From positions 310,001 to 374,000 of the forward strand of contig NZ_CP046908.1 in assembly GCF_009789575.1 (NCBI RefSeq): a stretch of 64,000 nucleotides of DNA, in the 5' to 3' direction. Under the pieces are notes generated by a model that saw nothing but the letters and a program-made list of their open reading frames with translations, did not search any database and was not told where the DNA came from. The position numbers and the translations under genes are program-made. Shown piece by piece: positions 1 through 64,000 of this stretch (position 1 is its first letter; each line of letters starts with the position of its first letter). This DNA is from Stappia indica. GTDB taxonomy: Bacteria > Pseudomonadota > Alphaproteobacteria > Rhizobiales > Stappiaceae.

Positions 1-821
1 GAGTGGCCGCGATAGCGATAGGTGATCATTTCGAGGATGTACGGGCCCTTGCCCGAGCGGCAGTGCTCGAGCGCCTTCTCGCTGGCCGCCATGACGGCGC
101 GCACGTCCATGCCGTCGACCTGCTCGCCGGGAATGCCGAACGAGGCGCCGCGCTGCGAGAGATCCGTCGTCGCGGAGGCGCGCTCGACGCTGGTGCCCAT
201 GCCGTACTTGTTGTTCTCGATGACATAGACCACGGGCAGCTTCCACAGCTGCGCCATGTTGAAGCTCTCGTAGACCTGGCCCTGGTTGGAAGCGCCATCG
301 CCGAAGAAGGTCATCGCGACCGCACCGTTCTCGCGGTAGCGGTTGGCAAAGCCGAGGCCGGTGCCGAGCGAGACCTGGGCGCCGACGATGCCGTGGCCAC
401 CGTAGAACTGCTTTTCCTTGGAGAACATGTGCATGGAGCCGCCCTTCCCCTTGGAATAGCCGCCCCGGCGTCCGGTCAGCTCGGCCATGACGCCCTTCGG
501 GTCCATGTCCATGGCGAGCATGTGGCCGTGATCACGATAGCCGGTGATCATCTGGTCGCCGTCCTTGGATGCCATGCGCATGCCGACGACGACCGCTTCC
601 TGACCGATATAAAGGTGACAGAAGCCGCCGATCAGGCCCATGCCGTAAAGCTGGCCGGCCTTTTCCTCGAAGCGGCGGATGAGCAGCATGTGCCGATAGG
701 CACCCAGCTCCTGCTCCTTGGTGAACTCTACGATCGCGGGCGACGATTTGGCCGCCCCTCCCTTCGACCGGGCAGCGCTCTTCGAGCGTGCACCGGAGGT
801 CTTGCCAGACGTTCCAGCCAT
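1..821 (-). CDS. pdhA: Pyruvate dehydrogenase E1 component, alpha subunit (partial, C-terminus beyond the window)
   Basis: Thiamine-diphosphate-dependent E1 alpha chain, which decarboxylates pyruvate in the cytoplasmic pyruvate dehydrogenase complex. The visible 273 residues start at the ATG at 821, after a basic Ala/Ser/Lys-rich leader of about 25 residues. They include the E1 alpha stretches YRHMLLIRRFEEKAG, GSMHMFS, the ThDP-binding GDGASNQG and ENNKYGMGTS. The C-terminal part lies left of base 1. The gene follows ftsB on the same strand after a 195-nt AT-rich gap, so it probably has its own promoter. In related genomes the E1 beta and E2 genes follow downstream; that is inference because they are not visible here. 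Confidence 0.96.
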   Translation of the reverse strand, partial: MAGTSGKTSGARSKSAARSKGGAAKSSPAIVEFTKEQELGAYRHMLLIRRFEEKAGQLYGMGLIGGFCHLYIGQEAVVVGMRMASKDGDQMITGYRDHGHMLAMDMDPKGVMAELTGRRGGYSKGKGGSMHMFSKEKQFYGGHGIVGAQVSLGTGLGFANRYRENGAVAMTFFGDGASNQGQVYESFNMAQLWKLPVVYVIENNKYGMGTSVERASATTDLSQRGASFGIPGEQVDGMDVRAVMAASEKALEHCRSGKGPYILEMITYRYRGH

Positions 822-1016
822 GTCCCTCGTCTCGGTTTTGCGTCCCTTGCGGGACTGCGTTTCCCCTTCAGCAATCTAGCGGAAGGTACGCGAGGGGAAA
901 AGTCAATGAAAGCCGGAAGTTGATGGCGCAAGAATCATATTATGTTGCTGATATTGAACATGTTTTTGAAATTTAACTGAAAGATGGTTCAAAATTCGCT
1001 TTGAACCTGTTTTCGG
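822..1016 (-). promoter_or_regulatory. AT-rich ftsB-pdhA intergenic region with an inverted repeat
   Basis: This 195-nt gap is markedly AT-rich between about 920 and 1010, unlike its GC-rich surroundings, and is the likely pdhA promoter region. It holds a perfect 8-bp inverted repeat, GGTTCAAA (986-993) and TTTGAACC (1000-1007), with a 6-nt loop. The repeat starts about 10 nt past the ftsB stop codon. There is no clear T-run after it on the minus strand, so an operator is as likely as a terminator. Promoter boxes were not assigned with confidence. Confidence 0.45.
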
Positions 1017-1406
1017 TTACTCTGCAGAGGCGCGGCTCGGGCGCAGGATCGCCAGCTCCTGCGAATGCACCAGGTTCAGGCTTGCGCGCGCCCGCTCGTC
1101 GATCATGTCCGGATCGAGGCTTTCGGGGCGCAGCAACATCACGCGCCTGAGCAAGTCTTCGCGTTCCCCGCGCACCACGGCAAGCTCTTTCTCGAGCTCG
1201 GCATAGCGATGCTCGATCCGTGCCTTGCCCACGAGACCGAGCTCGCCGTTCAGCGCGTGAAAGGCGAAGTAGGCAACAAGCCCCACGGCAATCGCGGGCA
1301 CCGTGAGGCGCTGGCGAAGGGTACGGCGGCGATGGCGAGTGGAATTGAACGGCACGGAAGCGACCCGACTCGATACGAACAGTTCGACGGGATCACTATC
1401 GGCCAT
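1017..1406 (-). CDS. ftsB: FtsB/DivIC-family septum formation initiator
   Basis: Small bitopic membrane protein (129 aa) of the FtsB/DivIC family, a divisome component that in other bacteria partners FtsL and FtsQ at the septum. The N-terminal 35 residues are basic and cytoplasmic. One membrane segment (about residues 36-52, VPAIAVGLVAYFAFHAL) follows, then a coiled-coil periplasmic part rich in Glu, Arg and Leu (ELEKELAVVRGEREDLLRRV). The position between mfd and pdhA on the same strand is usual for this gene in Hyphomicrobiales. The first in-frame ATG is used; a later start cannot be excluded because no strong ribosome binding site decides it. Confidence 0.85.
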   Translation of the reverse strand: MADSDPVELFVSSRVASVPFNSTRHRRRTLRQRLTVPAIAVGLVAYFAFHALNGELGLVGKARIEHRYAELEKELAVVRGEREDLLRRVMLLRPESLDPDMIDERARASLNLVHSQELAILRPSRASAE

Positions 1407-1442
1407 CAGCCTTAATGGTTGGTTGCCGCCCGGGCGAAAGGC

Positions 1443-4943
<3,501 letters not shown>

Positions 4944-4993
4944 GATTCGGTTCCCGGCCCGGCCAGCCACGCCCCATGCGGCTGGCGGAGAGT

Positions 4994-5290
4994 TTAGCTG
5001 CTCTTGCTGCGATAGGCGGCGATGGCGCGATACAGCGCGGTGTCGTGCTCGGCCGGGACCGGCTTGCGCCCGATCATCCAGGCGAACAGCTCCTGGTCGG
5101 AGACATCCATCAGCACTTCCAGCGTGGCAAGATCCGCCTCGCTCATCGTCCCGGCATGCTCGCCCACATAGCCGCCGAGGAGAATGTCCATCTCCTTCAT
5201 GCCGCGATGCTGGCAGCGATAGAGAATGCGCTTGCGCCGCGCGTTGTCGTCGTCGCGCTCGCTTTCGGACGTGACCGTGCGGTCTGCCAT
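4994..5290 (-). CDS. sdhE: Succinate dehydrogenase flavinylation factor SdhE
   Basis: Small cytoplasmic protein (98 aa) of the SdhE/SDHAF2 family (formerly DUF339), which promotes covalent FAD attachment to the succinate dehydrogenase flavoprotein subunit. The conserved RGxxE signature is visible in YRCQHRGMKEMD around residues 25-36, followed by the family's acidic helical part ending in DQELFAWMIGRKPVP. The location between mfd and the divergent recG is a common alphaproteobacterial arrangement. The start is the ATG at 5290, with 199 nt to the recG start on the other strand. Confidence 0.93.
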   Translation of the reverse strand: MADRTVTSESERDDDNARRKRILYRCQHRGMKEMDILLGGYVGEHAGTMSEADLATLEVLMDVSDQELFAWMIGRKPVPAEHDTALYRAIAAYRSKSS

Positions 5291-5489
5291 GCCGTTTCCT
5301 TTGTCTTCGCCAGCGCCCGCTGGGGACGCATCTGCCCGGCCGCACGGGTGCGGCCTTGACAGAACCCTGATCGTGCGCGGGTTATAGCGGTCCCCGCGTG
5401 AAACTCAATGCACGGGGCTGCCGCCGGTTCCAGCGACCGTGCCCTTGGCAGCATGTCCACCAGCCAGAAGACCGGCCCGCTTCCTGTCC

Positions 5490-7598
5490 ATGCGCCCTTC
5501 GATCCTCGACCCCCTGTTCGCTCCCGTTTCGTCCCTGCCGGGCGTCGGCTCCAGGCTGGCGACTCGGCTTGTCAGCCTGCTGGGAACGGACCCGGAACGC
5601 GAGCCGCATGTCATCGACCTGTTGATGCACATCCCGAGCGGCATCATCGACCGGCGCCTGCGCCCCGGCATCGCGCGTGCACCGGAAGGAGCCATCGTCA
5701 CGCTGGAGGTGCGGATCGACCGCCATCAGGCCCCTCCCCGCGGCAGTCGCGCCCCCTACCGGATCTTCGGCCACGACGACAGCGGCGAGATCGCCTTCGT
5801 GTTCTTCCATGCCAATTCCAGCTGGCTGGAAAAGTCCATGCCGGTGGGCGCCGATCTCATCGTCTCCGGCCGGGTCGAGTGGTTCAACGGCCGCCCACAG
5901 ATGGTTCACCCCGATCATGTGGTGCCGGCGGAGGAGGCCGACACGCTGCCGCTGGTCGAGCCCGTCTATCCGCTGACGCAGGGCCTGTCGGGCAAGGTGC
6001 TGCAAAAGGCCATCGCTGCGGGCCTGGAGCGCGTGCCGGATCTTCCCGAATGGCTGGATGCTGCCCATGGCAAGCGGGCGAACTGGCCCTCGTTCCGCGA
6101 GGCGCTGATCGCGCTGCATCGGCCGGACGAGGCGCGCCTTGCCGAACAAGGCGAGGACAGCGCAGCTTTGACGCGCCTCAGCTATGACGAGTTTCTCGCC
6201 AACCAGCTTGCTCTTGCCCTCGTGCGGCGCTCGCTGCGCCAGACACGGGGCATCGGCCGCACATTTGACGGAGCCTTGAAGGCAAAGATCCTGGCTGCCC
6301 TTCCCTATTCCCTCACAGACGGCCAAGCGCAGGCAGTCCGGGAGATCGAGGAGGATCTCGCCTCGCCGATCCGCATGCTGCGTCTGCTGCAAGGCGATGT
6401 CGGCGCCGGCAAGACCGTGGTGGGTCTGCTCGCAGCGGCCGCCGCCATCGAATCGGGCGCCCAGACCGTGATGATGGCACCGACCGAAATCCTCGCCCGC
6501 CAGCACCATGCCTCACTCGCCCCGCTGTGCGAGGCCGCCGGCATTCGACTTGCCGTCCTCACCGGACGAGACGGCGCCCGGCACAAGCGCGAGACGCGGG
6601 CAGCGCTGGAAGCCGGCGAGATCGACCTTCTCGTCGGCACCCACGCGCTTTTCCAGTCGGACATCGCATTCGCCAATCTCGGCCTGGCCATCGTCGATGA
6701 GCAGCACCGCTTCGGCGTCCACCAGCGCCTGATGCTCGCCTCCAAGGGACAGAGCGTCGACATGCTGGTGATGACGGCAACGCCCATCCCGCGCACGCTC
6801 GTGCTCACCTATTTCGGCGACATGGAAGTCTCCCGCCTGACGGAAAAGCCCGCCGGCCGTCAGCCGATCACCACGGTCGCCGTGCCGCTCGACCGCATGG
6901 ACGAGGTGGTCGAGCGCCTGCGTGCCGCCTTGCAGGAGGGCAAGAAGGCTTACTGGGTGTGCCCTCTCGTCGAAGAATCCGAGAAATCCGACCTTGCTGC
7001 GGCCGAGGAGCGCCATGCGGTCCTGACGCAGCTCCTGGGACCGCGCGTGGCGCTGGTGCACGGGCGCCAGAGCAGCGACGAGAAAGACGCTGCCATGCGC
7101 GCGTTCAAGGACGGCCCCGTCCAGCTTCTGGTTGCCACCACCGTGATCGAGGTCGGCGTCGATGTGCCGGAAGCCTCCATCATCGTCATCGAACACGCCG
7201 AACGGTTCGGCCTGTCGCAGTTGCACCAGCTGCGCGGCCGGGTCGGGCGCGGCAAGGAAGCCTCGACCTGCCTCCTGCTCTACAAGACGCCGATCGGCGA
7301 GACGGCCCGCGCGCGTCTTTCGATCATGCGCGAGACCAACGACGGCTTCCTGATCGCCGAGGAAGATCTGCGCCTGCGCGGCGAGGGCGAAATTCTCGGC
7401 ACCCGCCAGTCCGGCACGCCGGGCTTCCGCATCGCCGATGCGGGTACCCAAGCAGAGCTGCTGGAGACCGCGCGCGACGACGCCCGGCTGGTGCTGGAGA
7501 CGGAGCCGGCCCTCGACGGCAAGCGCGGGCCGCATCTCAGGATGCTGCTCTATCTGTTCGGACGCGACGAGGCCGTCCGCCTGCTCCGCGCCGGATGA
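5490..7598 (+). CDS. recG: ATP-dependent DNA helicase RecG
   Basis: Superfamily 2 helicase (702 aa) that regresses stalled replication forks and processes branched DNA. An N-terminal wedge/OB-fold domain (about residues 60-160) precedes the motor domains. Walker A GDVGAGKT begins near residue 302, DEQHRFGV near 403, TATPIPRTL shortly after, and the GRVGRGK motif is in the C-terminal helicase domain. The ATG at 5490 (MRPSILDPLF) fits family N-termini better than an upstream GTG at 5439. It converges with the DUF502 gene, leaving 27 nt between stop codons. Confidence 0.96.
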   Translation: MRPSILDPLFAPVSSLPGVGSRLATRLVSLLGTDPEREPHVIDLLMHIPSGIIDRRLRPGIARAPEGAIVTLEVRIDRHQAPPRGSRAPYRIFGHDDSGEIAFVFFHANSSWLEKSMPVGADLIVSGRVEWFNGRPQMVHPDHVVPAEEADTLPLVEPVYPLTQGLSGKVLQKAIAAGLERVPDLPEWLDAAHGKRANWPSFREALIALHRPDEARLAEQGEDSAALTRLSYDEFLANQLALALVRRSLRQTRGIGRTFDGALKAKILAALPYSLTDGQAQAVREIEEDLASPIRMLRLLQGDVGAGKTVVGLLAAAAAIESGAQTVMMAPTEILARQHHASLAPLCEAAGIRLAVLTGRDGARHKRETRAALEAGEIDLLVGTHALFQSDIAFANLGLAIVDEQHRFGVHQRLMLASKGQSVDMLVMTATPIPRTLVLTYFGDMEVSRLTEKPAGRQPITTVAVPLDRMDEVVERLRAALQEGKKAYWVCPLVEESEKSDLAAAEERHAVLTQLLGPRVALVHGRQSSDEKDAAMRAFKDGPVQLLVATTVIEVGVDVPEASIIVIEHAERFGLSQLHQLRGRVGRGKEASTCLLLYKTPIGETARARLSIMRETNDGFLIAEEDLRLRGEGEILGTRQSGTPGFRIADAGTQAELLETARDDARLVLETEPALDGKRGPHLRMLLYLFGRDEAVRLLRAG

Positions 7599-7625
7599 CG
7601 TCGGGAGCTGCTCTCCGGCACGATC

Positions 7626-8363
7626 TCAACCAGGGGAGGCGGTGGCCTCGTCCTCGTTCTTCTGCAGCTGTGCCGAGGCCAGCTTGTCGTATTCCGGGCT
7701 GACCAGGCCCGCGGAGATGACAAGCTTCGCCGCTTCTTCCACCGTCATGTCGAGTTCGATGATCTCGTTCTTGGGAACGTAGAGCAGGAAGCCCGAAGTC
7801 GGATTCGGCGTCGTCGGCAGGAAGACGGCGGTGACATTCGCCCCCTCCTTGTCGAGCCGGTGCGCGACCTCGCCGCGTGCATCGGTTGCGATGAACACGA
7901 TCGCCCACAGGCCCGGGCGGGGATACTGGATGATCGCCGCCTTCTTGAAGCTGTTGGAACGCTCCGCCAGCACCGTCTCGAAGATCTGCTTCAGGCCGCT
8001 GTAGAGATTGCGCACCACCGGCATGCGGCCCAGCAGCAGCTCGCCATAGGACACCAACGTCTTGCCGGCGATATTCGCCGTCAGGAAGCCGATGACGACG
8101 AGCGCGAGGAACGCGACGATCAGGCCCACGCCCGGAACCGGAAGGGGAAGATAGGTGTCGGGATTGTATACCTGCGGGATCAGCGGCTTGATCCAGCCGT
8201 CCACCCACTGGACGATCGACCAGGTCAGATAGGCCGTGATGCCGAGCGGGCCGGCAATGATCAGTCCGGTAAGGAAATAGTTCCGCAGCCGGGTCATTGC
8301 CCTCGGCCGCGCCGCTGGCGCCGGGACTGGCTCCAGCTCTTCGGGATTGCTGCTTCCGCTCAT
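7626..8363 (-). CDS. DUF502 family integral membrane protein
   Basis: Inner-membrane protein of the DUF502 family, function unknown (245 aa from the ATG at 8363). Two membrane segments are evident: about residues 30-50 (YFLTGLIIAGPLGITAYLTW) and about 75-100 (GLIVAFLALVVIGFLTA). Between them is the family's short Pro-rich loop, and a soluble domain with GELLLGRMPVVRNLYSGLKQ follows. The C-terminal part is predicted beta-rich and ends in an acidic tail. DUF502 genes often sit between glmS and recG in this lineage, which is why it is placed here, but that adjacency does not reveal its job. Confidence 0.88.
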   Translation of the reverse strand: MSGSSNPEELEPVPAPAARPRAMTRLRNYFLTGLIIAGPLGITAYLTWSIVQWVDGWIKPLIPQVYNPDTYLPLPVPGVGLIVAFLALVVIGFLTANIAGKTLVSYGELLLGRMPVVRNLYSGLKQIFETVLAERSNSFKKAAIIQYPRPGLWAIVFIATDARGEVAHRLDKEGANVTAVFLPTTPNPTSGFLLYVPKNEIIELDMTVEEAAKLVISAGLVSPEYDKLASAQLQKNEDEATASPG

Positions 8364-8532
8364 AGTCGCTTCACGTCCTGCCATGCGGCGATACGGCTCT
8401 GGCTGTACCGCCCTCGCACGCTGCCCACCCTCGCACACTTACGATGTTGCAGCGCCGAACTAGCCCCCTGCCCGAACATTTGATAGTCAGCCTGAGCGAT
8501 TGAGCAAGTCGCCATGGAGACAAACCGGTTTC

Positions 8533-8940
8533 ATGGACCAGAATGCACCCACGCCCGGCTCGTCTTGGGCCCTGCGTCTCGGTTACCGGCTGCTCGGTGC
8601 ATTGCTGGTGGCGATCGGCATAGTCGGCGCGTTCCTGCCGCTGCTTCCCTCCACCATCTTCTTCATCGGTGCAACGGCTTGCTTTGCCCGCTCCTCACCG
8701 GCACTCGAAGCCTGGCTGCTCGAGCACCCGCAATTCGGCCCCGGCATCCGCGCCTGGCGCGACGAGCGGGCGATCCGTCCGCGCGCCAAGATCGCTGCAC
8801 TGTGCGGAATGGCATTCGGCTATGCCGTCTTCCTGCTCTCGGCCAAGCCGACCTTGCCGCTGGCCGTTTTCGTCTCCGTTGTGCTGATGGGCTGCGCGAC
8901 CTATGTCGCCTCGCGTCCCTCGGGCTCCGAGTTTGACTGA
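8533..8940 (+). CDS. YbaN/DUF454 family inner-membrane protein
   Basis: Small membrane protein (135 aa) matching the YbaN (DUF454) family, role unknown. It has a first hydrophobic hairpin (ALLVAIGIVGAFLPLLPST) with the family's PLLPST turn, a cytoplasmic segment containing FARSSPALEAWLLEHP and RAIRPRAK, then two further hydrophobic segments (residues about 85-125). The ATG at 8533 is chosen over an upstream in-frame TTG at 8500 because the protein then starts shortly before the first membrane helix. It is divergent from the DUF502 gene. Confidence 0.85.
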   Translation: MDQNAPTPGSSWALRLGYRLLGALLVAIGIVGAFLPLLPSTIFFIGATACFARSSPALEAWLLEHPQFGPGIRAWRDERAIRPRAKIAALCGMAFGYAVFLLSAKPTLPLAVFVSVVLMGCATYVASRPSGSEFD

Positions 8941-9114
8941 AACAACCTGGCTGCCTCTTTCTCACCAATGGTTTACCATCGCGCGACAAGGCGTCGCACC
9001 ATGTGATGCCGGTCACGGCGACAGGACACTCCTGCGCGCAGACTTGCCTCATCCCGTCATCCGATCCCGCAAGGACAGGCCGACGGTCAAACCAGAGAAT
9101 GCGAGGATTTGGCA
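8941..9114. other. Intergenic gap before the cysteine-rich repeat protein
   Basis: This 174-nt stretch holds the presumed promoter of the downstream secreted protein. A GAGG ribosome binding site lies 8 nt before the ATG at 9115. I see no hairpin terminator and no clear sigma-70 boxes. Confidence 0.4.
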
Positions 9115-10575
9115 ATGACCAGGAGATCACATGTCTTTGCAGGCGCGACCTGCGCCGACCCGCCGCCCCTGACTGCAAGCCTGCGGGCTGCCGTTTGGTT
9201 GCTCATGGGAATGACGCTGGCCTTTTTCGCCCTTCTGCAGACGCCGGCTGCGGCCCAGCCGCTGGACCTTGGCCGCGACAGGCCCATCATCCTGCCCGAG
9301 CGGCCGATCCTGTGCGCCCCGCCGCGGGTGATGCAGAACGGCCGTTGCGTGCGCCCCGACCGGCCGATCCTGTGCCCGCCGCCGCGCGTGATGCGTGGCG
9401 GTCGCTGCGAAATGCCCGAACGTCCGGCCGTCTGCCTGCCGCCCAGGGTCATGCGCAATGGCCAGTGCGTGCTGCCGGCCCCGGTGATCTGCGCGCCCCC
9501 GCGGGTGATGCAGAACGGCCGCTGCATCATGCCTCCGATCGTCTGCCGCCCGCCGCAGGTTCGCCGCGGCAACCGCTGCGTCATGCCGGAACGTCCCGAA
9601 GTGTGCCGTCCGCCGATGGTGATGCGCGGCGGCCGCTGCGTTGCGCCGCCGGTCATCTGCCGTCCGCCGGAAGTGCGCCGTGGCAATCGCTGCGTGATGC
9701 CCGACCGGCCGCCGGTGTGCCGTCTGCCCTACATCTACTCCGCCCGCGAGCGGCGCTGCATCCTGCCGGTTCCGGTGCCGCCGATCGTCACCCCGCCGGC
9801 CTGCATTGCGCCCTGGCAGTACTCGCGGTCCGCAGGCGGCTGCATCTGCCCGAGCGGCTATGTGGTCGACCGCGGCGAATGCGTGCGCCGCGACAGCCAG
9901 GCCTGCACGTTCCCGTTCGTCTATTCCTCGAACCAGAACCGCTGCGTCTGCGCACAAGGCTATCGCCCCTTCGGCGCCGGCTGTGCACCGGAGCGTCCCG
10001 CCCCCACGCCGCAGGAGAACATCTCCTGGATCCAGGCCTGCCTGAACGCCGCCGGCTACGATGCCGGGCCGGTGGATGGCCTGACCGGCCGGCGGACCCG
10101 CGACGCCTGGGCCAGCTTCCGCGAGGACAGCGACCTTGGCACCGACGAGGCTCCATACACGGACCCCGCAACGCTGGCCAAGCTCTTCGCCGCCTGCAAT
10201 CCGGCCGGCGAGAGCGAGAATAGTGCACCCGCGCCCGATACAGGCACTGGCGGGGATTCGGGTGCCGACGGCACGGATGCGAGCGATACAGGCAGTGTGC
10301 CCTCGGCCGGCCCGTTTGCCGCCGCCCCTGCCCTGTGCGCCAGCGGCCGTCTCTACAGCCTGCTCAGCGCCGAAGACGAAAGCCTGGAGCCCTGCGGCCG
10401 CAGCTGCATCCCGGCGCCGGAAGGCATGAGCGAGGAAGAACTGCTCCAGCAGCAGGACCGTCAAGGCATCACCTGGTGCCGCTCCTGCGTCACCGTCGGT
10501 GCGCTGGGCATGCTGTGTCCCGCTGCGGCCGACGATGAGGAGACGGAAGCCGACGGGCAGAAGCCGGCGAACTGA
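9115..10575 (+). CDS. Secreted cysteine-rich repeat protein with a peptidoglycan-binding-like region
   Basis: Unrecognised exported protein (486 aa). A signal peptide is followed by a likely cleavage after TPAAA (about residue 47). Residues about 60-230 hold eight degenerate repeats of 18-23 residues with the pattern C-x-P-P-x-V-M-x-x-G-R-C-x-x-P, two cysteines each, often joined by RP. Two longer cysteine modules follow (about 230-295), resembling small disulfide-rich domains. A segment SWIQACLNAAGYDAGPVDG (about 303-321) resembles a peptidoglycan-binding helical fold. The C-terminus is Ala/Gly/Asp-rich with further cysteines (CGRSC, CRSC). The repeats suggest a disulfide-stabilised cell-surface rod, but the function is unknown. 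Confidence 0.85.
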   Translation: MTRRSHVFAGATCADPPPLTASLRAAVWLLMGMTLAFFALLQTPAAAQPLDLGRDRPIILPERPILCAPPRVMQNGRCVRPDRPILCPPPRVMRGGRCEMPERPAVCLPPRVMRNGQCVLPAPVICAPPRVMQNGRCIMPPIVCRPPQVRRGNRCVMPERPEVCRPPMVMRGGRCVAPPVICRPPEVRRGNRCVMPDRPPVCRLPYIYSARERRCILPVPVPPIVTPPACIAPWQYSRSAGGCICPSGYVVDRGECVRRDSQACTFPFVYSSNQNRCVCAQGYRPFGAGCAPERPAPTPQENISWIQACLNAAGYDAGPVDGLTGRRTRDAWASFREDSDLGTDEAPYTDPATLAKLFAACNPAGESENSAPAPDTGTGGDSGADGTDASDTGSVPSAGPFAAAPALCASGRLYSLLSAEDESLEPCGRSCIPAPEGMSEEELLQQQDRQGITWCRSCVTVGALGMLCPAAADDEETEADGQKPAN

Positions 10576-10600
10576 TCGTCCTCGACGCCCGCAAAAACAC

Positions 10601-10632
10601 GGCCGCCCGGAGATCTTCCGGGCGGCCTTTTC
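10601..10632 (+). terminator. Rho-independent terminator
   Basis: A perfect GC-rich stem of GGCCGCCCGG and CCGGGCGGCC with a 7-nt loop (AGATCTT) is followed by TTTT. It lies 26 nt after the stop of the cysteine-rich protein. The stem could also serve transcripts arriving from glmS on the other strand, although that side has a weaker T-run. Confidence 0.85.
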
Positions 10633-10635
10633 GTT

Positions 10636-10665
10636 GCAGCGTGGATACGGGCAGCGTGGATACGG
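10636..10665. repeat. Perfect 15-bp tandem duplication
   Basis: The 15-mer GCAGCGTGGATACGG occurs twice in tandem without mismatch (10636-10650 and 10651-10665). It lies between the terminator and the glmS stop codon. Because it is a perfect copy it is probably recent. Confidence 0.9.
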
Positions 10666-10675
10666 ACGCGACCGC

Positions 10676-12502
10676 CTATTCCACCGTCACGGATTTCGCG
10701 AGATTGCGCGGCTGGTCCACATCCGTGCCCATGAAGACGGCGGTGTGATAGGCGATCAGCTGCACCGGCAGCGCGAAAACGATCGGCGCGATGAACTCCG
10801 GCACGTCGGGCACCACGACGGTGCGCCAGGTCGGCGCGCCGCAGGCGGCGGCCCCCTTCTCGTCGGTGATCAGCACCACCTTGCCGCCGCGCGCCGCAAC
10901 CTCCTCCATGTTGGAGACGGTCTTCTCGAACACCTGGTCGAACGGTGCGATGACGATCACCGGAACATCCTCGTCGATCAGCGCGATCGGGCCGTGCTTC
11001 AGCTCTCCGGCCGGATAGCCTTCCGCGTGGATGTAGGAGATTTCCTTGAGCTTGAGCGCGCCTTCCATGGCAAGCGGGAAGCTGGTGCCGCGCCCGAGAT
11101 AGAGCACGTCGCGCGCCCGCGACAGCGGCTGGGCCAGGGCTTCTATCTCCGCCTCGAGCGACAGCGCGCGGTTGACCGTGCCCGGCACCTCGGCAAGGGC
11201 GCGCACCAGCGCGGCGGCCTCATCGGCGGAGACATGGCCGCGCTGCACGCCCGCATGCACCGCAAGCGAGGCAAGGACCGCCAGCTGGCAGGTGAAGGCC
11301 TTGGTCGATGCGACGCCGATCTCGCGCCCCGCAATCGTCGGAAACACCAGGTCGGCCTCGCGGGCGATGGTCGACTCCGGCACGTTGACCACCGCCGCGA
11401 CCTTGATGCCCTGCGACTTGCAGTAGCGAAGGCCCGCCAGCGTGTCCGCCGTTTCGCCGGACTGCGAGATGAACAGCGCCATGTCGCCCTTGAGGATCGG
11501 CATTTCGCGGTAACGAAACTCGGAGGCGACATCGATGTCGACGGGCAGCCTTGCGTAGCGCTCGAACCAGTACTTCGCGACGAGGCCGGCGTAATACGCC
11601 GTTCCGCAGGCCGAGATGATCAGCCGGTCCAGCGGCGCGAAGTCGATGGATGTGCCGTTGGTGAAGGTCGTCTGCATCTTCGACAGGTCCAGATAGCGCG
11701 ACAGCGTGTGGCCGATGACCTCCGGCTGCTCGTGGATCTCCTTCGCCATGAAGTGGCGATAGTTGCCCTTGTCGATGGTCAGCGAGACGGCCTGCGAGGC
11801 GATCACCGGCCGCTCGACCGGCGCATTGGAAGCGTCCATGATTTCGCAGCTGTGGCGGGTGAGCACCACCCAGTCGCCTTCCTCCAGATAGGAGATCCGG
11901 TCGGTGAAGGGCGACAGCGCGATGGCGTCCGAGCCGAGGAACATCTCGCCCTCGCCATAACCGACGGCGAGCGGCGAACCGCGCCTTGCACCGATCAGCA
12001 GATCCTCCTGACCTTCGAAGAGGAAGGCCAGTGCGAAGGCGCCCCGGAGCTTGGGCAGGGTCACGGCCACCGCATCGCGCGGGCTGGCGCCGCGAGCGAG
12101 CTCGCGCGAGACCATATGCGCGACGACTTCCGTATCCGTATCGCTGGAGAGCTTCGCGCCGCCGGCCTGCAGCTCGCCGCGCAGCTCCAGATAGTTCTCG
12201 ATGATGCCGTTATGGACGACGGCAACGCCCGGCGCCGAATGCGGATGGGCGTTCGCCTCGGTCGCTGCGCCATGCGTTGCCCACCGGGTGTGGCCGATGC
12301 CGGCAAGACCGGCAATCGGCGAGCGCTCCAGCTTGTCCTGGAGGTTGCGCAGCTTGCCCGGAGCGCGGCAACGCAGCAGCCGGCCAGCGTCGAGCGTTGC
12401 AACGCCGGCCGAATCGTAGCCACGATATTCCAGCCGCTTCAGCGCATCGACCAGCAGGCCCGCGACCGGCTGCTTTCCCAAGATCCCGACAATTCCGCAC
12501 AT
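10676..12502 (-). CDS. glmS: Glutamine-fructose-6-phosphate aminotransferase (isomerizing) GlmS
   Basis: Makes glucosamine-6-phosphate from fructose-6-phosphate and glutamine, the first step to UDP-GlcNAc for peptidoglycan and lipid A. The start ATG at 12502 yields MCGIVGILG, placing the catalytic N-terminal cysteine directly after Met, which settles the start. The class II glutaminase domain spans about residues 1-230. Two SIS sugar-isomerase domains follow (SQSGETADT near 345; LGRGTSFPLAMEGALKLKE in the second), and the protein ends in the conserved LAKSVTVE. At 608 aa it is the family norm. No glmU is adjacent. Confidence 0.97.
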   Translation of the reverse strand: MCGIVGILGKQPVAGLLVDALKRLEYRGYDSAGVATLDAGRLLRCRAPGKLRNLQDKLERSPIAGLAGIGHTRWATHGAATEANAHPHSAPGVAVVHNGIIENYLELRGELQAGGAKLSSDTDTEVVAHMVSRELARGASPRDAVAVTLPKLRGAFALAFLFEGQEDLLIGARRGSPLAVGYGEGEMFLGSDAIALSPFTDRISYLEEGDWVVLTRHSCEIMDASNAPVERPVIASQAVSLTIDKGNYRHFMAKEIHEQPEVIGHTLSRYLDLSKMQTTFTNGTSIDFAPLDRLIISACGTAYYAGLVAKYWFERYARLPVDIDVASEFRYREMPILKGDMALFISQSGETADTLAGLRYCKSQGIKVAAVVNVPESTIAREADLVFPTIAGREIGVASTKAFTCQLAVLASLAVHAGVQRGHVSADEAAALVRALAEVPGTVNRALSLEAEIEALAQPLSRARDVLYLGRGTSFPLAMEGALKLKEISYIHAEGYPAGELKHGPIALIDEDVPVIVIAPFDQVFEKTVSNMEEVAARGGKVVLITDEKGAAACGAPTWRTVVVPDVPEFIAPIVFALPVQLIAYHTAVFMGTDVDQPRNLAKSVTVE

Positions 12503-12773
12503 ATGTGAGTGTCTCCAAAGGCCGCAGTCAGGCGCGTGCCATTTCGACGTTGCACCTGTCGTGTCTGGCCACACCCATAGCGAACGCAGCCTCTTTCCGC
12601 ACAATCAAAACCTGTTTCAATTCGTGACACGGATTTGCAAACAAAGACGAAACAGCCCTCCCGCCATCTCCGCAAAATTGCCTAAAACCCTTTGTGTCGA
12701 CAGAAACTTCAGGCCTTGTTAACCATGTCCGGCGTTTTCTGGAACGAGACGAAGCAAGCGCGGGATACGCGGC
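12503..12773. promoter_or_regulatory. Divergent promoter region between glmS and the SPOR-domain gene
   Basis: The 271-nt divergent gap becomes AT-richer from about 12600 to 12730 and must hold the promoters for both flanking genes. I see no glmS ribozyme-like or other riboswitch structure, and no palindrome strong enough to call an operator. Individual -35/-10 boxes are not clear. Confidence 0.35.
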
Positions 12774-13808
12774 GTGAAACCGCTGAAGGCGAGCAAGGGA
12801 AGAAGGCCGGTTCAAATCACCGGCGACACGCGGTCCGTCGCGCTCTGGGGCGGCGGTGCGATGCTCTTTGCCGTGGTCGGTGCTGCATCTGTTTTCCTTG
12901 CGCAAGATCCTCCCTTTCATGGCCGCACTGCCGGTGCGGTGCTGTTGCCCGCGCTGGGCGAAGTCGGAAACACCGCCTCCATTTCCGCGCGCAAGCCCGG
13001 CGGAATCGAGATCTACGCCTCGGACGGCGGGGTCGAGGGCGCACAGGCCCGCCGCCTGATGCAGGCCGAACTCGAAACGCTGCGCCGCGAGGTCGCCGAA
13101 TTGCGGCGCGCCATGTCGGTGATGCACGAGCGCGGCGAGATCATAGCCGAACGCAGGGAGCAGGCTGACGCGCAGCCTCCATCCGCCACCTTCCGCGAGA
13201 ACGTGGATGCGGCCGTCGACGCGCGTGCGGGACCTGCGAGGCCGGTCGAGACCGTACCTGCGCCGACCGCACGACAAACCGCACCGCAAGCCACTCCGCG
13301 CACCGTGGACGCAGCACCCGCGAAGGCCGAGGCGGTCGAAACCAAGCCGGAAAACCTCATCGAGGCCGCCCTGCCCGAGACCTTGCGACAGCCGGTGCGG
13401 ATCGTTGCTCTGCCGGTGCCTGGAGAGGCGACGACAACCGCGTCCATTCCCGCCTCCGGTGAGCAGGGTGCCGTCATCGAAGAACCCACCCTTTCCGTGA
13501 ATGTCGCCGCCGGTCATATCGCCTCGGACAGCGGCGACCGGATCCAGCGCACCGACTTCGGCATCGACCTCGGCCTGCACGCCTCTCGCAGCGCAGCAGA
13601 AGAGGCATGGACGGGTCTGCGCGCGGCACGCAAGGACCTGCCGGGGCAGCTCATCAGCCGCATCGTCCCCGAAGAGCATGGCAAGGGCGTGCGGCTCTAT
13701 GTCGGCCCCTACCCCAACGCTGCCGATGCAGCTGCGACTTGCGTCCATATCGCCGACGAGGGTATCAGTTGCCGGCCCGTGCCGTTCCCGCGGGACCGCG
13801 CCGAGTAA
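12774..13808 (+). CDS. Membrane-anchored SPOR-domain-like protein
   Basis: Bitopic inner-membrane protein (344 aa, GTG start). A basic N-terminus is followed by one membrane helix (about residues 24-43). A periplasmic coiled-coil-like segment rich in Arg and Glu (about 92-125) and a long Pro/Ala/Thr-rich linker (about 135-245) come next. The C-terminal 75 residues (DFGIDLGLHASRSAAEEAW to the end, including VRLYVGPYPNAADAAATC) fit a SPOR fold. SPOR domains bind glycan strands stripped of stem peptides at division sites, so a cell-wall or division role is likely. The exact role is unknown. It is divergent from glmS. Confidence 0.8.
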   Translation: MKPLKASKGRRPVQITGDTRSVALWGGGAMLFAVVGAASVFLAQDPPFHGRTAGAVLLPALGEVGNTASISARKPGGIEIYASDGGVEGAQARRLMQAELETLRREVAELRRAMSVMHERGEIIAERREQADAQPPSATFRENVDAAVDARAGPARPVETVPAPTARQTAPQATPRTVDAAPAKAEAVETKPENLIEAALPETLRQPVRIVALPVPGEATTTASIPASGEQGAVIEEPTLSVNVAAGHIASDSGDRIQRTDFGIDLGLHASRSAAEEAWTGLRAARKDLPGQLISRIVPEEHGKGVRLYVGPYPNAADAAATCVHIADEGISCRPVPFPRDRAE

Positions 13809-13872
13809 CGCCAGGCCCAAGGCCCGGCCGGCCGGAAGCCCCAACGGCCCCCCTCCCCAGGTCAGGCTCTCC

Positions 13873-14853
13873 ATGTTCGATCCCACGAATGTCCGGCAGC
13901 GGGCCTTTGCCCTGCTTCTCGTGATGCCGCTCTTCTTCGCGTCCAACATCGTCATCGGCCGCGCCGCCGCCGGCACGGTGGAGCCTTGGACGCTCGCCTT
14001 CCTTCGCTGGCTCGTCGCCCTGCTGATCCTCTTGCCCTTCGCCCTGCCGGGCCTCAAGGCGCATGGGCGCGACATCGCCCGGAACTGGGATCTCATCGGC
14101 CTGATGGGCCTGCTCGGGATGTGGTTCTGCGGCGCCGGCGTCTATTTCGCGTTGCGCTATACCAGCGCGACCAACGGAACGCTCATCTACACCTCTTCGC
14201 CTGTGCTGATCCTGGTGCTGGAATGGCTCTTCCGCGGCCGCGCCATCGGCCGGCGCGAGGCCATCGGCATCGTGCTGGCGATCCTAGGCGTCGTCGCCAT
14301 CGTGGTGAAGGGGTCGCTCGCCCAGTTGTTCGCCCTCCGCTTCAACGCAGGCGACGTGATCTTCGCCATCGCCGCCCTCAGCTGGGCGGTCTATTCCGTG
14401 CTGCTGAAGCGCAGCACGCTCTCCGCTGTCCCGACGATGTCGCTGTTCGCGGCCCTCGCCTTTGCCGGTGTCGTCACGCTCGCCCCCTTCATGCTGGTCG
14501 AGATCGCCGAGACCGGACATTTCCCCGCCTCCCTGGACGCCTGGCTGTCGATCTTCGGCCTCGCCTCCATCTCCTCGGTTCTGGCCTTCTACTGCTTCCA
14601 GCACGGCGTCGCAGTGGTTGGACCATCGACAGCCGGGCTCTTCATGTACCTGCTGCCGCCTTACGGTGTGCTGATGGCCGTGGTGTTCCTGGGCGAAGAG
14701 CTGCATGGCTATCACTTTGCCGGCTTTCTTTTGATCATGGCCGGCCTGCTGCTGGCCACTGCACCAGGTGCCCTGTGGCGCCGGATTGCGGCAAAGCTGC
14801 CGCCGTCGCTCGCCAGTGCCTTCCCCCGCCGCACCTTGCACGGCGCGGAGTAG
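13873..14853 (+). CDS. EamA/DMT-family drug/metabolite exporter
   Basis: Ten-helix inner-membrane transporter of the DMT superfamily (326 aa) made of two EamA repeats, about residues 12-145 and 155-295. Recognisable elements are FFASNIVIGRAAAG near the first helix, ALRYTSATNGTLIYTSSPV at the end of repeat one, and GLFMYLLPPYGVLMAVVFLGE in repeat two. Proteins of this type export amino acids or metabolites, and the substrate cannot be read from the sequence. The start ATG at 13873 lies 64 nt after the SPOR gene on the same strand. It ends 78 nt before the soxF stop on the opposite strand. Confidence 0.88.
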   Translation: MFDPTNVRQRAFALLLVMPLFFASNIVIGRAAAGTVEPWTLAFLRWLVALLILLPFALPGLKAHGRDIARNWDLIGLMGLLGMWFCGAGVYFALRYTSATNGTLIYTSSPVLILVLEWLFRGRAIGRREAIGIVLAILGVVAIVVKGSLAQLFALRFNAGDVIFAIAALSWAVYSVLLKRSTLSAVPTMSLFAALAFAGVVTLAPFMLVEIAETGHFPASLDAWLSIFGLASISSVLAFYCFQHGVAVVGPSTAGLFMYLLPPYGVLMAVVFLGEELHGYHFAGFLLIMAGLLLATAPGALWRRIAAKLPPSLASAFPRRTLHGAE

Positions 14854-14869
14854 ACCGCCGAAACCCCAC

Positions 14870-14901
14870 GAAAAAGCCGCCGGACCAAAGGCCCGGCGGC
14901 T
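14870..14901 (-). terminator. Terminator of the sox operon
   Basis: A 9-bp stem (AGCCGCCGG with CCGGCGGCT, 9-nt loop) is followed on the minus strand by TTTTTCG. It sits 31 nt past the soxF stop, the right place to end the soxX-to-soxF transcript. Confidence 0.85.
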
Positions 14902-14931
14902 GCGAACACTCCAGCCGAAAACAGTCGGCGC

Positions 14932-16209
14932 TCAGCCGAACATGTCGGCGGTAATGCCCTCGTACCAGCCGACCGATTCCTCGTATGTCGTCTTTCTCAG
15001 GGCCGCATCCTCCCCCGTCTGGCTGATGAAGCTGTCGACCGAGGCGATCTTTTCTTCGCCGGCTTCATATCTCGCGCCGACCTTCACCCCGTCGTCGGTT
15101 GCGATGAGGCTCCAGCAGGTGTTGGAAAACCGTGGCGGGAACTTGCTGGATCCGGTCAGGTCGGCCCGGATCGCCATTGCCGCAACCTTGGCCTGGCTGT
15201 TGGCGGAGAAACCGGACTTCGGCATGTCGCCGGCAATACAGGCATCGCCGATGACATGGATGTTCGCGTCCGCCTTGCTCTGCATCGTCGCCGGTTCGAT
15301 GGCGCAATATCCGCTCTCGTTGGTCAGGCCCGCCGCCTCGGCAATCCGCCCGGCTTTCTGCGCGGGAATGATGTTCGCGACGTCCGCCTTGATCGTATCG
15401 AGACCGGTGACGATCTCCCCCGTCTGCGGATCAACGCTCTCGATGCCGCCATGGATGGATGCCGGCAGCCACTCGACCATGCCGGGATAGTGCTTCTCCC
15501 AACCCTCCATGAACAGCGCCTGCTTAGAGAACGCTTCCTTGGGATCGATCACCACGATCTTCGCCGTCGGGTTGGACTGCTTGAGCAGATGCGCGACCAT
15601 CGAGATGCGCTCATACGGTCCCGGCGGGCAGCGATAGGGGTTGGGCGGCGCCACCATGGCGAAGGTTCCGCCCTCGCGCATCGCCGCGATCTTGTTCTTC
15701 AAAAGCGCGGTCTGTGTCCCAGCCTTCCAGGCGTGCGGCATCAGCGAAGAGGCTTCCAGCGAATAGCCCGGCACGCTGTCGTAGATGAGATCGATGCCCG
15801 GCGCGACCACGAGCTTGTCGTAGGGAACGCTGCCGCCGCCGGCGAGCGCCACCGTCTTGGCGTCCCGGTCGATGCCGATGGCCCAGTCGTGGACGACATT
15901 GACCCCGAAGTCGGAGGCCAGCTTGTCGTAGGTGTGACCGATGGATTCCAGCGAGCGGAAGCCGCCGAGATACAGGTTCGAGAAGAAGCAGGTGTAGTAG
16001 GCTTTCGTCGGTTCGATCAAGGTGACGTCGATGCCGCCCTGGCTGTCCTTGGCGAGATAGCGCGCCGCTGTCGCGCCGCCGGCACCGCCGCCGATCACGA
16101 CGACCTTCGGGCGTGCCTGGCCATAGGCCGCACGTCCCATTCCCGTCAGAAGGCCCGCACCGGCAACCGCCGCCGCGCCCTTCGCAAACCCACGCCGTGT
16201 GATACGCAT
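14932..16209 (-). CDS. soxF: SoxF/FccB-type FAD-dependent sulfide dehydrogenase flavoprotein
   Basis: Periplasmic flavoprotein related to the flavocytochrome c sulfide dehydrogenase FAD subunit (425 aa). A Tat signal is present (TRRGFAKG, residues 4-11), then a Rossmann FAD-binding GGGAGGATAARYL (about 40-52). Two cysteines lie in the contexts YYTCFFSN and NPYRCPPGPYE, consistent with the redox disulfide of the FccB family. GDACIAGDMPKS is the second FAD motif. It follows soxE by 74 nt, and the two probably form a SoxEF flavocytochrome that oxidises sulfide or related intermediates. In Paracoccus SoxF stimulates the Sox system without being strictly required. It is the last gene of the operon. 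Confidence 0.92.
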   Translation of the reverse strand: MRITRRGFAKGAAAVAGAGLLTGMGRAAYGQARPKVVVIGGGAGGATAARYLAKDSQGGIDVTLIEPTKAYYTCFFSNLYLGGFRSLESIGHTYDKLASDFGVNVVHDWAIGIDRDAKTVALAGGGSVPYDKLVVAPGIDLIYDSVPGYSLEASSLMPHAWKAGTQTALLKNKIAAMREGGTFAMVAPPNPYRCPPGPYERISMVAHLLKQSNPTAKIVVIDPKEAFSKQALFMEGWEKHYPGMVEWLPASIHGGIESVDPQTGEIVTGLDTIKADVANIIPAQKAGRIAEAAGLTNESGYCAIEPATMQSKADANIHVIGDACIAGDMPKSGFSANSQAKVAAMAIRADLTGSSKFPPRFSNTCWSLIATDDGVKVGARYEAGEEKIASVDSFISQTGEDAALRKTTYEESVGWYEGITADMFG

Positions 16210-16283
16210 GTCCTGCTCCTCCCGTTCCCGCTTTGCGGGCTGCCCTTGAATTTTCAACCCAAAGTTATCCCCTTCTCCACTCC

Positions 16284-17027
16284 TCACTCAAGCGTTTCGA
16301 AATAGACTGCCAGCGACGCGATTTCCTCGTCCGTCAGGCTTGCGGCCACGGAGCGCATGACCGGGTTGTCCCGGTGCTTCGACCTGTAGGCATGAAGGAC
16401 GGTGACGAACCGGCGCGCCGGCCAGCTGGTGATGGACGGGATGCCCTTGTCCTCGCCGCTCGCCTGGTGGCAGGTGACGCACTCGCTGGACAGGTACTCG
16501 CCATAGGCAGGGTCGCCCGCAATCGACAGGATGTGCTCGGGCAGATCCGGATCGCCTGCGGAGGCATGCACGGGCGCAGTCGGCGGCGTCTCGGGAATGT
16601 TGGACGGGCCTGGAGAGTGCTGACGGATGAAGGCGACGAGCGCCGTCCGGTCGGCCTCGTCCTTGAGGCCGCGGAACTTCATCCGCGTGCCTTTCACGGT
16701 ACCGGGCGGATCGGCGATGAAGGCAGCAAGCGCCGCCTCGTCCCAGACGAGACCGTCCTGCCCGGCCTGCTCCATCGCATCGGAATAGCGGAACCCCTCG
16801 AGGGTTCCCGCCCGGCGACCGAAGATGTTGTTGAGATAGGGTCCGACCGCGTGTCGTGCCTTCGGCCCGACCTGATGGCAGGACTGGCACTGGCGGAACA
16901 GCTTGCTGCCCCGGTCCGCCAGTTCGTCGCGCGCCTGTGCCGAAGGCAGGCTTCCCGCCCAGGCAATCGCAAGCGCAATGCCCAGAATGCCAGACAGAAC
17001 GCCGGACCGAACGCCACTCATTGCCAT
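16284..17027 (-). CDS. soxE: SoxE diheme cytochrome c
   Basis: Periplasmic c-type cytochrome (247 aa) with a signal peptide (about residues 1-32) and two heme-binding motifs, CQSCH (47-51) and CVTCH (183-187), each in its own cytochrome c domain. The first domain resembles class I cytochrome c (VGPYLNNIFGRRAGT, and MKF as likely Met ligand). Between soxD and soxF on the same strand, it matches SoxE, the partner that takes electrons from SoxF. The ATG at 17027 is chosen since it places Met just before the signal peptide; upstream in-frame sequence lacks signal character. Confidence 0.9.
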   Translation of the reverse strand: MAMSGVRSGVLSGILGIALAIAWAGSLPSAQARDELADRGSKLFRQCQSCHQVGPKARHAVGPYLNNIFGRRAGTLEGFRYSDAMEQAGQDGLVWDEAALAAFIADPPGTVKGTRMKFRGLKDEADRTALVAFIRQHSPGPSNIPETPPTAPVHASAGDPDLPEHILSIAGDPAYGEYLSSECVTCHQASGEDKGIPSITSWPARRFVTVLHAYRSKHRDNPVMRSVAASLTDEEIASLAVYFETLE

Positions 17028-17091
17028 TCCCGCACTTCCCCCTCCCAAGGTGACGAGAAACGATCGCGACCCGCTATCCCGGGCCGGCTGT

Positions 17092-17754
17092 CTAGTCGAC
17101 GGACATGCCGGCGGCCTCTTCATCCTCCGGTGTCACGTCGATGATGCGGGCCCGCTTCGTGATTTTCACATCCGTCTTGCAATCCGTCATGCAAGGCTCG
17201 GCCGCGGCCTTCATCGGCTCTTCCGGCCGCGTGTCGTCGATGAACCCGCCCTCGTTCGGCATCTTGATCGAGGTGAAGTTCTCCTTCGAGAGCTCGAACT
17301 CCTCATCCGTCACGACGTCGTTCAGATAAAGAAGATACGCAACGATAGCATAGGTTTCGTCGGGCGAAAGGCTCTGCGCGTTCCCAAACGGCATGGCTCT
17401 GTAGACGTAATCGTAGACAGTCGACAGATACGGCCAGTAGGAGCCGATCGTCTTCACCGGGTCGTGCGACGACAGCGAGCCGGCACCGCCAGCCAGCACC
17501 GGCCAGCGTCCGGCGCCCTCGCCGAAATCGCCGTGGCACACCGCGCATTGCTCGGAGAAGATGGCCTCGCCCTCAGCGACTGTTCCGCGTCCTTCGGGCA
17601 GGCCCTGTCCGTCCGGGCGCACGTCGATGTCCCAGGCGGCAACCTCCTCGGGAGTGGCCGGCGTTCCAAGGCCGAGCTTGCCGGCGCTCGCCGGCATGCT
17701 GCCGGCGACGGCCAACGCCAGGACGAGAGCTGCGGACTTAAGAAATCTCGACAT
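17092..17754 (-). CDS. soxD: SoxD, cytochrome c subunit of sulfane dehydrogenase SoxCD
   Basis: Periplasmic cytochrome c (220 aa) with a signal peptide ending near residue 24 and one heme motif, CAVCH (70-74). AMPFGNAQSLS provides a possible Met ligand. It pairs with the molybdenum subunit SoxC to oxidise the sulfane sulfur on SoxY. It is much shorter than the diheme Paracoccus SoxD (about 384 aa), having only the first heme domain plus a Cys-containing tail (PCMTDCKTDV). The start overlaps the soxC end by 17 nt, suggesting translational coupling; an in-frame ATG at 17769 is an alternative. Confidence 0.92.
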   Translation of the reverse strand: MSRFLKSAALVLALAVAGSMPASAGKLGLGTPATPEEVAAWDIDVRPDGQGLPEGRGTVAEGEAIFSEQCAVCHGDFGEGAGRWPVLAGGAGSLSSHDPVKTIGSYWPYLSTVYDYVYRAMPFGNAQSLSPDETYAIVAYLLYLNDVVTDEEFELSKENFTSIKMPNEGGFIDDTRPEEPMKAAAEPCMTDCKTDVKITKRARIIDVTPEDEEAAGMSVD

Positions 17755-19027
17755 TTTCCACGCTCCCATCGGCCTTGACCTCCCAGGTCTGGATACCGTT
17801 GTTATGATAGATGGAATTGGTGCCGCGGGCGGCACGCAACGCGTCCTTGGTCGGCTGCACGTAGCCGGCATCGTCATGGGCGCGCGACTGCAGCAGCAGC
17901 GGCGACCCGTCCCAGTCGAACTCGTAGTAGAAGCGGTGCAGCGCCTTCGGCAGGCTCGGCCCGTCGATCCGCGCCTGGTGCCAGTTGCGGCCGCCATCGG
18001 TGGTGACATCGACGCGGGTGATGCGCCCATTGCCCGACCAGGCAAGGCCGGTCAGCACGGTCTGGCCGCGGCCATGCAGGATGGGTGCCTGGGGGCTGGG
18101 ATTGGTGATCACCGACTTGGTGTCCATCACCCAGGTGAAGCGCCGCGCCTTGCCGCCCTCCAGCAGATCCGTATATTTCGACGTCTCCTCGCGGGCATGC
18201 CACGGCTCGTCGCCCACCTCGATGCGGCGCAGCCACTTCACCCACATGTTGCCTTCCCAGCCCGGCACAACAAGGCGGGCCGGATAGCCCTGTTCGGGGC
18301 GCAGCGCCTCGCCGTTCATCTTGAAGGCGACCATGCAGTCGTCCAGCGCCTTCTCCAGCGGGATGGAGCGGTTCATGCCGGCGGAATCGCCGCCTTCCGG
18401 CATGACCCAGCGGGCATTGGTCTTCACCCCCGCCTCTTCCAGCAGGTATTTCAGCGGCACGCCCGTATACATGACGCAATGAACCATGCCGTGGGTGAAC
18501 TGGCAGCCGTTCAGCTGGGCACCGCGCCACTCCATGCCGGAATTGGCGGCGCATTCCAGGAAATACAGCCGGTTCTCGCGCGGGAAGCGCTTCAGATCAT
18601 CGAGCGTGAAGACCAGGGGCGTGTCGACCAGACCGTTGATCATCAGCCGGTAGTCCGTCGGATTGACATCGGCGACGCCGCTGTGATGACGCTCGAAGCA
18701 CAACCCGTTCGGGGTGATGACGCCGTCCAGCTCATGCAGCGGCGTGAAGTTCACCGAGCTCTCGCGCGAGGCCGTGAGCCACTCGACGCTGCGGCGCACC
18801 ACATGCGCCTCGTATTCGGACGGAACGCCGTAGGGCGCCGCATCGACGCCCGCGCCCAGATAGCGGCTCCAGTCGGCGACGTTCGGCGGCAGGTTGTCGG
18901 GATTGACCTCCGATCCGCGGGCAAGACCGCCGGTCGCGACCAGCCCGCCGACGGCAAGACCCGCCTTCAGAAGCGAGCGGCGGCCGGGGCTTGCCGGCGC
19001 GCCGTCAGGTCCTGGTGTTTTCTTCAT
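17738..19027 (-). CDS. soxC: SoxC, molybdenum cofactor subunit of sulfane dehydrogenase
   Basis: Sulfite-oxidase-fold molybdoprotein (429 aa), exported folded by Tat (GRRSLLKAGLAVGG, residues 16-29). The molybdopterin ligand cysteine is in the context YFLECAANSG (Cys159), followed by EWRGAQLNGC and the dimerisation domain (ILHGRGQTVLTGLAWSGNG). With SoxD it removes six electrons per sulfane sulfur on SoxY. Tat export fits its cofactor, and moaC and moeA elsewhere in this window make that cofactor. The start ATG at 19027 sits 85 nt after soxB. A degenerate SoxR-type palindrome lies 35 nt upstream, so an internal promoter is possible. Confidence 0.95.
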   Translation of the reverse strand: MKKTPGPDGAPASPGRRSLLKAGLAVGGLVATGGLARGSEVNPDNLPPNVADWSRYLGAGVDAAPYGVPSEYEAHVVRRSVEWLTASRESSVNFTPLHELDGVITPNGLCFERHHSGVADVNPTDYRLMINGLVDTPLVFTLDDLKRFPRENRLYFLECAANSGMEWRGAQLNGCQFTHGMVHCVMYTGVPLKYLLEEAGVKTNARWVMPEGGDSAGMNRSIPLEKALDDCMVAFKMNGEALRPEQGYPARLVVPGWEGNMWVKWLRRIEVGDEPWHAREETSKYTDLLEGGKARRFTWVMDTKSVITNPSPQAPILHGRGQTVLTGLAWSGNGRITRVDVTTDGGRNWHQARIDGPSLPKALHRFYYEFDWDGSPLLLQSRAHDDAGYVQPTKDALRAARGTNSIYHNNGIQTWEVKADGSVENVEIS

Positions 19028-19061
19028 GTCGTCCTCCGCAGGCATCTTTTCAGATATGCGA

Positions 19062-19077
19062 TTTCATATGATTGAAC
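19062..19077. promoter_or_regulatory. Degenerate SoxR-type operator ahead of soxC
   Basis: TTTC-N8-GAAC keeps the TTC-N8-GAA core and the spacing of the perfect site at 23368-23383, differing only in the outer base pair. It lies in an AT-rich patch between the soxB stop and the soxC start, 35 nt before the soxC ATG. Its function is inference. Confidence 0.4.
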
Positions 19078-19111
19078 ATTAAAGTCGGAGCTCCGCCCCG
19101 CGTCCGATCTC

Positions 19112-20806
19112 TCAGAGCCCGGTGACGCGCACGGCGCGGTTCGGCTCGAGCGTAACCGTTCCGTGATCCTTCAGATGGGCCTCGACCACATCCCAGATCG
19201 CCGGGCCTTCCGTCCCCTCGTTCACACTGGCCCAGCCGGTCACCACATAGCTCTTGTTCGCCTCGACTGCCGTCCCGTCGGCGATGACCGTCATCTCGGA
19301 AATCCGGCTTCCGATCTCCTTGGTAGGATCGATCGAATAGGCCATGCCGCCGACGCGGACCATGTCGCCGCCCTGCTGGTAGTAGGGATCGGCGTTGAAG
19401 AGATTGTCCGCCACGTCCTCGAGGATGTCCTTGAGCATCGTGCCGGTCATCTCCGACCGGTAGGCCGCCGGATAGGTCATCGATGTCGCGTTGTGCAGGT
19501 CCTCGACCGTGATCGGTTGGCCGGCCGGAACCGACGTGCCCCAGCGGAATCCCGGCGACAGGGCGATCTGCGCCTCGCGCTGCTCCAGCAGGGCATCGCA
19601 GATGAGATCGTCGAACGTGCCGTTGAAGTTGCCGCGGCGGTACAGCAGCGTTTCGGTCGTCGCCAGTTCGCGCGCCAGCTCATCCGCATGGGGCGCGCGG
19701 ATCTTCTCCACCAGCGCCGTCATCTCCGCATCGGGTGTAATGACGTCCGAGAAGATCGGGATCAGCCGATAGCGGAAGTCCTTCACTTCGCCGCCCTGCA
19801 CGTCGAGATCGAGGCGCGAAAGGAACTTGCCGTTGGAACCGGTGGCGACCAGCAGCGTCTTGCCCACCTTCACCGGCTCGGGCAGTGCATCGTGCGTGTG
19901 GCCGGTCAGGATCACGTCGAGACCGGTTACCCGGCTCGCCAGCTTGCGGTCGACGTCGAAGCCGTTATGCGACAGCAGGACGACGAGCTCCGCACCCTCC
20001 GCCCGCACCGCATCGATATTGGCCTGGACTTCTTCCTCGCGGATGCCGAACGACCAGTCGGGCATCATCCAGCGCGGATTGGCAACCGGCGTATAGGGGA
20101 AGGCCTGGCCGATGACGGCGACCTTGACCCCGCCCCGCTCGAAGATGCGATAGGGCTCGAAGACCGCCTCGTCCCATTCGGTGTCGCGGATATTGCTGCC
20201 GAGGAAGGCATAGGGAAGTCCCTCGACCAGTTCCTTCACGCGCTCCGCACCGTAGGTGAACTCCCAGTGCCCCGTCATCGCATCGGGCGCCAGCGCGTTC
20301 ATGACCTCGATCATGTCCATGCCGCCGGTCTTCAGCGAGGTGTAGCTGCCCTGCCAGGTGTCGCCGCCGTCGAGGAACAGCATCCGGTCCTCGCGCTCGG
20401 CGCGGATCGACTTGAGCACGGTGGCGATGCGGTCGATGCCGCCCATCCGGCCATAGGCGCGCGACAGGGAATCGAAGTCGACCGAGGTCAGCGCATAGGC
20501 CTCCGGAGAGCCCGGCTGGAGATTGTAGAGCTTGAGGAAATCCTCGCCGGTCACATGCGGTGGCAGACCCCTGACTTCGCCGACGCCGAGGTTGGTCGAA
20601 GGCTCGCGGAAGTAGACCGGCATCAGCTGGGCGTGGATGTCCGTCAGATGCACGAGGGTGACATTGCCGAGCGGCCGGAACGACAGAAGATCGTCCTGGG
20701 TCAGGCTCTGCTGGGCCGCCAGCCGCGCCCACTGGCCGAAGCCGGAACCGCTGGTCAAGGCACCGGCGGCCACTGCCGCCATCAGGAACTCACGCCGCGA
20801 AATCAT
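19112..20806 (-). CDS. soxB: SoxB thiosulfohydrolase
   Basis: Dimanganese hydrolase of the 5'-nucleotidase family (564 aa) that releases sulfate from the SoxY-bound thiosulfonate in the periplasm. A Tat signal is present (SRREFLMAAVAAG, residues 3-15). Metal-site motifs are visible: TDIHAQLMP, DGGDTWQG, GHWEFTYG, LLSHNG and TGHTHDALP. The C-terminal nucleotidase domain is intact and the length is typical. SoxB is the standard marker for thiosulfate oxidation. The ATG at 20806 begins directly with the Tat motif, which supports this start. Confidence 0.97.
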   Translation of the reverse strand: MISRREFLMAAVAAGALTSGSGFGQWARLAAQQSLTQDDLLSFRPLGNVTLVHLTDIHAQLMPVYFREPSTNLGVGEVRGLPPHVTGEDFLKLYNLQPGSPEAYALTSVDFDSLSRAYGRMGGIDRIATVLKSIRAEREDRMLFLDGGDTWQGSYTSLKTGGMDMIEVMNALAPDAMTGHWEFTYGAERVKELVEGLPYAFLGSNIRDTEWDEAVFEPYRIFERGGVKVAVIGQAFPYTPVANPRWMMPDWSFGIREEEVQANIDAVRAEGAELVVLLSHNGFDVDRKLASRVTGLDVILTGHTHDALPEPVKVGKTLLVATGSNGKFLSRLDLDVQGGEVKDFRYRLIPIFSDVITPDAEMTALVEKIRAPHADELARELATTETLLYRRGNFNGTFDDLICDALLEQREAQIALSPGFRWGTSVPAGQPITVEDLHNATSMTYPAAYRSEMTGTMLKDILEDVADNLFNADPYYQQGGDMVRVGGMAYSIDPTKEIGSRISEMTVIADGTAVEANKSYVVTGWASVNEGTEGPAIWDVVEAHLKDHGTVTLEPNRAVRVTGL

Positions 20807-20916
20807 GCTCGCTCATCCACTTCCGGGTCGTCCGCCGCCAGGGCTTGTTCGCGAAGGCATAGCGGGGCCGTTGCGCCGCAAGGGCGCGAACGGAACAGTC
20901 TGTTGTCAAACGGGTC

Positions 20917-20936
20917 GGGGCGGCCCGCGCCGCCCC
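20917..20936 (-). other. GC-rich hairpin between soxA and soxB
   Basis: Perfect 8-bp stem GGGGCGGC / GCCGCCCC with a 4-nt loop in the 145-nt gap between soxA and soxB. It has no T-run on the minus strand, so it is more likely an RNA-stabilising or attenuating hairpin than a full terminator. Confidence 0.45.
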
Positions 20937-20951
20937 GGATCGGGCGCGCGC

Positions 20952-21806
20952 CTAGTTGCGCACCGCCGGCGTCTCGACCGAAAGCCCCGTCCCGCGCCAG
21001 GCGAGATAGGTCTCCAGCGCGACGAACTCGTCCGACCCAACGTCATAGGGTTCGGCACGGACATCCGCCATGCAGCCCTTGAGGCGACGGTGCAGCGAGC
21101 CCATCTTCTGCCACTTCAGCCGGTATGTCGGGAAGCCGTTGGACTGGCCCTGGCTGAGATGGTCGGCGCGGATATAGTTGCCGTAGTTGCTCTCGTGGCA
21201 ACTGGCGCAGGCGAGATCCAGCTGGCCGCTGCGGGTGTAGTAGATCTCCTTGCCCTTGTCCCACCAGCTCTGCATGTCTCCGGCCTTGAGGTCGAGCGCG
21301 ACAGGCATGCCGCGGGACTGCAGGCCGACATAGGCGGTCATGCCCAGCATCTGGTCGGATTCCCATTTCCAGGCATCCGCGCCCATGCGCTCGGTCCGGC
21401 AGGCGTTAACATACTGCTCCATGGCCATCGGCTTGCCGGCCGCCTCGTTCCACTTCGGCATGGAGGCGCGCACGCCCTTCATGCTTTCCGAGGCATCGCC
21501 ATGGCAGCTCTCGCAGGACTTGCCCGCGCTGCCCTCGACCGTCGACCAGAGCGCCTCGCCCTGCTCGACCATCAGGAAGCCCGGATTGTTGAAGTCGTCG
21601 AGCTCCAGGTCCTGGGTTTCCTTGGTTCGGAACTCGAAGCCCGAGATCACCTCGCTCAGGGGGTGCCCTTCCGGCGGCGCCGCGCGCGTCACGATGGTCG
21701 TACCGTCGATGCTCGGCATCTGGGTCTCGTCACCGTTCGCGGCGCCCGTCGCCAGGACCGCGATAGCGGCGGTGCCGGCGATAAGTGTGCCCGCAAGTTT
21801 CTTCAT
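20952..21806 (-). CDS. soxA: SoxA cytochrome c, catalytic subunit of SoxXA
   Basis: Periplasmic diheme cytochrome (284 aa) that, with SoxX, joins thiosulfate to the SoxY cysteine. A signal peptide spans about residues 1-25. Heme motifs are CESCH (98-102) and CASCH (200-204). Cys136 is a plausible axial ligand to the first heme. The catalytic cysteine expected to be persulfidated is Cys245 in RRLKGCMADVRAEPY. Two c-heme motifs make this the diheme SoxA type. The ATG at 21806 directly precedes the signal peptide. Confidence 0.96.
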   Translation of the reverse strand: MKKLAGTLIAGTAAIAVLATGAANGDETQMPSIDGTTIVTRAAPPEGHPLSEVISGFEFRTKETQDLELDDFNNPGFLMVEQGEALWSTVEGSAGKSCESCHGDASESMKGVRASMPKWNEAAGKPMAMEQYVNACRTERMGADAWKWESDQMLGMTAYVGLQSRGMPVALDLKAGDMQSWWDKGKEIYYTRSGQLDLACASCHESNYGNYIRADHLSQGQSNGFPTYRLKWQKMGSLHRRLKGCMADVRAEPYDVGSDEFVALETYLAWRGTGLSVETPAVRN

Positions 21807-21892
21807 AAGCCTCCCCCTGTGATGCGAGCTGCCAACCCGCCTTATGCCGTTCGACTGTCCGCCGGCGACCTCCATCGCCGGCAGGGGCCGCC

Positions 21893-22219
21893 TTACTCGA
21901 CGGTGATCTTGGATTCGCTGGAATAGACCGAGCCGTCGTCGTCCACCCAGGTGAACTTGAACGTGCCCGTCTCCGGCACCCTGGCGCTGAATTCCAGGTA
22001 GGGATTGGCCGAGATCGCCGGCTCGAGATCGCAGGAGAAGACGGTCTTCCCGTTGAACTCGCAGGTGAACTTGTTGATGATCGACCGCGGAATGACATTC
22101 CCTTGGTCGTCCTTGCGCTGGCCGGACTCCATCTTGTGGGAAATGAGGGTCTTGATCTGGATGACCTCGTCCTTGGACGCCGTCTTCGGCACCTTGACGC
22201 GGGGCTTGGAACTGGACAT
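21893..22219 (-). CDS. soxZ: SoxZ, partner of the sulfur carrier SoxY
   Basis: Small immunoglobulin-like protein (108 aa) that heterodimerises with SoxY. As usual for SoxZ it has no signal peptide and is thought to be exported with SoxY. Family features visible are PRVKVPKTASKDEVIQIKTL at the start, SHKMESGQR in the middle and FKFTWVDDDGSVYSSES at the end. It lies 52 nt after soxY and 86 nt before soxA, in the usual X-Y-Z-A-B order. Confidence 0.95.
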   Translation of the reverse strand: MSSSKPRVKVPKTASKDEVIQIKTLISHKMESGQRKDDQGNVIPRSIINKFTCEFNGKTVFSCDLEPAISANPYLEFSARVPETGTFKFTWVDDDGSVYSSESKITVE

Positions 22220-22271
22220 CTCGCGCTCCTGCTGGCGATGAATGTAGAAGAATGGACGCAGGCAGGCCGGC

Positions 22272-22724
22272 TTAGCCGCCGCAGCCGCCGATCGTCACCT
22301 TGACGGTCTTGCGGTCCATGAAGACCTTGCCCGTCGACGTCTTGGCCAGCGCGATCACATCCTGCGTCTTGGCAAGGCGCATGCGGGTGGTGGCATCCGC
22401 GGAGCCCGACATGGACGAGAAGTGGAACGTCGCCACCCCCGGCTGCGGGTTGCCTGCCGCCAGCAGCATGACGGCGGTCACGTGGTCGGCCTCGGTCATC
22501 GGGCTGTCGACGGAAACGCCGATCGGCACGGTGTTGCCGTTCTCGGCGATCTCCGGCGCGGACAGCGAAACGGTGCCCGTCTCAACGGAGGCACCGCCGG
22601 CAAAGGCATCGATGGCCGCCTGCACCTTGGCGTCTTCGGCCGATGCAAGGCGCGGCAGGCCCGTCATTCCGAGAATGGCGGCTCCAGCACCAAGGGCCAG
22701 CGCCTGGCGTCGTGTCATGTTCAT
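22272..22724 (-). CDS. soxY: SoxY sulfur carrier protein
   Basis: Periplasmic carrier (150 aa) to which Sox intermediates are bound covalently. A Tat signal is present (TRRQALALGAG, about residues 4-14) with cleavage near LASA. The immunoglobulin-like domain follows. The protein ends in the invariant swinging arm GGCGG, with Cys148 the attachment site for thiosulfate and sulfane sulfur. The ATG at 22724 is chosen because it immediately precedes the Tat motif; a longer in-frame version from 22784 would bury it. Confidence 0.96.
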   Translation of the reverse strand: MNMTRRQALALGAGAAILGMTGLPRLASAEDAKVQAAIDAFAGGASVETGTVSLSAPEIAENGNTVPIGVSVDSPMTEADHVTAVMLLAAGNPQPGVATFHFSSMSGSADATTRMRLAKTQDVIALAKTSTGKVFMDRKTVKVTIGGCGG

Positions 22725-22780
22725 CTTGAGTTCCTCGCGAAAGATCGACTGGTCGCAGCAGCCCGTCCGGCGTCCGCGGC

Positions 22781-23236
22781 TCAATCCTTGAGCGTCATCA
22801 GATAGGCGACCACATCCTCGACCTGCTGTGCGGTCATGATGGTCTTGCCGGCGAATTTAGGCGCCACCCGGTGGAAGCCTTCGTTGCGGTAGAAGGCCGG
22901 CATCACGGTGCCCTCGTAGACCATCTTGGGATTGACGATGATCATGCGCAGGGTCGCTTCGTCCCAGCGATCGGCAACGCCGTCGAGCGGCGGGCCGACT
23001 TCGCCATGGAACTGCTGGTCGGACAGCTCCGTCGCCGTATGGCAGGCAACGCAATTGCCCAGCCGGCGGTCGATCACCGCCTGGCGACCGGCAGCGGCGT
23101 CGCCGGGAACGCCTGTCAGCGATTTCGGAATGGTTCCGTCGACAACTTCGTAGGACACGATGTCTTCGGCAGCAGCCGCTGCAACGCCTGCAAGCAGGAC
23201 GCACGCGGCCGTCATACCCCTACGAAAGAGGCTCAT
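22781..23236 (-). CDS. soxX: SoxX cytochrome c subunit of SoxXA
   Basis: Monoheme periplasmic cytochrome (151 aa), electron acceptor of SoxXA. A signal peptide (about residues 1-23) is followed by the heme motif CVACH (62-66) and a likely Met ligand in KMVYEGTVMPAFY. It is the first gene of the soxXYZABCDEF transcript. Its 191-nt upstream gap carries a perfect SoxR-type palindrome at 23368. The ATG at 23236 begins MSLFRRG, giving a normal signal peptide. Confidence 0.95.
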   Translation of the reverse strand: MSLFRRGMTAACVLLAGVAAAAAEDIVSYEVVDGTIPKSLTGVPGDAAAGRQAVIDRRLGNCVACHTATELSDQQFHGEVGPPLDGVADRWDEATLRMIIVNPKMVYEGTVMPAFYRNEGFHRVAPKFAGKTIMTAQQVEDVVAYLMTLKD

Positions 23237-23367
23237 GGGCTGTTTTCCTTCCCTCTGACCGGCTTGCGCCAGCGTCAAGCCGGCGTTCCCGGCCTTGTCT
23301 TCTTGGTGGCCGATTCAACCGACCTGTCGAAACCGTAGCACCATCGGGAAGGGCAATCAATTCACAT

Positions 23368-23383
23368 ATTCATTTATGAGAAT
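23368..23383. promoter_or_regulatory. Probable SoxR operator ahead of soxX
   Basis: Perfect palindrome ATTC-N8-GAAT in an AT-rich island, 131 nt upstream of the soxX start and 44 nt beyond the soxV stop. As I recall, this is the consensus reported for the related persulfide-responsive repressor SqrR of Rhodobacter. With soxR encoded 1.5 kb away, SoxR is the natural candidate to bind it. Confidence 0.7.
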
Positions 23384-23427
23384 ACATCGATGCGACCGCA
23401 TTCTCCCCCCAGGGTGCGGGGTCGAGC

Positions 23428-24168
23428 TTACCCTATGACGGCGAGAGCGGGAAACGTTTCGAGCAACCAGAAGGAGAGCCGCGCCATCTGTCCGGTCATG
23501 AAGGCGACGCCGGTAATGATCAGGAACACTCCCATCACCCGCTCCACCGTCACCATGTGCTTGCGGAAGCGGCGCATGAACCGCATGAACGGCCCGGCAA
23601 AAAGGCCCGCAATCAGGAACGGCACGCCGATCCCCAGCGCGTAGGACCCGAGCAGGACAGCCCCCTGAATCACCGATTCCTCGGTGCCGGCAACGAACAG
23701 GATCGCTGCCAGGATCGGCCCCACGCACGGCGTCCAGCCGAAGGCGAATGCAAGGCCGATGGCATAGGCGCCAAGCAAGCCGGCGGGCTTGCGCTCCACA
23801 TGCACCCGCGCCTCCCGGTACAGCAGGCCGATGCGGAACACGCCGAGGAAATGCAGGCCCATGACGATGATCGCCGCGCCCGCGATATAGCCGAGCACCT
23901 GGATATGCTGCGTGACGAACTGGCCGATGAAGGATGCGCTGGCACCCAGCGCCACGAAGACGGTCGAGAAGCCGAGAACGAAGGCCAGGGAGGCGAAGAA
24001 CACCTTGCGCGGATCGGCCTTTTCCTCCTCGCCCTCCCCCGTCAGCTGATCGAGGGAGACGCCGGCGAGAAAGCCGAGATAGGGCGGAACCAGCGGCAGG
24101 ACGCAAGGCGACACGAAGGAAAGGAGGCCCGCGAAAAACGCGCCGATGACTGTGACGTCCTGAAACAT
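23428..24168 (-). CDS. soxV: SoxV, CcdA/DsbD-type membrane electron carrier
   Basis: Six-helix inner-membrane protein (246 aa) of the CcdA family that passes reductant from cytoplasmic thioredoxin to the periplasm. The two reactive cysteines sit in FVSPCVLPLVPPYLG (helix 1) and FGWTPCVGPILAA (helix 4), the standard CcdA arrangement. Next to soxX and divergent from soxS, it matches SoxV, needed to keep SoxY or other Sox thiols reduced in Paracoccus. A dedicated soxW thioredoxin is not seen; SoxS may be the periplasmic partner. Confidence 0.9.
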   Translation of the reverse strand: MFQDVTVIGAFFAGLLSFVSPCVLPLVPPYLGFLAGVSLDQLTGEGEEEKADPRKVFFASLAFVLGFSTVFVALGASASFIGQFVTQHIQVLGYIAGAAIIVMGLHFLGVFRIGLLYREARVHVERKPAGLLGAYAIGLAFAFGWTPCVGPILAAILFVAGTEESVIQGAVLLGSYALGIGVPFLIAGLFAGPFMRFMRRFRKHMVTVERVMGVFLIITGVAFMTGQMARLSFWLLETFPALAVIG

Positions 24169-24285
24169 GAGCCTACCTGCTTGCTGCCTGGGACCGGGCG
24201 GGACGCCGAGGTGAGCGGCGATCCGATATCGCCCGGCATAACGGATACACGCTACACGGCAATGTGACCCCTTGCCTCAACTCGT

Positions 24286-24301
24286 ATTCCCCTTTTCGCA
24301 T
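24286..24301. promoter_or_regulatory. Near-match SoxR operator in the soxV/soxS divergent promoter
   Basis: ATTC-N8-GCAT, one base off the perfect ATTC-N8-GAAT at 23368. It lies 118 nt from the soxV start and 76 nt from the soxS start, where it could control both directions. The surrounding bases are AT-rich. Confidence 0.5.
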
Positions 24302-24376
24302 ATGATCCACTTGTTTTGGTATAGGCTGGCGGGATAGACGTGTCCCCTCACCTTTTGGCGAGCAGGAAGAAAGATC

Positions 24377-24778
24377 ATGCGCTGGCCGGTCCCGACGCTT
24401 CCCCTGATGCTGGTGACGGCTCTTGCCGTTCTTGCCGCCCCGCATGCGCGCGCGGCCGAACTCGTCATGTTCGAGCAGAAGGGCTGCGAATGGTGCATCC
24501 GCTGGCATACGGAGATCGGGCCGATCTACCCCAAGACCGAGGAAGGCCGGCAGGCGCCACTTCGTCGCGTCGACATCCACGAGCCGATGCCCGATGATCT
24601 GGCGTGGTTGAAGGGCGAACGGTTCACGCCCAGCTTCGCGCTGATCGAGGACGGCCGCGAGATCGGCCGCATTCGCGGCTATCCCGGAGAGGACTTCTTC
24701 TGGGGCCTTCTCGGGCAGATGATCGAGAAGCTGAAGCCGTCCGCAGACGGCATGCAGGGCCGTCCCGCCTCGGGCTGA
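24377..24778 (+). CDS. soxS: SoxS periplasmic thioredoxin-like protein
   Basis: Exported thioredoxin-fold protein (133 aa) with a signal peptide ending near residue 27 (ARAAE) and a redox motif CEWC (37-40). The core includes FTPSFALIEDGREIGRIRGYPG, whose cis-Pro segment (TPSF) is typical. Its size and position beside soxR and opposite soxV match SoxS of Paracoccus, which reactivates SoxYZ. An AGGAAG ribosome binding site lies 9 nt upstream of the ATG. A SoxR-type site in the preceding gap suggests control by SoxR. Confidence 0.9.
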   Translation: MRWPVPTLPLMLVTALAVLAAPHARAAELVMFEQKGCEWCIRWHTEIGPIYPKTEEGRQAPLRRVDIHEPMPDDLAWLKGERFTPSFALIEDGREIGRIRGYPGEDFFWGLLGQMIEKLKPSADGMQGRPASG

Positions 24779-24880
24779 ACCGAGGCGGATGCGTCGCGCG
24801 CACCGGCCCTGTATACTGACCATGACAACTTTCCCGCCCGCGTCCCGCGCGCGAGCGGACCGACGACAAGGGATACGCAT

Positions 24881-25213
24881 TTGGCACTGCCGGGAATCAA
24901 GGAACTCCAGTGTTCGGACGACCTCGACAGGATCGTGGACCGCGCGAAGACCGCGAGCGACTTCCTGAAGGCCATCGCTCACGAGAGCCGATTGCTTATC
25001 CTGTGCATCCTGGCGGAAGGCGAAAAATCCGTCACGGAGCTGGAGGCCCTGCTTTCGCTCCGCCAGCCGACCGTTTCCCAGCAGCTCGCACGGCTGAGAA
25101 TGGACAAGCTCGTCACGACGCGGCGCGAGGGCAAGACAGTCTACTACCGTCTGGCGAGTGACGATGCCCGCCAGATCATCGAGGCGGTCTATACCGTCTT
25201 CTGCCGGAACTGA
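24881..25213 (+). CDS. soxR: SoxR, ArsR-family persulfide-responsive repressor
   Basis: Winged-helix repressor (110 aa, TTG start) of the ArsR/SmtB family. The recognition helix lies in LSLRQPTVSQQLARLR (about residues 58-73), followed by the beta wing TTRREGKTVYYRLA. Cysteines are at 11, 42 and 108. Cys42 and Cys108 occupy the positions of the reactive pair in the BigR/SqrR/SoxR subgroup, which form a tetrasulfide with persulfides and lose DNA binding. It likely represses the sox genes through the palindromes at 23368, 24286 and 19062. The start is inferred; no ATG alternative fits the length as well. Confidence 0.9.
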   Translation: MALPGIKELQCSDDLDRIVDRAKTASDFLKAIAHESRLLILCILAEGEKSVTELEALLSLRQPTVSQQLARLRMDKLVTTRREGKTVYYRLASDDARQIIEAVYTVFCRN

Positions 25214-25300
25214 TCCGGCCGGAACGCCCTCCGGCGGACGACGGACCGCCGGCGGAGACGATCGATAGATCCAGTCGTACGCGAGGGGGAGGCGCGGCCG

Positions 25301-26389
25301 ATGGAGATGCAGACATCCTTGGTGATGGCGCTGTGCGGCTTTGCCGGCGGCGTTGTGCTGGGCCTTGCCGCGCGTGTCGGCCGGTTCTGCACCATGGGCG
25401 CGCTCGAGGACGCGTTTCTCGGCGGCGACATGAGACGGCTGCGCAGCTGGGCGCTGGCGATTGCCGTCGCGCTCGCGCTGACCCAGATCGCGATTGCCCT
25501 CGGCCATATCGATCCGGCGCGCTCGATCTACCTTCCCTCCACCCTCCCCTGGCTCGGCGCGATTGCCGGCGGGTTGATGTTCGGCATCGGCATGGCGCTC
25601 GTCGGCACCTGCGGGTTCGGTACGCTCGCCCGTATCGGCGGCGGCGACCTGCGCTCCGTCGTGACCTTTCTCGTCATGGCCGTTTCCGCCTACATGGCCA
25701 TGCGCGGGATCACCGGCGTCCTGCGCCAGGTCCTGATCGATCCCTTCACGCTGTCGTTCGCCGCGCTGGGCGGCACGGCGCTCAACGACATTCTCGACAA
25801 GGCACTCGGCATCGAGACCGGCGCCGCCCTGGGGCTCGTCGTCGCCGGCATGCTGGGCGCCTGGGCGGTGCGCGACGGCACCTTCCGGTCCGAAACGCGC
25901 CTCGTCGTCAGCGGCATCGCCGTCGGCCTTGCGATCACCGGCGGATGGCTTGCCACCGGCCTGCTCGGCAACAATCCGTTCGAGCCGCAAAAACTCGAAT
26001 CCTTCACCTTCGTGCGCCCGCTCGGCGACGCGCTGGTCTATGTCATGACCTATAGCGGCGCGACGCTGACCTTCGGCATCGGCTCGGTCTTCGGCGTGAT
26101 CTTCGGGGCGGTGGCCGGCGCCCTGTTCAAGCGCGAGTTCCGCTGGGAGGCCTGCGACGACGTCCGCGAGCTTCGCCGCCACATGGTCGGTGCCTTCCTG
26201 ATGGGAACGGGCGGCATCCTCGCCTTCGGCTGCACCATCGGCCAGGGCATCACCGCGGCCTCGGTGCTCGCCGTCTCCGCGCCGCTGGTGATGGTGTCCA
26301 TCGCCGTCGGCGCACGCCTGGGCCTCGCCTGGCTGATCGAGGGCAGCATCATGGGCCTCTTCGGCCAGCGCGGCTCTCACGGCACCTGA
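25301..26389 (+). CDS. soxT: YeeE/YedE-family sulfur-compound transporter (SoxT-like)
   Basis: Multi-spanning inner-membrane protein (362 aa) of the YeeE/YedE family, whose studied members import thiosulfate through conserved cysteines. Those cysteines are visible in RFCTMGA (near residue 29), GTCGFG (near 106) and FGCTIGQG (near 310). It is preceded by a strong GGGGGAGG ribosome binding site 8 nt before the ATG and follows soxR by 87 nt. It probably brings thiosulfate or another sulfur species across the membrane for signalling or assimilation; the exact substrate is unknown. Confidence 0.85.
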   Translation: MEMQTSLVMALCGFAGGVVLGLAARVGRFCTMGALEDAFLGGDMRRLRSWALAIAVALALTQIAIALGHIDPARSIYLPSTLPWLGAIAGGLMFGIGMALVGTCGFGTLARIGGGDLRSVVTFLVMAVSAYMAMRGITGVLRQVLIDPFTLSFAALGGTALNDILDKALGIETGAALGLVVAGMLGAWAVRDGTFRSETRLVVSGIAVGLAITGGWLATGLLGNNPFEPQKLESFTFVRPLGDALVYVMTYSGATLTFGIGSVFGVIFGAVAGALFKREFRWEACDDVRELRRHMVGAFLMGTGGILAFGCTIGQGITAASVLAVSAPLVMVSIAVGARLGLAWLIEGSIMGLFGQRGSHGT

Positions 26390-26470
26390 CACCGGAACTG
26401 TAAAGGCGGCGCGGAGGCGCGGCAGCGCCTCCCCCTTGCAGGTAACCTCGCCGTTCGCTCTGCCGGCGCC

Positions 26471-26908
26471 TCAGCGCTCGCGCACGACCAGCACCGACAC
26501 CTGCGCATGACGGACCACCCGGGCCGCGTTCGGACCCAGCAGATAGTCCTTCAGCTCCGGCCGGTGCGAGCCGATGACGATGAGATCGGCGCCGACCTTG
26601 TCGGCCGCCACGAGGATCTCCTCGTAGATGTTGCCGTGGCCGATCACCGCCTGCACCCGCGTCCCCTTGGGCACATGCGTATCGATGAAGCCGTGCAGCG
26701 CGTCGCGCGTCTTCTGGATCGCCGACTTCTCGTAGTCGTCCGGGAAGAACGAGCCGACGATGCTGCGGCCGAAATCCGGCACCGCGGTGAAGACATGCAG
26801 CGTGTCGTCCGCCCCCACCGTCTCCATGGCGGCGGTGATCACCTTGGCCGAGGTCGGCACGTCGCCGAGATCGATACAGGCAAGAATATGCTTGAACATC
26901 GAACTCAT
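26471..26908 (-). CDS. Universal stress protein (UspA family)
   Basis: Cytoplasmic Usp-fold protein (145 aa). The nucleotide-binding signature of the ATP-binding subgroup is visible at the end: VIGSHRPELKDYLLGPNAARVVRHAQVSVLVV fits G-x2-G-x9-G with a relaxed first part (GSH instead of the usual GTHG or GSRG). The ATG at 26908 overlaps the TRAP permease stop by 4 nt, so the two are translationally coupled. Usp genes are recurrent partners of TRAP transporters, as with TeaD of the Halomonas ectoine system. A regulatory role on the transporter is therefore reasonable inference. Confidence 0.9.
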   Translation of the reverse strand: MSSMFKHILACIDLGDVPTSAKVITAAMETVGADDTLHVFTAVPDFGRSIVGSFFPDDYEKSAIQKTRDALHGFIDTHVPKGTRVQAVIGHGNIYEEILVAADKVGADLIVIGSHRPELKDYLLGPNAARVVRHAQVSVLVVRER

Positions 26909-29742
26909 GCGGTCGCCTCCTTGCCGGCCTTCAGCCGCTTCTCTTCCACCTGCTGCCGCTTGCGGCCGCGCTGGAGCATGTAGACCAGGCCGAGCAGCAG
27001 CAGCGCCGGAATGTAGAACAGCTCGCGCGGTGGCTGGGCGGTCGGCACGTCCAGCGTCTGGACGACCTGGTCGAAGTCGAAGCCGGCCTGCTGAGCCGGC
27101 GAATCGTAAGCCGTGCCGTCGACGATCAGCTTTCCGTCCTGCTCGAACACCATCAGGCCGAAGGCTTCAAGTCGCTCCTCACCCGTCGCCTCGCTGCCGA
27201 CCGGGATCATCATCGTCAGCGTGATGGGATCGCCGACATCGTTGATGCCCGCGACGGTCGTGCGCAACTCCGTCCCTGGCGTTGCCCGCTCCAGCGTCTC
27301 GACCAGGCTGGTCGGTTCGACCTGATCGTAGGGCGCGACGGCGAGGTCCATCCAGAAACCGGGACGGAACAACGTGAACGCCACCAGGATCAGCGCCGCC
27401 GATTCCCACAGCCGCGAGCGGACGATGAAGTAGCCCTGCGCCCCGGCCGTGAAGACCAGGATCGCCGCCGTCGCGACGATGAAGACCACGACGCCCTCCA
27501 GCGGCGTCACGTCGATCAGCAGGATGTCGGTGTTGAAGATGAAGAGGAACGGCAGCAAGGCGGTGCGCAGCGAATAGAAGAACGCCACGAAGCCGGTGCG
27601 TATCGGATCGCCGCCCGACACCGCCGCTGCCGCGAATGAAGCCAGTCCCACCGGCGGCGTCACATCCGCCATGATGCCGAAGTAGAAGACGAACAGGTGC
27701 ACCGCCACGAGCGGCACGATCAGCCCGTTCTGCTGCCCCAGCGCGACGATCACCGGCGCCAGCAGCGACGAGACGACGATGTAGTTCGCCGTCGTCGGCA
27801 AGCCCATGCCGAGGATCAGGCTGAGGATCGCGGTGAAGATCAGGATCAGCAGGATCTGGCCCTGGCTCAGGAACTCGACCAGCGCCGCCAGCACCGAGCC
27901 GACGCCGGTTTGCGACACGGCACCGACGATGATGCCGGCCGCCGCCGTGGCGATGCCGATGCCGATCATGTTGCGGGCGCCGGCGATCATCCCGTCGATC
28001 AGCTCCGACCAGCCGCGCGCCACCGTTCCTTCCGTCGGCTCATTACGGAAATAGGCGAAGAGCGGGCGCTGGGTCAGCAGGATGAAGATCATCAGCACCG
28101 CCGCCCAGAACGCCGAGAGCGACGGCGACAGGCGCTCCACCATCAGGCACCAGATCAGCACGAAGACGGGCAGCAGGAAGTGCAGGCCCGACTTGATCGT
28201 CGGTCCCGGATCCGGCAGCCGCACCACCGGCACGTTCGGGTCGTCCATCTCCAGATCGGGAAACTGCGCGCAATATCGGACCAGGCCGACATAGACCGCC
28301 AGGAGGAGCGCCGCGACCGCCCACTGCGTCCAGTCGCCGGTAACGCGCGACAGCACATCCATGAAGAAGAACACGCCGAAGGCTGCGATGGCGGAGACGC
28401 CGATCACCAGCGCCCCGGTCGAGAGGACGCGCATGCGCGTGTCCTCGCCGGCGCGCGAGCGCAGCAGCGCCAGCACGCAGGCGATAAGCCCCAGGACAAT
28501 CAGGACCGCGAACAAGCGGTTTCCGGAACCGCCGAGCGCCTCGAAGGCCGCGAACAGGTAGTAGATGCCGCCGGCGATCGCCAGCATCACCGAGATCGTC
28601 ACGCCGAAGGAAATCAGCGCCCATTTCAGCGGCTTGGGCTCGTTCGCCCGCGGCAGGCCCTCCATGCCCTTCCGCATGGCTTCCAGATGCACGATGTAGA
28701 CCAGCGCGATGTAGGAGATGATGGCCGGGACGAAGGCGTGCTTGACCACCTCGAAATACGAGATGCCGATATATTCGACCATCAGGAAGGCGGCGGCGCC
28801 CATCACCGGCGGCATGATCTGGCCGTTCACGGACGAGGCCACCTCGACGGCGCCGGCCTTTTCGCGCGAGAAGCCGACGCGGCGCATCATGGGGATGGTG
28901 AAGGTGCCGGTCGTGACCACATTGGCGATGGACGAACCGGAAATGAGGCCGGTCATGCCGGAGGCGACGACGGCCGCCTTGGCCGGGCCGCCGCTGAAAT
29001 GGCCCATCAGCGAGAAGGCCACCTTGATGAAGTAGTTGCCCGCCCCCGCCTTGTCGAGCAAGGCACCGAACAGCACGAACAGGAAGACGAGATCTGTCGA
29101 GACGCCGAGCGCGATGCCGAACACGCCCTCCGTCGACAGCCACTGGTGGAAGGCGACGGCGTTGAAACTCGCGCCCTTCCAGGCCAGCAGGCCGGGCGCA
29201 TAGGGCCCGAGGAACGTGTAACCGAGGAAGATGATCGCGACGATCATCAGCGGGGGGCCGAGCGCCCGGCGCGTTGCCTCCAGCAGGAACAGGATGCCGA
29301 GCACGGCGACGACGACGTCAGTGCCGTTCGGGTTGTTCGGACGGTCGGCAAGCCGCGTGCCCAAGAGGCTCTTGATCAGCGCGGTGTCGAAGACGAAGAG
29401 ATAGAGCGCGCAGGCGGTCGCCCCGATGGCCAGCACCCAGTCCGCGATCGGCACGGAGCGCCGCGGAGAACTGCGAAAGGCAGGAAACACGAGATAGGCG
29501 AGGAACAGCGCGAAGGCGAGATGGATCGGCCGCGCCTCGCGGCTCGAGAACACGCCGAAGCCAAGGCTGTAGGGCAGCGGCGAGGCGATCCAGATCTGGA
29601 ACAGCGACCAGGCCAGCGCGACGCCGGCGATCAGCATGGCCACCTGCCGGTTGGTCGGGTTGCGGCCGCCGGTATCGGTCGAGGCGACCAGATCCTCAAG
29701 CTCGGACGCGCTTAGCTGTCCCTTGTTCGTGCCTTCGCTCAT
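26905..29742 (-). CDS. TRAP transporter, TAXI-type fused DctQ-DctM permease with C-terminal extension
   Basis: Large inner-membrane permease (945 aa). An N-terminal DctQ-like four-helix part (about residues 25-190) is fused to a DctM permease part (about 190-770), recognisable by FSGGPAKAAVVASGMTGLISGSS, MPPVMGAAAFLMVEYIGISY and GMGLPTTANYIVVSSLLAPV. Residues about 780-935 form an extra domain matching the DUF3394-type tail, with a PDZ-like stretch (DSPAQQAGFDFDQVVQ) and a last membrane helix. TAXI systems take up carboxylates such as 2-oxoglutarate or glutamate; the substrate here is unknown. The binding-protein gene lies 111 nt upstream, behind a terminator-like hairpin. (Long motifs shown are at 28960-29010 and 28770-28830.). 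Confidence 0.93.
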   Translation of the reverse strand: MSEGTNKGQLSASELEDLVASTDTGGRNPTNRQVAMLIAGVALAWSLFQIWIASPLPYSLGFGVFSSREARPIHLAFALFLAYLVFPAFRSSPRRSVPIADWVLAIGATACALYLFVFDTALIKSLLGTRLADRPNNPNGTDVVVAVLGILFLLEATRRALGPPLMIVAIIFLGYTFLGPYAPGLLAWKGASFNAVAFHQWLSTEGVFGIALGVSTDLVFLFVLFGALLDKAGAGNYFIKVAFSLMGHFSGGPAKAAVVASGMTGLISGSSIANVVTTGTFTIPMMRRVGFSREKAGAVEVASSVNGQIMPPVMGAAAFLMVEYIGISYFEVVKHAFVPAIISYIALVYIVHLEAMRKGMEGLPRANEPKPLKWALISFGVTISVMLAIAGGIYYLFAAFEALGGSGNRLFAVLIVLGLIACVLALLRSRAGEDTRMRVLSTGALVIGVSAIAAFGVFFFMDVLSRVTGDWTQWAVAALLLAVYVGLVRYCAQFPDLEMDDPNVPVVRLPDPGPTIKSGLHFLLPVFVLIWCLMVERLSPSLSAFWAAVLMIFILLTQRPLFAYFRNEPTEGTVARGWSELIDGMIAGARNMIGIGIATAAAGIIVGAVSQTGVGSVLAALVEFLSQGQILLILIFTAILSLILGMGLPTTANYIVVSSLLAPVIVALGQQNGLIVPLVAVHLFVFYFGIMADVTPPVGLASFAAAAVSGGDPIRTGFVAFFYSLRTALLPFLFIFNTDILLIDVTPLEGVVVFIVATAAILVFTAGAQGYFIVRSRLWESAALILVAFTLFRPGFWMDLAVAPYDQVEPTSLVETLERATPGTELRTTVAGINDVGDPITLTMMIPVGSEATGEERLEAFGLMVFEQDGKLIVDGTAYDSPAQQAGFDFDQVVQTLDVPTAQPPRELFYIPALLLLGLVYMLQRGRKRQQVEEKRLKAGKEATA

Positions 29743-29803
29743 GAGCCCCCCACAGGTTCCACCCAAGCCATGTCGCGTCCGCCGGACGTGCCTGACCACG
29801 ATC

Positions 29804-29843
29804 TGAAAGAAAACGGGCCGGCGCGAAGGATTCGCGCCGGCCC
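29804..29843 (-). terminator. Terminator/attenuator between the TRAP binding protein and permease
   Basis: A 13-bp stem (29815-29827 with 29831-29843) and a tight loop are followed on the minus strand by GTTTTCTTTC. It lies 11 nt after the stop of the binding-protein gene and before the permease. This would give more binding protein than permease, as is common for such transporters. Confidence 0.85.
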
Positions 29844-29853
29844 CGGAGCTGGA

Positions 29854-30822
29854 TTACATCCAGCCGCGCTCCTTGTAGTAGCGCTCTGCGCCCTCGTGCA
29901 GCGGCGCCGAGAGGTTGTTCTTGATCATGTCCTCTTCCTTCAGGTTCTCGAAGGCGGGATGCATCTGCTTGAAGCGGTCGAAGTTCTCGAACACCGCCTT
30001 GGTCACCGCGTAGATGACGTCCGGCGAGGTCTTGGCCGACGAGACGAAGGTGGCACCCACGCCGAAGGTCGTGGTGTCCTCGTCGGTGCCCGCATACATG
30101 CCGGCCGGGATGGTCGCCATGGAATAGAACGGGTTGTCGTCGACCAGCTTGCGGATCACCTCATTGTCGACATTGATCAGGCGCGACTCGCAGGACGTGG
30201 TCGCCTCCTTGATGGTTCCCGCCGGGTGGCCGACGGTGAAGACGATCGCGTCGATCTTGTTGTCGCAGAGGGCGGCAGACTGCTCAGCCGACTTCAACTC
30301 GGCAGCGAGCGAGAAGTCCGATGCGCTCCAGCCCATCTTGTCCATCACCACCTCGAAGGTGGCGCGGGCGCCCGAACCGGGATCGCCCATGTTGACGCGC
30401 TTGCCCTTGAGGTCCTCGAAGGTCTTGATGCCGGAATCGGCGCGCGCCACCACGGTGAACGGCTCCGGATGCACGGAGAAGACCGCACGCAGCTCTTCGA
30501 ACTTGCCGTCCGGGAACGTGTCGGGAGCGGTTCCGTTATAGGCATGGTACTGCCAGTCCGACTGGGCGACGCCCATGTCGAGGTCGCCGGCGCGGATGCC
30601 GTTGATGTTGGACACCGAGCCGCCGGTGGTGTGCGTGCACTTGATGTCGTGCTCGGCCGAGCCGCGGTTGACGAGACGGCAGATCGCGCCGCCGACCTGG
30701 TAGTAGACGCCGGTCTGGCCGCCGGTGCCGATGGTGATGAAGGTCTCGGCCTGGGCCGTGCCGGACAGCGCCATGGCGCCGGCGACCATCGTCCCAAGGG
30801 TCAATGACTTGAAGAGTTTCAT
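29854..30822 (-). CDS. TAXI-family TRAP solute-binding protein
   Basis: Periplasmic substrate-binding protein (322 aa) with a signal peptide cleaved after AQA (about residue 23). TAXI-family features are visible: FITIGTGGQTGVYYQVGGAICRLVN at the N-terminus of the mature protein (30680-30750), TTGGSVSNINGIRAGDLDMG, and VNMGDPGSGARATFE. It delivers the ligand to the fused permease encoded downstream on the same strand. The ATG at 30822 begins MKLFKSL and gives a clean signal peptide; the longer in-frame version upstream has no signal character. Confidence 0.95.
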   Translation of the reverse strand: MKLFKSLTLGTMVAGAMALSGTAQAETFITIGTGGQTGVYYQVGGAICRLVNRGSAEHDIKCTHTTGGSVSNINGIRAGDLDMGVAQSDWQYHAYNGTAPDTFPDGKFEELRAVFSVHPEPFTVVARADSGIKTFEDLKGKRVNMGDPGSGARATFEVVMDKMGWSASDFSLAAELKSAEQSAALCDNKIDAIVFTVGHPAGTIKEATTSCESRLINVDNEVIRKLVDDNPFYSMATIPAGMYAGTDEDTTTFGVGATFVSSAKTSPDVIYAVTKAVFENFDRFKQMHPAFENLKEEDMIKNNLSAPLHEGAERYYKERGWM

Positions 30823-31248
30823 GCAGTGCCTCCCGTGATAGGCAGCGGTTTCGTGCGACACGCAAGGGCGGACCGTCAGGACGGGCCTCCCGGCTGGAAG
30901 CGCTTCAGGAAGATCGCAGGCCCCGTCCCCGGGGCCGTCATTCGCGCGCAAGGCCCGATCCGCTTCGGGATCGCGCCGCCTGCCGGCAGTCTCGAAAGCT
31001 GCCTTCGCACGAACGACCGCCTCCCCTCCTCGCTTCTGGCGCGTGAGCTGGACAGGACTGCCACAGCCTTCCCGCGAAAATGCGGAAAGTCAGGTTAGAC
31101 CGAAACGTGACGATCTTCCAACCCCCTGTAGAGGTTCTGGAAAAATTGGAGAAAGGACCTTGGGAGGATTGCAGGACAATCTTGCAATATCGGACAGACG
31201 ATCGGAGCGGCCGCGCATCGACGGCTGTCGCTCTTGTGTGCCAGAGCT
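30823..31248. other. Non-coding gap upstream of the TAXI binding protein
   Basis: The 426-nt gap must contain the promoter for the TAXI transporter genes. A short inverted repeat, ATTGCA (31168-31173) and TGCAAT (31183-31188), is the only symmetric element seen. Open frames here have no start context or codon pattern to support a gene. Confidence 0.4.
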
Positions 31249-31539
31249 TCAGTCGCCGCTCTTGCCGCCGTGGATGACTTCGAGGAAATTGCGGCGCAGC
31301 TGAGCCTCGTCCTGCCCTTCGCGCAAGCCCTGGCGCCATTGATCTATGACGAGGCGCAAGGCGAGCGTTTCGCGCGTATGCGGCAGGTGGCTGAGATAAT
31401 CGGTGAAATAGTCGTCGAGCGCCTGACGGTCGAGCGCACCTTGTGCGATCAGCCCATGGATGAGAGCCATGGTCGCAGCGATGTGCCCCCGCAGGAACTC
31501 ATACTCTGCCGTGCTGTTGCCGCCGGAGGTGTCAGACAT
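31249..31539 (-). CDS. Hypothetical protein, small, helical
   Basis: Unrecognised protein (96 aa). The ATG at 31539 begins MSDTSGGNST, and the body is amphipathic and predicted all-helical: AATMALIHGLIAQGALDRQAL, DDYFTDYLSHLP and ALRLVIDQWRQGL. There is no signal peptide, membrane segment or cysteine. Amino-acid composition and third-position GC fit a real gene. It stands alone between the TRAP cluster and tRNA-Lys on the minus strand. No function is proposed. Confidence 0.65.
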   Translation of the reverse strand: MSDTSGGNSTAEYEFLRGHIAATMALIHGLIAQGALDRQALDDYFTDYLSHLPHTRETLALRLVIDQWRQGLREGQDEAQLRRNFLEVIHGGKSGD

Positions 31540-31906
31540 CGTCTCGTGCGTCCGTCCTGTCGTTGTAGTGGTCACTCGCCTCTGCCGACAGTTGTACACA
31601 GCATAGGCCGGGTGGTCGATAGACGATGCGCGCCCCTTGCGGACAGAGCCGGCGCCGGGGCATCGCTCCCGTCATTCCCAAGCGTAACTCTACATCATGA
31701 AGGAAGGGTTTTCCAACCAGGCCGATGAGCAAATGCTCAACAAGCCGGCCCTTGCGCGAAACCGCGACCGCGGTCGCAAACGCCGTCGGAACAAACGCAG
31801 CGGAACGGAGGGCATATGAGCGGTTTCGGTGGGGCGCTTGCAGCGCGCTATCACCCACCTCGCCTCGCCCGGTATCTCTTCAAAACCACGGATACCGGGG
31901 AGATCT
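31540..31906. other. Non-coding gap between the hypothetical gene and tRNA-Lys
   Basis: A 367-nt stretch of average composition. A possible 40-codon plus-strand frame (31697-31819) encodes a very basic peptide but lacks a ribosome binding site. No terminator or repeat was recognised. Confidence 0.35.
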
Positions 31907-31982
31907 TGGTGAGCCCGCAGGGGCTCGAACCCTGGACCTACTGATTAAAAGTCAGTTGCTCTACCAACTGAGCTACAGGCTC
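31907..31982 (-). tRNA. tRNA-Lys (anticodon TTT)
   Basis: 76-nt tRNA on the minus strand with CCA encoded at the 3' end. The acceptor stem GAGCCTG pairs with CGGGCTC (one G-U). The D-arm contains AGCTCAGTTGGTAGAGC, the anticodon loop CTTTTAA sits on stem ACTGA/TCAGT, and the T-arm has GGTTCGAACCC. All expected elements are present, and the anticodon TTT assigns lysine. Confidence 0.98.
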
Positions 31983-32032
31983 ACACGCGCGTTCCTGTAA
32001 CAATGTGCGCCCGGCGTGACAAGAGGCGAATT

Positions 32033-32058
32033 GGCGAGGGTGGATAACCGCCCTCGCC
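32033..32058 (-). terminator. Terminator-like hairpin after the RND pump gene
   Basis: Stem GGCGAGGG / CCCTCGCC with a 10-nt loop begins 7 nt past the RND stop codon. The T-run on the minus strand is weak, so termination may be incomplete. Confidence 0.5.
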
Positions 32059-32065
32059 GCACCGC

Positions 32066-35000
32066 TTATGCCGGCTTGATCTCGTCCCTTGCGACATCGG
32101 CTCCGGCATAGATGCCCTTGAGGCGTTCGCGCAGGATCTGCATGACCACATAAAGCACCGGGATCAGCACCACGCCGAGCGTGGTGGCGAACAGCATGCC
32201 GCCGAATACCGCGAATCCGATGGCCTTCTGGCTGGCCGCACCCGCACCGTTCGCGGTCACCAGCGGAACCACACCGAGCAGGAAGGCGAGCGCCGTCATC
32301 ATCACGGCGCGGAAGCGCAGATGCGCCGCCTCGCGGGCCGCGGCAATGATCGACTTGCCCTTCTCCCGTTCCTCCATGGCGAACTCGACGATCAGGATGG
32401 CGTTCTTGGCGCCGAGACCGACGAGCATGATCATGCCGATCTGGGTGTAGAGGTTGACGTCGCTCCCCGTGGCCGCCACCGCGGCGAAGGCGCCGAGCAG
32501 CGCCACCGTCACCGACATCAGGATCGCCAGAGGCATCGACCAGCTTTCGTACTGGGCGACCAGGAAGAGATAGGCGAAGAGGATCGACAGCATCAGCACG
32601 ATGACAACGACCGCGCCGGCGCCCTGCTGCTGCAGCGCCGAGCCGGTCCACTCGTAGGCGTAACCGGACGGCAGCGCCTCGGCAGCCCCCCGCTCCATTT
32701 CGGTAATGGTGTCGCCGGTGGACATGCCCGCCTTCGGCTCCGCATTGACCGATGCGGAGCGGAACATGTTGTAGCGATTGAGGATCTGCGGGCCGAGCAC
32801 GTTCTCGACGCTGACGATGGACCGCAACGGAACCATGTCTCCCGCCTCGTTGCGCACATGCAGCTGCGCGATGTCGTCGGCCCGATCGCGCATGGCGCCC
32901 TCGGCCTGAATCATCACGCGATAAACGCGCCCGAACAGGTTGAAATCGTTGACGTAATACCCGCCGAGATAGGCTTGCAGCGTCTGGAAGACATCCGCGA
33001 TCCGGATGCCGAGCAGCTTCGCCCGCTCCCGGTCGAGATTGACGAAGAGCTGCGGCACGTTCGCCCGGAAGGTCGAATAAGCCTGGGCGATCGAAGGCTG
33101 CTGATTCGCCGTGTAGACGAGCGAGCCGACCGCCGAGGCGAGATCCTGCGGCGTGCCGCCGCCCGTCTGCTGCACCTTCATCTCGACGCCGGCGGTGGTG
33201 CCGAGGCCGGGGATCGGGGGAGCGTTGAAGGCGATGATGTTGGCGCCGGGGATTGTCGAGAACGTCGCCCAGAGTTTCGCGAGGATACCGTTGGCGCTCA
33301 GTTCCGGCGTTTCGCGCTCGCCCCACGGCTTCAGCTTGACGATGACCATGCCCGAATTCGGCGAAAGGCCCGAATTGAGGATCGAGAAGCCGTTGACCAT
33401 GATGAGATGCTGGATGCCGTCGATGCCTTCCAGCATCTCTTCCATCCGGTCGGTGATCTCGGTGGTGCGCGGCAGCGCCGCGCCGTCGGGCAGTTGCACG
33501 TCGACCATCAGGTAGCCCTGGTCCTCCAGCGGCAGGAAGCCCTGCGGCAGGCGGCCGCTCATCACCACGATCAGCGCGACGGCGGCACCGACACCGACAA
33601 GGCCGAGGAACGAGCGCGGCAGCAGGCGCGACACGATCCCGACATAGCCGTTGCGGGCACCGCTGATTCCCTTCTCGAACAGTGCCAGCAACCCGCGCGG
33701 CGGGCCCGAGCGCGCCTTCAGCACCAGGCCGCACAGGGCCGGCGACAGGGTCAGCGCGTTGATCGAGGAAATCACCACCGAGACCGAGATCGTCACGGCG
33801 AACTGCGAGTAGAGCCGGCCGGTGATGCCCGGCATGAAGATCGTCGGCACGAACACCGCAAGCAGCACCAGGGTGGTCGCGATCACCGGCGTGGTGATCT
33901 GCTGCATCGCCTTTTCGGTCGCTTCCTTGGCCGACAGACCTTCCTCGGCGATGATGCGCTCGACGTTTTCCACCACGATGATCGCATCGTCCACGACGAT
34001 GCCGATGGCCAGCACCAGCGCGAAGAGGCTGATCGTGTTGAGCGACATGCCCGCCAGCAGCAGGACGGCGAACGTGCCGATCAGCGACACGGGGATGGCG
34101 ATGGTCGGAATGATCGTCGCCCGCCAGTTGCCCAGGAACACGAAGACCACCGCGACGACCAGCCCAAAGGTCATCATCAGGGTCATGACCACGTCGTCGA
34201 GCGAGCGCTCGACGAATTCGGTCGTATCGAAGGGAATGTCGTAGGCGACATCCTCCGGGAAGGCCTTGGACAGTTCCTCCAGCCGCGCCCTCACGCCTTC
34301 GGCCACGGCAAGCGCGTTGGCGCCCGGCGCCTGGTAGATCGCCAGCACGGTTGCCGGCTTGCCGTCGTAGCGCCCGCTTGCGGCGTAGAACTGCGACCCG
34401 AGCTCCACCCGCGCCACATCGCCGATGCGCACCAGCGCCCCGTCCTCGCCCGTGCGCAGCACGATGTTGCGGAACTCCTCGACCGTAGACAGGCGCCCCT
34501 GCGCCCGCACGGTGTACTGGAACTGCTGCCCCTCGGGCGCCGGCGGTGCGCCGATCTGGCCGGCCGCGACCTGCAGGTTCTGATCCTGGATCGCCGCGAT
34601 GAAGTCGGATGGCGTCATCGACAGGGCCGCCAGCCGGTTCGGGTCGAGCCAGATTCGCATGCCGTAAGCGAAGTCGGTGAGCACGTCGGCCTTGCCGACG
34701 CCCTTCACGCGGGCGAGCGAATCCTTGAGGTTGATCGAGGCGTAATTGGCGAGAAACAGTTCGTCATAGGTGCGGTTGGGCGAGAACAGCGTCACGACCA
34801 GCAGCATGTTGGTGCTGGCCTTCTGCACGGTCACGCCGCTGCGGGTGACGTCGGCCGGCAGCACGCTCGTCGCCTGCGACACCCGGTTCTGCACGTTGAC
34901 CGCTGCAATGTCCGGATCGGTGCCGACATCGAAGACGATGTTCAGCGAGTAGCTGCCGTTGTCGGAGCTGTTCGACGACATGTAGAGCATGTTGTCGACG

Positions 35001-35215
35001 CCGTTCACCTCGGCCTCGATGGGCGCCGCGACGGTCTCTTCCAGCACCTGCGCGCTGGCGCCGGTATAGCTGGCGGAGACGTTGACGACCGGCGGGGTGA
35101 TGTTCGGGAACTGCTCGACCGGCAGCGACATGTATCCCAGCGCGCCGGCGATGGTGATGACGATCGAGATGACCAGCGCGAATTTCGGCCGGTTGATGAA
35201 GATCCGCGAGAACAT
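32066..35215 (-). CDS. RND multidrug efflux pump, HAE1/AcrB type
   Basis: Inner-membrane proton-driven efflux transporter (1049 aa) with 12 membrane helices and two large periplasmic loops. The start ([18 protein letters not shown]) and helices such as [20 protein letters not shown], with the Asp pair of the proton relay in helix 4, are diagnostic of AcrB/MexB-like pumps. [19 protein letters not shown] is another family stretch. Length is typical. It lies 5 nt after the adaptor gene, forming a two-gene operon. No outer-membrane TolC-type gene or TetR regulator is adjacent, so it probably uses a TolC encoded elsewhere. Substrates are unknown. Confidence 0.95.
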
Positions 35216-35220
35216 CGGCG

Positions 35221-36366
35221 TTACTCCGCCGAGCCGGCGGCGAGCGCGGCGTTGACCGGCACGCCCGGCCGCACCTTCTGAAGGCCGAGCGTGATCACGC
35301 GCTCACCCTCCTGCAGCCCTTTCGTCACGGCGAAGTCCGTGTCGACCTGCTGGCCGAGTTCGACATAGCGCTGCTCGACGGTCTCGTTGCTGCCCACCAC
35401 CAGCACGAAGGGGCCGCGCTGGTCGCGCTGCACCGCCGACTGCGGAATGACGATCTCCTTCATCGACACCGGCGCTTCCACGACGACTTCGACGAAGGTG
35501 CCGGCGACCAGAAGCAGGTCGGGGTTGCGGAAGCGCCCGCGGACCGCGATCGTTCCCGTCTTCGGATCGACCACATTGTCGATGAAGACGATCTCGCCGT
35601 CCTGCTCGTAGCGCTTGCCGTTCGGCAGGATCACGTGGATGCCCGGCAACGCGGCCTTGTCGCCGACAGCGTCCGCCGGATTGGCGCCGCGCACCGCGTC
35701 CAGATAGTCCTTCTCGCTGATCGCGAAACTCACATACATCGGATCGGTACGCACCAGCCGCGCGATCGGGCCGCTCGACGGGCCGACCACATCGCCGACG
35801 CTGAAATTGCTCCTGCCGATCTTGCCGGCAAACGGTGCCGTGATGTCGGTGTAGCCCAGGTTGAGCTCGGCCTGGGTGATCGCCGCATTGGCGGCTGCGA
35901 CCGAGGCATCGGCCTGCTCCTTGGCCGCAAGCGTCGCCTGATACTTGGCCTGGGAGACGTGCCCCTTGTCGAGCAGGTCCTTGTCGCGCTCCAGGTCGGA
36001 GGCCTTCAGCGCCGCATCGGCCGCAGCACGCGCCGCCTCCGCCTTGGCGGAGGCCAGCGCCGCCTCGTAGGGCGCGCGCTCGATGGTGAACAGCAGCTGG
36101 CCGCTCTGCACGGTCGCGCCGTCGTCGACATTCTTGGAATTGAGGAAGCCGGAAACCCGGGCGATCAGGTTGACGTCGTCGACCGCCTGCACGCGCCCGA
36201 CGAAGCGGGCGGACTGGCGCACCTCTTTGGAGACGGCTGCCGCGACGGTGACGGAAGGGGGCGGTGCTTCCTGCGTCGAGCTGTCCTGCGACGGGTTGCA
36301 GGCGGCCAGCGCGACGGCAAGGCCCGGAATGAGGCTCACGCGCAGGAACGAACGCAGCTGGCCCAT
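35221..36366 (-). CDS. RND efflux periplasmic adaptor (membrane fusion protein), lipoprotein
   Basis: Periplasmic adaptor (381 aa) linking the RND pump to an outer-membrane channel. The N-terminus has a lipobox (ALAAC, Cys about 23), so it is probably lipid-anchored like AcrA. A barrel-sandwich motif ([15 protein letters not shown]), an alpha-helical hairpin rich in Ala and Lys (about residues 95-160) and the lipoyl half [16 protein letters not shown] follow. The C-terminal beta-barrel ends in [12 protein letters not shown]. It is the first gene of the pair, with only 5 nt before the pump gene. Confidence 0.94.
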
Positions 36367-36490
36367 GATTGTAACCTCCCCCCGAGCGCCCGGATACCGG
36401 ACGCCGGTCTATTAGACGAAAGAGAAGCGGTGATGACACCGCCCCTCGCACAGCCGTTTTCTGTAGCTTTCGGAAGGGTACGCAGGCAAC

Positions 36491-37357
36491 TCAGTCAAAG
36501 ACAAGCGCCAATCCGAAGTGGTCCCCGGCCGGCAGAACCAGGCCTTCGGGCGCCTCCACCGCATCGAACGATGCCTCCCGCAGCGTCTGCGCCAGGTGGG
36601 TGCGGTCGCGGGCTCGAAGGCCGAGCGCGGCAATCGCCGAACCACCGGGACCGATCTCCGGCGCATCGATGCCGTACAGCGAGGCAAAGGCTGCCGGCGG
36701 CATCAGGTGCAGCCGGCCGCGCGGCGTCTCGAGGGTGATCCCGAGGCTCGTCGCCCGCATTTCCCGCCGGCCGGTGAAGGCGGCGTAGAAGATGTGCTGC
36801 TCGGCCGGCTCGTCGCAGACGATCACCACCGATTCGAGCGCGGTGACGCCATTGGGATGGGTCTGGTACTCGGCCGACCAGAAGGTGTCCGGATAGCGGT
36901 TCAGGCAGGTGAAGAAGCCATGCGCGGGATCGCTGTCGTTGCGCACGAAGGTCAGGTCGAAGCCGACCTTGCGGATGCCCCCGTCGGGCAGCGTCGCCTC
37001 GCGGCCGAACGAGAACGGCGCGTAGACATGCAGGCCGGCCCGCTCGAAATCGCGGCGATCTGCCGCCGGATCGCGGCTTTCCATCACCAGCATCGAGGCG
37101 CCCTCGCGCGTCTTCAGGAAATCGCGGTTGAACGCACCGAAGGAGAACGTGTCGCCCGCCGCCTCCGGGATCAGCGTCTCGTCGCCGATCCCCAGGATCT
37201 CGATGAAGAAGCCGTCGAGCTGGACGAGGTGGTTTTCCGTGCCCCAGGGATGGCGGGCGCGCGGCGTGACGCGAAAGCCCAGCCTTTCCATGAAACGGGG
37301 GGCCGCGCCAAGATCGCGCACCGCCCAGACCACGTGATCGAAACCGCGTGCGCTCAT
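36491..37357 (-). CDS. VOC-family (glyoxalase-like) protein
   Basis: Cytoplasmic protein (288 aa) of the vicinal-oxygen-chelate fold, resembling the Glyoxalase_3-like group. The first module starts GFDHVVWAVRDL (His7 a likely metal ligand) and includes GTENHLVQLDGFFIEILG with an Asn/His and Glu typical of the metal site. A second module begins near VTALESVVIVCDEP. Such proteins are lyases, dioxygenases or isomerases; I cannot assign a reaction. It lies alone between the efflux operon and pyrG on the minus strand. Confidence 0.8.
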   Translation of the reverse strand: MSARGFDHVVWAVRDLGAAPRFMERLGFRVTPRARHPWGTENHLVQLDGFFIEILGIGDETLIPEAAGDTFSFGAFNRDFLKTREGASMLVMESRDPAADRRDFERAGLHVYAPFSFGREATLPDGGIRKVGFDLTFVRNDSDPAHGFFTCLNRYPDTFWSAEYQTHPNGVTALESVVIVCDEPAEQHIFYAAFTGRREMRATSLGITLETPRGRLHLMPPAAFASLYGIDAPEIGPGGSAIAALGLRARDRTHLAQTLREASFDAVEAPEGLVLPAGDHFGLALVFD

Positions 37358-37421
37358 CCCGTTCTCCCCTGCCCTTGTTGCGTCCGGCTGCTCCCGAGCG
37401 GAAGAGCCGGCCCGGCCGTCC

Positions 37422-39170
<1,749 letters not shown>

Positions 39171-39539
39171 TTACTGCGCCGCCGGAACCTGCGGTCCGGA
39201 AGGCGTCTCGGGCGGACGCAACTGGTCGAGGATGCCGTTGCCGGAACCCGACGTTCCCTCGCCGACCGGCGCGCTCTGCGTACCGGGCGCGGCGTCGAGG
39301 ATCGAGGCCGGACGGTCGCCGTTCTTGGCCAGCAGCGCAAGACCCAGCGAGGTCGCGAAGAAGACCGCAGCCAGAATCGCCGTTGCGCGGGTCAGCACGT
39401 TGCCGCTGCCGCGGCTGGACATCATCCCGCCACCGCCGCCGCCGATGCCCAGGGCACCGCCTTCGGAACGCTGCAGGAGAACCACCAGGACGAGCGCAAG
39501 CACGACCATAAGATGAATAACGATGACAACGGTTTCCAT
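39171..39539 (-). CDS. secG: Preprotein translocase subunit SecG
   Basis: Small inner-membrane subunit of the SecYEG channel (122 aa). Two helices are present (about residues 2-22 and 52-74), separated by the conserved LLQRSEGGALGIGGGGGG and SSRGSGNVLTRAT segments that mark SecG. The C-terminus is a long Gly/Pro/Ser-rich tail. The ATG at 39539 is used; an in-frame TTG two codons upstream is less likely. It lies in the usual tpiA-secG-pyrG order. Confidence 0.93.
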   Translation of the reverse strand: METVVIVIHLMVVLALVLVVLLQRSEGGALGIGGGGGGMMSSRGSGNVLTRATAILAAVFFATSLGLALLAKNGDRPASILDAAPGTQSAPVGEGTSGSGNGILDQLRPPETPSGPQVPAAQ

Positions 39540-39651
39540 CGACAACCAGTCTTTCGTGTTCGGATTGCAGCGGGTTCTACACCAATGCCGTCACGGTTTC
39601 CACCCTTGATCGGCCCCGACTGCACTCATGGCAGCCAGCTGATGGCCGCAT

Positions 39652-39681
39652 AACAAAAGGTTTGCCGGCGGATCAGCCGGC
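39652..39681 (-). terminator. Weak terminator at the tpiA end
   Basis: Stem GCCGGC / GCCGGC with a 6-nt loop that contains the tpiA stop codon, followed on the minus strand by AAACCTTTTGTT. It is short, so readthrough into secG is likely. Confidence 0.45.
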
Positions 39682-40431
39682 GGCCTTTGCGATCGCAAGG
39701 AAATCGGCGGCCTTCAGGCTGGCGCCGCCGACCAGCGCGCCGTCGACATTGTCGACCGACAGCAGCTCGCCGGCATTGGCCGGCTTCACCGAGCCGCCGT
39801 AAAGCAGCCGGATCGAGGCGGCCGAGGGCCCGAACCGTCCCTGCAGTTCCTTGCGCATATAGGCATGCATCTCGGCCACGTCATCCACCGTCGGCGTCAG
39901 GCCGGTGCCGATGGCCCAGACCGGCTCGTAGGCAACGACCAGCCGGGCGCCGTCCGCGCCCTCCGGCACCGAGCCGGCAAGCTGTGCGCCGACCACCTCG
40001 AGAGCCTTGCCCGCCTTGCGCTCGGCTTCCGTCTCGCCGACGCAGACGATGGCGATAAGGCCCGCCCGCCACGCGGCCTCCGCCTTGGCCCGCACCAGCG
40101 CGTCGCTCTCGCCATGATCGGCCCGGCGCTCGGAATGGCCGACGATGACCCAGCGCGCGCCGGAATCGGCCAGCATCTCGGCCGAGATGTCGCCTGTGTG
40201 GGCGCCGCTCGCCGCCGGGTGGCAGTCCTGGCCGCCGATGCTGAGGCCGCTGTCGCCGGCCGCAGCTGCGGCCGCGGCAACCAGCGTCGCGGGCGGGCAG
40301 ATGGCGAGATCGACCGAAGCGGCGAGACCGCCGGCCGCCGCCTCCGCCATGGAACGCAGCTCGCCGAGCGCGGTCGCCAGCCCGTTCATCTTCCAGTTTC
40401 CGGCGATCAGCGGCGTGTTCCTGTCGGTCAT
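39673..40431 (-). CDS. tpiA: Triose-phosphate isomerase
   Basis: Glycolytic and gluconeogenic isomerase interconverting dihydroxyacetone phosphate and glyceraldehyde 3-phosphate (252 aa). The TIM-barrel active site is visible: AGNWKMNG (catalytic Lys), VIVGHSERR (catalytic His) and [12 protein letters not shown] (catalytic Glu), then the phosphate-binding [11 protein letters not shown]. Start ATG at 40431 ([17 protein letters not shown]). It is divergent from ppiD across a 258-nt gap. Confidence 0.96.
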
Positions 40432-40537
40432 TTCGGCATCCTCGGCTGGCATGCGGTCGGCGATGGGCGTGCCGGGCGGGCACATTCAATGCCGGTGCTA
40501 CCAGAATTTCCGCCTCGTTCAAGACGATACGGCGCAA

Positions 40538-40585
40538 GCCTTTGCCCGAGCCTTTGCCCAAGCCATTGCCTGTGCCTTGCCCCTG
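40538..40585. repeat. Imperfect 12-bp tandem repeat in the tpiA/ppiD gap
   Basis: Units GCCTTTGCCCGA, GCCTTTGCCCAA and GCCATTGCCTGT follow in tandem, with a fourth decayed unit. It lies in the divergent promoter gap about 107 nt from both the tpiA and ppiD starts. Confidence 0.7.
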
Positions 40586-40689
40586 CCGATCCGCATCTCT
40601 ATGATCCGCCCGCTCCAGCTCGGATTTTACCCAAGGTCCGGGCCGTATCCTGTTGCCCCGGTAACGCCCCTGTAACGACGGAACCTGCA

Positions 40690-42579
40690 ATGCTCGACAC
40701 TCTGCGCAGCGGCGCAAAGTCATGGATTTCCAAACTCCTGATCGCTCTTCTCGTCATCAGCTTCGCGATCTGGGGCATTTCGGGTGATCTTCTCAATGTC
40801 GGCGGCGACCAGGTCGCGACCGTGGGCGACCGCAAGATCTCGATCGTCGAGTTCGACAATGCCTATCGGCGCGAGCTCGACACGATCGGCCGCAACATCG
40901 GACGGCCGCTGTCGACCGTCGAGGGCGCCTCGCTCGGCATTCCCGCACAGGTGCTCGGACGCCTGATCGCCGAAGCCGCGCTGAACGAGACCGCGGACGA
41001 GTACAATCTCGGCCTGTCCGACCAGCAGCTGGTCCGCCTCATCCAGGAGGCCCCGGCCTTCCAGGCGCCGGGCGGCGGCTTCGACCGCGCCCTGCTGTCG
41101 CGCGTGCTGATGGCCAACGGCCTGACCGAGGACGCCTTCGTCGCCGAGCGCCGGCTGCTGGAGGAGCGCCGCCAGATCGCCGATGCGATCAGCGGCGGCC
41201 TTGCGACCCCGGCGGCGATGCTGGAGGCGTTCAACCAGCACGCCAACGAGGAGCGCAGCGTCGACTACGTGGAATTCGGCGCCGACCAGGCCGGCGAGAT
41301 CCCCGCCCCGACGGACGCCGAGCTCACCACCTATTTCGAGGCCAACCAGGACACGTTCCGCGCGCCCGAATACCGCAAGGTGGCGCTGCTGTCGCTGACG
41401 CCCGAGCGCCTGGCGCGCCCGGACGAGGTCAGCGAGGACGACCTGCGCCAGGAATATGCCGCGTCCGGCGACCGCTTCGGCGAGCCGGAGCGCCGCCGCA
41501 TCCTGCAGATCCCGCTGGGCGATGCGGCCGCGGTCGAAGCGGCCCGCACCGCCCTTTCGGAAGGCAAGACCTTCGAGGACATTCTCGCCGAGCGCGGCCT
41601 GACGGAAGCGCAGGTGGAGCTGGGCAACATGGCTCGCACCGAGTTGCTCGACCCGGCCATCGCCGAGGCGGCGTTCTCGCTCGCCGAGGGCCAGACCTCC
41701 GGCATCGTCGAGGGTCGCCTGACCTCCGTGCTGCTCAAGGTCGCCGAGATCACCGAGGCGCACCAGTCGCCGCTGGAGGAGGTCGGTCCGGAACTGCGCA
41801 AGGAGGTCGCCCTGCGCCTTGCGACGCGCGAGGTGCTGGACCTGCATGACGAGATCGAGGACGCCCGCGCCGGCGGCGCGACGCTGCAGGAGGTCGCGGA
41901 GCGATTCTCCCTGACCCTCGACGCGCCGGCCGCCTTCGACAGCGCCGGCAAGGACCAGGCCGGCAATGCCGTCACGCTGCCGGACGCGAACGACCTGATC
42001 TCCGACGTGTTCGAGAGCGATGTCGGCATCGAGGCCGACATGCTGCAGCTCGGCCGCGACGGCTTCCTGTGGTTCGAGGTGCAGGAAGTCGTGCCGGCCC
42101 GCGACCGCACGCTGGACGAGGTCCGCCCGCAGGTCGTCGACGCCTGGACCGCGCAGCAGCGCACCCAGCGGCTCGACGATCTGGCCAAGTCCATCGTGGA
42201 CGAGGTCCGCGGCGGCAAGTCGCTGCAGGACGTCGCCACCGAGCGCGGCCTGACTGTTGCCTCCGCGACCGGCATCAAGCGCAACGGCGCCAACGGCCCC
42301 CTGCCCGCCTCGGCCATCCCGTCCGTGTTCTCCGGTCCGGTCGGCACGCTCGGCAGCGCCGCGCACGAGGGAGGCCGCCGTCTCGTCTTCCGCGTTACCG
42401 GCGCCAATGCCCCGGCCTTCTTCCGCGAGGCCGGCGAGATCGCCGCGCTCGACCAGCGGCTGGCCGAGGCGCTGCAGAACTCGGTCATCGGCCAGTATGT
42501 CGGCGAGCGCGAGGCGCGTCTCGGCGTCAGCGTCAACCAGGCCAACATCAACCGGGTGCTCGGCCAGGGCGGTAGCTGA
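40690..42579 (+). CDS. ppiD: PpiD/SurA-type peptidyl-prolyl isomerase, membrane-anchored
   Basis: Inner-membrane-anchored periplasmic folding factor (629 aa). One N-terminal helix (about residues 13-33) is followed by a SurA_N-like chaperone segment (about 40-200, with [12 protein letters not shown] at the start typical of PpiD). A parvulin-like region follows (about 255-360), then a long C-terminal helical part. Parvulin active-site residues are poorly conserved to the eye, so chaperone activity may dominate. It opens the ppiD-trpD-trpC-moaC-moeA gene string on the plus strand. The ATG at 40690 fits the start of family members. Confidence 0.9.
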
Positions 42580-42613
42580 TGCCGCCCCGGGTCCCTTTCG
42601 GGAGGACGTCGAT

Positions 42614-43639
42614 TTGAGCAACCTCAAGACCCTGATCGCCAAGGCCGCCGACGGGCACGCCCTGTCGCGCGCCGAGGCCCAGTCCGCCTTCGACATCATC
42701 ATGTCGGGTGCGGCGACCCCGGCACAGATCGGCGGCTTCCTGATGGCGCTGCGGGTGCGCGGCGAGACCGTCGACGAGATCGCCGGCGCCGTCGCGACGA
42801 TGCGCTCCAAGATGGTCCCGGTCTCCGCCCCGGCCGATGCGGTCGACGTGGTGGGCACCGGGGGCGATGCCTCGGGCAGCTACAACATCTCCACCTGCTC
42901 GGCCTTCGTGGTCGCCGGCTGCGGCGTTCCTGTCGCCAAGCACGGCAACCGCTCGCTGTCGTCGAAATCGGGCGCCGCCGACGTGCTGGCCGCGCTCGGC
43001 GTCGACATCGACATCGGCCCGGCGCAGATTTCCCGCTGCATCCGCGAGGCGGGCCTCGGCTTCATGTTCGCGCCGAACCACCATTCGGCGATGAAGCATG
43101 TCGGCCCGGCCCGCACCGAGCTCGGCACCCGCACGATCTTCAACCTGCTCGGCCCGCTGTCCAACCCGGCCGGCGTCAAGCGCCAGATGGTCGGCGTCTT
43201 CGCCTCGCAATGGGTGGAGCCGATCGCCCGGGTGCTCGCCGCCCTCGGCTCCGAATCGGCCTGGGTCGTGCACGGCTCCGACGGTCTCGACGAGATCACC
43301 ACGACCGGCCCGACCCGCGTCGCCGCTCTGGAAAACGGCGAGGTCCGCCTGTTCGAGATCTCGCCGCAGGATGTCGGCCTTTCGGTGCATCAGCCTGCCG
43401 ACCTGAAGGGCGGCGAGGCGCCGGAAAACGCCGTCGCGCTCAAGGCGGTGCTGGAGGGCGAGAAGTCCGCCTATCGCGACACGGTCCTGATGAATGCCGG
43501 CGCGACGCTGGTGGTTGCCGGCCGCGCGCCGACCCTTGCCGAGGGCGTCGCGATGGCCGCGAATGCCATCGACAGCGGCAATGCGCTGGCCCGGCTGTCG
43601 CGCCTGGTCGAGGTGTCGAACGAGGCCCGCGATGGCTGA
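42614..43639 (+). CDS. trpD: Anthranilate phosphoribosyltransferase
   Basis: Second tryptophan-pathway enzyme: joins anthranilate to PRPP (341 aa). The PRPP-binding site [18 protein letters not shown] and [17 protein letters not shown] are intact, as is the anthranilate-site segment [13 protein letters not shown] start it at the TTG at 42614, 8 nt after a GGGAGG ribosome binding site; it gives the canonical [12 protein letters not shown]-terminus. The frame is open further upstream inside ppiD but is shadow sequence. Its last 8 nt overlap trpC, so the two are coupled. Confidence 0.95.
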
Positions 43640-44441
43640 CATCCTGGAAAAGATCGGCGCCTACAAGCGCCAGGAGATCACTGCCGCCAAGGCCGCCGTG
43701 CCGCAGGCCGAGATCGAGCGGCGCGCCGCAGACGCAGATGCCCCGCGCGGTTTCCTGAACGCACTGCGCGCCCGCAAGGCCGCCGGCGACTTCGGCCTGA
43801 TCGCCGAGATCAAGAAGGCGAGCCCCTCCAAGGGCCTGATCCGCGCCGATTTCGATCCGCCGGCGCTTGCCCGCGCCTACGAGGCGGGCGGTGCGGCCTG
43901 CCTTTCCGTGCTGACCGACACCCCATCCTTCCAGGGCGCGCCGGAGTTCCTCGTCGCGGCCCGTGCCGCCACGTCGCTGCCGGCCCTGCGCAAGGATTTC
44001 CTCTACGACACCTATCAGGTGTTCGAGGCCCGCGCCTGGGGCGCCGACTGCATCCTGATCATCATGGCCGCCGTCGACGATGCGCTGGCCGCCGACCTGG
44101 AAGCGACCGCCTTCGGCCTCGGCATGGACGTGCTGGTCGAGGTGCACGATGCGGACGAGCTGGAGCGCGCGCTGCGCCTCGCCTCGCCGATGATCGGCAT
44201 CAACAACCGCAACCTGAAGACCTTCGAGACGCGGCTGGAAACCAGCGAGGATCTGGCCGGGATGATCCCGGACGACCGCCTCGTCGTCGGCGAATCGGGC
44301 CTCTTCACCCCGCAGGATCTTGCGCGGATGGAGCGCTGCGGCATCTCTACCTTCCTGATCGGCGAGAGCCTGATGCGCCAGGACGACGTGACGGGTGCGA
44401 CGCGCGCGCTGCTGGCGCGCCCCGGCCTTGCTGCGGAGTAG
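43632..44441 (+). CDS. trpC: Indole-3-glycerol phosphate synthase
   Basis: Closes the indole ring from CdRP in tryptophan synthesis (269 aa). TIM-barrel motifs include [21 protein letters not shown] (43800-43861), [26 protein letters not shown] and [16 protein letters not shown]. It is a stand-alone TrpC, not fused to TrpF. The ATG at 43632 overlaps the trpD stop by 8 nt. moaC begins 3 nt after its stop codon. Confidence 0.95.
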
Positions 44442-44444
44442 GAC

Positions 44445-44966
44445 ATGGTCGGCACATCTTCTGGAGACGCTTCCCCGCGCCTGACCCATCTGGACGAGAG
44501 CGGCGCGGCCAACATGGTCGACGTCTCGACCAAGGAGGTCACCTCCCGCGAGGCGCGCGCCGAAGGCCATGTGCGCATGAAGCCGGAGACGCTGGCGCTG
44601 ATCCTGTCGGGCTCGGCCAAGAAGGGCGACGTCATCGCCACCGCCCGCATCGCCGGCATCATGGCCGCCAAGCGCACCCATGAGCTGGTGCCGCTCTGCC
44701 ATCCGCTGCTGCTGTCCAAGGTCGCGGTCGACATCGTGCCGGATGAGGCGCTTCCGGGCTTGCGCGTCACCGCGATGGCCCGCGTTTCGGGCCAGACCGG
44801 CGTCGAGATGGAGGCGCTGACCGCCTGCTCGGTCACCTGCCTGACGATCTACGACATGGCCAAGGCCGTCGACCGCGGCATGACCATCGGCGGCATCCGC
44901 GTTCTCGCCAAGTCCGGCGGCAAGTCCGGCGACTGGACCGCGGCAAGCGAAACCAACCCCGCCTGA
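44445..44966 (+). CDS. moaC: Cyclic pyranopterin monophosphate synthase MoaC
   Basis: Second enzyme of molybdenum cofactor synthesis, forming cPMP after MoaA (173 aa). Signature segments are [50 protein letters not shown] and [20 protein letters not shown]. It is tightly packed after trpC with the ribosome binding site in the end of trpC. The product feeds molybdoenzymes such as SoxC in this window. Confidence 0.96.
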
Positions 44967-44998
44967 CACAAGGCCAACTGACGTGAGGGACGGCTGAC

Positions 44999-46213
44999 AT
45001 GGCGCTGATCTCGGTCGACGAAGCCCTGTCGCGACTTCTCGGCGGCATCGAGCCTGTCGGAGGCGAGACCGTGCCGCTCGCCAGCGCCAACGGCCGCGTG
45101 CTCGCCGCCGACCTTGCCGCGACGCGCACCCAGCCGCCCTTTGCAGCCTCCGCCATGGACGGCTATGCGGTGCGCGCGGCCGATATCGCCGCGGTTCCTG
45201 CAACGCTCAAGCTGATCGGCGAAGCCCCTGCGGGCCGCGCCTTCACTGGTGCCATCAAGGCGGGCGAGACCGTGCGCATCTTCACCGGCGCCCCGCTTCC
45301 CGAAGGCAGCGACACGATCCTGATCCAGGAGAACACCGAGCGCGACGGCGATCTCGTCACCGCACTGGAAAGCGCCCCGCCGGGCAAGTTCGTGCGCCCC
45401 GCCGGGCTCGACTTCAAGGCCGGCGAGACGCTGCTCGCCGCCGGCACGCGGCTCGACTATCGCCGCCTTGCGCTGGCGGCGGCCATGAACCACCCCGTGC
45501 TGGAGCTGCGCCGCCGGCCGAAGGTCGCGATCCTGGCGACGGGCGACGAGCTGGTCGAGCCGGGCGAGCAGCCTGGGTCGGACCAGATCATCGCCTCCAA
45601 CCATGCCGGCATTGCCGCCCTGGTCGAGGATTGCGGCGGCGAACCGCTGCAGCTCGGCATCGCCGCCGACCGGCGCGAGCACATTGCCGAGAAGATCGCC
45701 GGGGCACGGGCGGCCGGTGCCGACATTCTCGTGACGCTCGGCGGGGCTTCCGTCGGCGATCATGACCTGGTGCAGGAAGTGCTTGCCGCCTCCGGCATGG
45801 AACTCGGCTTCTGGCGCATCGCCATGCGGCCCGGCAAGCCGCTGATGGCCGGCCGGATCGAGGGCATGCGCGTGCTCGGCCTGCCGGGCAACCCGGTCTC
45901 CAGCCTCGTCTGCGGCGTTCTCTTCCTGCGCCCGCTGATCGACGCCCTGCTCGGCCGCCCGCCGCGCCGGCGCGACGCCGAGCTGCTGCCGCTGGCCGCC
46001 GATATCGGCGGCAACGACCAGCGCGAGGACTATCTGAGGGCCCGCATCCTGCGCCAGGACGATGGCACGGAGCGCGTCGCCCCGTTCGAGCGGCAGGATT
46101 CCTCCATGCTGGCAACGCTCACCCGCGCCGATGCGCTGGTGGTGCGCCCGCCCCACGCCGCCCCCCTGCCCGCCGGCACGCCGGTCCCGGTCCTGCGCCT
46201 GCCTCAAGGCTGA
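44999..46213 (+). CDS. moeA: Molybdopterin molybdenumtransferase MoeA
   Basis: Inserts molybdate into adenylylated molybdopterin in the last step of Moco synthesis (404 aa). Four-domain MoeA with SAMDGYAVRAAD (domain II), FTGAPLPEGSDTILIQE, the MogA-like domain with ILATGDELVEPGEQPGSDQI, TLGGASVGDHD and LPGNPVSSLV, and a C-terminal domain from about residue 330. It follows moaC by 32 nt with a GAGGGACGG ribosome binding site. Confidence 0.96.
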   Translation: MALISVDEALSRLLGGIEPVGGETVPLASANGRVLAADLAATRTQPPFAASAMDGYAVRAADIAAVPATLKLIGEAPAGRAFTGAIKAGETVRIFTGAPLPEGSDTILIQENTERDGDLVTALESAPPGKFVRPAGLDFKAGETLLAAGTRLDYRRLALAAAMNHPVLELRRRPKVAILATGDELVEPGEQPGSDQIIASNHAGIAALVEDCGGEPLQLGIAADRREHIAEKIAGARAAGADILVTLGGASVGDHDLVQEVLAASGMELGFWRIAMRPGKPLMAGRIEGMRVLGLPGNPVSSLVCGVLFLRPLIDALLGRPPRRRDAELLPLAADIGGNDQREDYLRARILRQDDGTERVAPFERQDSSMLATLTRADALVVRPPHAAPLPAGTPVPVLRLPQG

Positions 46214-46276
46214 ACCGGCCCCAGAGCTGAGCCGCCCCCGCACCTCGCCGCTTCTTGTTTCGTTCCTCCAGGGGCA

Positions 46277-46322
46277 TTGTGGAACAAGGCAGGAACGGTT
46301 AGACTATGTTCATGATTTGTAC
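46277..46322 (+). promoter_or_regulatory. lexA promoter with two SOS boxes
   Basis: A perfect alphaproteobacterial SOS box, GAAC-N7-GAAC (46282-46296), lies inside the spacer between a possible -35 TTGTGG (46277-46282) and -10 TAGACT (46300-46305). A second, one-mismatch box, GTTC-N7-GTAC (46308-46322), follows the -10. This is the expected architecture for LexA autorepression. Confidence 0.85.
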
Positions 46323-46405
46323 ATAGCCTGAGTCGCAGGCAGCGATCGGCAGCATCCGGCCGGCTTCGGCCCGGCTGCTGAGCCAGAGCGGGGGGACCCA
46401 AGCGC

Positions 46406-47122
46406 ATGTTGACGCGCAAGCAGCACGAATTGCTCCTGTTCATCCACGAGAGGCTGAAGGAAACCGGCGTTCCTCCCTCGTTCGACGAGATGAAGGACGC
46501 GCTCGACCTGCGGTCCAAATCGGGCATCCACCGGCTGATCACCGCGCTGGAAGAGCGTGGCTTCATCCGCCGCCTGCCGAACCGCGCTCGCGCGCTGGAG
46601 ATCGTCAAGCTGCCGGAATCCGTCGCGCCGGGCCTTGCCTCGCAGCGCGGCCAGGGCTTCTCGCCCTCCGTCATCGAGGGCTCTCTCGGCAAGACGCCGC
46701 CGGTGGAGCGGCCCCCCGCCCCGCCGCCTGCGGCCAATGACAGCGTCGAGATCCCCGTCATGGGCCGCATCGCCGCCGGCGTGCCGATCGAGGCGATCCA
46801 GTCCCACAGCCACACCATCGCCATGCCGGCCGACCTGCTCGGCAACGGCGATCACTATGCGCTGGAAGTGCGCGGCGATTCCATGATCGAGGCCGGCATT
46901 CTCGACGGCGACACGGTTGTGATCCGCCGTTCGGACAGCGCCGACAGCGGCGACATCGTCGTCGCCCTGATCGACGACGAGGAAGCGACGTTGAAGCGCC
47001 TGCGCAAGAAGGGCGCGTCCGTCGCACTGGAGGCCGCCAATCCGGCCTACGAGACCCGTATCTTCGGTCCGGGGCGCGTGCGGATCCAGGGCAAGCTCGT
47101 CTCGTTGTTCCGCCGCTACTGA
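46406..47122 (+). CDS. lexA: SOS repressor LexA
   Basis: Autocleaving repressor of the SOS response (238 aa). The N-terminal winged helix ([17 protein letters not shown] through [20 protein letters not shown]) is followed by a linker of about 60 residues and the S24 peptidase domain. The cleavage bond is Ala124-Gly125 (GRIAAGVP), with catalytic Ser159 (RGDSM) and Lys197 (ATLKRLRKK). It is longer than E. coli LexA because of the linker, as usual in Hyphomicrobiales. Two SOS boxes stand upstream. It converges with comEC. Confidence 0.97.
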
Positions 47123-47156
47123 GGGCGGGCGCCGGACGGAGCGCGGCACTGCACGG

Positions 47157-49790
47157 TTATTTCGGCGTCCAGGGTCGGCGACGCCCGTAGCTCGGGCGCA
47201 CCGCGATATCGAGCGGCCCGGCAGCCCCGGCGTGAGGAATACCCTGCCGCGCCGGAGGGAACTTGGGAGAGTGCGCCGAAGAGAGCGCTCGAGGGGGCTC
47301 TGGAGGGACAGGGTCGGATGGGCCTGCGGGCACGCCCGCTGGTCCGGCAGGGGCCGCATCCGAGCCGCCGGAAAGGGCAGCGGAGACGGCAGCAGGATCG
47401 GCGGCATGCGTTGATGCCGCGGCGGAGCGTGGAGCCGGCGAAGGTCCGGCTTCCGGCATCGAAGAGGCCGCAAAATCGGGCGCAGAATCGGGCGCACTGA
47501 AATAGAGCGCAACGGCGCCGTCGCGGGCAAGCCGAGCGCCGTCGAACACTTGCCGCGCCCGGCAATCGGGCGGGGCGATCAGCGCTGAGACGATGATGTC
47601 GACCTTGCGGCAGTCCTCCTCGAAGGCGGCGCTGTCGCGCACCAGCGAGACCAGCAGTGCGGGCGGGCCTTGCGCCGCTGCGACGGGTCTTGGCTCTGGC
47701 CCTGATCCTGACCCTGGTCCTGGTCTTGGTCCTGGTGGCGCGTTGGCGGAGGTTCCGTGCCGGGTCCCCGCCCCCGGCGAGCCGTGCGCCCGCACCAGGC
47801 AGGCGAGCTTGTCGCAGTGCATATCCTTGGCGGAAATCCGCCGGTTCCCGTGCTCCCGTACGCCGACGCCGTCGGCCCGCAGCCACACCTCCGGCAGGAA
47901 GCCGCTCGGGCGCGAGGAAACGCGCAAGTCCCCCGCTGCATCACGGACGGCGATGGTCGTGCCGTTCGCCGATATCAGCATGTCCGGCTGCCGGTGCTGG
48001 GCATAAAGCAGCACCGAGGCGGCAAGCGGCAACAGGGCCACTGGGCGATATCCCCGCGGCGCGAGGCAGGCAATGAGCCCGGCCGCGACCACGGCCAGCG
48101 TGCCGGCGAGCGAGGGCGCACCGATCACCCCGTCATCCGGCGTCAACCCGCTCACCCAGGTTGCCATCGCCACGACAAGATCGATGCCCGCCCCCATCGC
48201 CGCGAGCGGCAGCGCCTCCAGCCCGAAGGGCAGCAGGGCCAGCGCCAGCACGGCGAAGGGCATCACGACCAGCGTCACCACCGGCATTGCCAGCAGGTTG
48301 CCGAGCGTGCCGAGCGGCGAGATGCGGTGGAAGTGATAGGCGCCGATGGCCCCGGTCGCGAGACCCGCGATCAGCGAGGTCAGCAGCAGGCCCCAGAACC
48401 ACCCCGCAGCCCCCGACGTTGCCGCCTGCAGCAGCCCGCGGCCGGGCGGCGCCATCGGCGCCTTGCGTTCGCGCGCCGCGCGCCGGCGGGTGATCTCCTC
48501 ATAGGCGGCGACCAGCGCGATGACGGCGGCGAAGGACATCTGGAACCCGGGATCGAGCAACGCCTCCGGCAGGACGGCGAGAATGAGGAAGACGGCAATC
48601 GCGACATTGCGCAACGTCAGGGCGCGCCGGGCGAAGATCCGCCCGCAAAACACCAGCACGATCATCACGAAGGCGCGCTGCGTGGCGATCGAGCCGCCGG
48701 AAATGCCGAGATAGAACACCGCCGCCGACATGGCCGCAACGGCCGCCCAGGCGTCGATCCGCCGTTCCTGCACGAGGTGCGAGGACAGCGCCAGCAGCCC
48801 CCGCACGACGAAGAAGACGGAGCCTGCGAACAGCGCCATGTGCAGGCCGGAAATCGCCAGGATATGGGCAAGGCCGGCGGTCCTGAGCGCCTCCGTCACC
48901 GGCTCGGGGATCAGCGACCGGTCGCCGGTGATCAGCGCGATGGCGAGCGCGGCCGCCGTCGTCTCGCCGAGCGCTTCGAGGATCCGCGCGGCAATCGCCA
49001 GGCGCAGGTGGGCGACCCCGGCCTTCAGCCGCAGGGACACGGGCGCCGGCCCCAGATCGACGCGGCTCGGCGCACCGAAGGCAAAACCGGTCGCGCCGAT
49101 CCCGTCGAAGAAGGCGCGAAAGGCAAAGTCGTAGCCGCCGGGAATCACGGCAGCAGAAGGCGGCATCAGCCTGGCCCGCAGCCGCACACCCTCGCCCACG
49201 CCGATGCTCTCGCCATCCGGACCGCCGCGCAGGGATACGCGGACCCGGTAGGGCGTGGCCGTCGCCGCAAGCCGCTCTATCCCCGCAACGCGCAGGAGCA
49301 GCCGCGTGCCGCGGTCGGTGCGCTCGGCCTCCTCCACGAAGCCGGTCAGCGTCACGCTGCGCGCCCGGTCGATCACCGGCGCGCCGACCAGCTCGGTGCG
49401 CAGCGCCCCGGTGAAAACGCCCGACAGGACAAGGGCAAGCACCAGGAGCGGCAGGGCCGATGCACCGCGGCGCGCGGCGAGAAACCAGCCCGCCCAGGCA
49501 AGGGCGGCAGCGGGCGCAAGGACGAGGACAAGCGGCTCGGCCGGCAGGCGGAAATAGACGGCGATGCCGAGGGTGAAGGCGAGCGCGGCGTAGGCAAGCC
49601 CGCGACCCTGCGCAAGGCTTTCACTTGCTGCTGCCGCAAACCTTGTCCCCGGCCCCTGCGGTTCGTGCCATCCTGTGCGGGCTCGCCGACGACGGGCAAG
49701 CAGGTCCGCAAGCGGCAAGGCAGGCAGCGCAAGCCAGCGGCGCTCGGCCCGACGGCCTTGCACCGTGTCAGGTAGCGTGTCAGGCACCAT
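47157..49790 (-). CDS. comEC: ComEC/Rec2-family DNA-uptake channel protein
   Basis: Multi-spanning inner-membrane protein (877 aa) of the ComEC/Rec2 family, which conducts single-stranded DNA during transformation. It has an N-terminal DUF4131-type region (about 75-230), the competence domain (LAHILAISGLHMALFAGSV and GSIATQRAFVMI, about 270-540), then a C-terminal metallo-beta-lactamase-like part that looks divergent. The C-terminal third has a Gly/Pro linker from hexamer repeats and a long Pro/Ala/Ser-rich segment (about 770-850), unusual for the family. The start is not well fixed. No other competence genes are nearby. Confidence 0.88.
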   Translation of the reverse strand: MVPDTLPDTVQGRRAERRWLALPALPLADLLARRRRARTGWHEPQGPGTRFAAAASESLAQGRGLAYAALAFTLGIAVYFRLPAEPLVLVLAPAAALAWAGWFLAARRGASALPLLVLALVLSGVFTGALRTELVGAPVIDRARSVTLTGFVEEAERTDRGTRLLLRVAGIERLAATATPYRVRVSLRGGPDGESIGVGEGVRLRARLMPPSAAVIPGGYDFAFRAFFDGIGATGFAFGAPSRVDLGPAPVSLRLKAGVAHLRLAIAARILEALGETTAAALAIALITGDRSLIPEPVTEALRTAGLAHILAISGLHMALFAGSVFFVVRGLLALSSHLVQERRIDAWAAVAAMSAAVFYLGISGGSIATQRAFVMIVLVFCGRIFARRALTLRNVAIAVFLILAVLPEALLDPGFQMSFAAVIALVAAYEEITRRRAARERKAPMAPPGRGLLQAATSGAAGWFWGLLLTSLIAGLATGAIGAYHFHRISPLGTLGNLLAMPVVTLVVMPFAVLALALLPFGLEALPLAAMGAGIDLVVAMATWVSGLTPDDGVIGAPSLAGTLAVVAAGLIACLAPRGYRPVALLPLAASVLLYAQHRQPDMLISANGTTIAVRDAAGDLRVSSRPSGFLPEVWLRADGVGVREHGNRRISAKDMHCDKLACLVRAHGSPGAGTRHGTSANAPPGPRPGPGSGSGPEPRPVAAAQGPPALLVSLVRDSAAFEEDCRKVDIIVSALIAPPDCRARQVFDGARLARDGAVALYFSAPDSAPDFAASSMPEAGPSPAPRSAAASTHAADPAAVSAALSGGSDAAPAGPAGVPAGPSDPVPPEPPRALSSAHSPKFPPARQGIPHAGAAGPLDIAVRPSYGRRRPWTPK
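47696..47743. repeat. Hexanucleotide-type repeat in comEC
   Basis: Imperfect tandem 6-mers of the form CCTGGT/CCTGAT/CCTGAC (plus strand) encode alternating Pro-Gly and Pro-Gly-Ser units in ComEC. Because the unit is a multiple of three, copy-number changes would not shift the frame. Confidence 0.7.
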
Positions 49791-50047
49791 GCCTTGTCGT
49801 GCCTGCCTGTCGTCGCCCTCGCCCGTCCGGGACACCCCAGCCGCCCCTCCCCCTGGCTGCTGCGTGCCACCGAACGCTCAAGCATTGGTGGCGCGCCGCC
49901 GCTGTGCTACACGGTCGCCGACCGTGCCAGAACCGGAGCGTTGCATTGCAACCCGGGTTCGCGCAAGACGCGAAACGGCACCGGACAGTCCCGAAGGCTC
50001 GCCGGACGCACCGTCCCGGCACCGCCACCGATCACGAGGCCTTTTGA
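49791..50047. other. Divergent gap between comEC and gltX
   Basis: The 257-nt gap is of ordinary composition and should contain both promoters. No strong palindrome or terminator was seen. The frame before comEC stays open for a further 15 codons upstream. Confidence 0.35.
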
Positions 50048-51478
50048 ATGAGCTCTCCCGTCGTCACGCGCTTTGCGCCCTCCCCGACCGGCTACCTGCA
50101 TATCGGCGGCGCCCGCACGGCGCTGTTCAACTGGCTCTATGCCCGCCGCTTCGGCGGCAAGATGCTGCTGCGGATCGAGGATACCGACCGGGAACGCAGC
50201 ACCGATGCGGCGATCTCCGCGATCCTCGACGGGCTGACCTGGCTCGGCCTCGACTGGGAGGGCGAGGCGATCTCGCAGTTCGCCCGCGCCGCGCGCCACC
50301 GCGAGGCGGCCGAGAGCCTGATCGAGAAGGGCATGGCCTATCGCTGCTACGCAACGCCGGAAGAGCTGACCGCGATGCGCGAGGAGCAGCGCGCCAACGG
50401 CCTGCCGCCGCGCTATGACGGGCGCTGGCGCGACCGCGATCCCTCCGAGGCGCCGGCCGGCGTCAAGCCGGCGATCCGCCTCAAGGCGCCGGTCGACGGC
50501 GAGACGGTGATCGAGGACAGGGTGCAGGGCCGCGTCGTCTTCCCGAACAAGGACCTCGACGACCTGGTGCTGCTGCGCTCCGACGGCACGCCGACCTACA
50601 TGCTGGCCGTCGTCGTCGACGACCACGACATGGGCGTCACCCACATCATCCGCGGCGACGATCACCTGACCAATGCCGCCCGCCAGACGCTGATCTACCA
50701 GGCGCTCGGCTGGGACGTGCCGGTGATGGCGCATATCCCGCTGATCCACGGGCCGGACGGGGCCAAGCTGTCGAAGCGCCACGGCGCGCTCGGCGTCGAG
50801 GCCTATCGCGCCATGGGCTACCTGCCGGCCGCCATGCGCAACTATCTCGCGCGCCTCGGCTGGAGCCATGGCGACGACGAGATTTTCTCGACCGAAGAGA
50901 TGACCGGCTGGTTCGATCTCGACGCCATCGGCAAGTCGCCCTCGCGCTTCGACTTCAAGAAGCTGGAGAACCTCAACGGTCACTACATGCGCGCCGCCGG
51001 CGCGGATGAGCTGCTGGCCGACTTCACCAGCTTCCTGCCGCATGCGGAGAACGCGCAAGGCCTGCGCAACTGGCTGCAGGATCCGGCGCATGTCGAGATG
51101 TTCCGCACCGCCCTGCCGGGGCTGAAGGAGCGCGCCAAGACCCTGGTCGAGCTTGCCGACAGCGCCGAATACCTGTGGGTGCAGCGCCCGCTCGCCATGG
51201 ACGAGAAGGCCGAAAAGCTGCTGGAGGCGGACGATGCGCGCAAGGTGCTCGCCGACCTGCATGGCCGCCTGTCCGCACTCGAGACCTGGAGCGCGGAAGC
51301 GACCGAGGAAGCCGTGCGCACCTATGCCGAGGAGACCGATCTCAAGCTCGGCAAGGCGGCGCAGCCGCTGCGCGCGGCGCTGACCGGCCGGGGCACCTCG
51401 CCCGGCATCTTCGATGTGCTGGCCGTGCTCGGCCGCGAGGAATCGCTCGCCCGCATCGCCGACCAGGCCGCCGGCTGA
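50048..51478 (+). CDS. gltX: Glutamyl-tRNA synthetase
   Basis: Class I aminoacyl-tRNA synthetase charging tRNA-Glu (476 aa). Signature motifs are HIGG (18-21) in [15 protein letters not shown] and KLSKRH (about 239-244). Catalytic segments [12 protein letters not shown] and [15 protein letters not shown] are intact, and the C-terminal anticodon-binding domain is complete. Alphaproteobacteria often carry two GltX copies, one of which is used for tRNA-Gln misacylation; this copy type was not resolved. The ATG at 50048 begins [15 protein letters not shown]. Confidence 0.96.
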
Positions 51479-51728
51479 CCCGATACGGCCCGGCACCTGC
51501 GCCGGCCGGAACCAGGCGGCGGCCCGATCCCGGCCGCCGCCTGCGGTTCACATGAACCCGCCGTCACCCTGTGACGAAAGCGTTAGGGAGGCGCGCTTGC
51601 GGGGAGCGGACAAATGGGATACGCAACATTCGACCTTTCCTCCCGCCGTGTGTCCGGCACGCCCCAGCCTCTCCTGGAAGCCGGCCCGGACGATCCTGCG
51701 GCGCGCTTCATACAAGGGGGTAGCCTGA
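51479..51728 (+). promoter_or_regulatory. gltA upstream region with two small palindromes
   Basis: The 250-nt gap contains the perfect palindromes GGTTCA-CA-TGAACC (51545-51558) and CGTCAC-CCT-GTGACG (51562-51576), only 3 nt apart and about 150 nt before the gltA ATG. They are plausible operators. A ribosome binding site AAGGGGG lies before the gltA start. Confidence 0.45.
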
Positions 51729-53021
51729 ATGAGCGACAACACTGCCAAGCTGACGATGGGTGACAAGTCCTGGGACTTGAAGGTGCGTCCGGGCTCCATC
51801 GGACCCGACGTCGTCGATATCGCCTCGCTTTATGCGCAGACCGGCTGTTTCACCTACGACCCGGGCTTCACCTCGACCGCCTCGTGCGAATCCGCCATCA
51901 CCTATATCGACGGCGACGAGGGCACCCTGCTGTATCGCGGCTATCCGATCGAGCAGCTGGCCGAGCACGGTGACTTCCTGGAGAGCTGCTACCTGCTGCT
52001 CTACGGCGAGCTGCCGACCAAGGCCCAGAAGGACGACTTCGTGCATCGCGTGACCTATCACACGATGATCCACGAGCAGATGAGCCGCTTCTTCACCGGC
52101 TTCCGCCGCGACGCCCATCCGATGGCGATCATGGTCGGCACCGTCGGTGCGCTCTCGGCCTTCTACCACGACTCGACCGACATTTCGGACCCGCACCAGC
52201 GCATGGTGGCGAGCCTGCGCATGATCGCGAAGATGCCGACGCTTGCGGCCATGGCCTACAAGTATCACGTCGGTCAGCCCTTCGTGTATCCGCGCAACGA
52301 CCTCGACTACGCCGCGAACTTCCTGCACATGTGCTTTGCGGTGCCTTGCGAGGACTACAAGGTCAACCCCGTTCTCGCCCGCGCCATGGACCGGATCTTC
52401 ATCCTCCATGCCGACCACGAGCAGAATGCCTCGACCTCGACCGTGCGTCTCGCCGGTTCCTCGGGTGCCAACCCGTTCGCCTGCATCGCGGCCGGCATCG
52501 CCTGCCTGTGGGGCCCGGCGCATGGCGGCGCCAACGAGGCGGCGCTCAACATGCTGTCGGAGATCGGCTCGGTCGACCGGATCCCGGAATACATCGCCCG
52601 CGCCAAGGACAAGAACGATCCGTTCCGTCTGATGGGCTTCGGCCACCGGGTCTACAAGAACTACGACCCGCGCGCCCGCATCATGCAGAAGACCACGCAT
52701 GAAGTGCTGGCCGAGCTCGGCATCCGGGACGATCCGCTTCTCGACGTCGCCATGGAGCTGGAGAAGATCGCTCTCAACGACGACTACTTCATCGAGAAGA
52801 AGCTCTACCCGAACATCGACTTCTACTCCGGCATCACGCTGCGTGCGCTCGGCTTCCCGACCACCATGTTCACCGTGCTGTTCGCCCTGGCGCGGACCGT
52901 CGGCTGGATCGCCCAGTGGAAGGAGATGGTCGAGGACCCGTCCCAGAAGATCGGCCGCCCGCGCCAGCTCTACACGGGCGCGGCACAGCGCGATTACCTG
53001 CCGGTCTCCCAGCGCCGCTGA
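51729..53021 (+). CDS. gltA: Citrate synthase
   Basis: Condenses acetyl-CoA with oxaloacetate at the entry of the TCA cycle (430 aa). Bacterial type II citrate synthase features are visible: [33 protein letters not shown] with a catalytic His, [30 protein letters not shown] and the catalytic Asp near PNIDFYSGI. The product of pdhA at the left of the window is the acetyl-CoA used here. The gene is monocistronic and ends in a strong terminator. Confidence 0.97.
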
Positions 53022-53047
53022 GCGGATCGACAGACCTAAGCTTCGAA

Positions 53048-53073
53048 AAGGCCGCCTCCGGGCGGCCTTTTTG
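53048..53073 (+). terminator. gltA terminator
   Basis: Stem AAGGCCGCC / GGCGGCCTT with a 4-nt loop is followed by TTTT, 26 nt past the gltA stop. It is a classic intrinsic terminator. Confidence 0.92.
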
Positions 53074-53106
53074 CGTTTGGGACGACGTGCGCGGGGGCGG
53101 CCGAAG

Positions 53107-53510
53107 CGGAGCAGCACGGCGGTGGTGGCATGGTTCCGGAGCGCGCCTCATAGGCGCCCGGCTCTCCGGTGCCGGCTCGGCGCTGACGCCCCGTCCGGGA
53201 GGACGCAAGGAGAGGTTCGGGGTTACTGGGTCCCGGTCTTCGGCTGCGCCGAAACCGGGATGACAGCCTGTGCGTGGAGTTCGCGCAGGCGTGTCCTCAC
53301 CGCCGCTCTGGAAGCCAATAGGCCCCGGCGCGCGCTTCGCTTGGCCGGGGTGACGGCCGAGGGGATGCGAGGCCGTGCCAGTCTCGCCGGCTGTCGTCCC
53401 GGCCGCAGGCGAAGCCGGAGAGCCGGAACCGGAGAGGCACGGCGGTCGTGGCATGGTTCCGGAGCGGCGCTCCAACGCCGCTGCGTCAAACGGGGATAGA
53501 AAGCACCGCT
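53107..53510. repeat. Cluster of dispersed palindromic repeats (REP/RPE-like)
   Basis: This non-coding patch contains several GC-rich palindromic elements. One is a TCCCGGT...ACCGGGA stem (53231-53260); another is CCCCGGC...GCCGGGG (53323-53350); a third lies around 53400-53440. A 40-nt element, core CACGGCGG(T)(G/C)GTGGCATGGTTCC, occurs twice (53107-53148 and 53430-53472) with few mismatches. It resembles the palindromic extragenic elements common in Hyphomicrobiales. No protein is supported here. Confidence 0.7.
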
Positions 53511-53690
53511 CCAGTTGCGACAGCGGGGATAAGTGGCCGGAGACGGGCCCGCGCCATTTGCGCAGGCCGTCTCAATATTTCGGCAAGCTATTGAAAACGA
53601 TTGAATATTTTTGAGACGGATTTTGCAAAATTTCAGCGCGAATTTGCGTTTGGCGTCTCAATTCGCGTCAAACGCCGATTGCCCGCCCAA
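53511..53690. other. AT-rich region downstream of lpxB with repeated CGTCTCAA
   Basis: AT-rich stretch (mainly 53565-53660) carrying the octamer CGTCTCAA at 53568-53575, its inverse TTGAGACG at 53611-53618 and again CGTCTCAA at 53654-53661. No gene, terminator or known element was recognised in it. Confidence 0.5.
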
Positions 53691-54887
53691 TCAGGCAGTC
53701 CGGCGGCGAGCCTCTTCCAGAACGATGCGCGCGGCGGCGCCCGCCTGGCTCTCGTCCCCCTCCAGCCGCATCACCGTGTCGAGCCGGGCGAAGGCATCGA
53801 CCTGCCGCCGGCGGGCCGGGCCGTCGACCAGCAGCGGGGCGACCGCATCGGCAAGGGAGCGCGGGTTGGCGTCGTCGTCCAGGAATTCCGGCACGACATT
53901 CTCGCCGATGATGATGTTGGGCAGAACCATCGAGCTGACGCGGGCGACCGGCACGATGCGGTGCACGTCCTTGAGCCGGCGAAAGAACCAGTCGAGCTTG
54001 TAGGCGACGACCAGCGGCACGCCGGAAATCGCCAGCTCCAGCGAGACGGTGCCGGAGGCGGCAAGCGCCGCATGGGCCCGGCGGAAGGCGGCGAGCTTTG
54101 CCGCCTCGCCCGTCACCACCAGCGGCGGGTGCGGCCAGTCGGCAAGCTGCTCCTCGATCATCGGCCGCAAGCGCGGCACGGCCGGCAGCACCACTTCGAG
54201 GTCCGGATGCGTCTGCCGCAGGATCTCGACCGCGCCGCGGAAGTCCTGCAGCAGGCGGGTCACCTCGCTGCGCCGGCTACCCGGCAGCATCAGGAGCACC
54301 GGCGCCCCCTCCTCCAGCGCGCGCCGTTCGCCGGCGCCGGGACGGAAGTCACCGATCCGCTCGATCAGGGAATGGCCGACATAGCTGGTCGGCGGGCCGC
54401 CGAGCCTTTCGTGCACGCCGGGCTCGAACGGCAGGATCGCCAGCAGCCGGTCGACATAGGCGGCCATGCGGCGCGCCCGCCCCGGCCGCCAGGCCCAGAC
54501 CGACGGCGAGACATAATCGACGATGGGAATGGAGGGCGCGCGCTTGCGCACCCGCTTGGCGACGTTGTGGGTGAAATCGGGACTGTCGACGATGACCAGC
54601 ACGTCGGGAGCCGCGGCGACCACATCGTCGACGGTCCGGTAGACCCGGCGGACGATGGAGGGCAGCCGCGCCAGCACGGCGCTGAGCCCCATCACCGCGA
54701 TATCCTCGATGGGAAAGAGGCTGGTCAGGCCCTGCGCTTCCATGCGCTCGCCGCCGACGCCCATGAACTCGACCGGCCGGCCGGCCTGCGCGGCGATGGC
54801 CGCCATCATCGGCGCGGCCAGTTGGTCGCCGGACTCCTCGCCCGCGACCACATAGACCCGCAGCGGGCGAACAGCGTCTTCGGTCAT
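53691..54887 (-). CDS. lpxB: Lipid-A-disaccharide synthase LpxB
   Basis: Glycosyltransferase of lipid A synthesis joining UDP-2,3-diacylglucosamine and lipid X (398 aa). GT19 motifs are visible: VYVVAGEESGDQLAAPMM at the start, VDYVSPSVWAWRPGRA, MLPGSRRSEVTRLL, and AASGTVSLELAISGVPLVVAYK (54000-54070). It is the last gene of the bamA-lpxD-fabZ-lpxA-lpxI-lpxB series. The ATG overlaps the lpxI stop by 4 nt (ATGA), indicating coupling. Confidence 0.96.
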   Translation of the reverse strand: MTEDAVRPLRVYVVAGEESGDQLAAPMMAAIAAQAGRPVEFMGVGGERMEAQGLTSLFPIEDIAVMGLSAVLARLPSIVRRVYRTVDDVVAAAPDVLVIVDSPDFTHNVAKRVRKRAPSIPIVDYVSPSVWAWRPGRARRMAAYVDRLLAILPFEPGVHERLGGPPTSYVGHSLIERIGDFRPGAGERRALEEGAPVLLMLPGSRRSEVTRLLQDFRGAVEILRQTHPDLEVVLPAVPRLRPMIEEQLADWPHPPLVVTGEAAKLAAFRRAHAALAASGTVSLELAISGVPLVVAYKLDWFFRRLKDVHRIVPVARVSSMVLPNIIIGENVVPEFLDDDANPRSLADAVAPLLVDGPARRRQVDAFARLDTVMRLEGDESQAGAAARIVLEEARRRTA

Positions 54888-55795
54888 TGCCCGCCCTCCG
54901 CCTGCGCCGAGGCAGCCTTGCCGGAAATACCCCCGGAAATACCGTAGAGAAACACCCCCGAGCGCGCGGCGAGCGCCACCGTCTCGGCCCGCTCGGCGAT
55001 CAGCACCCGGCCGGCCTCGATGGCGATGCCGGAGAGCCCCGCGTCCCGCACCCGTTGCACGGTGCCCGGCCCGATGGTCGGCAGGTCGACCCGCAGGTCC
55101 TGGCCCGGCTTGGCGCATTTCACCAGTACGCCGCCCTTGCCGCGCACCCGGCCGCGCTCGCGCAGCTCGCGGCAGCGCTCCAGCATGGAATCGGTGCCCT
55201 CCGCCCCCTCGACGGCGATGATGCGGCCGTGGAAGCAGACGGCAGCCTGGCCGATGTCGAGGCGGCCGAGCTCGGCGACGGTGGCCGCGCCCAGCTCCAG
55301 GTCGGCGAGCACCTCGCCCTTCGGCGGCGTGCCGGCCATGCAGCCGGGCTGCGCCAGCAGCTGCGGGGCAACCTCATGGGCCCCGACGACGCGGAAGCCT
55401 TCGGCCTCGAAGAAGCGGATGACCTTCTTGAGCAGGGAATCGTCGCCGCCGGCAAGCGAGGCGAGAATCTTCGGCAGCCGGCGCATGGTGCCGAGATCGC
55501 TGACGATCTCGCGCAGCTCCGGCCGGCGGGTGATGCTGCCGATCATCACCAGATCGCGCACCTTCTCCCGCTCCAGATGGCTGGCGAGCTTGCCGATCTG
55601 GCCCCAGCCGAGATGGACGGGAGAGAACGCCTCGACGGACGGGTCGGCCTCGCCCTTGATGGCGATGGCGACGACCCGGCGGCCGCGATCGCTGGCCGCG
55701 CGCAGCACCTCTGCCGGCAGCTTGCCGCCGCCGCAGATGACGGCGACAGGCCCCTCGCCGTCGATGTTCGTGGCTGTGTCGGATGCGTCGTGCAT
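54884..55795 (-). CDS. lpxI: UDP-2,3-diacylglucosamine pyrophosphatase LpxI
   Basis: Lipid A enzyme (303 aa) that hydrolyses UDP-2,3-diacylglucosamine to lipid X. LpxI replaces LpxH in alphaproteobacteria and is not related to it. Conserved stretches include VICGGGKLPAEV, RDLVMIGSITRRPELREIVSD (55510-55570), and VLVKCAKPGQDLRVDLPTIGP (55060-55130). The ATG at 55795 has a GGGGACGGGG upstream. A GTG at 55831 that overlaps the lpxA stop by 4 nt is a real alternative, giving 315 aa. Either way it is coupled to lpxA and lpxB. Confidence 0.93.
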   Translation of the reverse strand: MHDASDTATNIDGEGPVAVICGGGKLPAEVLRAASDRGRRVVAIAIKGEADPSVEAFSPVHLGWGQIGKLASHLEREKVRDLVMIGSITRRPELREIVSDLGTMRRLPKILASLAGGDDSLLKKVIRFFEAEGFRVVGAHEVAPQLLAQPGCMAGTPPKGEVLADLELGAATVAELGRLDIGQAAVCFHGRIIAVEGAEGTDSMLERCRELRERGRVRGKGGVLVKCAKPGQDLRVDLPTIGPGTVQRVRDAGLSGIAIEAGRVLIAERAETVALAARSGVFLYGISGGISGKAASAQAEGGQ

Positions 55796-55827
55796 GGCCC
55801 CGTCCCCTGCCGGCGCCGACGGGCGGA

Positions 55828-56637
55828 TCACCCGTCCTGGGCCGGCGTGCAGAAGCGGCGGTCGGTCTCGACCAGGATGAAATCCGTCACGCGGCGGACG
55901 AGCTCGACGCCCTCATGCGCGGCCGCGACCTGCTCCGCCCGCTGGCGCAACGTGCCCTCGGAGCTCTCGAACAGCTCCTTGTAGGCATTGCGCAGGGCGC
56001 GGATGTCGTCGCGGGCAAACCCGTGGCGCTTCAGCCCGACGAGGTTGAGCCCCATCAGGCGGGCGCGGTTGCCCATCACCATGCCGAAGGGAATGAGGTC
56101 GTTCTCAAGGCCCGCAAGACCGCCGACAAAGGCGTGGTCGCCGACGCGGGTGAACTGGATCGCCGCCGCGCCGCCGCCGAAAATGACGTTGTTGCCGACC
56201 GTGACATGGCCGGCGATCATCACGTTGTTCGACAGGATGACGCCGTCGCCGAGACGGGAATCATGGCCGACATGCGAGTTGGCGAGAAAGGCGCAGCGAT
56301 TGCCGATCACCGTCTCCAGGCCGCCGCCCTCCGTCCCCGGATTGAGCGTCACGCCCTCGCGGATGATGCAGTCGGTGCCGACGGTGAGCGTTGCCTCCTC
56401 GCCGCGATACTTGAGATCCTGCGCCTGGTGCCCGACGGAGGCGAAGGGAAAGATCTGCGTCCGCGCCCCGACGCTCGTGCGGCCCGCCACGACCACGTGC
56501 GACTTCAGCACGACGCCGTCGCCCAGCACGACCTGCGGCCCGACATGGCAGAACGGCCCGATGGACACGCCCTCGCCGAGCCGGGCGCCGTCCTCGACGA
56601 CCGCGGATGGGTGGATTGCGGAGTGAGCTGCCATCAT
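55828..56637 (-). CDS. lpxA: Acyl-ACP-UDP-N-acetylglucosamine O-acyltransferase LpxA
   Basis: First lipid A enzyme, adding the 3-hydroxyacyl chain to UDP-GlcNAc (269 aa). Left-handed beta-helix hexapeptides fill residues about 5-190 (IHPSAVVEDGARLGEGV, NSHVGHDSRLGDGV, ending with GGLAGL). The catalytic His is in SHVGHDS. The C-terminal helical domain begins near LKRHGFARDDIRAL. A pair of adjacent ATGs at 56637 and 56634 are both possible; the first is used. It starts 7 nt past the fabZ stop. Confidence 0.95.
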   Translation of the reverse strand: MMAAHSAIHPSAVVEDGARLGEGVSIGPFCHVGPQVVLGDGVVLKSHVVVAGRTSVGARTQIFPFASVGHQAQDLKYRGEEATLTVGTDCIIREGVTLNPGTEGGGLETVIGNRCAFLANSHVGHDSRLGDGVILSNNVMIAGHVTVGNNVIFGGGAAAIQFTRVGDHAFVGGLAGLENDLIPFGMVMGNRARLMGLNLVGLKRHGFARDDIRALRNAYKELFESSEGTLRQRAEQVAAAHEGVELVRRVTDFILVETDRRFCTPAQDG

Positions 56638-56644
56638 GCCTGCC

Positions 56645-57109
56645 TCAGTGGTCGACCAGCATGGCGCTGATCTCGGCCTCGGCGACCTTGACGCCGTCGA
56701 CCGTCGCAATGCCCTCGAACTTCCAGATGTTCGTGCGGTTGCGGATCTTGGTCATCTGGTAGCGAAGCTGATCGCCCGGCAGCACCGGCTTGCGGAACTT
56801 CGCCTTGTCGATGGTCATGAAGTAGACGAGCTTGGGCGTGTTCGACGGCCCGCGCGAATGCACGCAGAGCGCGCCCGCCGTCTGGGCCATGCCCTCGATG
56901 ATCAGCACGCCCGGCATGACCGGCTGGTTGGGGAAATGCCCCATGAAATGCGGCTCGTTGGCGGTGACGTTCTTGATGCCGACGGCGGAATTGTCCCCGT
57001 CCATGTCGACGATCCGGTCGACCATCAGGAAGGGGTAGCGGTGGGGCAACAGCTCCATGATCCGCATGATGTCGGCGCTACCCAGTTCTTTGTTTTCGCC
57101 TTCGCTCAT
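56645..57109 (-). CDS. fabZ: 3-hydroxyacyl-ACP dehydratase FabZ
   Basis: Hot-dog-fold dehydratase (154 aa) that acts on the 3-hydroxyacyl-ACPs also used by LpxA and LpxD. The active-site motif [10 protein letters not shown] (His) and [20 protein letters not shown] (56885-56945, with Glu) are complete. It is encoded between lpxD and lpxA, as in most proteobacteria, coordinating fatty acid elongation with lipid A synthesis. The ATG at 57109 (MSEGENKE) is chosen over one 6 codons upstream. Confidence 0.96.
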
Positions 57110-57151
57110 TCTTCTGTCCCCAGGCAACCAAAACCAGTCCGGTTCAAAATC

Positions 57152-58210
57152 TCAGTCCTTGTCCCGCGCGGAACCGGCTCCGCGCTCGGCCAGCTTGGCA
57201 AGCGTCATGATCTCGCGGAACCACACCTTCACCGGCTTGGCCGGAACGCCGCCATAGCGCGCGCCGGCCGGCACATCCGCTTCGACGACGCTGACGGCGG
57301 CGATCTGCGCGCCCATGCCGATGGTGATATGGCCGCGCACGCCGGTCTGCCCGCCGAGCGCGACATAGTCCTCCAGCGTCGCGCTGCCGGAAATTCCGAC
57401 CTGCGAGACGATCACGCAATGCCGTCCGATCACCACGTTGTGGCCGATCTGGACCTGGTTGTCGATCTTGGTGCCCTCGCCGATGATCGTGTCGCGGTTG
57501 GCGCCGCGGTCGACCGTGGTGTTGGCGCCGATCTCCACATCGTTCTGGATGATCACGCGGCCGATCTGCGGCACCTTGAGGTGACCGCCCGGCCCCATGG
57601 CGAAGCCGAAACCGTCCTGCCCCGCGCACACGCCCGGATGCAGGATCACCCGGTCGCCGACCAGGGTGTGCTGCAGCACCGCATTGGCGCCGACCGTGCA
57701 GTCGCGCCCGATGCGCACGCCCGCGCCGATCACCGCATTGGCCTGGATGCGCGTGCCGCTGCCGATCTCAGCCTCCGGCCCGACGACAGCACCGGCCTCG
57801 ACGATCACGCCGGCCTCGAGCCGGGCCGAGGCATCGATGCACGCCCGCGGCGAGATGCCGGAATTCGTGCCGTCGAGCGCGACGGGGCGCATGGAGGCGG
57901 GATAGAGACGGGCGAGCAGCTGCGCCCACGCCTTGTAGGGCTGGTCGGCAACCACGGGCACGACGCCGTCCGGAACCTTGTCCGCATGCTTGCGGGCAAC
58001 GATACAGGCGGTCGCCGAGGTGGTGGCCAGCACCGGCAGGTATTTGGGATTGTCGAAGAAGACGATATCGCCGGCCGAGGCATCCTCGAGCGGCGCGACG
58101 CCGGACACCTGAACCTCCCCGCCGCCGCGCGGCAGGTCTCCCGTCACCCATTCGGCCACGGTCGCAAGGGCCACGGGCTCGAACGGGGCAAAGAAACAGG
58201 GGTCGCTCAT
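57152..58210 (-). CDS. lpxD: UDP-3-O-acylglucosamine N-acyltransferase LpxD
   Basis: Third acylation step of lipid A synthesis (352 aa). An N-terminal uridine-binding domain (about 1-100) precedes a left-handed beta-helix of hexapeptide repeats (about 110-310), with the catalytic His in the segment [16 protein letters not shown]. The C-terminal helix carries [11 protein letters not shown]. The ATG at 58210 starts MSDPCFFAP; the longer upstream frame is shadow of bamA. A strong hairpin lies in the 70-nt gap from bamA. Confidence 0.95.
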
Positions 58211-58228
58211 CGTCTTCCCATAATGAAT

Positions 58229-58253
58229 CCGGCCGCCGAATGTCGGCGGCCGG
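58229..58253 (-). other. Strong hairpin between bamA and lpxD
   Basis: Perfect 11-bp stem CCGGCCGCCGA / TCGGCGGCCGG with a 3-nt loop, centred in the 70-nt bamA-lpxD gap. The minus strand lacks a T-run after it, so it may be an attenuator or an mRNA-end stabiliser that lets bamA be expressed above the lpx genes. Confidence 0.6.
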
Positions 58254-58280
58254 TCTTGAAATCGTGAACTGTCCGCCGGA

Positions 58281-60641
58281 TCAGAAGCGCGTGCCGCCAC
58301 CGATACGGAAGAACTGGGTCCGGTCGCCGGTTTCCTTGATGATCGGCCAGGCGAAGTCGGCGCGGATCGGACCGAAGGGCGACGCCCACTTGACGCCGAA
58401 GCCGGCGGACAGGCGCGGAGCGAAGCCGTTCGACTGGACGGTCGCAGGCGTTGCCGGGCCGCAGCCGGTGACGACGCAATCGGTGATCGCGCTGTCCGCA
58501 TCCCACAGGGCACCGAAGTCGGTGAACACGGCGCCGGACAGGCCCAGCTCGCGCGGCAGACCAAAGATCGGGAACTCCGCTTCCGCATTGGCATGGACGT
58601 ACCAACGGCCGCCGAGCGAATCGCCGGTGCGGGAGTCGCGCGGACCGATGCCCTGCATCTCGAAGCCGCGCAGCCAGGTGTCGCTGTGCTGGAACTGCTC
58701 CGAGGAGCGCAGATCGTCGCCGAGACCGTTCAGATAGCCACCGCCGGTGCGCAGGATGCCGATGACGCCCCACTCGGGCAGAAGCTCCTTGTAGGCGCGG
58801 GCATCGATGGTGGTCGACAGGTAACGGCTGTCGCCGCCGACGCCGGCGAACTCCTGGCTGAACGCCACGTAGAAGCCGTCGCGCGGGTCGCGCTTGCTGT
58901 CGCGGGTGTCGTAGACCAACGAGTAGCCGATGGACGAGGTCAGGTTGCGGCCCAGCGAGGACTGCAGACCGCCCGACAGATCCTGCGGCCGGTTCCAGGT
59001 CAGGTCCTCGTCGAAGATCCGGTAGATCAGGTTCAGGCGAAGCTCGTCGTCGCGCAGCGGCAGGCCGAAGGCGATGGAGCCGCCGGTCGTCTTGCTGTCG
59101 TAGCTGCGGTAGTCGTTGGCCTCGAAGTTGCGGCGATAGACGTCAAGCGACAGCGAGACGCGGCGGCCGAGGAAATACGGCTCGGTGAACGCGAACTCGT
59201 AGACCTGGTTCGAGGCGCCGGCACCGACCTTGGCGCGGACGAACTGGCCGCGGCCGAGGAAGTTGCGCTCCTGCAGCGTGATGTCGCCGATGACGCCGTC
59301 GGCGGTCGAGTAACCGACGCCGAAGCCGATCTCGCCGGTCGGCTGCTCCTCGATGTCCACATTGACCACGATGCGGTCCGGCGAGCTGCCGCGCGAGGTG
59401 GTGATGCGGACATCCTTGAAGAACTGCAGGTCCTTCAGACGGCGCTCGGCCTTGTCGAGCAGCACGCGGTTGAAGGCATCGCCCTCGGCGATGTCGAACT
59501 CGCGGCGGATGACGTATTCGCGGGTGCGGTCGTTGCCGCGGATGTTGATCCGCTCGACATAGACGCGCGGGCCTTCCTCGACGAAGTAGGTCAGCGAGAT
59601 CGTGCGGTTCTCGTAATCGCGGGTGGCGCGCGGACGGATCTGCGCGAAGGCATAGCCCTGGCGCGAGACGTCGAGCGTCATGTCCTCGAGGGTCTTCTCG
59701 ACATCGAGCGAGGAATAGGTGTCGCCGGCGCTGGTGCGGATCTTGCGGCGCAGCTCCTCCGGGTCGACATCGGTCAGCGTGGTCTGCAGGTCGATGTCGC
59801 CATAGGTGTACTGCTCGCCCTCTTCCACCGTGAAGGTGACGTAGAAGACGTTCTCCTCGCGGTCGAGGTCGGCAACCGCCGAGACGATGCGGAAGTCCGC
59901 ATAGCCGTGACGGTAGTAGAACTGGCGCAGCAGCTCCTGATCCGCGTCGAGACGGTCAGGATCGAAGGAATCGGTGGTGCGCAGGAAGCTCAGCAGACCG
60001 CTTTCGCGGGTGCGGATCACGTCGGCGAGACGGCCGTCGCTGAACTTGCTGTTGCCGATGAAGGTGATGCGCTCGATGCCGGTGCGGTCGCCCTCGTTGA
60101 TCTCGAAGACGAGATCGACGCGGTTGTTCGAACGGCTGATGATCTTGGGCTCGACGGTCGCGCGGTAGCGACCGGAGCGCCGATAGGCCTCAAGCACGTT
60201 CTGGACGTCGGACTGCACCTTGGCGCGGGTCAGCATCGACCGCTCCTCGGTCCGCACCACGCCGGTCAGCGTCTTGTCGTCGAGACGGCGATTGCCCTCG
60301 AACGAGATGCGGTTGACCATCGGGTTCTCGGTGACGGTCACCACCAGGGACCCGCCCTGCTGGTTGATCGCCACATCCTCGAACAGGCCGGTCGCGTAAA
60401 GGGTCTTCAGCGACTCGTCGATCTCCGCCGGCCCGAAGGCCCGGCCGGGCCGGATCGTCAGGTAGCTCTCGACGGTCGAGGCCTCGATACGGGTGTTGCC
60501 GCGGACGACGATCCGGCTGACCACCGCCGCAGACGCCTCGTCGGCACCCAGGCCGGCAAAGCTCCACGGCATGATCGGCGCGACACCGCTCATCACGGCC
60601 GCAACCAGGATCGTTCTCGTCAGGTTCTGCACACGCTGCAT
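58281..60641 (-). CDS. bamA: Outer-membrane protein assembly factor BamA
   Basis: Omp85 protein (786 aa), core of the BAM complex that folds beta-barrels into the outer membrane. A signal peptide ends near residue 38 (EASA). Five POTRA domains occupy about 40-440, and the C-terminal 16-strand barrel carries the lid motif (VRGFE-like [13 protein letters not shown]) near residue 660. It ends in the aromatic residue Phe (GGTRF), as expected for an outer-membrane barrel. Start ATG at 60641. It follows rseP by 216 nt, in the usual order. Confidence 0.95.
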
Positions 60642-60833
60642 AAGGACGCTTCGCCTTCGCTTTTCTGCCAAGCCCTTGATATGTCGCCTCGGGCAACGGA
60701 CATGGCAGTCGAGATTCTCTATATCCGTCAGTCGTTTTACAGGCTTTTGGATCGGACGCAACCGCCCAGGCTCCGCAAAACCCGTTTCCCTTCGGATCGT
60801 TGCACCTTCGACACGCTTCTTACCCTGTCCCCG

Positions 60834-60864
60834 CTACAGGCCCAGCTACAGGCCCAGCTACAGG
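60834..60864. repeat. 12-bp tandem repeat at the rseP end
   Basis: The unit CTACAGGCCCAG occurs twice exactly (60834-60845 and 60846-60857), followed by a partial third copy (CTACAGG). The stop codon of rseP is the CTA at 60858 (TAG on the minus strand) and so lies inside the third copy. Confidence 0.85.
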
Positions 60865-61994
60865 GAGGTCAGGTGAAGCACGTCATTCCAAGTCGCGAAC
60901 ACCATCAGGAACAGCACGATGGCGATCCCGATGCGGAAACCGTATTCCTGCGCCCGCTCGCTGAGCGGCTTACCCCGCAAGGCCTCGGCGGCGTAGAACA
61001 TCAGGTGTCCGCCGTCGAGCATGGGAATGGGCAGCAGGTTCAAAAGGCCGATGCTGACCGACAGCACGGCCGTCAGATTGAGCAGCGCGCCGAAACCGAG
61101 CGTCGCGACCTGCCCGGAAATCTGCGCCACGCGGATCGGCCCGCCGAGCTGGTCGGCGGATTCGCGGCCCGTGACGATGCCGGCCAGGTAACCGGCGGTG
61201 CGCGTGACCACGAACCAGGTCTCGCGGCTGCCCTCCACGACGGCCTCGACAGGGCCGAAGCGGCGGACCACCACGTCTTCCTCGCTGGCGCTGCGGCTGA
61301 CGCCGAGCAGGCCGACCGACTGGACATTGCCGAAGCGGTCGGTGATCTCGCGGCGCTGCGGCGTCACCTCGACGGTGAGCTGCTGGCCGCCGCGATCCAC
61401 CAGCATGGCGAGCGGCAGGTCGGCGCTGACGCTGACGATGCGCTGCATGTCGGAGAAGGTCTCGATGCGCTGCCCGTCGATGGCCAGCACCATGTCGCCC
61501 TCCATCAGGCCGGCGGCCTGGGCAGCGCTGTCGGGCTGGATCGCGTCGACGCGCGGCGAAATCTCCGGCCGGCCGAACAGGCCGAACAGCAGCGCGAAGA
61601 TGACGATGGCGAGAATGAAATTGGCGATGGGGCCGGCGGCGACGATGGCCGCGCGGCGCGAAACCGGCTTGGTCTGGAAGGCGCCGGCGCGCTCTTCCTC
61701 GCTCATGCGGGCAAGCGCCTCCTGGTCGGGCACGCTCGCCTCGTTCTCGTCGCCGGCGAACTTGACATAGCCGCCGAGCGGGATGGCCGAGAGCTTCCAG
61801 CGCGTGCCGTGACGGTCGTTGCGGCCGAACAGCTCCGGCCCGAAGCCGACCGAGAAGGCCTGCACCCGCACCCCGCACCAGCGCGCCACCAGGAAGTGGC
61901 CGAGCTCGTGGAAGAACACCACCACGGTGAGCACGAACAGGAACGGCAGGGCGTAGCCTGCGAAAGACCCGAACAGCGATCCGATCAGTTCCAT
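60858..61994 (-). CDS. rseP: RIP metalloprotease RseP (site-2 protease)
   Basis: Intramembrane zinc protease (378 aa) that completes regulated cleavage of anti-sigma factors. The active site HELGHFLVAR in the first helix (HExxH) and the third helix Asp in LLPIPMLDGGHL are visible. A PDZ domain lies at about residues 130-220 (SAAQAAGLMEGDMVLAIDG). The ATG at 61994 begins MELIGSLFGSF. It follows dxr by 60 nt and precedes bamA, the usual order in alphaproteobacteria. Confidence 0.95.
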   Translation of the reverse strand: MELIGSLFGSFAGYALPFLFVLTVVVFFHELGHFLVARWCGVRVQAFSVGFGPELFGRNDRHGTRWKLSAIPLGGYVKFAGDENEASVPDQEALARMSEEERAGAFQTKPVSRRAAIVAAGPIANFILAIVIFALLFGLFGRPEISPRVDAIQPDSAAQAAGLMEGDMVLAIDGQRIETFSDMQRIVSVSADLPLAMLVDRGGQQLTVEVTPQRREITDRFGNVQSVGLLGVSRSASEEDVVVRRFGPVEAVVEGSRETWFVVTRTAGYLAGIVTGRESADQLGGPIRVAQISGQVATLGFGALLNLTAVLSVSIGLLNLLPIPMLDGGHLMFYAAEALRGKPLSERAQEYGFRIGIAIVLFLMVFATWNDVLHLTSL

Positions 61995-62054
61995 GTCATC
62001 TCCTTGCCGGACCGGCAGTTTCGTCTTTGCATGTTAACAACCCGTTCGCGGGCC

Positions 62055-63275
62055 TCAGCCCGCCTGTTCGGCGATCGCCTCCAGCGCCATCGCGCGGGCG
62101 ATGGCGTCGATGCGCAATACGTCGTCCACCGAGGCCGGCTCGACGAGGTCGCCGGACGCGGCCATGCGCTCCAGCACCCTCTCCGCCGTAGCGGCGATCC
62201 CGAGAAACCCGATCCCGCGATCGAGAAAGGCCCTGACGGCGATTTCGTCTGCAGCATTGAGAGCGGCCGTCGCAGCCGTGCCCGCGACCATCGCCTCGCG
62301 GGCGATGCGCAGGGCCGGGAACCGCGCCGGGTCCGGTGCCTCGAAGCTGAGCGTTGCCAATGCGGCGAGATCAAGGCGCTGTGCCGGCGTCGCCATGCGG
62401 CGCGGCCAGGCAAGACAGTGCGCGATGGGCGTGCGCATGTCCGGTGCGCCGAGCTGGGCGAGCAACGAGCCGTCGCGATATTGCACCATGCCGTGCACGA
62501 CGGATTGCGGATGGACCAGGACGTCGAGCTGGTCCGGCCCCAGCGGAAACAGGTGGAAGGCCTCGATGATCTCGAAGCCCTTGTTCATCATCGTGGCGCT
62601 GTCGATGGAAATGCGCGCGCCCATGCTCCAGTTGGGATGGCGCAGCGCCGCCTCGGGCGACACATGGCGCATCTCCTCCAGCGACAGGGTGCGGAACGGC
62701 CCACCGGACGCAGTCAGCGTCAGCTTTTCCACCTGGTCGAGATTGCCGCGCTCCAGCACCTGGAACACGGCATTGTGCTCGGAATCGACCGGCAGGATGG
62801 TGGCGGAGGCCGCCCGCGCGGCCGCCATGAACAGATCGCCCGCGCACACCAGGCATTCCTTGTTGGCAAGGCCGATGGTGGTGCCGCGCGCCGCCGCCGC
62901 AATGGTCGGCGCAAGGCCGGCCGCCCCGACGATGGCCGCAATCACCATGTCGGCAGGCCGCGTGGCCGCCTCGCACACCGCCTGCGGCCCGGCCGCCGCA
63001 GTGATGCCGGTGCCGGCAAGTGCGTCCTTCAGCCGCTGGTAGGCGGCGGGGTCCGCGACCACCGCATGCTCGGCACCGACCGCGATGGCGGCGCGGGCAA
63101 GCTCCTCGGCCCGGTCGTTGGCGGTGAGCGCGACGACATGGAAGCGCTCGCGGTTGCGGGAAACGAGGTCGAGCGTCGAGCCGCCGATGGAGCCGGTCGC
63201 GCCGAGCACGGTCAGGCGCAGCGGATCCGTGCCCGCGCCCACGCCAGCCCCCTGCCCGCCCGTCGCGGTCTCCAT
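62055..63275 (-). CDS. dxr: 1-deoxy-D-xylulose 5-phosphate reductoisomerase
   Basis: Second enzyme of the MEP isoprenoid pathway (406 aa). The NADPH site VLGATGSIGGSTLDLV near the N-terminus and the metal-binding segment ILPVDSEHNAVFQVLE are clear, with SGGPFRTL and SMGARISIDSATMMNKG as further signatures. I use the ATG at 63275; an in-frame TTG at 63296 would add 7 residues and overlap cdsA. cdsA ends 25 nt upstream on the same strand. Confidence 0.95.
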   Translation of the reverse strand: METATGGQGAGVGAGTDPLRLTVLGATGSIGGSTLDLVSRNRERFHVVALTANDRAEELARAAIAVGAEHAVVADPAAYQRLKDALAGTGITAAAGPQAVCEAATRPADMVIAAIVGAAGLAPTIAAAARGTTIGLANKECLVCAGDLFMAAARAASATILPVDSEHNAVFQVLERGNLDQVEKLTLTASGGPFRTLSLEEMRHVSPEAALRHPNWSMGARISIDSATMMNKGFEIIEAFHLFPLGPDQLDVLVHPQSVVHGMVQYRDGSLLAQLGAPDMRTPIAHCLAWPRRMATPAQRLDLAALATLSFEAPDPARFPALRIAREAMVAGTAATAALNAADEIAVRAFLDRGIGFLGIAATAERVLERMAASGDLVEPASVDDVLRIDAIARAMALEAIAEQAG

Positions 63276-63300
63276 GCTTCCCACTTGCACCTTCAAGATC

Positions 63301-64000
63301 TCAATACCCTTGCAGGGCGATCACCGCGCCGACCGGATCGACCAGCGAGCCGGCAAGGACGGCCGCCACCAGGTAGCCGAGCACGCCGGCACCCGTCAGG
63401 CCGTCGACCCGGTCCATGACACCGCCATGGCCGGGAATGATATGGCCGGAATCCTTGACGCCGAAATGGCGCTTCAGGGCCGATTCGAGCAGATCGCCGG
63501 CCTGCGAGAAGACCGACAGGATGCCGGCCGACACGATCCACAGCGACAGCGGCACGCGCCCGACAAGCGCGCCCATCGCGGCGCCGACGAGAAGCGCCGC
63601 CGCCAGCCCGCCGAGCGCGCCGCTCCAGGTCTTCTTCGGCGAAACGCGCGGCCACAGCTTCGGCCCGCCGATCCGACGGCCGACGAAATAGGCCAGGATA
63701 TCCGTTGCCCATACGACGGCGAACAGGAAGAGGATCATCACGAAGCCTTCCGCACCGTGCCGGAAGGCGATCAGCGCAACGCCGGTCAGGCCGGCATAGA
63801 GCACGCCGGTGCCCATCCAGCCGACGGACGCTGCGCCCGAGACCTGCCCCCACACCCAGAGCAGCGCGGCGAAGGCGAAGGCGAGCCCCAGCGCCAGCGG
63901 CACGAGGCCGAGCGCCGCGGCAACCAGCATCGCGGCGATGCCGATACCGGAAACGACGATGGCCGCGAACTCGCGGCGCGCCTGGACGATGACCGTCCAT
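63301..64000 (-). CDS. cdsA: Phosphatidate cytidylyltransferase CdsA (partial, N-terminus beyond the window)
   Basis: C-terminal 233 codons of the membrane enzyme that makes CDP-diacylglycerol for phospholipids. Multiple membrane helices are visible, and the family signature spans VSPKKTWSGALGGLAAAL and GHGGVMDRVDGL near the C-terminus. The N-terminal helices lie beyond base 64000. An in-frame ATG at 63930 is internal: the frame continues to the edge with plausible sequence, so it is not the start. It ends 25 nt before dxr. Confidence 0.93.
   Translation of the reverse strand, partial: WTVIVQARREFAAIVVSGIGIAAMLVAAALGLVPLALGLAFAFAALLWVWGQVSGAASVGWMGTGVLYAGLTGVALIAFRHGAEGFVMILFLFAVVWATDILAYFVGRRIGGPKLWPRVSPKKTWSGALGGLAAALLVGAAMGALVGRVPLSLWIVSAGILSVFSQAGDLLESALKRHFGVKDSGHIIPGHGGVMDRVDGLTGAGVLGYLVAAVLAGSLVDPVGAVIALQGY

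Follow-up and report, generated by a model that had tools for sequence, protein, structure and literature searches.

A conserved ATTC-N8-GAAT palindrome as a candidate SoxR operator at the soxX promoter of Stappia indica

The soxX promoter of Stappia indica holds a perfect ATTC-N8-GAAT palindrome that we read as a candidate operator for SoxR repression of the operon opened by soxX (soxXYZABC), with a probability of roughly 0.87. The site, ATTCATTTATGAGAAT, lies at positions 23368-23383 of the window, the 64,000-nucleotide stretch of DNA that was analysed, and is the only match to the motif within it. On the minus strand, in the sense of soxX, the conserved core reads ATTCTCATAAATGAAT. Both arms are perfect, and on inspection of the sequence the inner eight bases are asymmetric apart from a central TA. 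The palindrome is present as an earlier note on this DNA had read it, and so is the AT-rich island between soxV and soxX in which that note had placed it, with a GC content of 42% at 23347-23406 and of about 60-70% in the flanks on both sides. Our analysis also supports, in substance, the proposal that SoxR would be the protein bound here.

The genes around the site form a recognizable sox cluster. Downstream of the operator and likewise on the minus strand, soxX comes first (22781-23236; NCBIfam thiosulf_SoxX, 91.3 bits, cut-off 61), followed by soxY (22272-22721; SoxY_true, 149.6 bits, cut-off 125), soxZ (21893-22219; SoxZ_true, 113.1 bits, cut-off 76), soxA (20952-21806; thiosulf_SoxA, 269.1 bits, cut-off 110), soxB (19112-20806; thiosulf_SoxB, 867.1 bits, cut-off 550) and soxC (17738-19045; sulfite_DH_soxC, 637 bits, cut-off 420), all matched by NCBIfam models. 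On the other side lies soxV, of the CcdA/DsbD-TM type (23428-24168, minus strand; Pfam DsbD_TM, 79.7 bits). Beyond it, on the plus strand, stands soxSRT, an arrangement that has been described (PMC11582611). It comprises a soxS-like open reading frame with a CxxC motif (24377-24778), soxR (24881-25213) and soxT, a YeeE/YedE-like sulfur transporter gene (25301-26389; Pfam Sulf_transp, 208.3 bits). The soxS-like gene has no Pfam or NCBIfam match, so that its name rests on gene order, the same place before soxR being occupied in related loci, and on the CxxC.

The soxV-soxX spacer, at 191 bp, is too short to hold soxW. The two genes stand about 800 bp apart in many of the more distant loci, a distance that fits soxW, which is placed there in the Bradyrhizobium order soxTRSVWXYZABCD as given in the accessible text of PMC5748708. 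One related locus (L080, in genome G027) is a second sox-like cluster, with partial matches to several sox genes and a SoxR-like protein that lacks C42, and it is perhaps decaying.

SoxR has the ArsR/SmtB winged-helix domain (Pfam HTH_5, 43.5 bits against a cut-off of 22) and carries both of the cysteines, C42 and C108, to which the earlier note had drawn attention. Compared with solved structures, it gave a best match of 111.6 bits (E 1.6e-31) over residues 11-109 with both cysteines paired; the best entries are labelled 'Transcriptional regulator, ArsR family', and we take them to be SqrR. HlyU, named a transcription activator, is also among the structures matched. The nearest NCBIfam equivalog is BigR (NF040642), at 109.2 bits and under its cut-off of 155. 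The cysteine pair is well kept: among 30 SoxR sequences, from the window and 29 loci having soxT and soxB, only L080 lacks C42, and only L080 and L085 lack the C-terminal cysteine. Both columns are invariant in our alignment A1, which omits these two sequences and the near-duplicates L066 and L070. The motif that the earlier note had ascribed to SqrR is indeed in print, as the deduced SqrR recognition site, in the accessible text of PMC9774250, the sole paper with the exact string that a literature search found.

By count alone, ATTC-N8-GAAT is at chance level; the position and conservation of this copy are beyond chance. The motif has only eight fixed bases, and counting it is therefore no proof. 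Of 100 versions of the window with its dinucleotides shuffled, 39 had at least one copy, and the 5.1-Mb genome holds 26 (their sequence context judged with a rough ORF and GC3 rule), with no genome-wide enrichment over the approximately 42 obtained by scaling up the mean of 0.52 copies per 64 kb in the shuffles. When the 191-bp soxV-soxX spacer itself was dinucleotide-shuffled, 29 of 5000 sequences held the motif.

Conservation within the genus is close. An orthologous sox locus was found in 12 of the 13 other genus genomes among the matches listed, the exception being G003, which has a more distant sox cluster. The earlier note had staked its reading on close relatives keeping the motif before soxX, and the motif is retained within one mismatch in 12 of 12, being perfect in 10 and altered in L051 and L052, where ATCC replaces the ATTC arm. 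An alignment of 13 sequences shows no variation in 22 of the 30 columns spanning 23357-23386, compared with 14 of 137 in the rest of 23260-23426, a count that omits the ribosome-binding stretch adjoining soxX, which is conserved as well. The soxX upstream region of the G003 cluster (L085) holds a two-mismatch site only, and the distant SoxR-like protein encoded there lacks the C-terminal cysteine.

Beyond the genus we drew on 121 loci, namely the window, 40 stretches picked by hand among the matches listed when SoxR was sought in 61 genomes, and the best 80 loci of a GTDB scan. All of these listed loci have a soxR match and 82 have a soxX match; removal of near-duplicates left 64 soxX upstream regions among the matches listed (250 bp each, with the start taken from tblastn). 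The perfect motif is present in 48 of these 64 listed regions, and the spacing is specific. At spacings of 0-7 and 9-13 there are no matches, except for three at N2, and wider spacings give one at N14, seven at N16, one at N17 and three at N20. Eleven permuted words at N8 gave none among the same regions, and mononucleotide shuffles of them yielded a mean of 0.22 perfect motifs and at most three. The perfect motif is scarce before other genes of the listed clusters, where the counts are 1 of 77 upstream regions for soxV, 1 of 83 for soxS and 4 of 75 for soxY. The genomes are related and the 48 are therefore not 48 independent events, although the controls share the same relatedness. Seven of the 16 listed soxX regions that have no perfect site are one mismatch away. 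With one mismatch allowed, N8 is matched in 55 of the 64, but N4 in 27 and N16 in 26, so one-mismatch matches weigh less. The soxX site has the arms and spacing of a SqrR/SoxR-type operator and is conserved at the soxX promoter in relatives.

The core adjoins a promoter-like pair of boxes of the form TTG(A/C)-N17/18-TACGGT. A consensus promoter scan gave no match at the soxX promoter, and the boxes were therefore taken from conservation. The inferred -35 box, TTGATT, lies at 23355-23360 on the minus strand; the inferred -10 box, TACGGT, at 23332-23337, also on the minus strand, is separated from it by 17 bp, is preceded by TGC and includes the conserved T46, A47 and T51. When the 48 listed regions were aligned on the motif, TTG was found close to the core in 47, 6 bp after GAAT in 42 and 7 bp after it in five. 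The window belongs to the class of five, its TTG being one base farther from the core than in the 42. The likely start is predicted near 23325; the core has its centre roughly 50 bp ahead of it, upstream of the inferred -35, a position that simple repressors take less often. A third half-site may matter here. A further GAAT in the sense of soxX (23360-23363, minus strand) begins 4 bp after the core and has one base in common with the inferred -35, giving the composite layout ATTC-N8-GAAT-N4-GAAT. Every one of the 13 genus loci, the window among them, has the string GAAT-N4-GAATTGA. Of the 48 dereplicated perfect regions among the matches listed, five show the three-part layout in full, and each of these comes from this genus. 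The -35 could be covered by a dimer bound to the core, or to the core and the third half-site together.

We propose a model in which SoxR, encoded 1.5 kb from the operator in the divergent soxSRT unit, would bind ATTC-N8-GAAT just upstream of the -35 as a reduced dimer. In this genus it would probably also reach the third GAAT, which touches the -35, and RNA polymerase would be blocked from the TTGATT-N17-TACGGT promoter. Thiosulfate or another oxidizable sulfur source would give rise to sulfane sulfur, by which C42 and C108 would become sulfur-bridged; SoxR in this form would release the DNA and the operon would be read. Through a weaker site in the soxV/soxS spacer, the same loop would extend to soxV and to soxSRT with soxR itself. 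We infer the binding, the repression and the sulfur response from homology to SqrR and to the SoxR proteins of Hyphomicrobium, Bradyrhizobium, Paracoccus and Pseudaminobacter.

That the palindrome is a chance product of an AT-rich promoter is hardly credible. Chance supplies the motif readily, as the 39 shuffled windows and the 26 genomic copies attest, but it does not account for a site kept in 12 of 12 genus loci and in 48 of 64 listed regions with specificity for both spacing and word. It is also very improbable that SoxR serves here as an activator or anti-repressor. Activators often bind at about -50, where the core lies relative to the inferred promoter, and the named activator HlyU is a family relative. 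However, the third half-site touches the inferred -35 in this genus, and the relatives whose regulators have been removed point to repression: H. denitrificans strains negative for the repressor express sulfur-oxidation genes without thiosulfate, according to the accessible text of PMC11582611, and a Bradyrhizobium soxR mutant is reported to have raised soxS, soxV, soxW and soxY1 without thiosulfate and to have lost thiosulfate induction (1.4-fold or less) in the accessible part of PMC5748708.

A different protein might also read the site. The genome encodes two further cysteine-pair regulators, at positions 2918285 and 539263, and we consider it unlikely that either reads the operator, alone or together with SoxR. 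Both have the ArsR HTH and both cysteines, and their scores with the BigR model are 85.9 and 80.0 respectively, against 109.2 for SoxR. Sharing of sites has a precedent in H. denitrificans, where four fragments are bound by both sHdrR and SoxR (PMC12423496, in the text available). With one mismatch allowed, the motif occurs upstream of the 2918285 type in 10 of 13 genomes, partly running into the gene start, and upstream of the 539263 type in 1 of 13. Yet the perfect motif is upstream of neither paralogue (0 of 13 each; these 13 genomes are those among the matches listed, own included and G003 set aside), a different conserved block, AATATAT...GCTAATTTAGCAAG, stands upstream of the 2918285 type, and across alphaproteobacteria the motif accompanies sox-soxR clusters. 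That block, conserved in the genus (L226-L238) beside a Blh-like gene, is probably the 2918285-type regulator's own operator. Paralogue 2918285 itself adjoins YeeE-like genes and a sulfur-dioxygenase-like gene, which matches the sulfur dioxygenase Blh with 394 bits, below the cut-off of 625. SoxR repression from the soxX site remains our preferred reading, although YgaV, a relative, also binds a promoter lacking ATTC-N8-GAAT in the account available from PMC9774250, which counts against it.

The soxX site is very probably a further example of a known SqrR/SoxR-type switch. It has the same arms and spacing as the site of Rhodobacter capsulatus SqrR, whose cysteines are C41 and C107 in the accessible text of PMC9995734, and SoxR aligns over residues 11-109 with the cysteines paired. 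The systems differ in their genes: SqrR represses sulfide-responsive genes such as sqr, whereas the Stappia regulator is encoded in soxSRT and its target would be sox; the third half-site also sets the site of this genus apart from the SqrR site. BigR is likewise distinct, in that SoxR scores below its cut-off and has sox genes as neighbours. A second regulated promoter is reportedly situated before soxX in Paracoccus and Pseudaminobacter, and the Pseudaminobacter work is said to have named two promoters, sv and wx. Likeness to H. denitrificans SoxR lies in an ArsR-type protein with two cysteines; there, C50 and C116 are present, sox intergenic DNA is bound and polysulfide prevents the binding (PMC10451225, as far as its text is accessible). 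The organization there differs, with soxXA and soxYZB divergent and sHdrR as a second repressor. SoxR binding regions are known from the sox clusters of Paracoccus and Pseudaminobacter, again according to the available text of PMC10451225. The SoxR systems of Bradyrhizobium, Paracoccus pantotrophus and Pseudaminobacter salicylatoxidans offer a parallel, with divergent promoters under SoxR between soxS and soxV and a thiosulfate induction of sox genes that depends on soxR, as described in the accessible text of PMC5748708. In Bradyrhizobium, soxW lies between soxV and soxX, unlike in Stappia.

A second, imperfect site, ATTC-N8-GCAT, is located in the Stappia soxV/soxS spacer (24286-24301, plus strand) and is kept in the genus. 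The earlier note had called the soxX site the primary operator of SoxR, which holds insofar as it is the perfect one of the two sites in the cluster; the imperfect site, however, is equally constant, being found in 13 of 13 genus loci (12 others and the window). In the window this site is weak: its matrix score of 3.0 hardly exceeds the 95th percentile of shuffled sequences (2.8), whereas the soxX site scores 19.1. Among the matches listed, 34 of 83 soxS upstream regions score above the 99th percentile; the one-mismatch N8 motif is present in 32 of 83 at soxS and 30 of 77 at soxV, only slightly more than at other spacings, which reach up to 25. A strong X-side site with a weaker soxV/soxS site would fit thiosulfate induction in Bradyrhizobium, which is 4500-fold for soxY1 and 50-fold for soxS and soxV and 90-fold for soxW in the accessible part of PMC5748708. 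The same spacer contains a block, CACGGCAATGTGACC (24255-24269), that is nearly invariant in the 13-sequence alignment and is not accounted for by the SoxR motif. It is perhaps the soxV promoter or the site of another regulator.

At soxS, a different arrangement of the same half-site is common. A tandem repeat, ATTC-N4-ATTC, occurs in 32 of the 83 dereplicated soxS upstream regions among the matches listed, where other spacings from 0 to 16 give five or fewer. Thirty of these 32 loci fall within L112-L169, mostly Roseobacter-type genera, the rest being L057 and L073, and 21 of the 32 read ATTCACATATTCA. The repeats are flanked by a CTTG box and a T-A-n-G-T box, interpreted here as the -35 and -10. 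Examples are seen in L120, L145 and L153, and L119 has three ATTC repeats. With ATTC-N4-ATTC at soxS and ATTC-N8-GAAT at soxX, one half-site appears in tandem and inverted forms, and the two arrangements are likely both SoxR sites. The window's soxX site combines the inverted pair with a tandem repeat and reads ATTCACATATTCATTTATGAGAAT on the plus strand.

One of the 26 genomic copies of the motif points to a target far from the sox cluster. It precedes a Sulf_transp (YeeE-like) gene that stands alone at G000:C1:2785897-2786970. Across L010 and L181-L192, the loci examined for this gene, 12 genomes of the genus, this one among them, have an orthologue of at least 78% identity; the perfect motif is present in 11 of these (L189 is the one without it) and begins 51-70 bp before the second codon. 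Farther upstream, TTGA-N6-TCAA, presumably an FNR/FixK-type box, is found in the same 12 of 12. G003 has a 57% homologue with neither the motif nor the TTGA-N6-TCAA box, and G005 has no orthologue. The pairing of the two motifs makes this distant gene a good candidate for SoxR plus redox control. A SLAC1-type channel gene (255448) was considered as another member, as a perfect motif at G000:C1:255405-255420 (L001) lies 43 bp upstream of it; only 4 of the 14 genomes of the genus, this one among them, have the site, and the gene was therefore not counted in the regulon. The top-scoring site of the 26 (20.6), at 2801792, adjoins what by eye appear to be sigma-factor and ParB genes.

A tentative proposal, to which we give somewhat less than even odds, is that SoxR reads its half-site in two ways, at soxX as an inverted pair directly before the -35, and at Roseobacter-type soxS as an 8-bp direct repeat (ATTC-N4-ATTC) between the inferred -35 and -10. 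Stappia soxX would carry both, so that two dimers might compete or cooperate and give a graded response, and the same operator would also control the distant yeeE-like transporter gene with its FNR-type box. The composite layout, the two half-site arrangements and the yeeE-like target may be the new aspects of this switch. Graded control within the regulon could have its explanation in the differing arrangements at soxX and soxS and in the motif that the distant transporter gene shares. The soxX site gives the sulfur control of thiosulfate oxidation in this genus a precise location that can be tested, and its recurrence suggests that a single operator sequence can predict, in many Alphaproteobacteria, which sox operons SoxR controls.

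The regulator and its site may also vary together. SoxR has P instead of R at position 61 in L072, L073, L074, L076 and L078. Classified by residue 61, the 64 listed regions divide into 42 perfect and 11 other operators with R, none perfect of four with P, and seven unclassified; counting L067 and L080 as P61 gives a perfect operator in 1 of 6 P variants. The P61 group consists of a few related genera, so that this co-variation is a lead only. Altered soxX sites such as AATCATATCTTTTAAT are found alongside P61 in L073, L074 and L076.
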